Below the pieces are notes generated by a model. It was not told the DNA's origin. It was given only the letters and a program-made list of their open reading frames with translations, and made no database searches. Of a DNA stretch of 36,720 bases, positions 1 to 36,720 are shown in pieces; the stretch's first letter is position 1; every line of letters begins with the position of its first letter. The DNA comes from a virus. Location of the stretch: the IMG/VR virus record IMGVR_UViG_3300020390_000010, positions 1 through 36,720 of that record. One strand, written 5' to 3'. Position numbers and translations under genes: made by a program.

Positions 1-655
1 CCTGCATGGCCCAGGCGGATTTACCCATGCTCGGCCGGCCAGCGACGATCGTGAGTTCGCCGTCCTGCAATCCGGTCGTGAACTGGTCGTAATCGACAAA
101 CCCGGTGCGCTGGCCGGTGATCGACGAGCCCGATTCCAGCCGTTTTTCGAGCCGGTCGACACTCATGCGGCACGCCTCGGCGGCGTCGATAAAGCCGGCC
201 GATTCGCGCTTCTGGCTGATCTCGCCGATCGCTTTCTCGGCGGCGTCGAGTTTGTCCTCGGTCGACACCCCGTCCTGCTCGAATGCCGACGTGGTGATCT
301 CGTCACCGGCCCGGATCATCGACCGCAGCACGGCCCGGTCGCGGACGATCTGGGCGTAGCTGCGGATGTTGGCCGCACCCGGAATATCGACGGCGAGCTG
401 GCCGATGTACGGCGCCGTCACGCGATCCAGCTGATTCAGCGAGCGTAGTTTCTCGACGACCGTGATCTGGTCGAACGGCTCGTTCGCCTCGGCCAGGCTG
501 GCAATCGCACCGAACAGCAGGCGGTGATCCTCGCGGTAAAAATCCTCGGCCTGGATCTGATCGCCGATGTCGGCCCATGCGTTGGCGCTGTTGAGTAGGC
601 CGCCCAAAGTACTTTGTTCTGCTTCAATGCTATGCGGAGGCAACTTACCGAGCAT
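1..655 (-). CDS. dnaB: Replicative DNA helicase DnaB (C-terminus cut by window edge)
   Basis: Hexameric replicative helicase that unwinds the phage replication fork in the cytoplasm. About 218 residues are visible, read from the minus strand and open to position 1. The N-terminus reads MLGKLPPHSIEAEQS followed by TLGGLL, a standard DnaB opening. The N-terminal primase-interacting domain follows, and the Walker A motif GRPSMGKSAWA sits just before the window end. The start at 655 has a perfect Shine-Dalgarno GGAGG at 662-666. The gene overlaps the stop of the upstream HNH gene by 11 bases. The first 15 codons are richer in A/T than the rest and duplicate, with synonymous changes, codons at the start of the HNH gene (see findings). 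The family call is seen in the sequence and secure; the remaining ATPase domain is outside the window. Confidence 0.95.
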   Translation of the reverse strand, partial: MLGKLPPHSIEAEQSTLGGLLNSANAWADIGDQIQAEDFYREDHRLLFGAIASLAEANEPFDQITVVEKLRSLNQLDRVTAPYIGQLAVDIPGAANIRSYAQIVRDRAVLRSMIRAGDEITTSAFEQDGVSTEDKLDAAEKAIGEISQKRESAGFIDAAEACRMSVDRLEKRLESGSSITGQRTGFVDYDQFTTGLQDGELTIVAGRPSMGKSAWAMQ

Positions 656-1277
656 TGTCGACCTCCAAGTGCTTCCAGGTTTCGCCGATGCGTGCATAGC
701 GAATAGTTGATTTGCAGACTCCAAGTCGCCTTGCCCAATATGTATTTGGCTTATTCGATTTCCGTATCGCTAATACATCTTTCGACGTTAAAACGGCTGT
801 TGCCACGTTTTCGCCTTTAGCTGAACGGTTTCTGATAACCATGTCCCTAGAGTTATCAGCCGGCGTCCCCGCCAGAAGATGATTGGGGTTTACACATCTT
901 GGGTTGTCGCAGGTGTGCCTAATCACATATTTATCAGGTATCGCACCGACATTTTTTTCATAAAAATATCTGTGCATTGATATTTTTTTGCCTTTGACTT
1001 CCAAGTATCCATAGCCAGAACTCCGCATCGGGCCATTCCAAAGCCAACATCCATTTGGCGTCTTTTGTACATAGTCGCTGGCTCTCTGGCTCAGATGCCG
1101 AGATTTATAACCTCCTTTTTTAACAACGAAGGGATTACCGTATTTCCTGAACCGCTGGTAATGCTTGGTACAAAATCCAATTACTTTTGCGGGTCGGTCG
1201 CAATCTCTTGCTTTGCATTTGAAAGACTGCTCGGCCTCGATGCTGTGCGGGGGAAGCTTAGCTTCGTTGGGCGTCAT
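645..1277 (-). CDS. HNH homing-type endonuclease inserted at the dnaB start
   Basis: A 210-residue protein. Residues 1-18 are not endonuclease-like: KLPPHSIEAEQS at 7-18 is the DnaB N-terminus. Residues 21-39 form a probable zinc site (C21, C26, C36, H39). Residues 76-150 form an HNH_3-type nuclease core with CWLW, H102, H121, C123, C128 and NPNH at 130-133. The C-terminal region (165-204) is an HTH-like DNA-binding segment ending in TWKHL, the usual end of such proteins. The last six residues, EVDNAR, are encoded by the dnaB leader. It overlaps the upstream replication gene by 20 bases and dnaB by 11. Base composition is clearly more AT-rich than its neighbours, which points to transfer. It is a free-standing mobile endonuclease by inference, since no intron or intein boundary is evident. 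Confidence 0.9.
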   Translation of the reverse strand: MTPNEAKLPPHSIEAEQSFKCKARDCDRPAKVIGFCTKHYQRFRKYGNPFVVKKGGYKSRHLSQRASDYVQKTPNGCWLWNGPMRSSGYGYLEVKGKKISMHRYFYEKNVGAIPDKYVIRHTCDNPRCVNPNHLLAGTPADNSRDMVIRNRSAKGENVATAVLTSKDVLAIRKSNKPNTYWARRLGVCKSTIRYARIGETWKHLEVDNAR

Positions 1278-2016
1278 TGTCGTACCTCCCCTCGATGATC
1301 TTGTAGAAGTTCGTGACGTTCACAATCCACTCGAAATCAGCGCACCAGCCTCGGGGGTTGTTGCCCATCAAAAAATCGCTGCCCCGGATGTAGGCAAAGA
1401 ATTTCCGCCAGAAATCAAGCTGTTGGTGCTCAGGCTCCTCGCGCCATCGAGCCTTGAGCCACTTCCGGCGTTTTTCCGTCAAGCGGGCAACACGGGGCAG
1501 CTCGGGCAGTTGCTCGTGGTAGATCGTCACGATGTCCTGTGCCGGGCAGGCGTCCGCTGCGGGGGTTGCCGGCTCGGCCGGCGACTCTTCCTCGTTAGAG
1601 GAAGTATCTACATCTACATCCCCTCCACTCCTATCCGGGGGCGAGGGCTCGTCTATTCCTCCCGGAGTATTCGTCGAATTGTCTTCGATGGGTTGCGGAT
1701 ACTTCCGCGTAGGCTTGTCGATCCGTTGGTGATTCGACCACCCACTCACCTTTAAATACTCTTTCCCGTCAACGATATAGCGCACTATAAGATCATTCGA
1801 CGACAACTCGTCTAGCATTCCGCTAATACTATCGCCGTCGATATCCAGCTCGCCGGGGAACACCTTCATTTTCAGTCCACGCGGATTAGCGGGGATCACA
1901 CCCGCGTCGTCCGCGAAGTTCCAAATGCCGATAAACAGCAACCGAGCATCGCGCGAACATTCCACGATCTGGTCGCTGCTCCAGAACTCAGGTTTTATCG
2001 ACCGTATGCGTGCCAT
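1258..2016 (-). CDS. Phage replication initiation protein (gpO/DnaT-like)
   Basis: A 252-residue protein beginning MARIRSIKPEFWSSDQ. The N-terminal block (IKPEFW, ARLLFIGIWNFADDAGVIP, LKMKVFPGE) is typical of phage primosomal replication proteins with a winged-helix DNA-binding domain. A Pro/Ser/Glu-rich linker occupies roughly residues 100-155. A C-terminal helical part (about 165-250) resembles the region that in this family contacts the helicase or loader. The family role is to bind the phage origin and help load DnaB, fitting its place just upstream of dnaB. The start at 2016 overlaps the ParB-like stop by one base (TAATG), so translation is probably coupled. An in-frame start 15 bases upstream has no better ribosome site. 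The role is inferred from family and context. Confidence 0.8.
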   Translation of the reverse strand: MARIRSIKPEFWSSDQIVECSRDARLLFIGIWNFADDAGVIPANPRGLKMKVFPGELDIDGDSISGMLDELSSNDLIVRYIVDGKEYLKVSGWSNHQRIDKPTRKYPQPIEDNSTNTPGGIDEPSPPDRSGGDVDVDTSSNEEESPAEPATPAADACPAQDIVTIYHEQLPELPRVARLTEKRRKWLKARWREEPEHQQLDFWRKFFAYIRGSDFLMGNNPRGWCADFEWIVNVTNFYKIIEGRYDNDAQRS

Positions 2017-2855
2017 TACGCGGCCTCCCAATCCCGCAGCGTCGTTACACGGATACTGCCGCCGCAGTCATCGAGCAGACGTATGGCGCGCTCCCACTGC
2101 TGCTGTGTGAGGTTTTCAAACAGCAGGTTGACGAACTCGGCGCGGGCCTGTTCTCGGTTTTCCTTCGCGACGCGTTCCCGCTCTTTCTGTTCGTCCCGCA
2201 GATCACGTCGACGTTGTTCATCGTTCAACGCTTCGACTTTTTCGGTCGCCGATTCGATCTGCTCCTGATCGCCTGCGAGCTTTGAAAGCTGGTCGAGAAA
2301 AACGCCCGTATCGGCCTTGGTCCCGCGAATCAGATCACGGGCCTGTTGGCAGACAGTGCGGGCGCGTTTGGTGGCGCGGTTGGTGTTGCGCTTGGACTGG
2401 CCGGTGGCCTGTTCGGTGGATTCGGCGAACTCCTGCGGCCTGCCTCGGCTTCGATCAGGCTCGTCAGGATTAGTGGGACAAGTTGTCCCACTATTCTCGT
2501 TAGCCTGAATCGCCTCCCAAACCTCTTTGCGCCGCTGCATGTGCTCGGCGTACTCAGTGGCGGTCAGCTCCGAACGCATAAGGTTTTCGTCTATCTCGGC
2601 AAGCTGCGCATGGAGTTCATCGCCCTCCATGATGTAAGCGTCGATGGTTTCCCATCCGAGATTTTTCGCCGCTTCCAAACGATGACCGCCTGCCACTAAC
2701 TTGACAGTCTCATCGTCAGGCGAAAACACAATGATCGGACTCAACAGGCCGAGCGTATCCATGCTCTGCGACAAGCTCTCAATCTTTTTCTGGTCAATGT
2801 CTCTAAGCCGCGCATCAACATCAATGCCGGCGACAATCACTTTCTCGTAGAACAT
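2016..2855 (-). CDS. ParB N-terminal-domain protein
   Basis: A 279-residue protein. Residues 1-95 form a ParB/sulfiredoxin-fold domain: the segment around LRDIDQKKIESLSQSMDTLG, then VAGGHRLEAAKNLGW, which is the ParB catalytic or nucleotide-binding box. Residues about 95-125 (LAEIDENL) follow the usual ParB layout. The middle (about 130-185) is polar and low-complexity. The C-terminal third is a long charged Glu/Arg helix, likely coiled coil. It is not accompanied by ParA, so plasmid-style partitioning is not supported. Phage ParB-like proteins can act as DNA-binding regulators or nucleases, and its role here is unknown. It lies directly downstream of another ParB-like protein with a one-base TAATG overlap. 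Confidence 0.8.
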   Translation of the reverse strand: MFYEKVIVAGIDVDARLRDIDQKKIESLSQSMDTLGLLSPIIVFSPDDETVKLVAGGHRLEAAKNLGWETIDAYIMEGDELHAQLAEIDENLMRSELTATEYAEHMQRRKEVWEAIQANENSGTTCPTNPDEPDRSRGRPQEFAESTEQATGQSKRNTNRATKRARTVCQQARDLIRGTKADTGVFLDQLSKLAGDQEQIESATEKVEALNDEQRRRDLRDEQKERERVAKENREQARAEFVNLLFENLTQQQWERAIRLLDDCGGSIRVTTLRDWEAA

Positions 2856-3754
2856 TAGTTAACCCTCGGGAACGGCTGCTTGTTGCCACCTTCTTGGTCA
2901 CTTTTCCAACGGAAAACCTTTCTTGTTTTCCCGATCGACCATGAGTTCCAGGCTTGCACTGTGTAAGCGGCGCGCACGCTATTCGGCTCGCGGTAATGCT
3001 TAGGCATGGAGTTGTTCTTGGTAAGACGAGCCCGCAAGTGATATATCGCCGATTGCTCGCTCTCTATGCCTATTCCAGTGGCCAACTGATAAAAGAACTC
3101 ATCCGCCATTTCGGCATCCTTGGCTGCACACAAGTAATGCATCGCGCCAGCCCAGCTCGGCGGCAACAGACGGTTTTCATTTACTTTTCGCGCCGCTTTA
3201 TACGATTCCTGTATGCCGGTATGCGAGTAATAAAACTCAAGCAGCTCATCGTTGTCGGGCGACAGCCCCATGGCTCCGCCCCATTCCGGATACGTTTCGT
3301 AGAGCCATAGAATTTTCGATGCTGCAGAGGCATAAAAATAATTTGAGATTCCTTCAATCTCGAAGATATGACCAGCCTGACGACGGGTGCCAACGTCCAT
3401 GAACTTAAAGGCGTCATCATCGACCCCGAAAGTCACTAGGCACTCAATAGTTTCACCCGACCTGATTACTGCGGTGAGCGTGTGCTGACCGTTCAAAAGT
3501 TTCCCGGTTTCGCTAAATATGATGGGCTGGCTGGTATAGGCCCAACGCCCCTCACGCATCGCGCGAGCTAGCCTTGCAACATTCGCCTCCGACTGGTGGC
3601 GGTTTTTCCACTCCTCGCTTTCGTTGCGACGCATCATGATTTCCGCCATGTCAGGCGTAATCATCATGCGAACTGCATCTGGCGCGTCCTTAATAAGAAA
3701 CGCAAGATAGCCGGCAAAGTCAGGCTGGCTTGATTGATTGGATCGGTTTTTCAT
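2855..3754 (-). CDS. ParB-like (GQH-motif) phage protein
   Basis: A 299-residue protein of a phage-associated family recognised by a segment running from NVARLARAMREGRW to LLNGQHTLTAVI, equivalent to the ParB-type GQHRL box, followed by VTFGVDDDAFKFMDVG. The N-terminal 150 residues resemble a ParB/Srx fold. The C-terminal half is mainly helical with no recognisable motif. A Shine-Dalgarno-like AAAGGTAA lies upstream of the ATG. The gene is followed by a second ParB-fold gene with a one-base overlap, forming a pair at the head of the replication operon. Biochemical function is unknown. Regulation of replication or transcription is possible but not shown. Confidence 0.7.
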   Translation of the reverse strand: MKNRSNQSSQPDFAGYLAFLIKDAPDAVRMMITPDMAEIMMRRNESEEWKNRHQSEANVARLARAMREGRWAYTSQPIIFSETGKLLNGQHTLTAVIRSGETIECLVTFGVDDDAFKFMDVGTRRQAGHIFEIEGISNYFYASAASKILWLYETYPEWGGAMGLSPDNDELLEFYYSHTGIQESYKAARKVNENRLLPPSWAGAMHYLCAAKDAEMADEFFYQLATGIGIESEQSAIYHLRARLTKNNSMPKHYREPNSVRAAYTVQAWNSWSIGKTRKVFRWKSDQEGGNKQPFPRVN

Positions 3755-3782
3755 GGTCTAATTACCTTTGCTTGGATGTGTT

Positions 3783-3821
3783 GAAAGCCCGCTTTGGTTT
3801 GGTCGCCGGCGGGCTTTCCTA
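3783..3821 (-). terminator. Hairpin between small ORFs and the ParB-like gene (terminator or attenuator)
   Basis: A perfect 10-bp inverted repeat, GAAAGCCCGC and GCGGGCTTTC, encloses a 16-19 base loop. On the minus strand the 3' arm ends in only three T residues, so termination would be partial. It lies between the 47-residue ORF and the 299-residue gene, where it could attenuate transcription into the replication genes. Its flank on the right resembles the flanks of the terminators near 20008 and 21366. Confidence 0.45.
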
Positions 3822-3831
3822 TGGGCGCCTA

Positions 3832-3975
3832 CTAGGCCGCGCCCGACTGCTCTTGCGACTGCTTGAGCTGCCGCATTTTCTGCTCGTGCCACCGCGCCCA
3901 TGCCCGTATCTCTGGATCATCGGACTGCGCCAGACGTGCCGCCTGACGTGCGTGGTATCGAATCGGCTGATTCAT
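3832..3975 (-). CDS. Small phage protein, 47 residues, unknown function
   Basis: The ORF starts MNQPIRYHARQAARLAQ and ends QEQSGAA. It is rich in Gln, Arg and Ala and probably one or two helices. It overlaps the preceding small gene through an ATGA junction at 3972-3975, which supports real translation in a coupled operon. No motif or family is recognised. Confidence 0.55.
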   Translation of the reverse strand: MNQPIRYHARQAARLAQSDDPEIRAWARWHEQKMRQLKQSQEQSGAA

Positions 3976-4130
3976 CCCTCGTCCTCCAGCTCCCGCAGCA
4001 GACGGCTGTGCGCCTCGCGATGGTTAGCAGCCTCGGATGGCGTCCAGCGGCCCGTGCGGCTCTGCTCGTTGGCATAGGCGATCTGGGCGCGGTGGTAGTC
4101 GATAGCAGCGCGGTGCTGTTGTCCGGTCAT
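3972..4130 (-). CDS. Small phage protein, 52 residues, unknown function
   Basis: The ORF starts MTGQQHRAAIDYHRAQIAYA and ends RLLRELEDEG. It is probably helical and highly charged. The start overlaps the stop of a 16-codon ORF, and the end overlaps the next ATG by four bases. No family is recognised. Its position directly after the HTH regulator suggests early expression. Confidence 0.55.
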   Translation of the reverse strand: MTGQQHRAAIDYHRAQIAYANEQSRTGRWTPSEAANHREAHSRLLRELEDEG

Positions 4131-4180
4131 CACGCCACCTCGCTGTGTTCATCACCCCGTAGTCGGGCTAGTCCTATCAT
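4130..4180 (-). CDS. Possible 16-residue coupled ORF
   Basis: A 17-codon ORF whose ATG overlaps the stop of the HTH gene (ATGA at 4177-4180) and whose TGA overlaps the ATG of the next ORF. It may be a true microprotein, or only a translational bridge letting ribosomes re-initiate on the 52-residue ORF. It has no other support. Confidence 0.25.
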   Translation of the reverse strand: MIGLARLRGDEHSEVA

Positions 4181-4416
4181 GACGCCTCCTTTTTCTTCGG
4201 CGCTGGGTCAGGATACTTCTCGAAGTCCCGCGCCTGCACGATGCTGTCCAGTGTCACCCGCTTGGGAGAGTTAGCCAGGATATGCGTTACGCGCTTCATG
4301 CTCGGCGATCGTGATCCGAGTCGCCAGCTTTTAGCCGTGCGCTCGGTTACGCCGTGCTTGATGCCGGCTTGCTTGTCGCCTAGGGCTTCTAGGTATTCAG
4401 TGAATGCTGTTTTCAT
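4177..4416 (-). CDS. Small Cro/CII-like HTH DNA-binding protein
   Basis: A 79-residue protein with one predicted helix-turn-helix at about residues 14-40 (KQAGIKHGVTERTAKSWRLG), followed by basic and proline-rich segments. Its size and position, first gene of the leftward operon and facing a control region full of dyads, fit a Cro-, CII- or YdaS-type early regulator. No full-length CI-like repressor is present in the window. Its start has no clear Shine-Dalgarno. A TATAAA -10 element lies eight bases upstream, so the mRNA may be leaderless. Which operators it binds is not known. Confidence 0.7.
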   Translation of the reverse strand: MKTAFTEYLEALGDKQAGIKHGVTERTAKSWRLGSRSPSMKRVTHILANSPKRVTLDSIVQARDFEKYPDPAPKKKEAS

Positions 4417-4424
4417 ATGCCTAG

Positions 4425-4451
4425 TTTATACACGCGTTGTGCTTTACGCAA
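4425..4451 (-). promoter_or_regulatory. Candidate leftward promoter, possibly leaderless
   Basis: On the minus strand TATAAA (4430-4425) is preceded by a weak TTGCGT (4451-4446) with a short 15-base spacer. The ATG at 4416 begins eight bases after the -10 box. A start site seven or so bases downstream would coincide with the ATG. The -10 is good, the -35 poor. Confidence 0.45.
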
Positions 4452-4455
4452 GCAT

Positions 4456-4492
4456 TAAAAAGCCCCGGCAAGCATTGCACTTGCACGGGGCT
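4456..4492 (-). terminator. Strong intrinsic terminator, leftward
   Basis: On the minus strand the stem AGCCCCG-GCAAG pairs with CTTGC-CGGGGCT around the loop TGCAATG, with a single bulged T, then a run of T residues. It sits just upstream of the HTH gene promoter, so it would stop leftward transcripts that begin in the control region. That implies a short minus-strand RNA from between 4493 and about 4960, or insulation of the HTH gene. Confidence 0.7.
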
Positions 4493-4968
4493 GGGTTGTC
4501 TGCGATACTTGATCGCAAGTCGGGCGTTTAGCGCGCCCGATCCCTGATAGGAAACTGGTTTGGCGGCCGGTGATCAGGGACAGGTAAAGATTACCTTTCC
4601 CTTCCCTCTAAGTCAATCCGCGATCTATCAGGCGCCCGAGGCGCGATAGTGCGTGACGGTCCCGCCGTGCCCCTCATGATAGCGGGTTAGTAATTAGTGC
4701 GAGCAACCGAACCCCTTAGGTCTCGCGACGTGGCAAAAACACCCGGCACCTGATTGGCTGAATACCCAAGATAGCCGTAGGCCAATTAGTCCACCAGGGT
4801 TAAGTGGTGGAGGATGACAGCGCTACGGGAATGCGCTGCTGGTGACGCAGCAATAGCTGATAAGCCGGAGAGGGACCCGAGTAATCCGATACCGCTTTGC
4901 TAGGCGGGCTGGCTCTAGGCCACGGATCAAAGGGGTGTTGAACTAAACCATAAAGGCACAAAAAGTGT
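4493..4968. promoter_or_regulatory. Non-coding control region rich in dyads
   Basis: No convincing gene is seen. Perfect or near-perfect inverted repeats are: TGCGAT/ATCGCA (4501-4517, 17 bp overall), TCGGGCG/CGCCCGA (4520-4540), TCCCTGAT (4541-4548) with ATCAGGGA (4573-4580), CTATC-GCGCC/GGCGC-GATAG (4625-4649), CCACCA/TGGTGG (4791-4810) and CAGCGC/GCGCTG (4818-4838). The motif CTGATA or TATCAG recurs. The left group looks like operators between divergent promoters; the right group could fold as RNA. A 119-codon minus-strand ORF over the right half has an unconvincing composition and crosses the rightward promoter. Confidence 0.5.
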
Positions 4969-4997
4969 TTGACATGGTGAAGCAGCAGGCGCATAGT
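4969..4997 (+). promoter_or_regulatory. Rightward sigma70-type early promoter
   Basis: A consensus -35 TTGACA (4969-4974) and a -10 CATAGT (4992-4997) are separated by exactly 17 bases. It points into the early operon whose first gene begins at 5147, leaving a leader of about 140 bases. The -35 is perfect; the -10 matches four of six positions. Confidence 0.6.
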
Positions 4998-5146
4998 AGA
5001 CATCAACAGCACAACACGCTGGCCGGGACGAGAGAAGAGCCGCCGCCCACCAGCCAAACCGGGAGACTCACCGGGTGTTGCCGCAGCGACTAGGCCACGG
5101 GCCATCAATGCGGGGCTGTAGAGAAGCCACAACAGGGGATAGATCG

Positions 5147-5377
5147 ATGAATGGCGCACACGAAAAACGATTTCTGAGAACTTTCAACATCAACGATCGA
5201 GCCACCGTGCATGCGGTCGAGACCATCTTCCTGCCGAAGCTAGAGGAAGAACGCCGCGAACTGCACGAACTAAACAACGGCTGCATCAGGCGAGGAACTG
5301 GACGCCCGTTTGATGAGTGGATCGAAGAGATCGGCGGTCTGATATCCGCCGTTCGTGAGCGCCTAAGCCACGCCTAA
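5147..5377 (+). CDS. Early phage protein, 76 residues, unknown function
   Basis: Begins MNGAHEKRFLRTFNINDRAT and ends AVRERLSHA. It is a charged, helix-rich cytoplasmic protein with a likely amphipathic segment FLPKLEEERRELHELN. The start at 5147 is chosen because AGGGGAT lies just upstream; a 24-codon in-frame extension to 5075 has no ribosome site. It is the first gene after the rightward promoter and is followed by a tRNA gene. No family is recognised. Confidence 0.65.
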   Translation: MNGAHEKRFLRTFNINDRATVHAVETIFLPKLEEERRELHELNNGCIRRGTGRPFDEWIEEIGGLISAVRERLSHA

Positions 5378-5394
5378 CAGTTCTATGGGATTGC

Positions 5395-5470
5395 GGCCCG
5401 CTAGCTCAATGGATAGAGCATCCGAGTTCTAGTCGGTTGGTTCGGGGTTCGAATCCTCGGCGGGCCACCA
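5395..5470 (+). tRNA. tRNA-Arg (anticodon TCT)
   Basis: A complete 76-base cloverleaf. The acceptor stem GGCCCGC/GCGGGCC is perfect. The D arm is GCTC/GAGC. The anticodon stem CCGA/TCGG has a T-T mismatch at 27-43, and the loop GTTCTAG carries anticodon TCT at 5428-5430. The T arm is CGGGG/CCTCG with loop TTCGAAT. Discriminator A and CCA are encoded. It reads AGA and AGG codons. G at positions 32 and 38 departs from the usual C and A, suggesting divergence from the host gene. It lies inside the early operon rather than at a prophage end, so it is more likely a phage-carried tRNA than a disrupted attachment site. Confidence 0.92.
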
Positions 5471-5486
5471 CAACGGGGAAATAACA

Positions 5487-5801
5487 ATGCGACACACGCT
5501 AATCACAACCGCTCTCATCGCCGGGACGCTGGCCCTGCCGGCCTACGCCGCGGGCTCGGTCGCGACATGCGGTGAGTACAGCAAGATTGCCGGGAAGATC
5601 ATGCAGGCCCGACAGAACAATGCCTCCATGCGCGATCTGGCTGACGCGGCGAATACCGGCGACGAAGATACCGACGCGCTCATGCTCGCGATCGTTCAAG
5701 AGGCATACGACGTGCCGCGATTCAGCACGCCGCGCTATCAGAACAATGCAGTGCGCGATTTCGAGAATGACGTTTTCGCGATCTGCATGGAGAACATGTG
5801 A
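5487..5801 (+). CDS. Small secreted protein with signal peptide
   Basis: A 104-residue protein. Residues 1-21 form a classical signal peptide: MRHTLITTALIAG, then a hydrophobic core and a cleavage site AYA before AG. The mature part is about 83 residues with two Cys (in VATCGEY and AICMENM) that could form a disulfide in the periplasm. A ribosome site GGGGA precedes the ATG. The TGA stop shares a base with the ATG of the next ORF. No family is recognised. A phage-encoded exported early protein could alter the host envelope, but no function is shown. Confidence 0.75.
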   Translation: MRHTLITTALIAGTLALPAYAAGSVATCGEYSKIAGKIMQARQNNASMRDLADAANTGDEDTDALMLAIVQEAYDVPRFSTPRYQNNAVRDFENDVFAICMENM

Positions 5802-5995
5802 TGAGTAATGCCCTCACATCAATCGACCGCGAGATCCGCGACGCCAGTATCGAACTCGGCACGCGCCGAGATCTGCACGGCAAGTAGTCGGCGAGCTACC
5901 AGCGTAAGCGGGCCGAACTGGCCGATCTCAAGCAGCAGCGCTGGGAAATCAAATGCGACATCGCCCGAGGTCATGGGCGGGCGGTCTTCGCGTAG
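5801..5995 (+). pseudogene. Small coiled-coil ORF interrupted by an in-frame amber codon
   Basis: Starting at ATG 5801, directly overlapping the previous stop, the frame encodes 28 residues (MSNALTSIDREIRDASIELG onward) to a TAG at 5885-5887. It then continues in the same frame for 35 more codons with coding-like, charged helical sequence (YQRKRAELADLKQQRWEIK) to TAG at 5993-5995. The two halves read as one small helical protein. Either a nonsense mutation broke it, or the amber codon is read through. No suppressor tRNA is present: the nearby tRNA has anticodon TCT. Confidence 0.55.
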
Positions 5996-6034
5996 CAGTC
6001 AACACGCCGCTGGATAGCGGCTGGAGGTATAGAG

Positions 6035-6478
6035 ATGACACCAGCAGAGAAAGCAGAATTTGAGGTCGCCGAGTATCGAGGCTCTCATGCGCTCGCGTTC
6101 CTGGCGTCGTGCATGTCGGATGAGGTCGATGCCGCTGATTGGTGGCAGGGAATCGAATATTACGCAGAAGGCGAGTGGCTGGCCCCGTATAGCGAGTTTG
6201 AACTTGCCGGTAATGCTGCCTTTGGTCGCCCCGTCCGCCGCAAGCCCCGCATGCGCCACCTGATCGACGCCAACGGCGAACGGTGGGAGTTCCCCGAGCC
6301 GATGCGGGAAGAGCCTGAGGATGGCTTTAGATGCTGGCTTGTTTTTAACGGACAGTTCCCTTGGGACTCCGCCAAAAACCATAAAAAACTACTTAACCAC
6401 GGTCGCCTACACGCCACCCGCGAAGCCCGTGACGCCCACGAACGCGCTCTGATCGCGGCCAGCGGGGGTGCGGCATGA
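6035..6478 (+). CDS. Early phage protein, 147 residues, unknown function
   Basis: Begins MTPAEKAEFEVAEYRGSHAL and ends ERALIAASGGAA. A strong GGAGG (6022-6026) precedes the ATG. The sequence is soluble and Trp-rich (ADWWQGIEYY, RWEFPEP, FRCWLVFNGQFPW) with no membrane segment. It overlaps the following ORF by an ATGA junction. The family is not recognised. Its place among small early genes suggests a host-takeover or accessory role, which is inference only. Confidence 0.7.
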   Translation: MTPAEKAEFEVAEYRGSHALAFLASCMSDEVDAADWWQGIEYYAEGEWLAPYSEFELAGNAAFGRPVRRKPRMRHLIDANGERWEFPEPMREEPEDGFRCWLVFNGQFPWDSAKNHKKLLNHGRLHATREARDAHERALIAASGGAA

Positions 6479-6657
6479 GCGCCGCCCAGACCCTAATCGC
6501 AATCGCAGTCGCCGCCGCACCGCTACTGCTGTTTATCGCAAGCAGCATGAGCTACGCGGACGCCGTCCAGGCCGAGTCGGCGTACTGCGACAGCGTGGAA
6601 TCGGGGCTGTATCCCGATTACCACGGCAACTATCAAGAGGTTTGCCGCAATGAATAG
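6475..6657 (+). CDS. Small single-pass membrane protein, 60 residues
   Basis: The N-terminal hydrophobic segment at about residues 5-24 (LIAIAVAAAPLLLFIASS) is either a membrane anchor or an uncleaved signal. The rest is an acidic, soluble tail containing two Cys. It overlaps neighbours on both sides by four and eight bases. A holin-like role cannot be excluded because no lysis gene is otherwise visible, but an early-operon position argues against it. No family is recognised. Confidence 0.6.
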   Translation: MSAAQTLIAIAVAAAPLLLFIASSMSYADAVQAESAYCDSVESGLYPDYHGNYQEVCRNE

Positions 6658-6982
6658 CGTAACCGCCGAACGCAGCCGCCAGATTCGAGACAGCCGCGCT
6701 GTGGCCTGTGCCGACCGTGCCCGCGAGATGCCGTTCGATGCACAGCACTTCGATGACGAGGGCTACGCCGAGCACATCATCCGGCCGGAAGCCGCGTTTA
6801 CTCGCGATATTGCCGAGAAATCGTTGGATAACGATGAACACCGGTCACGGATCTATCTCGCGATGAATGCCGACCTGCACACGGAATCGGACGCATGGAA
6901 AGCCCGGCGGCTGGAGGAACTGGTCGCGGACTGGCACGAGAGCAGCGAGATCATCGCGCGCGAAGAATTGGAGACGTTGTGA
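6650..6982 (+). CDS. Early phage protein, 110 residues, unknown function
   Basis: Begins MNSVTAERSRQIRDSRAVAC and ends EIIAREELETL. It is strongly charged and helical, with acidic C-terminal helices. It overlaps the previous gene by eight bases, and its stop overlaps the next ATG. No motif is recognised. It is part of the coupled early gene chain. Confidence 0.65.
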   Translation: MNSVTAERSRQIRDSRAVACADRAREMPFDAQHFDDEGYAEHIIRPEAAFTRDIAEKSLDNDEHRSRIYLAMNADLHTESDAWKARRLEELVADWHESSEIIAREELETL

Positions 6983-7152
6983 TGCAAACCGAACACTACA
7001 CCCCGTCATGGGCCGACACCGAAGCCGAACGCCAGCACCGCCACGAGCAGCGGAAGCGCCGGATTCAGGGCATATCGGCTCTAGTGCAGGAATGCAACCG
7101 GCGTCGTCAGCAGGCAGAGCGTCTGTGGGCGATGCCGTGGAGGGAATCGTGA
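6982..7152 (+). CDS. Small basic early protein, 56 residues
   Basis: Begins MQTEHYTPSWADTEAERQHR and ends RLWAMPWRES. It is Arg/Gln-rich and helical. The start at 6982 shares its A with the preceding TGA stop, so a longer in-frame reading to 6895 is unnecessary. The end overlaps the next GTG start by four bases. Function is unknown. Confidence 0.6.
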   Translation: MQTEHYTPSWADTEAERQHRHEQRKRRIQGISALVQECNRRRQQAERLWAMPWRES

Positions 7153-7607
7153 GCGATCTTGCCGATATCGAAGCCCTTGCGAGCGCGCACGGTCTTGATG
7201 TGAAAAATAACAGCAACGGTCACATTCAGATTAGCGGCCGTGGCGTGCTCGTCAATTATTACCCGTTTAGCAAAAAGCGAACAGTGTGGTGCAAAGACGG
7301 ACGCCGAGCAACTGACTGCACAGCATGGGATGCCGTGCGCATGTGCCTGACAGGCGACAACAAGCAACTTAGACCGACGAAGAAGCCGCCGAAAACCCGG
7401 CCTGAAATAGATCTGCAGCCGGCTGTTACGAATCCGGCCGGGGTGCAGCATTTCTACAGCGGCGAAGTGCCGCCGTGGGACGAATCGCTCGAATGGTTGA
7501 GCGCGAACACGTATAGCGACAGCGTGAGGTTGTCGGCATACCGGCTTGAAATGGATGCGCTCGAGCTGCGTGTTGAAGCAAATGAGCTAGACGAGGTGGC
7601 GTCATGA
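7149..7607 (+). CDS. Early phage protein, 152 residues, unknown function
   Basis: Begins at a GTG with GGAGG at 7139-7143. Residues 1-70 include ADIEALASAHGLDV and VLVNYYPFSKKRTVWCKDGR, a pattern I associate with uncharacterised phage proteins. A proline/lysine-rich linker follows, then an acidic C-terminal helix (LEMDALELRVEANELDEVAS). It overlaps both neighbours by four bases (GTGA and ATGA). No catalytic motif is visible. Confidence 0.65.
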   Translation: MSDLADIEALASAHGLDVKNNSNGHIQISGRGVLVNYYPFSKKRTVWCKDGRRATDCTAWDAVRMCLTGDNKQLRPTKKPPKTRPEIDLQPAVTNPAGVQHFYSGEVPPWDESLEWLSANTYSDSVRLSAYRLEMDALELRVEANELDEVAS

Positions 7608-7766
7608 ACACCCCAATCATCACAGGCGAGGCGGCTAACGACTGGTGGCGGGGCGATTCTGTCCTGCCCTGTCGAGTACACCGACCCGCAGTTCTATCAA
7701 ATGGCGAAACGGTTTGTGCAAAAGCACGAGGCCCTTCGCGGGCAACAGAGAGAGGTGGAGGCGTGA
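7604..7766 (+). pseudogene. Small gene split by a +1 frame change (about 53 residues if joined)
   Basis: The ATG at 7604 overlaps the previous stop, giving MNTPIITGEAANDWWRGDSV. Coding-like sequence then continues in the +1 frame as EYTDPQFYQMAKRFVQKHEA and ends at TGA 7764-7766, overlapping the GTG start of the TnpB-like gene. The switch must occur near CTG CCC TGT at about 7662-7670, where CCC followed by T is a known type of +1 slip site. Without slipping, the first frame runs on into the TnpB-like frame and would give an N-terminal extension of 53 residues. The cause may be mutation, sequencing error or programmed slip. Confidence 0.5.
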
Positions 7767-8884
7767 GCGAGTCCAAGAGACTGAAGAAAACTCTTCAGGT
7801 TCGAGTTAAAGATAAACACGCCAAACATCTGGGAAGAATGGCGCGCTCAGTTAATTTCGTCTGGAATTATATAAACGAACTCAGTGAACGATCCATTCGA
7901 GAGCGCGGGCTTTTCCTCTCTGGCTATGACATTTGTAAATTCACTCAAGGGGCTAACAAAGAATTAGGACTAAACAGTCATACTGTTCAGCGTATCGGTA
8001 AGGAATACGCTACTCGACGTAAACAGTTTCGAAAAAATAAATTGGCGTGGCGTAAATCTTTTGGTTCCCGTCGTAGCTTGGGCTGGATTCCAATTAATAC
8101 TGGCGCTTCTAGCTGGAAGTTCGGACAGGTCTATCACAATGGCAGTTATTTCAAGGTCTGGGACAGCTATGGGCTAAGCCAGTATCGCTTTCTCTCTGCG
8201 TCGTTTAATGAAGACGCCCGAGGGCGCTGGTATTTCAATGTCGCGGTGGATGTTGAGCCGTCTTCAGACCGGGCTAATAAAGCCGTCGCTGGTATCGATC
8301 TTGGTCTGACTGACGTAGCAACCTGTAGCGACGGTTCTAAAATGATTAACCATCGATTCTATAAGGGCATGGAAAACATGCTTGCCAATGCTCAGCGGGC
8401 TCGCAAGAAAAGCCGCGTAAGAGCGATACACGCCAAGATAAGAAACCGCCGAAAGGACGCAGCGCATAAGTTTTCGCGCCGTGTTGTTGATAACTACGGC
8501 GCGGTCTACGTGGGCGACGTTAGTTCGCTCAAACTCGCCAAAACCCGCATGGCCAAGTCGGTGTTTGATGCCGGCTGGGGTCAATTAAAGACGATGCTGG
8601 AATATAAATGCGATCACGCAGGCATTGTTTTTAAAGAGGTTGACGAGCGATACACCACCCAAGCCTGTTCGAGTTGTGGCTGTCTGCCCCTCTCGCGGCC
8701 GAAAGGTATCGCAGGCCTTGGAATAAGGCTATGGACTTGCAGTGAGTGCGGTGTCACTCACGACCGCGATATTAACGCGGCCAAGAACATAGCTGCGGTC
8801 GGGCATGGCCGTCCTGTGGAGGGAATTCCGACATTTAACGCGGAAAGATGTCAATGGTGGCCTGATGGGGATAACGCGGCATGA
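7763..8884 (+). CDS. tnpB: TnpB-like RNA-guided nuclease-family protein with altered RuvC site
   Basis: A 373-residue protein, typical TnpB length, starting at GTG with GGAG upstream. The N-terminal REC/WED-type region reaches about residue 170. RuvC-I is GIDLG (D179). The RuvC-II position reads AVYVGDVSSLKLAKT, with Gly251 where TnpB normally has Glu. A four-Cys zinc ribbon follows (C302, C305, C326, C329). RuvC-III is HDRDINAAKNI (D336). A Glu pair at E292 and E295 just before the zinc ribbon might substitute for the missing carboxylate. No TnpA or transposon end is evident. GTGA and ATGA overlaps tie both ends into the operon, suggesting domestication. It could be a nuclease-dead repressor, a rearranged active nuclease, or a decayed transposon protein. 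Confidence 0.93.
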   Translation: MSESKRLKKTLQVRVKDKHAKHLGRMARSVNFVWNYINELSERSIRERGLFLSGYDICKFTQGANKELGLNSHTVQRIGKEYATRRKQFRKNKLAWRKSFGSRRSLGWIPINTGASSWKFGQVYHNGSYFKVWDSYGLSQYRFLSASFNEDARGRWYFNVAVDVEPSSDRANKAVAGIDLGLTDVATCSDGSKMINHRFYKGMENMLANAQRARKKSRVRAIHAKIRNRRKDAAHKFSRRVVDNYGAVYVGDVSSLKLAKTRMAKSVFDAGWGQLKTMLEYKCDHAGIVFKEVDERYTTQACSSCGCLPLSRPKGIAGLGIRLWTCSECGVTHDRDINAAKNIAAVGHGRPVEGIPTFNAERCQWWPDGDNAA

Positions 8885-9051
8885 GCGAAGAACACGACGA
8901 ACGCTGCCAAGGATGCAGTAACAAGCGTCCCGAGATTGAACATTCGTGCCCATTCATCGCAGAAATGCGGGGCGATAACGTAGCCGAGCAGCGGCAAAAC
9001 TTATGCAACTGCTGCTCTGACTGCACTCGCGAATGCCTAATGGATATCTAG
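8881..9051 (+). CDS. Cysteine-rich small protein, probably zinc-binding
   Basis: A 56-residue protein with eight Cys: CQGC near the N-terminus, HSC in the middle, and LCNCCSDCTREC at the C-terminus. The spacing suggests one or two bound zinc ions. It overlaps the TnpB-like stop (ATGA) and precedes the recombination genes by ten bases. The 3' guide-RNA region of the TnpB-like gene, if any, would run into this ORF. No named family is recognised. Confidence 0.65.
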   Translation: MSEEHDERCQGCSNKRPEIEHSCPFIAEMRGDNVAEQRQNLCNCCSDCTRECLMDI

Positions 9052-9061
9052 GAGACCAGAC

Positions 9062-9841
9062 ATGGCAGAACAATCACTAGCAGAAAGCCAGACACAGGAA
9101 GTCGCGCCCAGCAATGAGAACGGCGCGATTATCAGCATGATCGAGCGGGCGGCGAAAGACCCGAACGTCGATATCGAGAAGATGGAGCGGTTATTCACGC
9201 TGCACGAGAAGATGCTGGCACGCAACGCAGAATCCGATTTCAACGCCGCTCTTTCGCGGTTGCAATCCGTGCTGCCCGAGGTTGCCGAAAATGGTGAGAT
9301 CAAGCACGGCGACAAGGTTATCAGTCGGTATAAGAAATGGGAGGACGTGAACCGCGTTATCAAGCCCTATCTTGCCGCTGAGGGCTTCGCGCTGTCTTTC
9401 CGTGTGGATACTGCGGATAAGGTGAAAGTCGCCGCCGTACTAAGCCATACAGGCGGACACAGCGAACGAACCAGCATCACCCTGCCCGCCGATACCGGCG
9501 GCGCGAAAAACGCGGTGCAGGCGGTCGCCTCGTCGGTCAGCTATGGCAAGCGGTACACGGCTGAATCGCTGCTCAATATCACGTCGCCGGGGCAAGACGA
9601 TGATGCTCAAAGTGCGGTGCAGCCTAAAGGTCCAGAGCGTATCAGCCAAGAGCAGGCGGATCAGATTACGGCGAGGCTGGCAGAAACAGAATCTGACCGT
9701 GACCGTTTCCTGCGGGCGCTAGGGCCGAAGATCAGCTGCCGAGATCTGACAGACATTCAGGATATTCCGGCTTCTCAGTTCGATGCGGCGATGCAGCTGA
9801 TCGAATCCAACGCCCAGCGTAAAGCGGTGGAGGCTCAATAA
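9062..9841 (+). CDS. erf: ERF-family single-strand annealing recombinase
   Basis: A 259-residue protein that anneals complementary single strands during phage recombination in the cytoplasm. The ERF core covers about residues 20-190. It includes LFTLHEKMLARNAESDFNAA, a central KKWEDVNRVIKPYLAAEGFALSFR-type segment and KNAVQAVASSVSYGKRYTAE near the C-terminal end of the domain. The remaining C-terminal tail is variable. A ribosome site (AGGAG) sits upstream. Its stop overlaps the start of a YqaJ-type exonuclease, followed by an SSB-like protein. This is the expected exonuclease, annealase and SSB partnership analogous to lambda Red. Confidence 0.9.
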   Translation: MAEQSLAESQTQEVAPSNENGAIISMIERAAKDPNVDIEKMERLFTLHEKMLARNAESDFNAALSRLQSVLPEVAENGEIKHGDKVISRYKKWEDVNRVIKPYLAAEGFALSFRVDTADKVKVAAVLSHTGGHSERTSITLPADTGGAKNAVQAVASSVSYGKRYTAESLLNITSPGQDDDAQSAVQPKGPERISQEQADQITARLAETESDRDRFLRALGPKISCRDLTDIQDIPASQFDAAMQLIESNAQRKAVEAQ

Positions 9842-10503
9842 TGGTCGATATCGAGATAGTGGAGTGTCAGCAGGGCACCGCCGATTGGTTCAACGCCCGG
9901 TCACAGGCCATTACCGCCAGTATGTTTTCGACGGTACGTGACACGCTCAAGAGTGGCCCGAACAAAGGCGGCTACAAGAAAGCGGCTGAGGACTATGCGT
10001 TTCGGCTGGCGATTGAGCGCATCAGCGGGGAGGCCCTGCAGGACGACCAGTTTCAGACGTTCTCGATGAAACGCGGGCATGATCTCGAGCCTGAGGCGCG
10101 CGACATTCACTCGTTTCGCCTTGGCTGCGATGTCGAGCAAGCCGGCATTGTCCGCACCACGGATCGATGTTTTGGCGCCTCGGTGGATGGCCTAATCGGC
10201 GACGACGGGATCAGCGAATACAAATGCTTCGTTGCACCCGAAAAGCTCAAGGCCATTCTGATCGACGGCGACATCTCCGATGTGACCGATCAGATCCAGG
10301 GCGGATTATGGCTGACCGGCCGCAAGTGGTGTGACTTTGCACTTTACTGTCCCGCCCTGTCGTGTATCGACCAAGAGCTAACGGTCAAGCGCGTTCATCG
10401 CGACGACGACTATATCGAAGCGATGGAGCGTGACCTAATAGCTTTCGACGCACTCGTTGAAAGCTATCGCTCACAACTCATGAAAACCAAGGAAGCAGCT
10501 TAA
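9841..10503 (+). CDS. YqaJ-type 5'-3' exonuclease (lambda Exo-like)
   Basis: A 220-residue PD-(D/E)XK exonuclease that would process double-strand ends to single strands for the neighbouring ERF annealase. Diagnostic parts: GTADWFNARSQAITASMFS near the N-terminus, RGHDLEPEA (E83/E85), VDG with D116, and the active-site EYK (E126, K128) after ISEY. A conserved QIQGGLWLTG segment follows, typical of YqaJ proteins. The start shares a base with the ERF stop and the stop shares a base with the next ATG, so the three genes are coupled. Confidence 0.92.
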   Translation: MVDIEIVECQQGTADWFNARSQAITASMFSTVRDTLKSGPNKGGYKKAAEDYAFRLAIERISGEALQDDQFQTFSMKRGHDLEPEARDIHSFRLGCDVEQAGIVRTTDRCFGASVDGLIGDDGISEYKCFVAPEKLKAILIDGDISDVTDQIQGGLWLTGRKWCDFALYCPALSCIDQELTVKRVHRDDDYIEAMERDLIAFDALVESYRSQLMKTKEAA

Positions 10504-10814
10504 TGGCACAGAAAAAGTATGAATGCGTCGTCGCCCTCGGCGAGTACACCGATGGCCAAGGGCAGACGAAAACACGCTGGCAAAACGTCGGCGCGGTTAT
10601 CCAGACCGACAAAGGGCACATGATGCTACTCGACCGCACATTCAATCCGGCGGGCATGCCTAACCCGGAGGGCCGCACGAACATCGTCGTCAATCTATTC
10701 GAGCCCCAGCAGCGCGACCAGCAATCCAGCGGCCAGCAGTACCGCCAAGCGTCGCAAGGTGGGCAGCAGGCCAACGGCGGCGGGGTTGACCCGGATGACT
10801 CGATTCCGTTTTAG
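10503..10814 (+). CDS. SSB-like single-stranded DNA-binding protein
   Basis: A 103-residue protein. Residues 1-65 are beta-rich and OB-fold-like (YECVVALGEY, KGHMMLLDRTFN). Residues 68-92 are a Gln/Gly-rich linker. The C-terminus DPDDSIPF is the classic acidic SSB tail that recruits partner proteins. It is shorter than bacterial SSB (about 175 residues) and the OB core is divergent, so the assignment rests mainly on the tail and on the ERF and exonuclease neighbours. Confidence 0.75.
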   Translation: MAQKKYECVVALGEYTDGQGQTKTRWQNVGAVIQTDKGHMMLLDRTFNPAGMPNPEGRTNIVVNLFEPQQRDQQSSGQQYRQASQGGQQANGGGVDPDDSIPF

Positions 10815-10816
10815 AC

Positions 10817-11281
10817 ATGCGTAAAACGTGCAGCAAATGCGAACAAAATTTGGACAGCAGCGATTTCTATGCGCATGCCAAATCTTCTGACGGATTGGCC
10901 GGGAAGTGTAAGGAGTGCGCCAAAGCTATTGCACGTAGGAATCGGGCTAAGCGCCTTGGTTACTATCGCGAATACGACAGGCGTAGGTATCAAAAGAATG
11001 GTCGGCGCGGCGAGGCGACTAAAGAGGCAAGTGATCGAGCTAAACGCCGATGGTCTGAGCGCAACCCGATTAAACGAAAGGCTTCCCAAGCCGTTTCTAA
11101 CGCTCTGCGAGATGGGAGGCTGAGCAGGCAACCATGCTGCGTATGCGGGGCTACAAAAGCTCAAGCACATCACGAGGATTACGCGAAACCATACACAGTT
11201 ATCTGGCTATGCTCTAAACACCATTCCGAGTATCACCGAATTGTAGATGAGATCGCAAAAGCCTTTGCAGAAGCGAGTTAA
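10817..11281 (+). CDS. HNH-type zinc nuclease, probably mobile
   Basis: A 154-residue protein. The N-terminal zinc site CSKCEQNLDSSDFY ending in CKECAK is common in phage HNH-associated proteins. A long basic helix region follows. The C-terminal HNH-like core has CCVCG, then HHEDYAKPYTVIWLC and HHSEYH. It starts three bases after the SSB stop. A hairpin AAACAC/GTGTTT immediately follows its stop. It is more AT-rich than its neighbours. Probably a free-standing homing-type endonuclease; activity is not shown. Confidence 0.8.
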   Translation: MRKTCSKCEQNLDSSDFYAHAKSSDGLAGKCKECAKAIARRNRAKRLGYYREYDRRRYQKNGRRGEATKEASDRAKRRWSERNPIKRKASQAVSNALRDGRLSRQPCCVCGATKAQAHHEDYAKPYTVIWLCSKHHSEYHRIVDEIAKAFAEAS

Positions 11282-11341
11282 ACACAAACAAGTGTTTTGA
11301 GCACACGGCCCGTCAGGTGGCGGGCCTATGGAGAGAGATAT
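11282..11341 (+). promoter_or_regulatory. Short intergenic segment with two hairpins
   Basis: AACAC/GTGTT followed by TTTGA (11281-11299) is a weak terminator-like hairpin after the HNH gene. GGCCCG/CGGGCC (11307-11326) is a perfect second hairpin without a T-run. GGAGAGAG before the next start is its ribosome site. Confidence 0.35.
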
Positions 11342-11554
11342 ATGGGTGACATAGCAGACATGATGCTGGAGGGCGGATTATGCGAGCAATGCGGCGTAGT
11401 CATGCCCGATTATCAAGAGCCCGGGTATCCGCGCTCCTGTCCCGACTGTGGCGGATCGTCGCCGCGCTTGGACAAGGTTAATTGCACGGTTTGCGGCAAG
11501 CGCGTCAAAGAGAAAGGTCTCAAGGATCACATGCGCGACGCGCATAACGCCTAA
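11342..11554 (+). CDS. Small zinc-ribbon protein, 70 residues
   Basis: Begins MGDIADMMLEGGLCEQCGVV. Cys pairs CEQC, CPDC and CTVC with a C-terminal HMRDAH give a zinc ribbon plus a possible C2H2-like finger (CTVCGKRVKEKGLKDHMRDAH). GGAGAGAG lies upstream of the chosen start; a longer in-frame reading begins before this ribosome site. It is probably a small DNA- or RNA-binding accessory protein of unknown role. Confidence 0.7.
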   Translation: MGDIADMMLEGGLCEQCGVVMPDYQEPGYPRSCPDCGGSSPRLDKVNCTVCGKRVKEKGLKDHMRDAHNA

Positions 11555-11576
11555 CCCCACAACCAGCGAGCGAGAT

Positions 11577-11780
11577 ATGAGCATGAAGCGCCAATACCTC
11601 AGACCCAACAGAGACAGCGTTGTTACTGATTGGGAGCTAGAGCGAGAAGAGTGGCTCTGCGACCAGTGCTTCAAAGATTACGAAAGCGAATACCGAGCCG
11701 ACACTTGCTGCGGCGGGGAACCTAGCCAGCGCGCCCTCGAAGCACGCGGCCAGCAACGGCTAGAAGGATTAGAGACATGA
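11577..11780 (+). CDS. Small Cys-containing protein, 67 residues
   Basis: Begins MSMKRQYLRPNRDSVVTDWE and contains WLCDQCFKDYE and DTCCGG, a likely zinc-binding knuckle. GAGCGAGAT lies upstream. The stop overlaps the dUTPase ORF ATG by four bases. The family is not recognised. It belongs to a run of three small Cys-rich early proteins. Confidence 0.6.
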   Translation: MSMKRQYLRPNRDSVVTDWELEREEWLCDQCFKDYESEYRADTCCGGEPSQRALEARGQQRLEGLET

Positions 11781-12358
11781 GCGAAGTAGTCAACCCGGAT
11801 CATGACCATAAGTGCCCTCGGCGCTATGGGCTGATGATTGCGTGTTCATGCGCAGCAGAGGATAAACGGACTATGAATATCGACTTGCGAATACTGGACG
11901 ACCGCTATCATAGCGATTGGGGTCTCCCTGACTACGCCAAGCCGGGCGATGCGGGGATTGATCTGAGGGCGGCTAATTACGGCAAATTCGGCATTGCCGA
12001 AAAAGATGGGCTATTGGGCGTCGTACTTGACCCCGGCCGATGCGAGCTAATCGGCACCGGCCTAGCAATCCACATCGCAGACCCTGGCTATGTCGGCCTG
12101 ATCGTGCCGCGCTCTGGGTTGGGCCATAGGCATGGCCTGATACTCGGCAACGGCACAGGCGTAATTGATTCGTCGTACCAAGGCGAACTCAAGGTCAGCT
12201 TGTGGAACCGCTCAGACACGCCATACACGGTCGAGCATGGGGAGCGTGTCGCCCAGCTGCTAATCATGCCTGTAGTGCAGGCTCAGTTCCGCGTCGTGGA
12301 GTCTTTCGAGGCTAGCGAACGGGGTGACGGCGGTTTCGGATCGACAGGAGCAGCATGA
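11777..12358 (+). CDS. dut: dUTP diphosphatase (trimeric dUTPase)
   Basis: Hydrolyses dUTP to dUMP and pyrophosphate, keeping uracil out of phage DNA and feeding dTMP synthesis. All five dUTPase motifs are visible in order: PGDAGIDLRA, VPRSGLG, GTGVIDSSYQGEL, GERVAQLLI and RGDGGFGSTG. The ORF is 193 residues because of a 32-residue N-terminal extension containing PDHDHKC and CSC. A second ATG at 11873 with AGAGGA upstream would give a standard 161-residue enzyme, so both forms are possible. The stop overlaps the next ATG. Confidence 0.95.
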   Translation: MSEVVNPDHDHKCPRRYGLMIACSCAAEDKRTMNIDLRILDDRYHSDWGLPDYAKPGDAGIDLRAANYGKFGIAEKDGLLGVVLDPGRCELIGTGLAIHIADPGYVGLIVPRSGLGHRHGLILGNGTGVIDSSYQGELKVSLWNRSDTPYTVEHGERVAQLLIMPVVQAQFRVVESFEASERGDGGFGSTGAA

Positions 12359-12537
12359 TGACCCAATTCGAGAAAATCGAGCACGAACGTCGCTACGGCG
12401 AACTGGACAGCGGATTGGGGCGGCTTATCGCGACGGCGCCGAGAGAATGGCGGGAGCGCCTGGAGTCGCTGCAGCGCGAGGTCATGGACGAATGGCACGC
12501 GGTGTCGAATATGCGAGTGCAGAGGGGTCAGCCATGA
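12355..12537 (+). CDS. Small early protein, 60 residues
   Basis: Begins MMTQFEKIEHERRYGELDSG. It is helical and charged, ending with RVQRGQP. The start overlaps the dUTPase stop; a second ATG follows immediately. The end overlaps the next gene through an ATGA junction. Function is unknown. Confidence 0.55.
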   Translation: MMTQFEKIEHERRYGELDSGLGRLIATAPREWRERLESLQREVMDEWHAVSNMRVQRGQP

Positions 12538-12743
12538 GCGAAATCAGAACCCCGGTCCATCCTGTCCGCGTTGACCTGATATGCGACGACTGCAACGAGG
12601 GCGTCATGCGCCCGACAGGCATGGTGCTGACGAGCTGCCCGGCCCAATACGTCCATCGCTGCATCCACTGCGACCAGGCGTCGAGCTATACCCAGTCGTA
12701 TCCGTTCATCGATTTTCAGGACGAGCAGGAGCGCCAGCCATGA
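12534..12743 (+). CDS. Small zinc-finger-like protein, 69 residues
   Basis: Begins MSEIRTPVHPVRVDLICDDC. Two Cys pairs, CDDC and CIHC (in HRCIHCDQ), form a probable zinc ribbon. Ends DEQERQP. It is joined to both neighbours by ATGA overlaps. A larger in-frame reading from 12324 crosses the dUTPase end and is unnecessary. No named family is recognised. Confidence 0.6.
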   Translation: MSEIRTPVHPVRVDLICDDCNEGVMRPTGMVLTSCPAQYVHRCIHCDQASSYTQSYPFIDFQDEQERQP

Positions 12744-13087
12744 AAGCCAACCACCGAGGCGAGCCCGATCGCATCTATCTGCAGGTCCACGGCGACGGCA
12801 ATCCCGCCAACTATGCCGCGCCGCCTGCGCTATCCGGTGGCGATGTCACGTGGTCGCTCGCCCCTGTGTTTGATCGCGACGTTGAGTACGTGCGCGCCGA
12901 CCGGGCCGCGCACAGCTCGCACGCGGGAATAGAGCAGGTCATGGCTGCCGTGCGAGTCCACCTGCGCCGGACGATCCGCCATCATCAGTCGCCGCACGAC
13001 GAGCGGCTGAAACGCGGATACATCGAAAGCCGGGACCGTCTGGCTGAGATGACGGGGATCGACGATGAAACGGAGCGCCAGCCATGA
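12740..13087 (+). CDS. Phage protein with YLQ / DVEYVRAD motif, 115 residues
   Basis: The N-terminal half contains EPDRIYLQVHGDG and DRDVEYVRAD, a pattern recurrent in accessory early proteins of lambdoid phages (ead/Ea22-like). The C-terminal half is helical and charged (RRTIRHHQSPHDERLKRGYI), ending ETERQP. Its 3' junction GGAGCGCCAGCCATGA is identical to its 5' junction 344 bases upstream. Function is unknown. Confidence 0.6.
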   Translation: MKANHRGEPDRIYLQVHGDGNPANYAAPPALSGGDVTWSLAPVFDRDVEYVRADRAAHSSHAGIEQVMAAVRVHLRRTIRHHQSPHDERLKRGYIESRDRLAEMTGIDDETERQP

Positions 13088-13686
13088 GCGACAACGAGAT
13101 GGATTACGACGTAGTAGATCGAAACCTGCAATTTATTTTTTTGCATCACAAAAAGAAAGGGGATACAGGAACCGCCAATATTATCGAGCAAGCGGGCCAA
13201 TCAATAACAAACCTTCGCGCCCGAGTCGCCGAGCTTGAGCACGATATATCACGACACCTAGCAGTCATATCCGAGATCGAATCCGAGCGGGGCGGTCTGC
13301 GGCAGGCGCGGGATGCGGCATGGGATCGGATCGAGGAATTGGAGGCCGACCGCCGCACCCTACAGCAGGACGGTCGCCACCCCGCGCCCTGCGCACGGCA
13401 CTTCGAAGCGGCGGCATTCGGTGCGGAGATCCGGCAGCGGGACGCGCGGATTGATGAACTGGAGAGGCGGCTCTCTCAGAGCGATTCCGACCTAGGGCTG
13501 GCGTGCAGGGGCGCGGTCGAGCGAGGACGCGAGATCGAAATTCTTCAAGCCGAGCGTGACCGCTATAAAAGCCTCGCCACGCGGCTATGCGTTGACCATC
13601 GGGATTACGGAGCAGGCGAGGCGATGGAAGAGATACAAGCCGAAGCCCAGCGCATGGGCCTGTACGGGAGGGATGGTGATGAGTGA
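13084..13686 (+). CDS. Coiled-coil early protein, 200 residues
   Basis: Begins MSDNEMDYDVVDRNLQFIFL. Heptad-rich segments at about residues 43-95 (LRARVAELEHDISRHLAVIS) and 118-160 (RDARIDELERRLSQS, EIEILQAERDRYKSL) indicate a long coiled coil. The C-terminal 30 residues include YGAGEAMEEIQAEAQRMGL. The first 30 codons are AT-rich (IFLHHKKKGD), unlike the rest, suggesting a mosaic join. Resembles Ea22-type early proteins in general layout; function is unknown. Confidence 0.6.
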   Translation: MSDNEMDYDVVDRNLQFIFLHHKKKGDTGTANIIEQAGQSITNLRARVAELEHDISRHLAVISEIESERGGLRQARDAAWDRIEELEADRRTLQQDGRHPAPCARHFEAAAFGAEIRQRDARIDELERRLSQSDSDLGLACRGAVERGREIEILQAERDRYKSLATRLCVDHRDYGAGEAMEEIQAEAQRMGLYGRDGDE

Positions 13687-13765
13687 ATACGCCAAGCGGG
13701 ACGTTCGCGCCTTGGGGGAGCACTACACTATGTCATTGATTGTCAGTCATGAGCACAGCGATTAG
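13679..13765 (+). CDS. Possible 28-residue last gene of the early operon
   Basis: Begins MSEYAKRDVRALGEHYTMSL and ends VSHEHSD. It overlaps the end of the coiled-coil gene by eight bases. Its stop lies inside a 12-bp-period triple repeat. Short, but the operon style of overlapping small genes supports it. Confidence 0.4.
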   Translation: MSEYAKRDVRALGEHYTMSLIVSHEHSD

Positions 13766-13782
13766 CACAGGCGCTAGCACAG
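13752..13782. repeat. Three direct repeats of AGCACAG, period 12
   Basis: Copies begin at 13752, 13764 and 13776, separated by CGATT and GCGCT. They sit exactly where the early plus-strand and late minus-strand operons converge, in a gap without a clear intrinsic terminator. Confidence 0.6.
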
Positions 13783-13786
13783 CACC

Positions 13787-14212
13787 CTAGCCCGCCAACG
13801 CCGCATAGTCGTCCCGAATCTGCGCATACGCGGCCACGGCCGAGCGGCGGGCCTGTGCCAGAGCGGTGGACGTCTGGGCCTCGCGGGCGGCCCGTTTGTG
13901 CGTTAGCCGGACCCGGCGGATGGCAGCGAGCACCGCATCGAATTGCCGCGCCGTCTGCTCGATCTCGTCAGCAGCTTCGGCGTACGTCAGGTCGCCGTAT
14001 TCCGCGCCGGATACGATCTCGTCGGGCACGTCGTCCTCGGGCTCGCCGGCTGTGCGCCAGCGCTCGACCGCTCGTTGGGCCTGCATGTACTCCGCATCGA
14101 CCAGCGCCCCGGGCGAGACAAAAAAAGAGCGGGTCGAGCCCGCCTGCTCGTCGATCTTCCGGAGCACGTCCGAGCGCATCTGCTCGATATCGGGTGCGAG
14201 ATTACGAGGCAT
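13787..14212 (-). CDS. Tail-tip/fibre-associated protein, 141 residues
   Basis: Begins MPRNLAPDIEQMRSDVLRKI. It is mostly helical, with AEYMQAQRAVERWRTAG and LTYAEAADEIEQTARQFDAV segments. The layout resembles small phage tail proteins encoded after the host-specificity gene, whose helical domain interacts with fibres or acts as an assembly aid. The start at 14212 overlaps the preceding gene by 11 bases; the longer upstream reading is low-complexity and out of family. Last gene of the late operon. Function is inferred from position. Confidence 0.6.
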   Translation of the reverse strand: MPRNLAPDIEQMRSDVLRKIDEQAGSTRSFFVSPGALVDAEYMQAQRAVERWRTAGEPEDDVPDEIVSGAEYGDLTYAEAADEIEQTARQFDAVLAAIRRVRLTHKRAAREAQTSTALAQARRSAVAAYAQIRDDYAALAG

Positions 14213-14615
14213 TGATCTGGATCTCCCGCGGCAAGGCCGGGAAGGCCGCCGTAGCTGTGATCGTGTACCGCCCCGGCACGGCAAACGTAATCTGCTCGCT
14301 ACCCGACGCCGTGAAATCGTCATTGACCGGTCCGCGGATATTGACTTGCGTGCCCTCGCGCATCTGCGACAGCGTGACGTGCGTTGCCCCATCAGCCGGT
14401 ACTTCGGTGCGGGATGGCGTACACGGGCTCGGCTGGCGCTTGTTCGGCTTGCCGGTCTCGGGGTTGATGTAATAGGTGCGCGGGTCAACGGACCGATCAA
14501 CGAGCGCGATGTGCTCTCCCTCGTCGCACTGCGCCTCGGCAAAATCGGCCGGCCCCATAACCGTGCGGCGGATGCGCCACACGCTGCCGGTCTCAACGCA
14601 TATTGCGTGCATCAT
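14202..14615 (-). CDS. Tail-tip accessory protein with Ig-like beta domain, 137 residues
   Basis: Begins MMHAICVETGSVWRIRRTVM. The middle carries DRSVDPRTYYINPETGKPNK, and the C-terminal 60 residues look like a beta-sandwich (VNIRGPVNDDF, ITFAVPGRYTITATAAFP). It starts at the stop of the gpJ-like gene (ATGATG, two possible starts). Located directly after the host-specificity protein, it is probably a distal tail or receptor-binding accessory subunit. The family is not firmly identified. Confidence 0.6.
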   Translation of the reverse strand: MMHAICVETGSVWRIRRTVMGPADFAEAQCDEGEHIALVDRSVDPRTYYINPETGKPNKRQPSPCTPSRTEVPADGATHVTLSQMREGTQVNIRGPVNDDFTASGSEQITFAVPGRYTITATAAFPALPREIQINAS

Positions 14616-17600
14616 CGTTTGACGCCTGTCACTGTGATGAACCAGTTTTCGAGCCGCCGTTCGGGCGTGTTCGTGCCGCTGTCAGACAGATCGACCTCGA
14701 CCTCGATTGAGCTGCTGCTCTGCCCCATCGTCTCTATAAACGAATACGCGGGCTGATCGACAAGAACTTGGCCGTTCGAGTAGAGATCATCGGACGTCCC
14801 TGTAGGGGCTGTCCCGAACTCCCATTTATCGACGGGCGTTGCGCCGAAATCGAACGTGCGCACTACGCTGCCGTCGATTTTCACGCGAACACCCTCGGCC
14901 GTGATATCGTTGTTAGAGTTGATGCGCAGATAGCCGCCGAACGAAATCAGGACACTCGTCCCGGTGACGAATGTATTGAACGGGATATTCATATAAACCG
15001 CGCGCTGCCATCCGTCCTCGCTGATCGTCTCGGCCTCGGTGAAAAACACCGACCGCGGAACCGTGACGGCCTCGCCCTGGATCTGCAGCGTGTCGACATA
15101 CGCATCGCCGGTGAAAATCTGCCGGCCATCGATGAGCGTCGTGTTGTTCTCGCGGGCCCATGCTGCTGTGCGCTCTGCTGCGGTTTGAACCGCGTCGCCG
15201 TCGAAATCACTGAGCTGGCGACCAGAGCTGCTGCCCATGCGCACACGAGCCGGGCTAACCTCATAGTTTCCATCATTGTCAAATGTGATTCGACGTGCTC
15301 TGTCGCCATCCTCACGTATTTGTGATTCGGGCCGACCGCCGACCGCTAACGTATTGCCGGCGGTGATGTTCTCGGCATCGATGTACTCGGCCTTGACTCG
15401 GCCGCTGCCGTCGACGACGAAATTGCCGCTGCTATCAGTCAGCTTTGTGAACGTGAGATTTTGAATCAGCGCCTCGCGCATATAGACGCTGCCGTCATCG
15501 ATGATGAACGCGAATACGTCGTCGACGCCCGGCGCGCCCACGGCGAACGTGTTAGCGCGGATAATGAATTGCGACGAGGGCGTGCCGTCCTCCGCCGGCT
15601 CGCTCGACAGCCCGAATCCAGATATCCGACCGTCATTGTCGATTTTGACTGTGTACTGCGCCTGCAGGCCGCCCAGATCGCTACGCTGCGCCGTGAATTG
15701 CTCCTCCAGCGTCGCGATCTGCCCGCCATCGTTGATGCTGACCTGACGCGTTGCCTCGGCAAACGGCCCGTGCTCGGCCGAAATCGCGACCTCATTGTTT
15801 TCGATGATGCGGCCCGACTGGTCTAGCCCCGCGCTCGGCGACGTGTACGGCCGCAGGATTGGTCCTCGGTTGATACGCACATGCCGCACATCGCCGAACT
15901 CAAACGACTCCCCGGCCCGGTCGAGAATGAACTGGACCTGCACGGACACGGCGGCGCCGGGAATCTCGATATTTTCGACCGACGCGAGGCTGTAACCGGT
16001 GGTTTCGACGTAATTTGAGAACGCGTTGACGAGAAAATTACCGTCCTCGTCGCGGGCACGGACATTGAGCCGGACACGGGCATCGCTGCCGGTCTCGATG
16101 CGGCAATCGCCGCCGACCGATACGGTCTGCCCCCGCAGGTTATTGATATCCGCGTCCAGCGTCTCGTTGATCGGGCGCTCGGAGTCGTCGTACCAACGAA
16201 TATAATCATCGGTCGCGTACGGAAACAGATTCGCGCTGCTGGATGCCTGCGTCTCGCTGAATCGCCGGGCCGTGGCGTCCTGCTCGTCGGAGAACGCTTC
16301 GTCGAGATCGGTGATCGAGCTCTGCTGGGATTCGTACTGCGAGTCGAGCGTGTCGAGCCGGCTCGTGACCGCGAGTTGGTTATTGACCTCTGAAACAGTA
16401 AAACTCAGCGCATTGGCAGCATTGCCGCCGAACGCGGCGTTAAGTTCGGTTACCGTCTGCGCGGCGGCGCTGTCGCTGTCGGCGTAGTCCTTGGCCTCGG
16501 TCAGTGCGTTGCTGACCGCCGTGTCGCGCTCCTCGGATTCCTGTTGTATGTCATCCGCGCGGTCGTTGGCCTCGCTCTGCAACCGCTGGGCGACCGAACC
16601 CTGAAGCTCGGGCGGGCCGGAGATCAGGTCGATCTCGTCGCTCAGGTCCTGATACAGGTCGGTCTTGCGAATCTCGCCGCTGATTACCTGCAGGTATTTC
16701 GCGGCCTCGTTTTTCGTCGTGGCGGACACGACTATGAAGTCCGAGACGCCGTAGGCATTGATGCGGCGGATATAGAAATAGTACGTCGTCGCGCCCTGCA
16801 GATCGCCGATCGTCAGGCTCTTGCCCTGCCCGGCGCGGATGGCCTGGTCCTCGACATTCTCGGGATCGAGCAGCGCGGTCGAAAACCAGAACGCGTGCAC
16901 TGCGGCCGGCGGCCCGCCCTGCGGGTCGAGCGAAACCTCGAACGTGCCAACGCGCATGTCGACGCCGGTCGGCGCCTGGGGCTGACGGCCGACGAGCGTG
17001 TAGTCGTAGACGTACGCCCAGGCCGATCGCCGGCCGTTCGGGCCGATGGCCTGCGCGCGGATGGTGACGGTGTCGAGCGGGCGGAATGCCTCGAAATACG
17101 CGATGCCGTCCTGCGCCTCGCGCTCGATGTAGCGTAGCTCGTCGTCGGCGCGGGCCTGCACGATGATCCGCGCGGTCGGCGTGCGGCCGCTGTTCGCGGA
17201 GACATTGACCGCCAGGCGCCACGTCAGCGACCCATCATCGTTGCGGATCGCGACGGTCTCGTCGGAGATGATGTCGTCGATCGAGGGGCGATTGGGCGGC
17301 AGGTCCGAGGCGCTGGGCGGGACGGTGATGTCGTCCGGCGGGGCCGGGATGTCGCCGGTCTCGGCGTCGAGGATGTTGGCCGCTGCGGGTTCGCAGACCA
17401 TGTTGGCCTGCCGCTCGCCGCGGGGCGTGATACTGACGAGCTTGACATCGATCGTCTCTTTGCCCGCTTCGCCGAACGCGAAATGGTCGTCGTAGCCGAT
17501 GTCATCGACCGGCTCGGCCAGCGTGAGCTTTTGATTGCCTGGCGCGTCGTTGACCACGCCGACGACCGCGACCGTGCCGTCGAGCCGCTGGATTTTGACG

Positions 17601-19633
17601 CCGTAGCCCGTGGCCGCCTCCATCGGGCAAAATTCGTCGCACGTGATCGCGGTGGCCTGGCCCTCGCTGTTCGTCGTCACGTCGATGACGCGGCCCCACG
17701 CGAGGCCGACGAGGATCACGTCGTGCGCCAGTTCCAGCAGGTCGCCGCGCCCATACCGAAAATGCTGCACGTCCTGGGAAAAAGCATGTTTCTCGATGTC
17801 CCGCAGCCGCCGGCGGGCGAGCACATAGCGGCCGTGTTTCCACGCCTGCTCGGAATCAGTGCAGCCGGGCGCGTCGATGGTCTCGAACTGGCTCGCGTTG
17901 CCCTCGTCGTAGCCGTCGTCGTAAACGATGCGCTCGGCCGGCTCCCACGTAGCGGCGTTGGTGTAGCGCACCCGCATCGCATGCGGCGGGCTGAACGCGG
18001 ACAGCGTGTAGCTGTAGTTGTAGGAGTTCTTCGGCGTGATGACCATTTTCGGCACGGTCTGTGCCGTGTCGCGCACGATCCGGATGCGGGTGTCGGGGTC
18101 GATGGTCCACGTCGCCCGGCCGGCGGACGAGATTTCTTCCATCCGCTGGATGGTCGTGCGGTTGTTGTCCAGCACGTTGTCGTAGTAGCGGCCCGTGGCC
18201 TCGGCCTCGTACGCCCACTCGACCAACGATTGCAAAACGAAATCCGACAGCGGGATCGGATCGCGGTTGGCTTGGTCGGTCATCAACGACGCGAAGGCCC
18301 ACGCCGGCGATCGGCTGGGTTTCTCGACCCACTCGCCATCCTCGTAGACCGGGACAACCGCGGTGCCGAGCACGGACAGCTTGTCGATCGTGCCGTCGAG
18401 CTGGTCCGTCGCCCGGATTTTCAGCGCCATGACGACGGTGCCCGCCACAGTGAACGCCCGGCGATCGCGCAGCGTGCGGAGCGCATTCCACGTCACCGAC
18501 GAGGCCGGGTCGCCCTCCAAATTGCTGAAATACGTGGAGACGCGCGTCAGTCGGATGTCGTACGTCTGCGTGCCGTCATTGTCCAGCCCCTCGCGGGCGA
18601 AATTGACGCGGCTGGTCTTTTCGCCGTCGCTTTGCTGGGTGAAAGTGCCGCTATCCCAAGAACCGCTGGACTCGGACAGGCGCCATTCGACCATCCACTC
18701 AATGCGGATTTTCGACAGGTCGCCGCCCGAGTCGATCGTGTAGATGTTGCCGGACACGTCGATCGAGAACCCGGTCGCGCCGGGCTCGGTCGTGCGGACG
18801 GTCGACAAGTTGTCGTCGATGGTGGGATTGCTGTCGGAGCTGGCCCCGCCGGGGTCGCTCTCGGTCGTCCAGGCGGGATTGGTCTCGATGACTTGGTCGG
18901 TGTAGAGGGTCATCTGATCGGGCGTGCCGATCTCCCACTGCAAGTCCTCAAACTCGCGCAGGTCCGTTTGGCCGAGACGCAGCGGCGGCTGGCCGAGCGT
19001 TTCGTCGAGGTCCGTGTCCTGAGTGATCTTGTCGCGGCCCTCGCCCACGATGTGCCCGCCGATCTCCATCGGGCCGTCGTTGAGGACGAACAGCATGCGT
19101 AGGTATTGATCCGAGCCGGCGGTTTCGGTGTACGGCTTGGCCGTCATCGGCACGGGCGGGTAATAGCGCATGCGGCCGAACAGGCGCGGGATCGGCTCGT
19201 AGCTCGCGATGCGGTTGCTCTGCCCGGTCAGCGCGTTGAGCCGGTCGATGCCGCCGCTGGTGCTGCCCTGCTGCTCCGCCTGCGACTGCGCGATCAGGCT
19301 GCTGGCGATACTGAGACCGAGACCGATAGCCGTGTAGCCGGCGAACGCCAACCACGCGCCACTCGCCGCTGCACTCGCCGCCGCACCGCTGGCCACCGCA
19401 GCCGCCACGGCGAGCACGGCCGACGCCTCCGGCACCGGCTCGACGAATACCTCGACGCCATCTTTCAGCCGCGCGCGCTCGATGAACAGCGCGGAGACCT
19501 CGCGGCCGCCGATCCACGCCCGCACGTTGTGCCCGCCGCAGGCATCGGCGATGGTCGTGCCCGCATCGACATACCACCACTGGTCCCGCCGGCCGGCAAA
19601 CGGGTCTTCGCTCTTGTACAGGCAGACGCTCAT
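14612..19633 (-). CDS. J: Host-specificity tail-tip protein (gpJ-like)
   Basis: A 1673-residue central tail-tip protein that contacts the host receptor. Residues 1-100 hold a gpI/ubiquitin-like start and a glycine/alanine-rich hydrophobic stretch (about 75-130), followed by RLFGRMRYYPPVPM and the tip-attachment domains. Fibronectin-like domains lie near residues 830-1030. A coiled coil spans about 1050-1150. Beta-rich carbohydrate-binding-like sequence and a DUF1983-type domain (QYTVKIDNDGRISGFGL onward) follow. The last 150 residues are a unique beta-rich C-terminus, the expected receptor-binding part. The start at 19633 overlaps the NlpC stop by four bases; an upstream 43-codon extension is a shadow. 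Confidence 0.93.
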   Translation of the reverse strand: MSVCLYKSEDPFAGRRDQWWYVDAGTTIADACGGHNVRAWIGGREVSALFIERARLKDGVEVFVEPVPEASAVLAVAAAVASGAAASAAASGAWLAFAGYTAIGLGLSIASSLIAQSQAEQQGSTSGGIDRLNALTGQSNRIASYEPIPRLFGRMRYYPPVPMTAKPYTETAGSDQYLRMLFVLNDGPMEIGGHIVGEGRDKITQDTDLDETLGQPPLRLGQTDLREFEDLQWEIGTPDQMTLYTDQVIETNPAWTTESDPGGASSDSNPTIDDNLSTVRTTEPGATGFSIDVSGNIYTIDSGGDLSKIRIEWMVEWRLSESSGSWDSGTFTQQSDGEKTSRVNFAREGLDNDGTQTYDIRLTRVSTYFSNLEGDPASSVTWNALRTLRDRRAFTVAGTVVMALKIRATDQLDGTIDKLSVLGTAVVPVYEDGEWVEKPSRSPAWAFASLMTDQANRDPIPLSDFVLQSLVEWAYEAEATGRYYDNVLDNNRTTIQRMEEISSAGRATWTIDPDTRIRIVRDTAQTVPKMVITPKNSYNYSYTLSAFSPPHAMRVRYTNAATWEPAERIVYDDGYDEGNASQFETIDAPGCTDSEQAWKHGRYVLARRRLRDIEKHAFSQDVQHFRYGRGDLLELAHDVILVGLAWGRVIDVTTNSEGQATAITCDEFCPMEAATGYGVKIQRLDGTVAVVGVVNDAPGNQKLTLAEPVDDIGYDDHFAFGEAGKETIDVKLVSITPRGERQANMVCEPAAANILDAETGDIPAPPDDITVPPSASDLPPNRPSIDDIISDETVAIRNDDGSLTWRLAVNVSANSGRTPTARIIVQARADDELRYIEREAQDGIAYFEAFRPLDTVTIRAQAIGPNGRRSAWAYVYDYTLVGRQPQAPTGVDMRVGTFEVSLDPQGGPPAAVHAFWFSTALLDPENVEDQAIRAGQGKSLTIGDLQGATTYYFYIRRINAYGVSDFIVVSATTKNEAAKYLQVISGEIRKTDLYQDLSDEIDLISGPPELQGSVAQRLQSEANDRADDIQQESEERDTAVSNALTEAKDYADSDSAAAQTVTELNAAFGGNAANALSFTVSEVNNQLAVTSRLDTLDSQYESQQSSITDLDEAFSDEQDATARRFSETQASSSANLFPYATDDYIRWYDDSERPINETLDADINNLRGQTVSVGGDCRIETGSDARVRLNVRARDEDGNFLVNAFSNYVETTGYSLASVENIEIPGAAVSVQVQFILDRAGESFEFGDVRHVRINRGPILRPYTSPSAGLDQSGRIIENNEVAISAEHGPFAEATRQVSINDGGQIATLEEQFTAQRSDLGGLQAQYTVKIDNDGRISGFGLSSEPAEDGTPSSQFIIRANTFAVGAPGVDDVFAFIIDDGSVYMREALIQNLTFTKLTDSSGNFVVDGSGRVKAEYIDAENITAGNTLAVGGRPESQIREDGDRARRITFDNDGNYEVSPARVRMGSSSGRQLSDFDGDAVQTAAERTAAWARENNTTLIDGRQIFTGDAYVDTLQIQGEAVTVPRSVFFTEAETISEDGWQRAVYMNIPFNTFVTGTSVLISFGGYLRINSNNDITAEGVRVKIDGSVVRTFDFGATPVDKWEFGTAPTGTSDDLYSNGQVLVDQPAYSFIETMGQSSSSIEVEVDLSDSGTNTPERRLENWFITVTGVKR

Positions 19634-20007
19634 GCAACAAAACCTCGGTAGCGGTAGAACCCGCGCACGTCGTGCGTCGTGTAGCGCTCGCAGACGGACG
19701 TGGAGCCGGGGGCGTAGCTGTGGATCATCTCGGGCGGCTCGATGACAACGCCGACGTGCCACGGCTCGGCGCGAATCCAGGCGATATCACCCTCGCGCGG
19801 ATCGTCCACGCGGACGGTGTGGCGCATCAGGCACTCGTGGATGGCGCGGATGCCGGGCGGGTCGCCGGTCAGCTCGGCGCTGAGCGCGGACAGGTCGACG
19901 CCGTAGCACTCGGCGAATATCTGTTGCACGAGGCGCAGACAGCCGTGTGGCGGCTCGTACGGGCGGCCGACGAATTTCCTATATTCATTCACAAATATTT
20001 CGCCCAT
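19630..20007 (-). CDS. NlpC/P60 tail-tip peptidoglycan peptidase (gpK-like)
   Basis: A 125-residue cysteine peptidase that helps the tail tip cross peptidoglycan. The catalytic Cys23 lies in HGCLRLVQQIF and the catalytic His84 in EPWHVGVVI. REGDIAWIRA and YAPGSTS match the usual family blocks. The annotated ATG (20007) touches a terminator U-tract and has no Shine-Dalgarno; a GTG at codon 6 is an alternative. The first twelve codons are AT-rich, then composition shifts abruptly to GC-rich, suggesting a recent join with the upstream endonuclease cassette. The stop overlaps gpJ. Confidence 0.88.
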   Translation of the reverse strand: MGEIFVNEYRKFVGRPYEPPHGCLRLVQQIFAECYGVDLSALSAELTGDPPGIRAIHECLMRHTVRVDDPREGDIAWIRAEPWHVGVVIEPPEMIHSYAPGSTSVCERYTTHDVRGFYRYRGFVA

Positions 20008-20030
20008 AAAAAAACCCGCCGAAGCGGGTT
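20008..20030 (-). terminator. Intrinsic terminator ending at the NlpC start codon
   Basis: On the minus strand AACCCGC/GCGGGTT with a short loop is followed by a run of seven T residues. The ATG of the NlpC gene is the next three bases. It would end transcripts of the upstream HNH gene, and also of the late operon unless antitermination acts. Confidence 0.75.
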
Positions 20031-20054
20031 CAATGCACTTGAAATATGTCTTTA

Positions 20055-20768
20055 TTAAGCGGAGTTCTTTCTAAATTTTTTCTGTGTAGGGGCAAAAAGC
20101 GCACTGCCTCGCTTACCCGCTCGATATCTAGCCTTTAACGTGACATGCTTTATACCAAGACACTGACTCCACTGAAAAAGATTTTTGCATTCGCCTAGAT
20201 ATTTGACGCGCACCTCTCGGTCAGTGCGGCCAAGTGGCCGCACCAACTTATCTCCGCGATGGCCTTGCTCGTAATAACGCTTTTTAATGACCGAATACGG
20301 AATACCGTAACGTCTGCCAAGCTTATGAAGTCCAATCCTTTTGCCGTGAAAGATAACGAATCGCTCTGCGTGCTTGTTTGGTACGAGCAAATCTTCACCG
20401 CGGAGCCCGTATCGATAGCGCTGTTTAACGATCGCATAGGAAATGCCACGCAACTCAGCCCACTCGACCATCGGCCGGGCATCCCCACCAATATCGATCA
20501 TGACGTTGTTGGATTTATTTCGAGATTGCTCTTTTTTAGTAGCCCACCGACAATTTTTTGGATTGTATCCTTCATTATTGTCGATACGGTCTATCGACAT
20601 ACCTTCAGGACGAGGGCCCATGTCAAATAAAAAATTATCGTATTCGAGCCAACGCTCACATACTTTTATCCCTCGACCACCGTAGTCATTATAACTTCCG
20701 CATCTCGGGTTATTGCACCTATAAATCATGGACTTCCAAGATTTATATGCCCCAGTGCTACTTTTCAT
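20055..20768 (-). CDS. HNH endonuclease with three DNA-binding repeats
   Basis: A 237-residue protein. The nuclease core (residues 1-90) contains RCNNPRCGSYNDYGGRGI, CERW, MSIDRIDNNEGYNPKNCRWA, a pattern of phage HNH proteins. Then three copies of a repeat GIxxxxIKxRYxxGxRGxxL occur at about 98-130, 145-178 and 197-227, probably helical DNA-reading modules. The ATG at 20768 has GAGAGAGG upstream, preferred over a TTG three codons earlier. Strikingly AT-rich against its neighbours, so a recent mobile insertion into the tail operon between the DUF1833 and NlpC genes. Confidence 0.88.
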   Translation of the reverse strand: MKSSTGAYKSWKSMIYRCNNPRCGSYNDYGGRGIKVCERWLEYDNFLFDMGPRPEGMSIDRIDNNEGYNPKNCRWATKKEQSRNKSNNVMIDIGGDARPMVEWAELRGISYAIVKQRYRYGLRGEDLLVPNKHAERFVIFHGKRIGLHKLGRRYGIPYSVIKKRYYEQGHRGDKLVRPLGRTDREVRVKYLGECKNLFQWSQCLGIKHVTLKARYRAGKRGSALFAPTQKKFRKNSA

Positions 20769-20865
20769 TGGATGCAACCTCTCTCATTGCCTCTCGAATG
20801 GTAAGCGCGCGGCAAATGTATCGAGAGTCGCACATCTTTCGGCCGCTAAACCTAGCCGCGCGCAT
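20758..20865 (-). CDS. Possible 35-residue ORF upstream of the HNH gene
   Basis: Starts MRAARFSGRKMCDSRYICRA and stops just inside the HNH gene. It may be the displaced 5' end of a tail gene cut by the HNH insertion, or simply leader sequence. It contains the HNH gene ribosome site. No family is seen. Confidence 0.25.
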   Translation of the reverse strand: MRAARFSGRKMCDSRYICRALTIREAMREVASNEK

Positions 20866-20875
20866 CTCAATTATA

Positions 20876-21352
20876 TCAACTCCCCGCGGAACTCGGCGAG
20901 AATCGGCGGGCCGGGTAGGCGTTGTTCAGCGCGCCCTTGATGTAGGTCGCGGTGATCGTGCCCTGGGCGATGCCGTCGGTCTCAAATCGCTCGAACAGAA
21001 ACCGGGCCGGGCCATAGCGGATATCGTCATGATCCGCTGCGGTGACGGTCTCGACGATCATTACCGGTTTTTCGCGGAGCCCGCGCAGCGAGCGCAGCGC
21101 GATCATCACCCGCTGGTCGACGATATCGACGTCGATTTTCAGCTCGGGCGGCCGCTGGCCGGTCTGGGCCGGATAGACCGACCGCATCGGGAATGCGACG
21201 TACAGCCCGTCGGCGCGCTCGATGTCCTCTGTGTTGTCGACGAGGCGCAGTGTGTCAATCTGGCTGTGCTCAAACCGCAGTGTGTCGAGATAGATCGTGC
21301 TCGTCTCGGATCCGAGATCGCTCGCGGCTCGTTCGGGAGAGATTTCCGGCAT
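20876..21352 (-). CDS. DUF1833-family minor tail protein
   Basis: A 158-residue protein matching the layout of this phage tail family: LRFEHSQIDTLRLVDNTEDI, a LYVAFPMRSVYP block, PELKIDVDIVDQRVMIALRS, and a closing AYPARRFSP. The family occupies the place of lambda gpL between the M-like protein and the NlpC protein at the tail tip. The usual closing motif after RFSP is replaced here by SSAGS, and the mobile HNH gene follows at once, so the 3' end may have been altered by the insertion. The ATG has no strong ribosome site and is preceded by a terminator. Confidence 0.8.
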   Translation of the reverse strand: MPEISPERAASDLGSETSTIYLDTLRFEHSQIDTLRLVDNTEDIERADGLYVAFPMRSVYPAQTGQRPPELKIDVDIVDQRVMIALRSLRGLREKPVMIVETVTAADHDDIRYGPARFLFERFETDGIAQGTITATYIKGALNNAYPARRFSPSSAGS

Positions 21353-21365
21353 AGATAGCGCCCAT

Positions 21366-21389
21366 AAAAAAGCCCGCTCGAGGCGGGCT
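21366..21389 (-). terminator. Intrinsic terminator inside the tail operon
   Basis: On the minus strand AGCCCGC/GCGGGCT with loop CTCGA is followed by six T residues. It lies between the lipoprotein gene and the DUF1833 gene. The flank TTTTTTATGGGCG is the same as at the NlpC start. Confidence 0.75.
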
Positions 21390-21412
21390 GGTGATGGTTT
21401 AGATGGTGTGCG

Positions 21413-21826
21413 TCAGTAGGCGGTCGGCGAGATGCCGAAGCCCCCTGCGAGGGTCCAGAACACTCGAACCCGCACAGGGCTATCCTCGGTTGCCATGACT
21501 TGCGTTTCGAAAGGTCCGAACCCGCACATCATTTCATGATTCTGCGCTGACACGATGTGCGAGCCTGGCTTAACCCATACGCGGGCCGTCTCGCCAGTAT
21601 CCAGCGATGCCACGCGCTCGCGGTCGATGGCGACGTGCACGTGGCACGGCTCGCTTCCCATGCCAGAGTCGCGCGTGACCTGCACAGCCGCCGTCCGTTC
21701 GCGCGTCTGCTCGCCGTGCGAATGGATACGCTCCGGCGGCACGGCTGCGGCGTCATTCGGCGAGATCGGCGAGGACGCGCAACCGGCGAGCGCGAGCAGG
21801 GCAAGAATGATGATGGCGTAACGCAT
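21413..21826 (-). CDS. Small lipoprotein encoded in the tail operon
   Basis: A 137-residue protein. Residues 1-15 are a lipoprotein signal (MRYAIIILALLALAGC) with lipobox LAGC, so Cys15 would be lipid-modified; Ser at +2 predicts outer-membrane sorting. The mature domain is beta-rich with CHVHVAIDRERVAS and two further Cys. The start at 21826 has AGGGAG upstream; a longer reading lacks this. It is followed by its own terminator, giving it a cassette-like character. It could be a lysogenic-conversion or superinfection-exclusion lipoprotein, by analogy with small lipoproteins near the tail genes of other phages, but this is inference. DUF-type stress or cell-envelope lipoproteins are alternatives. 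Confidence 0.8.
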   Translation of the reverse strand: MRYAIIILALLALAGCASSPISPNDAAAVPPERIHSHGEQTRERTAAVQVTRDSGMGSEPCHVHVAIDRERVASLDTGETARVWVKPGSHIVSAQNHEMMCGFGPFETQVMATEDSPVRVRVFWTLAGGFGISPTAY

Positions 21827-21854
21827 ATCGGACTCCCTTTTTCTTATCAGAGTA

Positions 21855-22166
21855 TCACAAGGCGATGTCACGCAGCGGCGTGCCGGGCGTCAGCCGCTCG
21901 AACGCCGCGTCGCAGTCCGCAATCACGGCATCGACGCGGGCCGAGCCCTCCGCCGGGTAGAGATTGAGCAATAGGCCTTGATCGACGCCGGGCTCGATCT
22001 CGGTGCCCGCATCATCGTACTGCGCCGGCGGATCGTACGTCTGACCGAGCCAGTCGACGGTGAGCCAGCGGCGCGACCGAAACGCGTCATCGACGGCCAG
22101 CCCGTGCGGCCGCAGCACATCCAGCGCCTCGGCGCGGCCCGGTACGCGGTAGTGATGCGATGTCAT
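21855..22166 (-). CDS. Hypothetical tail-operon protein, 103 residues
   Basis: Begins MTSHHYRVPGRAEALDVLRP, with a middle WLTVDWLGQTYDPP and a helical end ADCDAAFERLTPGTPLRDIAL. No membrane segment or known motif. It starts four bases inside the end of the M-like gene, so translation is coupled. It probably takes part in tail-tip assembly given its position, but the family is not recognised. Confidence 0.6.
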   Translation of the reverse strand: MTSHHYRVPGRAEALDVLRPHGLAVDDAFRSRRWLTVDWLGQTYDPPAQYDDAGTEIEPGVDQGLLLNLYPAEGSARVDAVIADCDAAFERLTPGTPLRDIAL

Positions 22167-23572
22167 TGCAGCAGCCCCTTGATCTGCGAGGCATTCAAGA
22201 CGCCGCCGTAGACGCGCGGCGGCTCGACGTGGCCGTTCCAGTAGTTGTCATCGGACTGATCGCGGCCGATGGCAACATCATCACCGCCCGGATCGCCGAT
22301 CCAGAACGCGCGAATACGCTCGCCGGGCTCCACGCCGCCGCTCGGCGCGTCTTGATACAGCGTGCCCGAGCCGTCGATCTCAAGTCGCCCGCCGCTTTGA
22401 TAGACGCGCGTGCCCGGCAGCGAGAACAGCGTCGGCTCGCCGGGGTCGGCGCTTGCGCGGCACTCGATGTACCATGTTTGCGGCCCGGCCTCGGGCGTTG
22501 CGTCGGCGATGTCCGGGGCGCGGGTTTGCTCGCTGTCGATGGTCTCGATGACGCTAGAAAATCGCGTGGCCCGCTCGATCTGTACGCCGCCGAGCCAGAA
22601 GCCACTCTCGCCGTTACCGGGGGACTGCGGGTCATTGAGAATGTAGTACCCGGCCGCACCGCTCGCGTCCGGTCCCGCGCGAAACTCGAACCAGCATCGA
22701 TACAGACCGTTCCTCAGATCAATCATCCCCACGGGAGTCTGCCCCAATGACTCCGCAGTCCCTGTTCCCAGATCAAATAGTGCGGCTTGCGTGGGGTTGG
22801 TGCTGCCCGAGGATCGACGGGTGCGGATATACCTGATCTCGCCCATTTCGACGTAAAACGAGAACGTGTAGTCCGCGCCCGGAACGAGGTTACCAGATTC
22901 GCAGCGGATGCCGCCGGGACTTGTCGACGCGAAGCCGTCGTCGGGGACCACTCGGGCTAACGTGAGCCCGCGTCGCTGCTGAGTCTCCTCGACAGTGACC
23001 TGATCCTTATCCCACGAGTTGGGGTCAGCGTTGTACCGATATTCGTTGGTGTCCTGCTCCTCGATCAGCAGCCCGAGCCGCTCGCCGCTCACCGGGTCAT
23101 ACCCGATGCGCGCTACGTTGGCATCGGCGAATGCGAGCGAGCGGGAGGCGTCGATGTACGAGCCGGTGCTGTTGCGGGTGAGGGCGTAGTCGAGCGGCGG
23201 CAGCTCGGCCGGGGCCCAGGATTGGATGATCTCGATCGGCAGCGGCACGTTGAACCATTTGCCGTTGATCCCGTTCGGGCTGGGCGGCTGGTCGCAGCGG
23301 AATCGCAGCGTCGCGATCTCGCCCGTGACCGGATGCTGGCCGTCGAATCGCTGCGTGCCGTGGAGCAACTCGTCGTGCCAGAACGTTTTGAACGCGGCGT
23401 ACTGCTCGCGCGTGGCGCGGATGCGGCAGTTGATGGTTTCGACTGTGGCGGTGTAGCGCGGCCGCTGGAATGCGGGACCGGCGTCCATGCTGGTCCGCAC
23501 GCCGCCCTGCCCCCAAGTTTCGCCGTAGCCATCCGCCTCGATCGGCGGGAAATTGTCGGGCCAGGTCGCCAT
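22163..23572 (-). CDS. Minor tail protein: gpM-like N-terminus with lectin-like C-terminus
   Basis: A 469-residue protein. Residues 1-120 (MATWPDNFPPIEADGYGE, FKTFWHDELLHGTQRFDG, VPLPIEIIQSW) resemble a gpM-type minor tail domain, which joins the tail tube to the tip. The C-terminal 340 residues read like a carbohydrate-binding or concanavalin-type module: RNSTGSYIDASRSLAFADAN and LLIEEQDTNEY, then two beta-sandwich-like stretches and a final LamG-like segment (WNGHVEPPRVYGGVLNASQI). Lambda gpM is only about 109 residues, so this is an extended version. The start overlaps the tape-measure stop. Confidence 0.75.
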   Translation of the reverse strand: MATWPDNFPPIEADGYGETWGQGGVRTSMDAGPAFQRPRYTATVETINCRIRATREQYAAFKTFWHDELLHGTQRFDGQHPVTGEIATLRFRCDQPPSPNGINGKWFNVPLPIEIIQSWAPAELPPLDYALTRNSTGSYIDASRSLAFADANVARIGYDPVSGERLGLLIEEQDTNEYRYNADPNSWDKDQVTVEETQQRRGLTLARVVPDDGFASTSPGGIRCESGNLVPGADYTFSFYVEMGEIRYIRTRRSSGSTNPTQAALFDLGTGTAESLGQTPVGMIDLRNGLYRCWFEFRAGPDASGAAGYYILNDPQSPGNGESGFWLGGVQIERATRFSSVIETIDSEQTRAPDIADATPEAGPQTWYIECRASADPGEPTLFSLPGTRVYQSGGRLEIDGSGTLYQDAPSGGVEPGERIRAFWIGDPGGDDVAIGRDQSDDNYWNGHVEPPRVYGGVLNASQIKGLLQ

Positions 23573-26004
23573 CAGATCCTCCCGTTGCGGCTGGCGTACG
23601 GCTGCAGCGCCGAGTCCAACCGGCCGTCACTGGCCATTCGATTCAGCGATTTCTCGACCTCGATGTCGATGACCTGATCGCCGTTGCCGTCCCGCCGGGT
23701 GCGGCGGCTTTTCTCTTGCACCGGCTCGCCGCTGTTCGTGATGTTGACGTAGACGCTGCCGGAGGCACGGCCGCCGGCCGAAGCCGTGCCGGCCGGGGTG
23801 ACGTGGCCGCCCTCGCGGCCCATCAGCAGGTAGCTGCGGCCGCCGCTGTTCAGTAGCTCCGGGCCGTTTTCGGCGACCTCGTGGATCGACCCGGGGCCGG
23901 CCGGGCCGCCCTTGGCCAGGCCGGGGATCGTGAATCCGGAGGGTGCGCCCGCACTGGCGATGCCGGCATCCGCAAACGATGTGCCGACGCTGGCCGAACT
24001 CGTGCCGCCACCCAACATGCTGCCGATGGCGCTCCCGGCCGTGCCGAGCAGGCCGCCGATCTCGCCGTTGTCGCCGAACGAGTCGCCGAGCAGCGCGGTG
24101 GCCAGGTTCTGGGCCGCGGCCTGGGCGGCCATGTCGCGCAACATCTGCGACCAGCTGTCGAGGATGCCGTCGAAATCGCCGGCGAGCGTCTGGCTCATGG
24201 TGTCGCCGAGCTGGTCCTGGATGTTCTCGGCGGCGCGGTTGGCGAACGCGGACATGCGGTCCATGTCCTCGGTGGCCTCGCCGGTGTAGGCGTCCCATGC
24301 CGCGGCCGACAGCCGGGCCTTTTCCTCGGGGTCGTCGATGTCTTGGATGACGCCGAGCCGCTGGTCGAGCGTGGCCGTGGCCTGCTGCTCGGGCGTGGCG
24401 AGATCGCGGCGGACCTGCTCCAGTTCCTCGGCCTGTGTTTTCTGGGCCTCCATTTGGTCCAGCTCGCGCGCCATGGCAAGCAGGTTCTCGCGGCGGGCGG
24501 CGGACAGGCCCTGCAGGCTGCCCTGCTCGATCTCGTAGCGGATGCGGGCGGCTTCGCCCGTCTCGCCGAACATGGCGACCTGCTCGGCCAGGCGCTCCTC
24601 CATGTTGCTATAGGCGCTCGACAGCTCGCTGGCGGTGCTGCGCGACTGCGTGCCGAGGGACTCGATCTGGCGATTGACCTCGGCCAGCGAGCGCCGGTAG
24701 CCGTCGGCGTTGGCCGGGTCCGCTTCGATCGCGGCATTCAGCTTGCGGCGGTCCTCGCGGAGCTTGACGAGCTTCTCGTGGCGCTTGTCGTACTCGCCGA
24801 GCAGGGGCTCGTATTTGCTGCCCGTGGCCTCGATCGTCTTGAGCGAGTCGGTGGCGGGGTTGTCGCTGCCGCCGCTAACGGCATCGCCGATCAGGTCTTG
24901 GCGGCGCGACTGCAGATCACGGATCGCGGCATCAATATCGCCGTTGTCGAGATACGCATCGAATCCGTTGCCGAAGTCAAACAATCCTGTACGCGACATC
25001 CACGACGAGTTGCGCATCGACTTGAGGCGCTGAATTTTACGGTCGATGTCCTCCAGCTCATTGGAGTAGCCCGCCAGATTCGCCGCCGCGGTGCCGATCT
25101 GGTCGCCGAGGGTGACATATTCGCTCATGCCCTCAGCGAGGAATCCAGCGGTAGTAGCGAACGCCGACGCCATCGTGGCCAGGTTCTGCTGGAACCCGGC
25201 GTCGCCGACGATTCCGCGCAGATAATCCATGTCGTCGATGGAGTCGGTCAGCGCCGGCGCGACCGCCAGTGTAATGTCGTTGCCGAGGCCTCGCATCGCG
25301 CCGGAAAACCGCTGCGTTGCCCGGTTCACGGCGAGCATGCGTTCGACGTCATCATCGCCTAGGGCAATGTTGAAGTCGCGTGCCTCCTGACTGAACTCGC
25401 GGAACAGTTCGCCGTTGTTGCGCAACAGCGGCAAGAGCCGGGACGCGTCATCTGCTACCGACTCGAGGATGTTGATCTGCTGCGCCTTCGGCAGCCCCTC
25501 GATCGCCTCGCTGATCGCCAGAAGCTGGTCGGTCGGTCCCATCTGCTGCAGGCGCTCGGCAGAGATGCCGATCTTGTCCAGAACCTCCGCCATCTCGCCG
25601 CCGCCCGTCAAGGCCGCGTCGCCGATCTTGTCCTGCAGGTCCTTGACGATATCGCCGGCCTTGTCTGCGCCGAGTCCGGCCTGCTCCGCTGCATAGCCGA
25701 ACGCTTGCAGCTCGCCGGTCGAGACGCCCATGGCGTTGGCGAGTGAATCGGCCTCACGCACCGCATTGGCTTGCCGCGTGGCGAGCGTGACCACGCCGGC
25801 GGCAGCCAAGCCAACGGAGGCCGCATACCGCGTTGCGTTCCGGCGGACATGATCGTAGGCCGTCGCCATCGCCGTCGCGCCCTTGCGATTGCGACGCTGC
25901 TGCTTGTCGAGCTTGTCGAGCGCCTGCTCATTCGCCTGAATGGCGCGTACGCCACCCTTGCCGTCGCCGGTGATGACGAGCCCGGTCTTGTAGGTCTTGG
26001 CCAT
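23572..26004 (-). CDS. H: Tail tape measure protein (gpH-like)
   Basis: An 810-residue protein whose length sets tail length and which is ejected with DNA. The N-terminal region holds TGLVITGDGKGGVRAIQANE and VRRNATRYAASVGLAAAGVV. A long helical and coiled-coil middle spans about residues 130-620. The C-terminus is glycine-rich: FTIPGLAKGGPAGPGSIHEV, ENGPELLNSGGRSYLLMGREG, a usual tape-measure ending. It starts ten bases after the GT chaperone stop, as in lambda. Its size is close to lambda gpH (853 residues). Confidence 0.92.
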   Translation of the reverse strand: MAKTYKTGLVITGDGKGGVRAIQANEQALDKLDKQQRRNRKGATAMATAYDHVRRNATRYAASVGLAAAGVVTLATRQANAVREADSLANAMGVSTGELQAFGYAAEQAGLGADKAGDIVKDLQDKIGDAALTGGGEMAEVLDKIGISAERLQQMGPTDQLLAISEAIEGLPKAQQINILESVADDASRLLPLLRNNGELFREFSQEARDFNIALGDDDVERMLAVNRATQRFSGAMRGLGNDITLAVAPALTDSIDDMDYLRGIVGDAGFQQNLATMASAFATTAGFLAEGMSEYVTLGDQIGTAAANLAGYSNELEDIDRKIQRLKSMRNSSWMSRTGLFDFGNGFDAYLDNGDIDAAIRDLQSRRQDLIGDAVSGGSDNPATDSLKTIEATGSKYEPLLGEYDKRHEKLVKLREDRRKLNAAIEADPANADGYRRSLAEVNRQIESLGTQSRSTASELSSAYSNMEERLAEQVAMFGETGEAARIRYEIEQGSLQGLSAARRENLLAMARELDQMEAQKTQAEELEQVRRDLATPEQQATATLDQRLGVIQDIDDPEEKARLSAAAWDAYTGEATEDMDRMSAFANRAAENIQDQLGDTMSQTLAGDFDGILDSWSQMLRDMAAQAAAQNLATALLGDSFGDNGEIGGLLGTAGSAIGSMLGGGTSSASVGTSFADAGIASAGAPSGFTIPGLAKGGPAGPGSIHEVAENGPELLNSGGRSYLLMGREGGHVTPAGTASAGGRASGSVYVNITNSGEPVQEKSRRTRRDGNGDQVIDIEVEKSLNRMASDGRLDSALQPYASRNGRI

Positions 26005-26016
26005 GGTCGGCCCTCG

Positions 26017-26690
26017 TTATCGCTGCTCGGCCAGCGCCTCGAGGGCGCCGCGCTCGATGAGCTGGATCTGCCCGAACGTCTCGGCCGGGTCGGCGATGCC
26101 CTGCAGGCGCATGACGGTCTCGACGCCGACGTAGTCCAGCCCCTGCGGGCGGGCGCCGGCCATCGTGGCGACGATGCGCCACTGCGTTGCGCAGGCGTCG
26201 AACACCCGCAGGGCCTCGGCGTGCTGGGGCCAGCAGGGGGCCGCCTCGGGCTCCTGTGGGGTCAGCCCCCAGGCCGCCTCGGCCTCACGTGCTTGTTTGC
26301 CCCGGCCGCCGGCGACCCATTCGCGGCCGAGGCCGATCAGTTTTTTCCCGTCTCCACCTCGCGGTTGGCCTGCACCTCGCGCCAGCCGCGGATGAGAGCC
26401 GGCCGGGCGTGCGGCATGTCAAGCAGCTGGTCGAGCACCTCGGGGCTGTACGTGAGGGTCTTGCCATCGGCCGAGAGCAGGTCGCGGATGGTGACGATGT
26501 CGCGGTGCATCAGATCATCGTCGGGGAGGTCGCCGGCCTGCTGGGCCTCGCGGGTCTCTTTCTGCTCGGAGACGGGCAGCAGGCGATAGGTCACGCGGAT
26601 GACGTGAGTCTCGTGGCCGCCGCTTTCCTGCGGCACACGCACGGGCACGTCGCGCTCGACCTGCGCGATCGGGGTCATGGTGAAAGGCAT
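26017..26690 (-). CDS. Tail assembly chaperone GT made by -1 frameshift
   Basis: The same start as the G protein, read through a -1 shift at 26340-26349, gives a product of about 224 residues (117 plus 107). The shifted frame is open from 26340 to 26017 and continues LIGLGREWVAGGRGKQ, then WGLTPQEPEAAPCWP, and QWRIVATMAGARPQGLDYVG. In lambda, GT recruits the tape measure and tube protein. The frame contains no good independent start with a ribosome site. Confidence 0.8.
26337..26690 (-). CDS. Tail assembly chaperone G
   Basis: A 117-residue unshifted product that coats the tape measure during tail assembly. Begins MPFTMTPIAQVERDVPVRVP and ends NREVETGKN at TGA 26339-26337. Located between the tail tube and tape-measure genes, as in lambda. 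It is the majority product; a minor share shifts frame at the slippery site at its 3' end. Confidence 0.85.
   Translation of the reverse strand: MPFTMTPIAQVERDVPVRVPQESGGHETHVIRVTYRLLPVSEQKETREAQQAGDLPDDDLMHRDIVTIRDLLSADGKTLTYSPEVLDQLLDMPHARPALIRGWREVQANREVETGKN
26340..26349 (-). promoter_or_regulatory. Programmed -1 frameshift site (two overlapping heptamers)
   Basis: On the minus strand the sequence GGGAAAAAAC, read in frame as xxG GGA AAA AAC, holds both G GGA AAA (26349-26343) and A AAA AAC (26346-26340), followed at once by the TGA stop. Both fit the X XXY YYZ rule in the G frame. Confidence 0.85.
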
Positions 26691-26698
26691 GGCGAGTC

Positions 26699-27631
26699 CT
26701 ACTTGAATGTCAGGGTCAGCTCGTCATCGCCTGCGTCGGGCAGGTGCGTCATGTTGCAGGTGTACTGCGCGATGCCGTTGCTGTCCTGCTGGGCGATGGA
26801 GTTGAGCTGCGAGCGCGTGGTGGCCAGCTCGACGATATTGCCGGCGGTGGTGCCATGGGTCGCGGTGAGCGTGCCGAAGGTCGTACCCGTGTGGGATTCC
26901 ACGTCGTCGAAAAAATCTTTCGTGGCCAGGTCAGGCGCGTCGAAGGTGATGCTACCGGTGGCGGCCCGGTCGGACACCCGCACCGTCTCCTCGTTGATGA
27001 GGTTGCGGTAGTTGACCGTGTTGCCGAGATCGAGCGAGAGCGCGGACACGACGGCGCTGTAGCCGAACAGGCTCAGCGTCGTGTTGGCCTTGTTGACCGG
27101 CACCTCGTCGGCCTGCGGCGGCGCATCGCCGCTGAGCTCGCTCACGCTCTCCGGATGGTTGTAGAAACCGGTCATCGTGAACCGCAGAAACGGCAGTCCG
27201 CCGCTGCTCTCATCCAGCGTCCAGGTGCCGCGCGCACCGGTGATGCGGTGGAGCTGGCCGTCCATGACGTAGTGGAGGGTCACGCTCTCGAACGTGTCCT
27301 CGTCGCTGACCGGCTGGTAGACGACATCGCTGGCGCTCTCGGTCTCCGACATGGTGCAGGCGCGCAGCAGCGGGCCGAACGCCGGGGCCGTGCCGGCCGT
27401 GCCGGAGTTGGCCAGCGGCACCTGGATGTCGATGGTGGAGAACGCGCCGACGTTGATCTGAGCGTAGGCGCCCAGGTAATCGCGCATGCGGGTGCGCTCG
27501 ACGGTCTCGCCGTCGTAGATCGTCGGGTCGAACTCGTTGGCGGCGGCGATGAGGTTCGAGCGGTCCGGGCTGGCGTCCTCGCCGTAGGTGTCTTCGATCT
27601 TCGCTAGCACATACTGTTTACGCGTCAGCAT
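26699..27631 (-). CDS. V: Major tail tube protein (gpV-like)
   Basis: A 310-residue structural subunit that polymerises into the tail tube. Begins MLTRKQYVLAKIEDTYGEDA, a normal start for tube proteins of this type; beta-rich throughout (LGAYAQINVGAFSTIDIQVPL, LRFTMTGFYNHPESV). Slightly longer than lambda gpV (246). It overlaps the 55-residue ORF by 14 bases and precedes the G chaperone by eight bases, matching lambda order. Abundance in virions is expected. Confidence 0.88.
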   Translation of the reverse strand: MLTRKQYVLAKIEDTYGEDASPDRSNLIAAANEFDPTIYDGETVERTRMRDYLGAYAQINVGAFSTIDIQVPLANSGTAGTAPAFGPLLRACTMSETESASDVVYQPVSDEDTFESVTLHYVMDGQLHRITGARGTWTLDESSGGLPFLRFTMTGFYNHPESVSELSGDAPPQADEVPVNKANTTLSLFGYSAVVSALSLDLGNTVNYRNLINEETVRVSDRAATGSITFDAPDLATKDFFDDVESHTGTTFGTLTATHGTTAGNIVELATTRSQLNSIAQQDSNGIAQYTCNMTHLPDAGDDELTLTFK

Positions 27632-27785
27632 CGGGGGTCTCCTGCTTGGGGTACGAGCGCTCGGGCTCGGGGGTGTCGGCCGAGCGCTTCACGGCCTCGG
27701 ATGCGGGGCGATAGCCGGTGCGCTCGACGAGCACGGGCTTGCCGCCGCGCTTGACGGTGTACCGGCCGCCGGATCGACTGGGCAT
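27618..27785 (-). CDS. Small basic protein between tail terminator and tail tube, 55 residues
   Basis: Begins MPSRSGGRYTVKRGGKPVLV and ends KQETPDADA. Gly/Arg/Lys-rich N-terminus and an acidic tail. GGAG lies upstream. The stop overlaps the tail tube start. Its position matches tiny accessory genes seen in some lambda-like phages; function is unknown. A different frame over the same bases is a shadow. Confidence 0.65.
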   Translation of the reverse strand: MPSRSGGRYTVKRGGKPVLVERTGYRPASEAVKRSADTPEPERSYPKQETPDADA

Positions 27786-27800
27786 GGTTTGCTCCTTCGG

Positions 27801-28199
27801 TTAGGGGTAGAACAGCCAGGTGTCGACGGACCAGCGCTCGAGCCACCAGACATGGGCGCCGCGGATATCGCTGGTCTGGCCGCCGGCGTAGGCCAGCGGC
27901 TCGTGGTGTTCGGTGGGCACCCAGCCGTGCAGGGCTTCGCGGACCGCGTGGCGATGATCGCGAAATTCATCACGGGCGCAGACGATCCAGACGCCGTAGA
28001 CGAGCGTCAGTCGCTGCCGGCCGCGGAGGGTGTCCGGGTCGCCGTCGGGGCCGTCCTGATGCAGGTAGACCGCGGCCATAGGCAGTTCCGCGTCGAGGTT
28101 GTCGAGCGGGGCCATGAACCACGCATCGGACACGCTCTCGAACGCCGGGCAATAGGTGTCCAGGCGCTCGATCAGCGCCGGTTGAATATCGGGGTCCAT
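27801..28199 (-). CDS. U: Tail terminator protein (gpU-like)
   Basis: A 132-residue protein that caps the tail tube and joins it to the head. Begins MDPDIQPALIERLDTYCPAF; contains VYLHQDGPDGDPDTLRGRQRL and LVYGVWIVCARDEFR, typical of minor tail protein U. Close to lambda gpU (131 residues). It directly follows the gpZ-like gene with a three-base gap. Confidence 0.82.
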   Translation of the reverse strand: MDPDIQPALIERLDTYCPAFESVSDAWFMAPLDNLDAELPMAAVYLHQDGPDGDPDTLRGRQRLTLVYGVWIVCARDEFRDHRHAVREALHGWVPTEHHEPLAYAGGQTSDIRGAHVWWLERWSVDTWLFYP

Positions 28200-28202
28200 C
28201 GC

Positions 28203-28817
28203 TCAGTCCTTGTTCAGCAGATAGTCAAGGCGGCCGCTGAACTGTTCGGGCAGGTCGCGACGGACCAGGCTCTGGGCCTCGTCCATGGTCTCGGGGTGCG
28301 CGACCATGCCGGGGATCGACGGGCCGTAGCGGGTGACGAGGCCGTACTCGGTGCTTTTATCGTCGGCGTTCCGACGGGACAGGACCGCGCCTTTGGCCAG
28401 AAAGCCGGGGCCTGTTTCGCCGCCGCCCGGCTTTTTGTGCCGGCCCACCACGCGGCGACCGACGTCCTTGCGGACGCGCACGGTCGTGGCCCGGCGGCGG
28501 GTCTTGAACTTGTTGCCGCGGCTGCTGGTGGCCGTCACGGTCGCCCGCTTCGTCTTGGGCTTGAACTCGGACAGCGGCAGGCGCTTACCGGTGTAGACCA
28601 GCGCGCGGGTCGCGTCCTGACGGTATTTCGTGATCTTCAGCCGCCGCTTCACATCGCGCGCCTTGATGGTGTAGACGTCGCGGATGTCGCGGCTGATGAA
28701 CGTGGCCGTCTTGCGGCTGGTCGCGTTGACCGCCCAGCGGAGCGCCTTCTCGACGCTCTTGGGGTCGAACCGCTTCTGCAGCTTCTGTAGTTCGCGGATG
28801 TCGTATTTCAGCTCCAT
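28203..28817 (-). CDS. Z: Minor tail protein Z
   Basis: A 204-residue basic protein needed to complete the tail top, near lambda gpZ (192). Begins MELKYDIRELQKLQKRFDPK; RWAVNATSRKTATFISRDIR and ARDVKRRLKITK match the family. The middle is very Arg/Lys-rich. The start at 28817 overlaps the preceding stop (TGATG); an upstream 20-codon extension is not supported. Confidence 0.88.
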   Translation of the reverse strand: MELKYDIRELQKLQKRFDPKSVEKALRWAVNATSRKTATFISRDIRDVYTIKARDVKRRLKITKYRQDATRALVYTGKRLPLSEFKPKTKRATVTATSSRGNKFKTRRRATTVRVRKDVGRRVVGRHKKPGGGETGPGFLAKGAVLSRRNADDKSTEYGLVTRYGPSIPGMVAHPETMDEAQSLVRRDLPEQFSGRLDYLLNKD

Positions 28818-29122
28818 CAGCTCACCTCGAGCACGCGCTCGTGGCCGTCGTCGGACAGCACCTGGTGGACGCGCCACGTCTTGCCGCCGCGGGTGATCGT
28901 GTCCTGGCCCTCGTGGGTGACGGGCACCTGTGCCACCTGCACGGCGATCACGGTCACGCGGCGCGGTAGCTGTTCATCGGTCTCGTAGACCTCGTACTCG
29001 CGATCGAGCACGGCCGTGATCGGCGACACCGACCCGCCCGGCACGCCGGGGCCGGCGTACGTGGCCGCGCCCTGACTCATGGCGCGCTGGCCAGCAGCGG
29101 CGGTCATGCGTTCGATGTTCAT
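28817..29122 (-). CDS. Head-tail joining protein (gpFII-like)
   Basis: A 101-residue protein. Begins MNIERMTAAAGQRAMSQGAA, then a beta-rich body: SPITAVLDREYEVYETDE, RRVTVIAVQVAQVPVTHEG, GKTWRVHQVLSDDGHERVL. Size and position, after the capsid protein and before gpZ, match the connector FII of lambda (117 residues). No FI-like gene is present. The assignment rests on position and fold-like pattern. Confidence 0.7.
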   Translation of the reverse strand: MNIERMTAAAGQRAMSQGAATYAGPGVPGGSVSPITAVLDREYEVYETDEQLPRRVTVIAVQVAQVPVTHEGQDTITRGGKTWRVHQVLSDDGHERVLEVS

Positions 29123-29150
29123 GGGGTATCCGCTCGTAGGGCGATCACAG

Positions 29151-29177
29151 AAAAGCCCGGCCGACACGAGGCCGGGC
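29151..29177 (-). terminator. Intrinsic terminator after the major capsid gene
   Basis: On the minus strand GCCCGGCC/GGCCGGGC with loop TCGTGTC is followed by TTTTCT. It could reduce expression of tail genes relative to the capsid gene. A second, longer inverted arrangement could also terminate on the plus strand. Confidence 0.7.
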
Positions 29178-29207
29178 GGGCTTTTGAGTCATCGCTCTGG
29201 TGAGCGA

Positions 29208-30218
29208 TTACGCCGTGCCGCGCAGCAGGGTCTGCGGGCGGGTGCAGTACGGCAGCGGGTTGGCCTGCGTCTCGAACTTCCGATACCGGTTGTTGCCGGT
29301 GTCCTCGGTATTCGGGACCACGTACCGCGGCAGGCCGACGGTGTTCACCGTGTCGGCGTAGTCCGCCGGGGCGTACACGATCTCGAACAGGCCGGGCACG
29401 TTCATCGGGAAAAACCGGCACTCGCCTTCGGCCAGGCCGACCTTGCCGTCGTCACTGCCCCGGTAGTTGATGAAGTTGATGCCGGCGAACTGGAACGACT
29501 GCCAGGTGTAGTCCTGACGCAGCGCCGCACCCTCCTGGAACCGCTCGTAGGCCCGTTCGACGTCCGGGTGGTTGATGAGCGCGTCGAAGAACGAGTCCTC
29601 GGCGATTGCGCCCACACCGAACTGCATGCCGCCGGCCTTCATGTTCTTGCCCATGGTGCGGATGACCTCGGCGCACTTGCTGCGCACCTTGGTGGTATCC
29701 GTGTCAAGGGCGAAGTCGATGGCCGAGGGCTGGCTGACGCCGAACTCGTTGAACAGGTCGTAGATCAGCGTCGAGCCGTCGGCGTCGTAGATCTTGCCCT
29801 GCAGCGCACCGAGCATCAGATGCTCCTCGGTCAGGTCGAACTCGGCCGCCAGTCGCTCGGTCCGCTCGAGCACGACGCTCTGCACCGTCTCCAGCTCGGT
29901 TTCGCTGCCGAACGCCCGCACGTTCTGCACTTCGTCCGCGACGACGGTCGCCGTCTTGGCCAGATGCGGGATGCGCAGGTCGCGGAGATTGCGCTTGTCC
30001 GCCACGAGCTCACCCGGGGGCGCACTGCGGGGGCTGGTCGGGATGAGTTCGAGGGACGTGCCCTTGCGCTCGATCGCGATGGTGGTGGTGGTGACGCCGC
30101 GCGACCGGAACAGGTTCATGTTCCGGATCATCGACGGCACGAAGTCGCGTTCGTTGATGGCCTGCGTCAGGGTCTGCATGTTGAACGCGTCGTTATCGAA
30201 AATATTCATGCCGGGCAT
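29208..30218 (-). CDS. E: Major capsid protein (gpE-like)
   Basis: A 336-residue HK97-fold capsid subunit of the lambda E family (341 residues). Begins MPGMNIFDNDAFNMQTLTQA; conserved parts include RNMNLFRSRGVTTTTIAIER, DLTEEHLMLGALQGKIYDAD and VGLAEGECRFFPMNVPGLFE. GGAGG sits seven bases before the chosen start. It is flanked by terminators on both sides, suggesting separately controlled expression. Confidence 0.95.
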   Translation of the reverse strand: MPGMNIFDNDAFNMQTLTQAINERDFVPSMIRNMNLFRSRGVTTTTIAIERKGTSLELIPTSPRSAPPGELVADKRNLRDLRIPHLAKTATVVADEVQNVRAFGSETELETVQSVVLERTERLAAEFDLTEEHLMLGALQGKIYDADGSTLIYDLFNEFGVSQPSAIDFALDTDTTKVRSKCAEVIRTMGKNMKAGGMQFGVGAIAEDSFFDALINHPDVERAYERFQEGAALRQDYTWQSFQFAGINFINYRGSDDGKVGLAEGECRFFPMNVPGLFEIVYAPADYADTVNTVGLPRYVVPNTEDTGNNRYRKFETQANPLPYCTRPQTLLRGTA

Positions 30219-30243
30219 GAGCTGCCCTCCTTGGTTTGGGCAC

Positions 30244-30266
30244 AAAAAAGCCGGCGCGAGGCCGGC
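30244..30266 (-). terminator. Intrinsic terminator between gpD and gpE genes
   Basis: On the minus strand GCCGGC/GCCGGC with loop CTCGC is followed by six T residues. Its place upstream of the capsid gene, which needs high expression, implies antitermination, readthrough or a further promoter. Confidence 0.7.
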
Positions 30267-30293
30267 GGTTTCAGGTCGTGCTGTGGTGGGGTG

Positions 30294-30659
30294 TTACCGG
30301 GTGGTGATCCCGGCGGACTTGAGCGCGTTCAACGCGTCCGACTTGTTCGACTCCGAGATGCCATCCGGCCAGACGAGCGCGCCCGCCTTGACCTCGGCGT
30401 CCCGCGCCACGATCACCGCCTGAATGTCGCCATCGCTGGCATCGCAGTTGTCGTAGAGCACGGCCGCGGCGTCTTCGTAGCCGGCGGTCGAGTCGGGGTT
30501 GAGCTGGGCGTACTTGCCGGTCGACGTGGACTGGCCCAGCACGGTGCCCGCTTCCAGGGTTTCGCCGCTGGCGAGGGTCACGGTTTCGCGCGAGCGATAG
30601 CCGTTGGCCTCGCTGGCCAGAAATTCCGCCGTGTGGCGGCCTTCGTTCAGTACCGTCAT
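30294..30659 (-). CDS. D: Head decoration protein (gpD-like)
   Basis: A 121-residue protein that trimerises on the expanded capsid and stabilises it, close to lambda gpD (110). Begins MTVLNEGRHTAEFLASEANG; contains YRSRETVTLASGETLEAGTVL and AAAVLYDNCDASDGDIQAVI, typical of this family. GGAG precedes the ATG. It lies between the protease/scaffold and the capsid gene. Confidence 0.92.
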   Translation of the reverse strand: MTVLNEGRHTAEFLASEANGYRSRETVTLASGETLEAGTVLGQSTSTGKYAQLNPDSTAGYEDAAAVLYDNCDASDGDIQAVIVARDAEVKAGALVWPDGISESNKSDALNALKSAGITTR

Positions 30660-30686
30660 ATCGGTCTCCTGCTGAGTATCGGGTGG

Positions 30687-31403
30687 TTACGCGCGTGTGT
30701 TGTGCCGCTTGTGCACGTCATGCGCATTGATGGAGCCCTTGCCGGCCGCCTGGGCGGTTTCGGGCGGGTGGTGGTCGACTTCTTCGCCCGACATGCGGGC
30801 GCTCGCTTCGACCATGAGCGAACTGAACGCGCCGCCGAATCGCTGCTCGACGTACGCGGCGTGGATGAACTGCTCGGCCAGCTGGCTGCCGGCCTGCGGA
30901 TCGTCGGGGAACGTGGCCGCGGCCTTGTCGCGGATGTCGTCGACGTCGGCCATGATCTGCTCGGCCGCCTCGGCGGTGACGCCGCGGTCGCGCAGGGGTT
31001 GGGCCAGGTCGGCGCAGTTATGCTCGCTGCAGAGCGAGACGAGCTTTTCGAGACTGGCGGCCTGCGCATCGGCCCAGTTGATATGCTGCGTGTCGATATG
31101 TGCATTGTCGGCGACGGTGTTCCCGTCGACCGCCGTCAGCGCCTCGCCCGTCGCACCCACGAACGCCTGCGGCAGCGTGATGCTTTCGGCCGCGTCATTG
31201 GCGTCGCGCTTGACGGTGCAGCCGGCGGCTTCGAACGCGGCGACCTGCTCGTCGCTCATGCCGGCGCAGGCCAGATGGATGTCGGCCGGGGCATCGGCCG
31301 CACTGAAGCCGGCGACCGTGCCGTTGTCGTTGAGGGTGTGACTCGCCGTCTGATCGGACGGCACCTGAGAATTGGGCTTCTTCCGCCCGAACATCGAGAG
31401 CAT
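30687..31403 (-). CDS. Nested scaffold protein from internal start (Nu3-like)
   Basis: An internal ATG at 31403 in the protease frame begins MLSMFGRKKPNSQVPSDQTA and would give 238 residues. A perfect AGGAG lies eight bases upstream (31416-31412), inside the protease gene. Lambda makes its scaffold Nu3 from exactly such an in-frame internal start. The segment is acidic and helical. No experiment is available, so it remains a prediction. Confidence 0.6.
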   Translation of the reverse strand: MLSMFGRKKPNSQVPSDQTASHTLNDNGTVAGFSAADAPADIHLACAGMSDEQVAAFEAAGCTVKRDANDAAESITLPQAFVGATGEALTAVDGNTVADNAHIDTQHINWADAQAASLEKLVSLCSEHNCADLAQPLRDRGVTAEAAEQIMADVDDIRDKAAATFPDDPQAGSQLAEQFIHAAYVEQRFGGAFSSLMVEASARMSGEEVDHHPPETAQAAGKGSINAHDVHKRHNTRA

Positions 31404-32315
31404 GGTGGTGGCTCCTCGCTGGAATGTCTGGAACGGCCCGCGCGGGGCCAGCTCGCGCTGGAATGCGTCGAGCACTTGGTGGGTCGGCATGACCGCGTCG
31501 ATCAGTCCGACCTGCTGAGCCGCGGCCGCGCCGTAGACGCGGGCCTCGGTGTCCTTGGCCTGCTGCTGGCTCATGCCGCCGCGGTTGCGGCCGACCAGCG
31601 CGGTGAACATGTCGTACACCTCGTCGATGTCGGCCTGAATCTCGGCCCGGACATCGTCCGGCAGCGGCTCGAATGCGTTGCCGTCGACCTTGTGATCGCC
31701 GGCGAAAATGAACGTGACGTCCAGCCCCATGTCGGCGACCATCTGAGACTGGTCGACGTGCATCGTGAGCACGCCGATGGATCCGACCTGCGCGGTCCGC
31801 GGGGCGATAATACGCGTCGCCGCGCTGGCGAGCGCGTAGGCAGCCGATGCCGCGAGTTCGTCGCAGATCGCCCAGATCGGTTTCTGCTGGCGGGCCTCGT
31901 AGATCTGATCGGCCAGATCGAAACAGCCGGCGACCGCACCGCCCGGGCTGTTGATGTCCAGCACGATGCCGCTGATCTCCGGGTCATCGAGCGCGGCTTC
32001 CAGCTTGGTCTGGATGCCGTCATAGCCGGTCATGCCGCTGTGCGGGTCGAGATGACCATAGCGGTGCGCTAGCGTGCCCTCGATGGGGATGACGGCGATG
32101 CCGTCGACCTCGGCGAACAGCTTGCGGTCCGCGCGGTCGTAGTCGTCGGCCATGGCCTGGACGCCGTCGGCGTCATAGCGCACGCCTTCGGCGTCGGCCA
32201 GCGACCGGATGTTGAAGCCGTGCCGGGCCAGCGCCGAGACGAACACGCGGCCGTATCCCGGCTCGATCATGTGCGGCCGGTTGAATACCTCGCGGGCCAA
32301 TCGGGCATGTTTCAT
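30687..32315 (-). CDS. C: S49-family head maturation protease with C-terminal scaffold (gpC-like)
   Basis: A 542-residue protein. Residues 60-285 are an SppA/ClpP-type S49 serine peptidase: ISGIVLDINSPGGAVAGCFD, DELAASAAYALASAATRIIA and VGSIGVL match the family active-site blocks. The C-terminal part (about 300-542) is acidic and helical, like a scaffolding region. As in lambda, the protease processes scaffold and portal during prohead maturation. Lambda gpC is 439 residues, so this version has a longer scaffold part. The start overlaps the stop of a small ORF. Confidence 0.92.
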   Translation of the reverse strand: MKHARLAREVFNRPHMIEPGYGRVFVSALARHGFNIRSLADAEGVRYDADGVQAMADDYDRADRKLFAEVDGIAVIPIEGTLAHRYGHLDPHSGMTGYDGIQTKLEAALDDPEISGIVLDINSPGGAVAGCFDLADQIYEARQQKPIWAICDELAASAAYALASAATRIIAPRTAQVGSIGVLTMHVDQSQMVADMGLDVTFIFAGDHKVDGNAFEPLPDDVRAEIQADIDEVYDMFTALVGRNRGGMSQQQAKDTEARVYGAAAAQQVGLIDAVMPTHQVLDAFQRELAPRGPFQTFQRGATTMLSMFGRKKPNSQVPSDQTASHTLNDNGTVAGFSAADAPADIHLACAGMSDEQVAAFEAAGCTVKRDANDAAESITLPQAFVGATGEALTAVDGNTVADNAHIDTQHINWADAQAASLEKLVSLCSEHNCADLAQPLRDRGVTAEAAEQIMADVDDIRDKAAATFPDDPQAGSQLAEQFIHAAYVEQRFGGAFSSLMVEASARMSGEEVDHHPPETAQAAGKGSINAHDVHKRHNTRA

Positions 32316-32422
32316 GCGGTCACCTGATAAGTCATTCCAGTACGGAGCGGGGCTGCGAAGACCGGCGGCGGGACTAGATCTCGGCGCCTCAGTTCGGCGT
32401 AAAGAACGTAATGGCTAATCAT
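32312..32422 (-). CDS. Small ORF upstream of the protease gene, 36 residues
   Basis: Begins MISHYVLYAELRRRDLVPPP. GGAG is present at a good distance, and the stop overlaps the protease ATG by four bases (ATGA), suggesting coupled translation. Not recognised as a family. Confidence 0.5.
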   Translation of the reverse strand: MISHYVLYAELRRRDLVPPPVFAAPLRTGMTYQVTA

Positions 32423-32506
32423 GTGTTTACTCCGCGCATTAAAATGCCGCCTCGTAGGCGCCCAACTATTCGGCTTTCTCTAAGGGTTCAGGTGTAAAGG
32501 ATTGCT
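32423..32506 (-). promoter_or_regulatory. Intergenic gap with two small hairpins
   Basis: GTAAAG/CTTTAC spans the portal stop codon, and CGCCT-ACG-AGGCG (32449-32461) is followed by GCATTTTAAT, a weak terminator. The composition is AT-rich. No promoter is evident. Confidence 0.35.
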
Positions 32507-34060
32507 TTACGACTGCTGCGCTGCATCGGTCGTGGCCGCATCGTTGCTGCCCCACGGGTCCGCCATGCGCGCGCCGGCGCTGTTGGTATAGCGCGGGTCG
32601 GTGTCGTAGACGTTGCCGAGCTCATCGGCCTGGGTATCCTCGGCGGCAATGCCCTGATCGACGTCGTCCACGTCCTCGCCCGTCCGCTCGGCGATGATCG
32701 CGGCACGGGTTTTGAAGCCGGCGCGGCGGTCCTTGATGGCCGTGTTGACGTCCTGTTCGGGGTGGATGTACGGCCAGGCGTGCGGCACGTGCTTGGCTTT
32801 GGTGTACTGGCGCGGATTGACGGCAAATCCAGGCGCGGTGAGCACGGCGCTTTGCACAGCTTTCGGCATCCACCATTCTGCCCACATGCGGTGGCACATT
32901 TGATGAATTACGTTGTGGTGCTGCATCATCTGAATGCCGCGGCGGAACTCATTGAGTATGACGCGAGCGAGGCGGTCATTGATCCCGGTAAAATCGCCGG
33001 TCATTACCTCATACGGCACATCGCCGCCGGCGGCCACCGCCCGCAGCTGCCCTTTTAGCAGGTCGCCGTAGTTGGCGCTGGGGTCGGGTGGGTTCGAGAA
33101 CTCGATGCCCTGGCCTTCCAGGAGCTCTTGGATCATGCCCGGCTCGAGGCCGAGAGGGTCAACGCTGCCGTTGCCATCGTCGTCATCGTCGGCCGGGTCG
33201 GTTTCGCCGCCGAATGAGCTGGGCACGGGTGACGGGTCGTCGTTTTTGTTGGTGACGAAGCCGGCCCACAAGTTGGCGATCTGGTGCCGCAGGGCGTTGG
33301 CGTCGTCGAGTTTGTCGGTATCCCATAGCTTCATCAACACCGGCGCCATCTTGACTACGCCGCGGATCTGGCCGGGCCGGATCGGGTCGAATAGATGGAT
33401 GACCTCGCGGGCCGGTACGCGCGTGAGCTGACTCGATTCGATCGACATCAGCGTGGCGTCGCCCGGGTGCGCCTTGTAGAAGTAGTACGCGACGCGGCGT
33501 CCGACTGAGTCAAACTCGATACCGTTGCGAATCCGGTTGCGGCCGTTGTACCCGTAGTAGTGCAGGGGGCACATTTCGGGCTCCATCACCTGCACCTGCA
33601 TCGGCACGCGCAGACCATCGGACGGACGTCGCGAGCGCATACGCAAGAACGACTCGCCGGCGTCTAGCCATGTGCGCACAGCCTGGGCTTGCTGGCCGTA
33701 GGCGTCGAGCAGGCCTTCCGGGTCCATCTGGCGCGAACTTTCTTTCCAGAGTTCCTGCGCCGCGGACTGAAATGCTTTGCTGGACGCCATCGATCGCGGC
33801 CGTATTCCGGTTCCGATGATGTTGGATACCAGCTTGCTGATCAGGCTGTGGCCGTAGCCGTTATTGCGCGTCTGCTGGCGAGAGCGGTTACGCAGCGTTT
33901 GGGTATTGCCCACAGCCGCCGAGTTCGGACCCGAGCCCGGTGCCATCCAGCCACGCAGGCGGCGGCCATTGCCGCCAGCTTGATACGGCGCCGGCACGTC
34001 CCGACCAATACGGGTCGTCGCGGCCATGCTGCGGCCGTGTCGGTCAAGAATTGCACTCAT
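32507..34060 (-). CDS. B: Portal protein (gpB-like)
   Basis: A 517-residue lambda-type portal that forms the DNA-passage dodecamer at one capsid vertex (lambda gpB is 533). Conserved parts: NTQTLRNRSRQQTRNNGYGH, IGTGIRPRSM, VPAREVIHLFDPIRPGQIRG, DVPYEVMTGDFTGINDRLAR and RRGIQMMQHH. The acidic C-terminus (residues 450-517) is typical. Starts directly after the gpW-like stop. It is a likely substrate of the S49 protease. Confidence 0.95.
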   Translation of the reverse strand: MSAILDRHGRSMAATTRIGRDVPAPYQAGGNGRRLRGWMAPGSGPNSAAVGNTQTLRNRSRQQTRNNGYGHSLISKLVSNIIGTGIRPRSMASSKAFQSAAQELWKESSRQMDPEGLLDAYGQQAQAVRTWLDAGESFLRMRSRRPSDGLRVPMQVQVMEPEMCPLHYYGYNGRNRIRNGIEFDSVGRRVAYYFYKAHPGDATLMSIESSQLTRVPAREVIHLFDPIRPGQIRGVVKMAPVLMKLWDTDKLDDANALRHQIANLWAGFVTNKNDDPSPVPSSFGGETDPADDDDDGNGSVDPLGLEPGMIQELLEGQGIEFSNPPDPSANYGDLLKGQLRAVAAGGDVPYEVMTGDFTGINDRLARVILNEFRRGIQMMQHHNVIHQMCHRMWAEWWMPKAVQSAVLTAPGFAVNPRQYTKAKHVPHAWPYIHPEQDVNTAIKDRRAGFKTRAAIIAERTGEDVDDVDQGIAAEDTQADELGNVYDTDPRYTNSAGARMADPWGSNDAATTDAAQQS

Positions 34061-34288
34061 CTATACGCCCTTGCGTGTGTACACACCGTACGTGCGCGGC
34101 CGGCGCTTTCGCGGCTTGCCGGCGATCTCACGATCGATCTGCTGAACCAGGCTTTCGATCTCATCGAGAGAGCGGTAACGCACGGTGCGATCGCGGTATC
34201 GGACCTCGGTTGCGCCGGAGTCGCGGGCCTCGACCAGCGCCTCCCGGCGCTCGCGCGCGGCGGCTTTCTGCTGTGCGGTGAGTGCCAT
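34061..34288 (-). CDS. W: Head completion protein (gpW-like)
   Basis: A 75-residue protein of gpW size (lambda W is 68). Begins MALTAQQKAAARERREALVE; contains GATEVRYRDRTVRYRSLDEI, the usual beta-hairpin-like core, and ends RTYGVYTRKGV. Located immediately before the portal gene, as in lambda. It joins the filled head to the tail attachment site. Confidence 0.85.
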   Translation of the reverse strand: MALTAQQKAAARERREALVEARDSGATEVRYRDRTVRYRSLDEIESLVQQIDREIAGKPRKRRPRTYGVYTRKGV

Positions 34289-34290
34289 GG

Positions 34291-34599
34291 TTATTCGCTG
34301 CCCTCGCCGCTCATGGCGATGATGTGCCAGCCCGTGGGCGCCTTGGTGTCTTCCATTGTGTGGATGCGCCCGGTCTGCAGCTCGAGTTGCGATCGCAGCA
34401 GTTCCGACTCGTAGTAGGCCTTGCGATCGTGCGGATTCATGTCATCCGGCGCGGTTGCCTCCGGCAGCACGGGCTCCATTGAGTCGTCGTAGAGCGGGCC
34501 GCGGGCCTGTATTCGAAGCTCCATCTCGGCGAACTCGCGGATGATGCGCAGCGCGTCGTCGTCGGACAGGGCCGGCGCGATGATTTCGATTCGGCTCAT
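34291..34599 (-). CDS. Hypothetical protein, 102 residues, between terminase and gpW
   Basis: Begins MSRIEIIAPALSDDDALRII. It is acidic and helical, with DRKAYYESELLRSQLELQTG forming a probable coiled coil. The family is not recognised. It lies between terL and gpW; a packaging or assembly role is possible. Confidence 0.6.
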   Translation of the reverse strand: MSRIEIIAPALSDDDALRIIREFAEMELRIQARGPLYDDSMEPVLPEATAPDDMNPHDRKAYYESELLRSQLELQTGRIHTMEDTKAPTGWHIIAMSGEGSE

Positions 34600-34608
34600 G
34601 GTCTTGTC

Positions 34609-34704
34609 CTATGCGGGTATCGCGTTGTTGGATTTCCGGCCGGCCAGTGCGCGCCAGGCATTTGCCCAGCGCCGCCACAGCCGGCGGCGTCGTTTCACGC
34701 TCAT
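34609..34704 (-). CDS. Arg-rich tiny ORF after the terminase gene, 31 residues
   Basis: Begins MSVKRRRRLWRRWANAWRAL. It starts five bases after the terminase stop and ends just before the next gene. Very basic and tryptophan-rich. Only position supports it. Confidence 0.4.
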   Translation of the reverse strand: MSVKRRRRLWRRWANAWRALAGRKSNNAIPA

Positions 34705-34708
34705 AGCG

Positions 34709-36720
34709 TCACCTGCCGAGGTACTGACTGCGCCGACGCCGCGGCCGCCGACGGCGGGCCGGGGCCATGAGCAGCGCGTGATTCGAGAGCAGCGGGTTGC
34801 TGTCCCACGGTTTCGCCCAGTCGGGCGGGCTGTCCCAGTCGATCGTGTCGCCGCCGAGGTGCGTCAGCAGCGCCAGGTCGTAGGCGAGCAGGATCATCGC
34901 CTCGTTCGCGGCGTTCGATGTGCGGCGGACATAGCGGCCCTTGTCGTCGCGGACCATCGAGACGAGCTCGGTGTACCACCAGTCGCCGATGCCCGGGCCG
35001 CCGCGTTCGGTTTGCCGGGCTGGCGTGTTCAGATAGTTCGGGCCGGGTTCGTCGCGCTCGAGCTGGCCGTAGGTCTCGTCGATCAATTGGTCCTTGTCGA
35101 CGATCGCCAGCGGGATATCCCCTTTGCCGCCGGCGCCGCCGCGGCTTTCCGGCTCGGTCCAGCGGATCCGGGCCTGCTGTTTGTGCGTGGCGCCCTTGAG
35201 CAGCATCACCCGTTTGGCGTAGCCGAGGGCGACGATGCGCCGATACCAGGCGTAGGCCTGGCGAGTGACGCTGCCGCCGCTGCCGTCGCGGGCTGCTTCG
35301 CCGCCGGTGTCAACGCCGAATATCATGATGGGCATCCGCAGGTCGCGCTCGCCTGCGAGCGGATACGTGCGCTGCAGCAGATCGCGCGTGAGCACGTCCC
35401 AATCCTCCGGCTGCGTGGCCGGCCGGATACGGGTCGGCGCGTCGGTGCCGTCCGGGCCGCGGTCCTCCTTGATGTTGAATCGGTCGATGACCCAGCGCTC
35501 GCGCTCCGGGCCGTGGCCGTGCACCTGCACGACGAACCGGCTGTCCTTGCCGCCCTGCACGTCCACCGTGCACGTCAGGAACCTCACGCCGGCCGGAACG
35601 ATTTTCAGATCGTCGATCGTGGCGCGGTCGGCGAGCTGGTCGCTCGAGTGCGCCGTGGTTTTGCGGCGGCTGCGGTACGGCCGACCCCAGTCCGTGTTGA
35701 TGACCGTTTTGAGCGTCTCTTGCGACGCGGTCTGTTCGTACGTCTGTTCCGCGGCCAGCAGCTTGGCCGACAAGCTGGCCCATGGCTGATAGGCCGCGGC
35801 CGGGCCTTCCATCGCGAACGATGCGATGCGAGTCGTCCGCGGCGTGCCTTTGACCTTGCCGCTGGCGCTGAATGTGCAGCCTTCCGGTAGCCAGAGCTTG
35901 TGCTCGTTGAGCCGCCGCTTATCCGTCTCGGCCGGGTTGTGACCGCAGTGCGGGCACTCCGGCTGCGCGAGCTCATGGCTCCAGTTTTCCAGGCTCGGCT
36001 GGTAGAAATTGCCGCAGCCGTCGCACGGCCAGTAGAACCGCCGCCGATCGCCCCCGTTGAACAGATCGCAGACGCCGCGGACCGGCGGCATCATGTGCGG
36101 CTGATCGGCCGGCGCCTGCCAGTCGAGCAGGTCGCCGTCGACGATCACGCCCGGCGAGCTTTCGGCCAGACACATCCCGCGCGACAGGAACGTCTGCGTG
36201 CGTTTGCTGGCGAGGCTGAACGGGTCACCCTCACCGTCGATGTTGGCCGGCAGGCGGTCGTAGTCCGTCAGCGCGACGTATCGGTAATCGCTCGACGCGA
36301 ATGTGTTTTTCGACGGCCATTTGATGCTGAGCAGCGAGCCGTCGCGAAATATCTTGTCGTGGACGTTGTCGTCGTGCGCGCGCGGGCTGATCCGCTTCGC
36401 CATCTCCGGACTGTGTGCCAGCTGGCGCGCGATGCGCACTTTGCTGTATTCGCGGGCCTTGTCTTCCGTGATTTGCGTGATGAGCATGTCGCCCGGGTCG
36501 GACGTCCGGCAGTAACACTGCCAGGCGTCACAAAGCGCCATTGTCTTCCCAGACCTTGATGGCCCGACGAACACCACGGCGTCGTAGCGCCGCGATGACA
36601 GGCAGTCCATCGGCTCGATCATGTACGGCGTCATCGCCGGCGACCAGGGCGAGACATTGCCGCCACCGTCGACGACGCGCAGATACTCCCGGGCCGCGTC
36701 CGATACCGATATCCACCGGG
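34709..36720 (-). CDS. A: Terminase large subunit (GpA-like), N-terminus cut by window edge
   Basis: Packages DNA into the prohead using an ATPase motor and cuts concatemers with a nuclease domain. About 670 residues are visible; the frame stays open to the window end, so the earliest visible Met at 36634 is probably internal (in-frame upstream sequence SVSDAAREYLRVVDGG is typical family sequence). Walker A is FVGPSRSGKTM. Walker B is near YRYVALTDYD. A zinc-ribbon-like CDGCG with CPHCG lies mid-protein. Nuclease-domain parts are TVDVQGGKDSRF and IFGVDTGG. C-terminal residues are Arg-rich. Closest layout is the lambda GpA family. The start, and the small subunit, lie beyond the right edge. 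Confidence 0.95.
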   Translation of the reverse strand, partial: RWISVSDAAREYLRVVDGGGNVSPWSPAMTPYMIEPMDCLSSRRYDAVVFVGPSRSGKTMALCDAWQCYCRTSDPGDMLITQITEDKAREYSKVRIARQLAHSPEMAKRISPRAHDDNVHDKIFRDGSLLSIKWPSKNTFASSDYRYVALTDYDRLPANIDGEGDPFSLASKRTQTFLSRGMCLAESSPGVIVDGDLLDWQAPADQPHMMPPVRGVCDLFNGGDRRRFYWPCDGCGNFYQPSLENWSHELAQPECPHCGHNPAETDKRRLNEHKLWLPEGCTFSASGKVKGTPRTTRIASFAMEGPAAAYQPWASLSAKLLAAEQTYEQTASQETLKTVINTDWGRPYRSRRKTTAHSSDQLADRATIDDLKIVPAGVRFLTCTVDVQGGKDSRFVVQVHGHGPERERWVIDRFNIKEDRGPDGTDAPTRIRPATQPEDWDVLTRDLLQRTYPLAGERDLRMPIMIFGVDTGGEAARDGSGGSVTRQAYAWYRRIVALGYAKRVMLLKGATHKQQARIRWTEPESRGGAGGKGDIPLAIVDKDQLIDETYGQLERDEPGPNYLNTPARQTERGGPGIGDWWYTELVSMVRDDKGRYVRRTSNAANEAMILLAYDLALLTHLGGDTIDWDSPPDWAKPWDSNPLLSNHALLMAPARRRRPRRRRSQYLGR

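Follow-up and report, generated by a model that had tools for sequence, protein, structure and literature searches.

A phage tnpB gene with an alternative catalytic glutamate and no detectable transposon left end may encode an RNA-guided homing endonuclease

The window analysed here, a 36,720-nt stretch of viral DNA (IMG/VR record IMGVR_UViG_3300020390_000010, positions 1-36,720), carries a tnpB gene on its plus strand (7763-8884, GTG start, 373 aa), found in the ORF list and matched in profile searches by PF07282 (E 1.5e-25), PF01385 (E 1.6e-13) and the guided_TnpB family NF040570 (E 1.9e-69). An AlphaFold model based on a 25-sequence alignment (pLDDT 79.8, pTM 0.49) retrieved TnpB, Cas12f and Fanzor2 structures in Foldseek, with ISDra2 TnpB (8h1j) as the top match (E 2.3e-18), and the protein has the split RuvC domain and zinc ribbon of the TnpB fold. 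The ribbon cysteines C302-C305 and C326-C329 (8666-8749) are all present in the translation and in the alignment of relatives, as the preliminary description had stated. Downstream on the same strand lie a cysteine-rich 56-aa gene (8881-9051) weakly matching a protein of a Cellulophaga phage, an Erf-type single-strand annealing recombinase (9062-9841; PF04404, E 2.7e-13) and a YqaJ-type viral exonuclease (9841-10503; PF09588, E 3.8e-12). The 4-bp ATGA overlap between tnpB and the downstream gene (8881-8884) is as first described, whereas the GTGA overlap claimed for the upstream side is weaker: the frame on that side, with its stop at 7764-7766, lacks a good start. An alternative in-frame ATG for tnpB lies at 7604, overlapping the stop of the preceding ORF (ATGA); starting there, the protein would have 426 aa. 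Elsewhere in the window, an HNH endonuclease gene (HNH_3) is located at 645-1277 on the minus strand and a second HNH-like free-standing endonuclease, recognized by eye only, lies between tail genes at 20055-20777 (minus strand); the two may be further homing-type genes of the same phage.

The initial reading of the locus noted intact RuvC-I and RuvC-III blocks (GIDLG with D179 and HDRDINAAKN with D336), both of which are seen in the translation, and a RuvC-II block, YVGDVSS, with Gly251 in place of the catalytic Glu. Alignment with ISDra2 TnpB supports this register, the canonical Glu falling opposite G251. Conservation was scored across 96 full-length relatives, drawn from a collection of 26 sequences from viral contigs, 80 kept of 135 from genomes and the phage records LPSTLL and HFM1. 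D179 (codon 8297-8299), G251 (8513-8515) and E295 (8645-8647) are each invariant in 96/96 relatives, and D336 (8768-8770) in all 94 aligned ones. E292, the other residue proposed as a substitute, is a Glu in just 44 of the 96 and was discarded as the catalytic candidate. E295 sits exactly six residues ahead of the first CxxC; this is the alternative glutamate (Ealt, E-x6-CxxC) that Yoon et al. (2023, PMC10711439) described for Fanzors and for TnpBs of a D-phi-G group. With D179-L180-G181 at RuvC-I, E-x6-CxxC present and the canonical Glu missing, the window TnpB fits the D-phi-G/Ealt group by motif; its authors delimited that clade by motif and tree, and the window gene differs from it in being phage-borne, without left end or tnpA. 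It shares the Ealt position with Fanzors and pro-Fanzors as well, but these have DPG at RuvC-I, so that the D-L-G sequence places it outside the pro-Fanzor group. In the structural model G251 closes strand 247-251 and E295 comes after strand 289-293, positions consistent with a topologically shifted Glu.

The preliminary description had left open whether the protein is a guide-directed repressor or a nuclease using E292 or E295. A nuclease-dead, RNA-guided repressor of the TldR type would account for the Gly at the canonical RuvC-II position and for the placement of the gene in a phage operon. However, Gly251 occurs in every relative, multi-copy transposons among them; the Ealt Glu is equally invariant, D179 and D336 are intact, and TldRs, which share with the window the combination of a phage-borne TnpB derivative and a guide RNA, have lost RuvC residues (PMC13418256) where the window protein keeps a full D-E-D set. 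Since G251, E295 and D179 are invariant and E295 fits Ealt, we set the repressor aside on residue conservation and consider it very improbable. The nuclease alternative is thus supported, with E295 as its residue. Because Gly251 is invariant in a family that consists mostly of multi-copy transposons with left ends, several also with a Y1 tnpA, it is a family hallmark rather than a lineage-specific inactivation. Relatives with transposon ends, which together with a normal Glu had been named as decisive against the first reading, do exist, but none of the 96 full-length family members has the canonical Glu. From its sequence, the window TnpB has almost certainly retained its cutting site through a Glu at the second known position, and D179, E295 and D336 would form an active RuvC site. 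The Gly251/Glu295 arrangement is an already known active-site variant; the unusual part is the setting, a TnpB with neither left end nor tnpA inside a phage operon of recombination genes.

A second claim, that no transposon end is visible, stood for the left end and failed for the right. In genomes with several copies (Azomonas, Pantoea, Vreelandella, Thiofilum, Moraxella and Psychrobacter), copies within a genome share their DNA from a hairpin on the left, ahead of the gene, to exactly 17 bp beyond the stop and then diverge, the shared part terminating in (A)GGATGTCAA. As Rfam gave no omega-RNA family for the window, a right-end model was made from these relatives. The 78 nt preceding the right end form three helices with 95.8% of cells paired; 15/17 pairs have changed on both sides, which none of 500 shuffles equalled. 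Built without the window sequence, the covariance model matches 8779-8854 (66 bits, E 4.7e-17), placing an omega-RNA 3′ scaffold over the 3′ end of tnpB, where a guide RNA had been predicted and a covariance search suggested. The consensus structure comprises helix 1 (8795-8800/8807-8812), helix 2 (8813-8815/8820-8822) and a terminal hairpin (8826-8830/8841-8845), followed by the right-end terminus GATGTCAA (8847-8854). With the right end stopping at 8854, the predicted 20-nt guide is TGGTGGCCTGATGGGGATAA (8855-8874), immediately after the right end and so placed as in every multi-copy relative; a structured omega-RNA at the gene's 3′ end thus adjoins its guide, as is typical of TnpBs. What hid the end from the first description is that the TAG normally used as stop, in the hairpin loop, falls out of frame in the window, so that the ORF crosses right end and guide to a TGA overlapping the next gene. 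The guide is therefore both flanking phage DNA and coding sequence.

Helices 1 and 2 remain paired in the window scaffold, and the terminal hairpin is among the weaker ones, with five pairs (four in L001, five in L029; short ones occur elsewhere too). IS605 transposases bind this terminal hairpin. A short hairpin next to intact helices suits a guide function that is retained while transposition is relaxed. Folded without constraints, the window's 76 nt take a minimum-energy structure other than the consensus, which speaks mildly against this. The right-end model gave one further match in the window, at 4731-4820 (13.4 bits, E 0.09), a hairpin followed by GGAGGATGACAG, which resembles GGAGGATGTCAA; it is weak and may be fortuitous, the relic of a former right end or a guide RNA that stands alone. 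It falls within ~530 nt devoid of a convincing ORF (4440-4970) that are predicted to fold better than shuffled sequences (z -3.0) and match no Rfam family at gathering score. No match to 4440-5395 was found among phage records, and a tRNA-Arg (TCT) gene is present at 5395-5470. Possibly, 4440-4970 is a structured phage RNA of a new type.

Of the hallmarks of IS200/IS605 elements, the window thus has the right end and lacks left end and Y1 tnpA. A left-end nhmmer model built from 14 elements, which reaches 61 relatives at E < 0.2, had no match in the 1.5 kb upstream of the window tnpB. Consistent with the original remark that tnpA is missing, PF01797 is absent from the window's record, which may be a fragment; Y1 tnpA is likewise missing from 7/8 phage records tested. 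Some of the multi-copy relatives carry a divergent one (L049; PF01797, E 6.5e-39), and many tnpB-only elements also lack Y1 tnpA. With loci truncated at a contig edge set aside, and bearing in mind that some 'absent' left ends will be diverged ones, 17 of 23 phage loci (the window included) lack the left end, compared with 16 of 66 chromosomal loci (Fisher p 4e-5; p 0.003 with near-duplicate phage loci removed). According to a tree built from 82 proteins, the left-end-less state arose several times: the window, on a long end branch, groups with L001, L002 and L031, all left-end-less (SH-aLRT 92), and a second left-end-less pair (support 100) unites the LPSTLL copy (L028) with the lambdoid type (L020). 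In this collection, the tnpB of the Salmonella phage LPSTLL (L028:5986-7077, MN737551) is labelled 'putative head morphogenesis protein' in GenBank, a misannotation, and by eye six loci (L003, L004, L007, L008, L019 and L023) have a divergent small ribbon-helix-helix-like gene upstream of tnpB. The domestication first proposed for the gene is accordingly supported as loss of left end and tnpA, but not as inactivation.

The main rival to a functional role is that the gene is a decaying IS605-type remnant, which has lost left end, stop codon and part of the terminal hairpin and drifts without function in the phage operon. The missing left end and tnpA, the ORF that runs on over right end and guide, the shortened terminal hairpin and the long branch in the tree would all be expected of such a remnant. 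Against it, the 373-aa frame is open with all catalytic and zinc residues kept, the omega-RNA has intact helices 1 and 2, and the degradation is confined to the part needed by the transposase. Moreover, the same left-end-less arrangement within an operon is seen in L001, L002 and L031, the nearest relatives, on which purifying selection acts (dN/dS 0.13). By the NG86 method, left-end-less copies in different settings gave dN/dS values of 0.13 (L001-L031) and 0.07 (L021-L028), and window-L001 gave 0.135 with dS near saturation; judged from the sequences of the close pairs, left-end-less tnpBs are under purifying selection. We therefore regard decay as unlikely, if still the strongest competitor.

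For three left-end-less tnpB types, the tnpB-free site is known in related phages, and in each the guide equals the empty-site sequence. The lambdoid tnpB (L020-L022) is situated shortly upstream of erf. Its tnpB-free site in the isolated phages HK633, 720R6, PDP110P2 and PhiR12 reads GAGTTTTAC/AGATAACTGGTCAGACGAAG (slashes mark junctions), and the occupied site (L021) reads GAGTTTTAC/CAATAAGGGG...tnpB...GGATGTCAA/AGATAACTGGTCAGACAAAG. Comparison of LPSTLL with seszw and SB28 gives GTGAT/AGAATTAAT...; at the left junction, nine bases of the target recur. In L001, L002 and L031 the insertion is located at a gene start (...CACCCCAATGAC/TGAGCGCA...tnpB...GATGCCAA/TGAGCGCACAGACCGCGAG), an uninterrupted version of which was found for L001/L031 in several other contigs. 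Any insertion would produce this identity of guide and empty site, so cutting is not thereby demonstrated; it does make the empty allele the predicted target. The TAMs deduced from the empty sites differ (TTTAC, GTGAT and ATGAC), and elements with a left end use TTAT. Among 5,426 complete E. coli genomes, one (strain A2, from a platypus) carries the lambdoid L021-type tnpB and 605 match its right flank, which argues against an efficient drive of this type in E. coli. Around the TGAGCGCACAGACCGCGAG matches in L146-L177, one gene start, M-T-(A)-E-R-T-D-R-E, is common to genes with unrelated bodies. Present in many phage contigs, this start resembles a recombination linker, and since it is matched by the L001/L031 guide, a guide of this kind could have several genes and phages as targets.

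At the window's own locus, the first seven guide bases recur as TGGTGGC at 7643-7649, a candidate left copy of the protospacer start, marking a putative left junction; ~2% of control guides match as well or better. The 113 nt from there to tnpB (7650-7762) contain no IS605-type left-end hairpin. Analogous guide-prefix repeats measure 8 nt in L001/L031 and 9 nt in L028, although a left-end element (L045/L046) also reaches 9 nt, which makes the repeat supportive at most. Joined at this junction, the candidate empty allele would read GACTGGTGGCCTGATGGGG and form a 22-codon ORF starting at 7604 that would run in frame over the junction with ATGA overlaps to both neighbours, and AACGAC before the junction would be the candidate TAM. 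The stretch 7650-7766 reads as a gene fragment in another frame; alternatively, there may be a single upstream gene with a frameshift. We infer the junction from the window itself, as searches for a homologue or empty allele returned none: Erf relatives in viral contigs were at most 42% identical, the gene downstream of tnpB had no relative and the peptide upstream no homologue, the degenerate pattern DWWPDGD had one, unrelated match, and 369 gammaproteobacterial genomes yielded a best Erf of 46% and no empty site of the window.

An active nuclease could instead have had its guide repurposed against something unrelated, such as a rival phage, a plasmid or a host gene. The intact catalytic site and guide would allow this, and TldRs (PMC13418256) are an example of phage-borne TnpB derivatives that have other targets. 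Yet the match next to a TAM-like motif that the preliminary description proposed to look for did not materialize: the guide 16-mer had 23 exact matches in 2.9 million viral contigs, the longest of 18 nt, without extension and none after TTAT, and the window holds no second guide match. With no plausible target in either, a repurposed guide appears improbable.

The reading that we favour, at a probability of roughly 0.58, is that this TnpB cassette, devoid of tnpA and left end, is an active RNA-guided nuclease directed against its own empty allele in the manner of a homing endonuclease or gene drive. Catalysis, the window's own empty allele with its TAM, and homing are what we infer here. Released from the 3′-terminal part of the tnpB transcript, the omega-RNA (8779-8854) would carry as its guide the ~20 nt of phage sequence that follow it (8855-8874). 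As the guide is the sequence following the insertion, cleavage is predicted at the insertion-free locus, and the window TnpB thus probably aims at tnpB-free versions of the site where its gene is inserted, in phages or prophages. Repair off the tnpB copy by the phage recombination genes directly downstream, erf and yqaJ, would then copy tnpB in; or else the tnpB-free rival would simply be destroyed. The retention or gene-drive role of IS605 TnpB would in this way be continued without left end and tnpA, as with a free-standing homing endonuclease.

ISDra2 TnpB (8exa, 8h1j) and other IS605 omega-RNA nucleases share with the window TnpB the fold, the zinc ribbon and a 3′-end guide RNA reaching the right end, but ISDra2 TnpB has the canonical Glu where the window has Gly, and the window lacks a transposon left end and tnpA. 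In plasmids, the role of TnpB as a gene drive for insertion sequences has been tested experimentally (PMC11870625). There, too, the guide records the insertion site and element-free copies are the predicted target; that work concerned a complete IS200/605 element on plasmids, whereas the window represents a phage locus without left end, known from sequence. Free-standing homing endonucleases of phages lie between phage genes, cut the allele without them and spread by phage recombination. The window tnpB shares the position between phage genes, and a cut of the insertion-free allele and spread through phage recombination are predicted for it too, but homing endonucleases recognize their sites by protein-DNA contacts, and here an RNA guide would set the specificity.

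More tentatively, the same may apply beyond the window: in several phage lineages, the window's included, TnpB cassettes may have shed the left end and now be transposase-independent, RNA-guided homing endonucleases, reprogrammed at each site by the flanking DNA and copied via erf and yqaJ. For phage TnpBs with a Gly at RuvC-II, the six residues before the zinc ribbon should be checked before they are filed as dead repressors. The E. coli lambdoid L021 type, with the isolated tnpB-free relatives HK633 and PhiR12, makes the homing reading testable in laboratory E. coli K-12. If it is true, TnpB would persist without its transposon, and a nuclease, a 3′-end scaffold and a flank would suffice for selfish spread among recombining phages.
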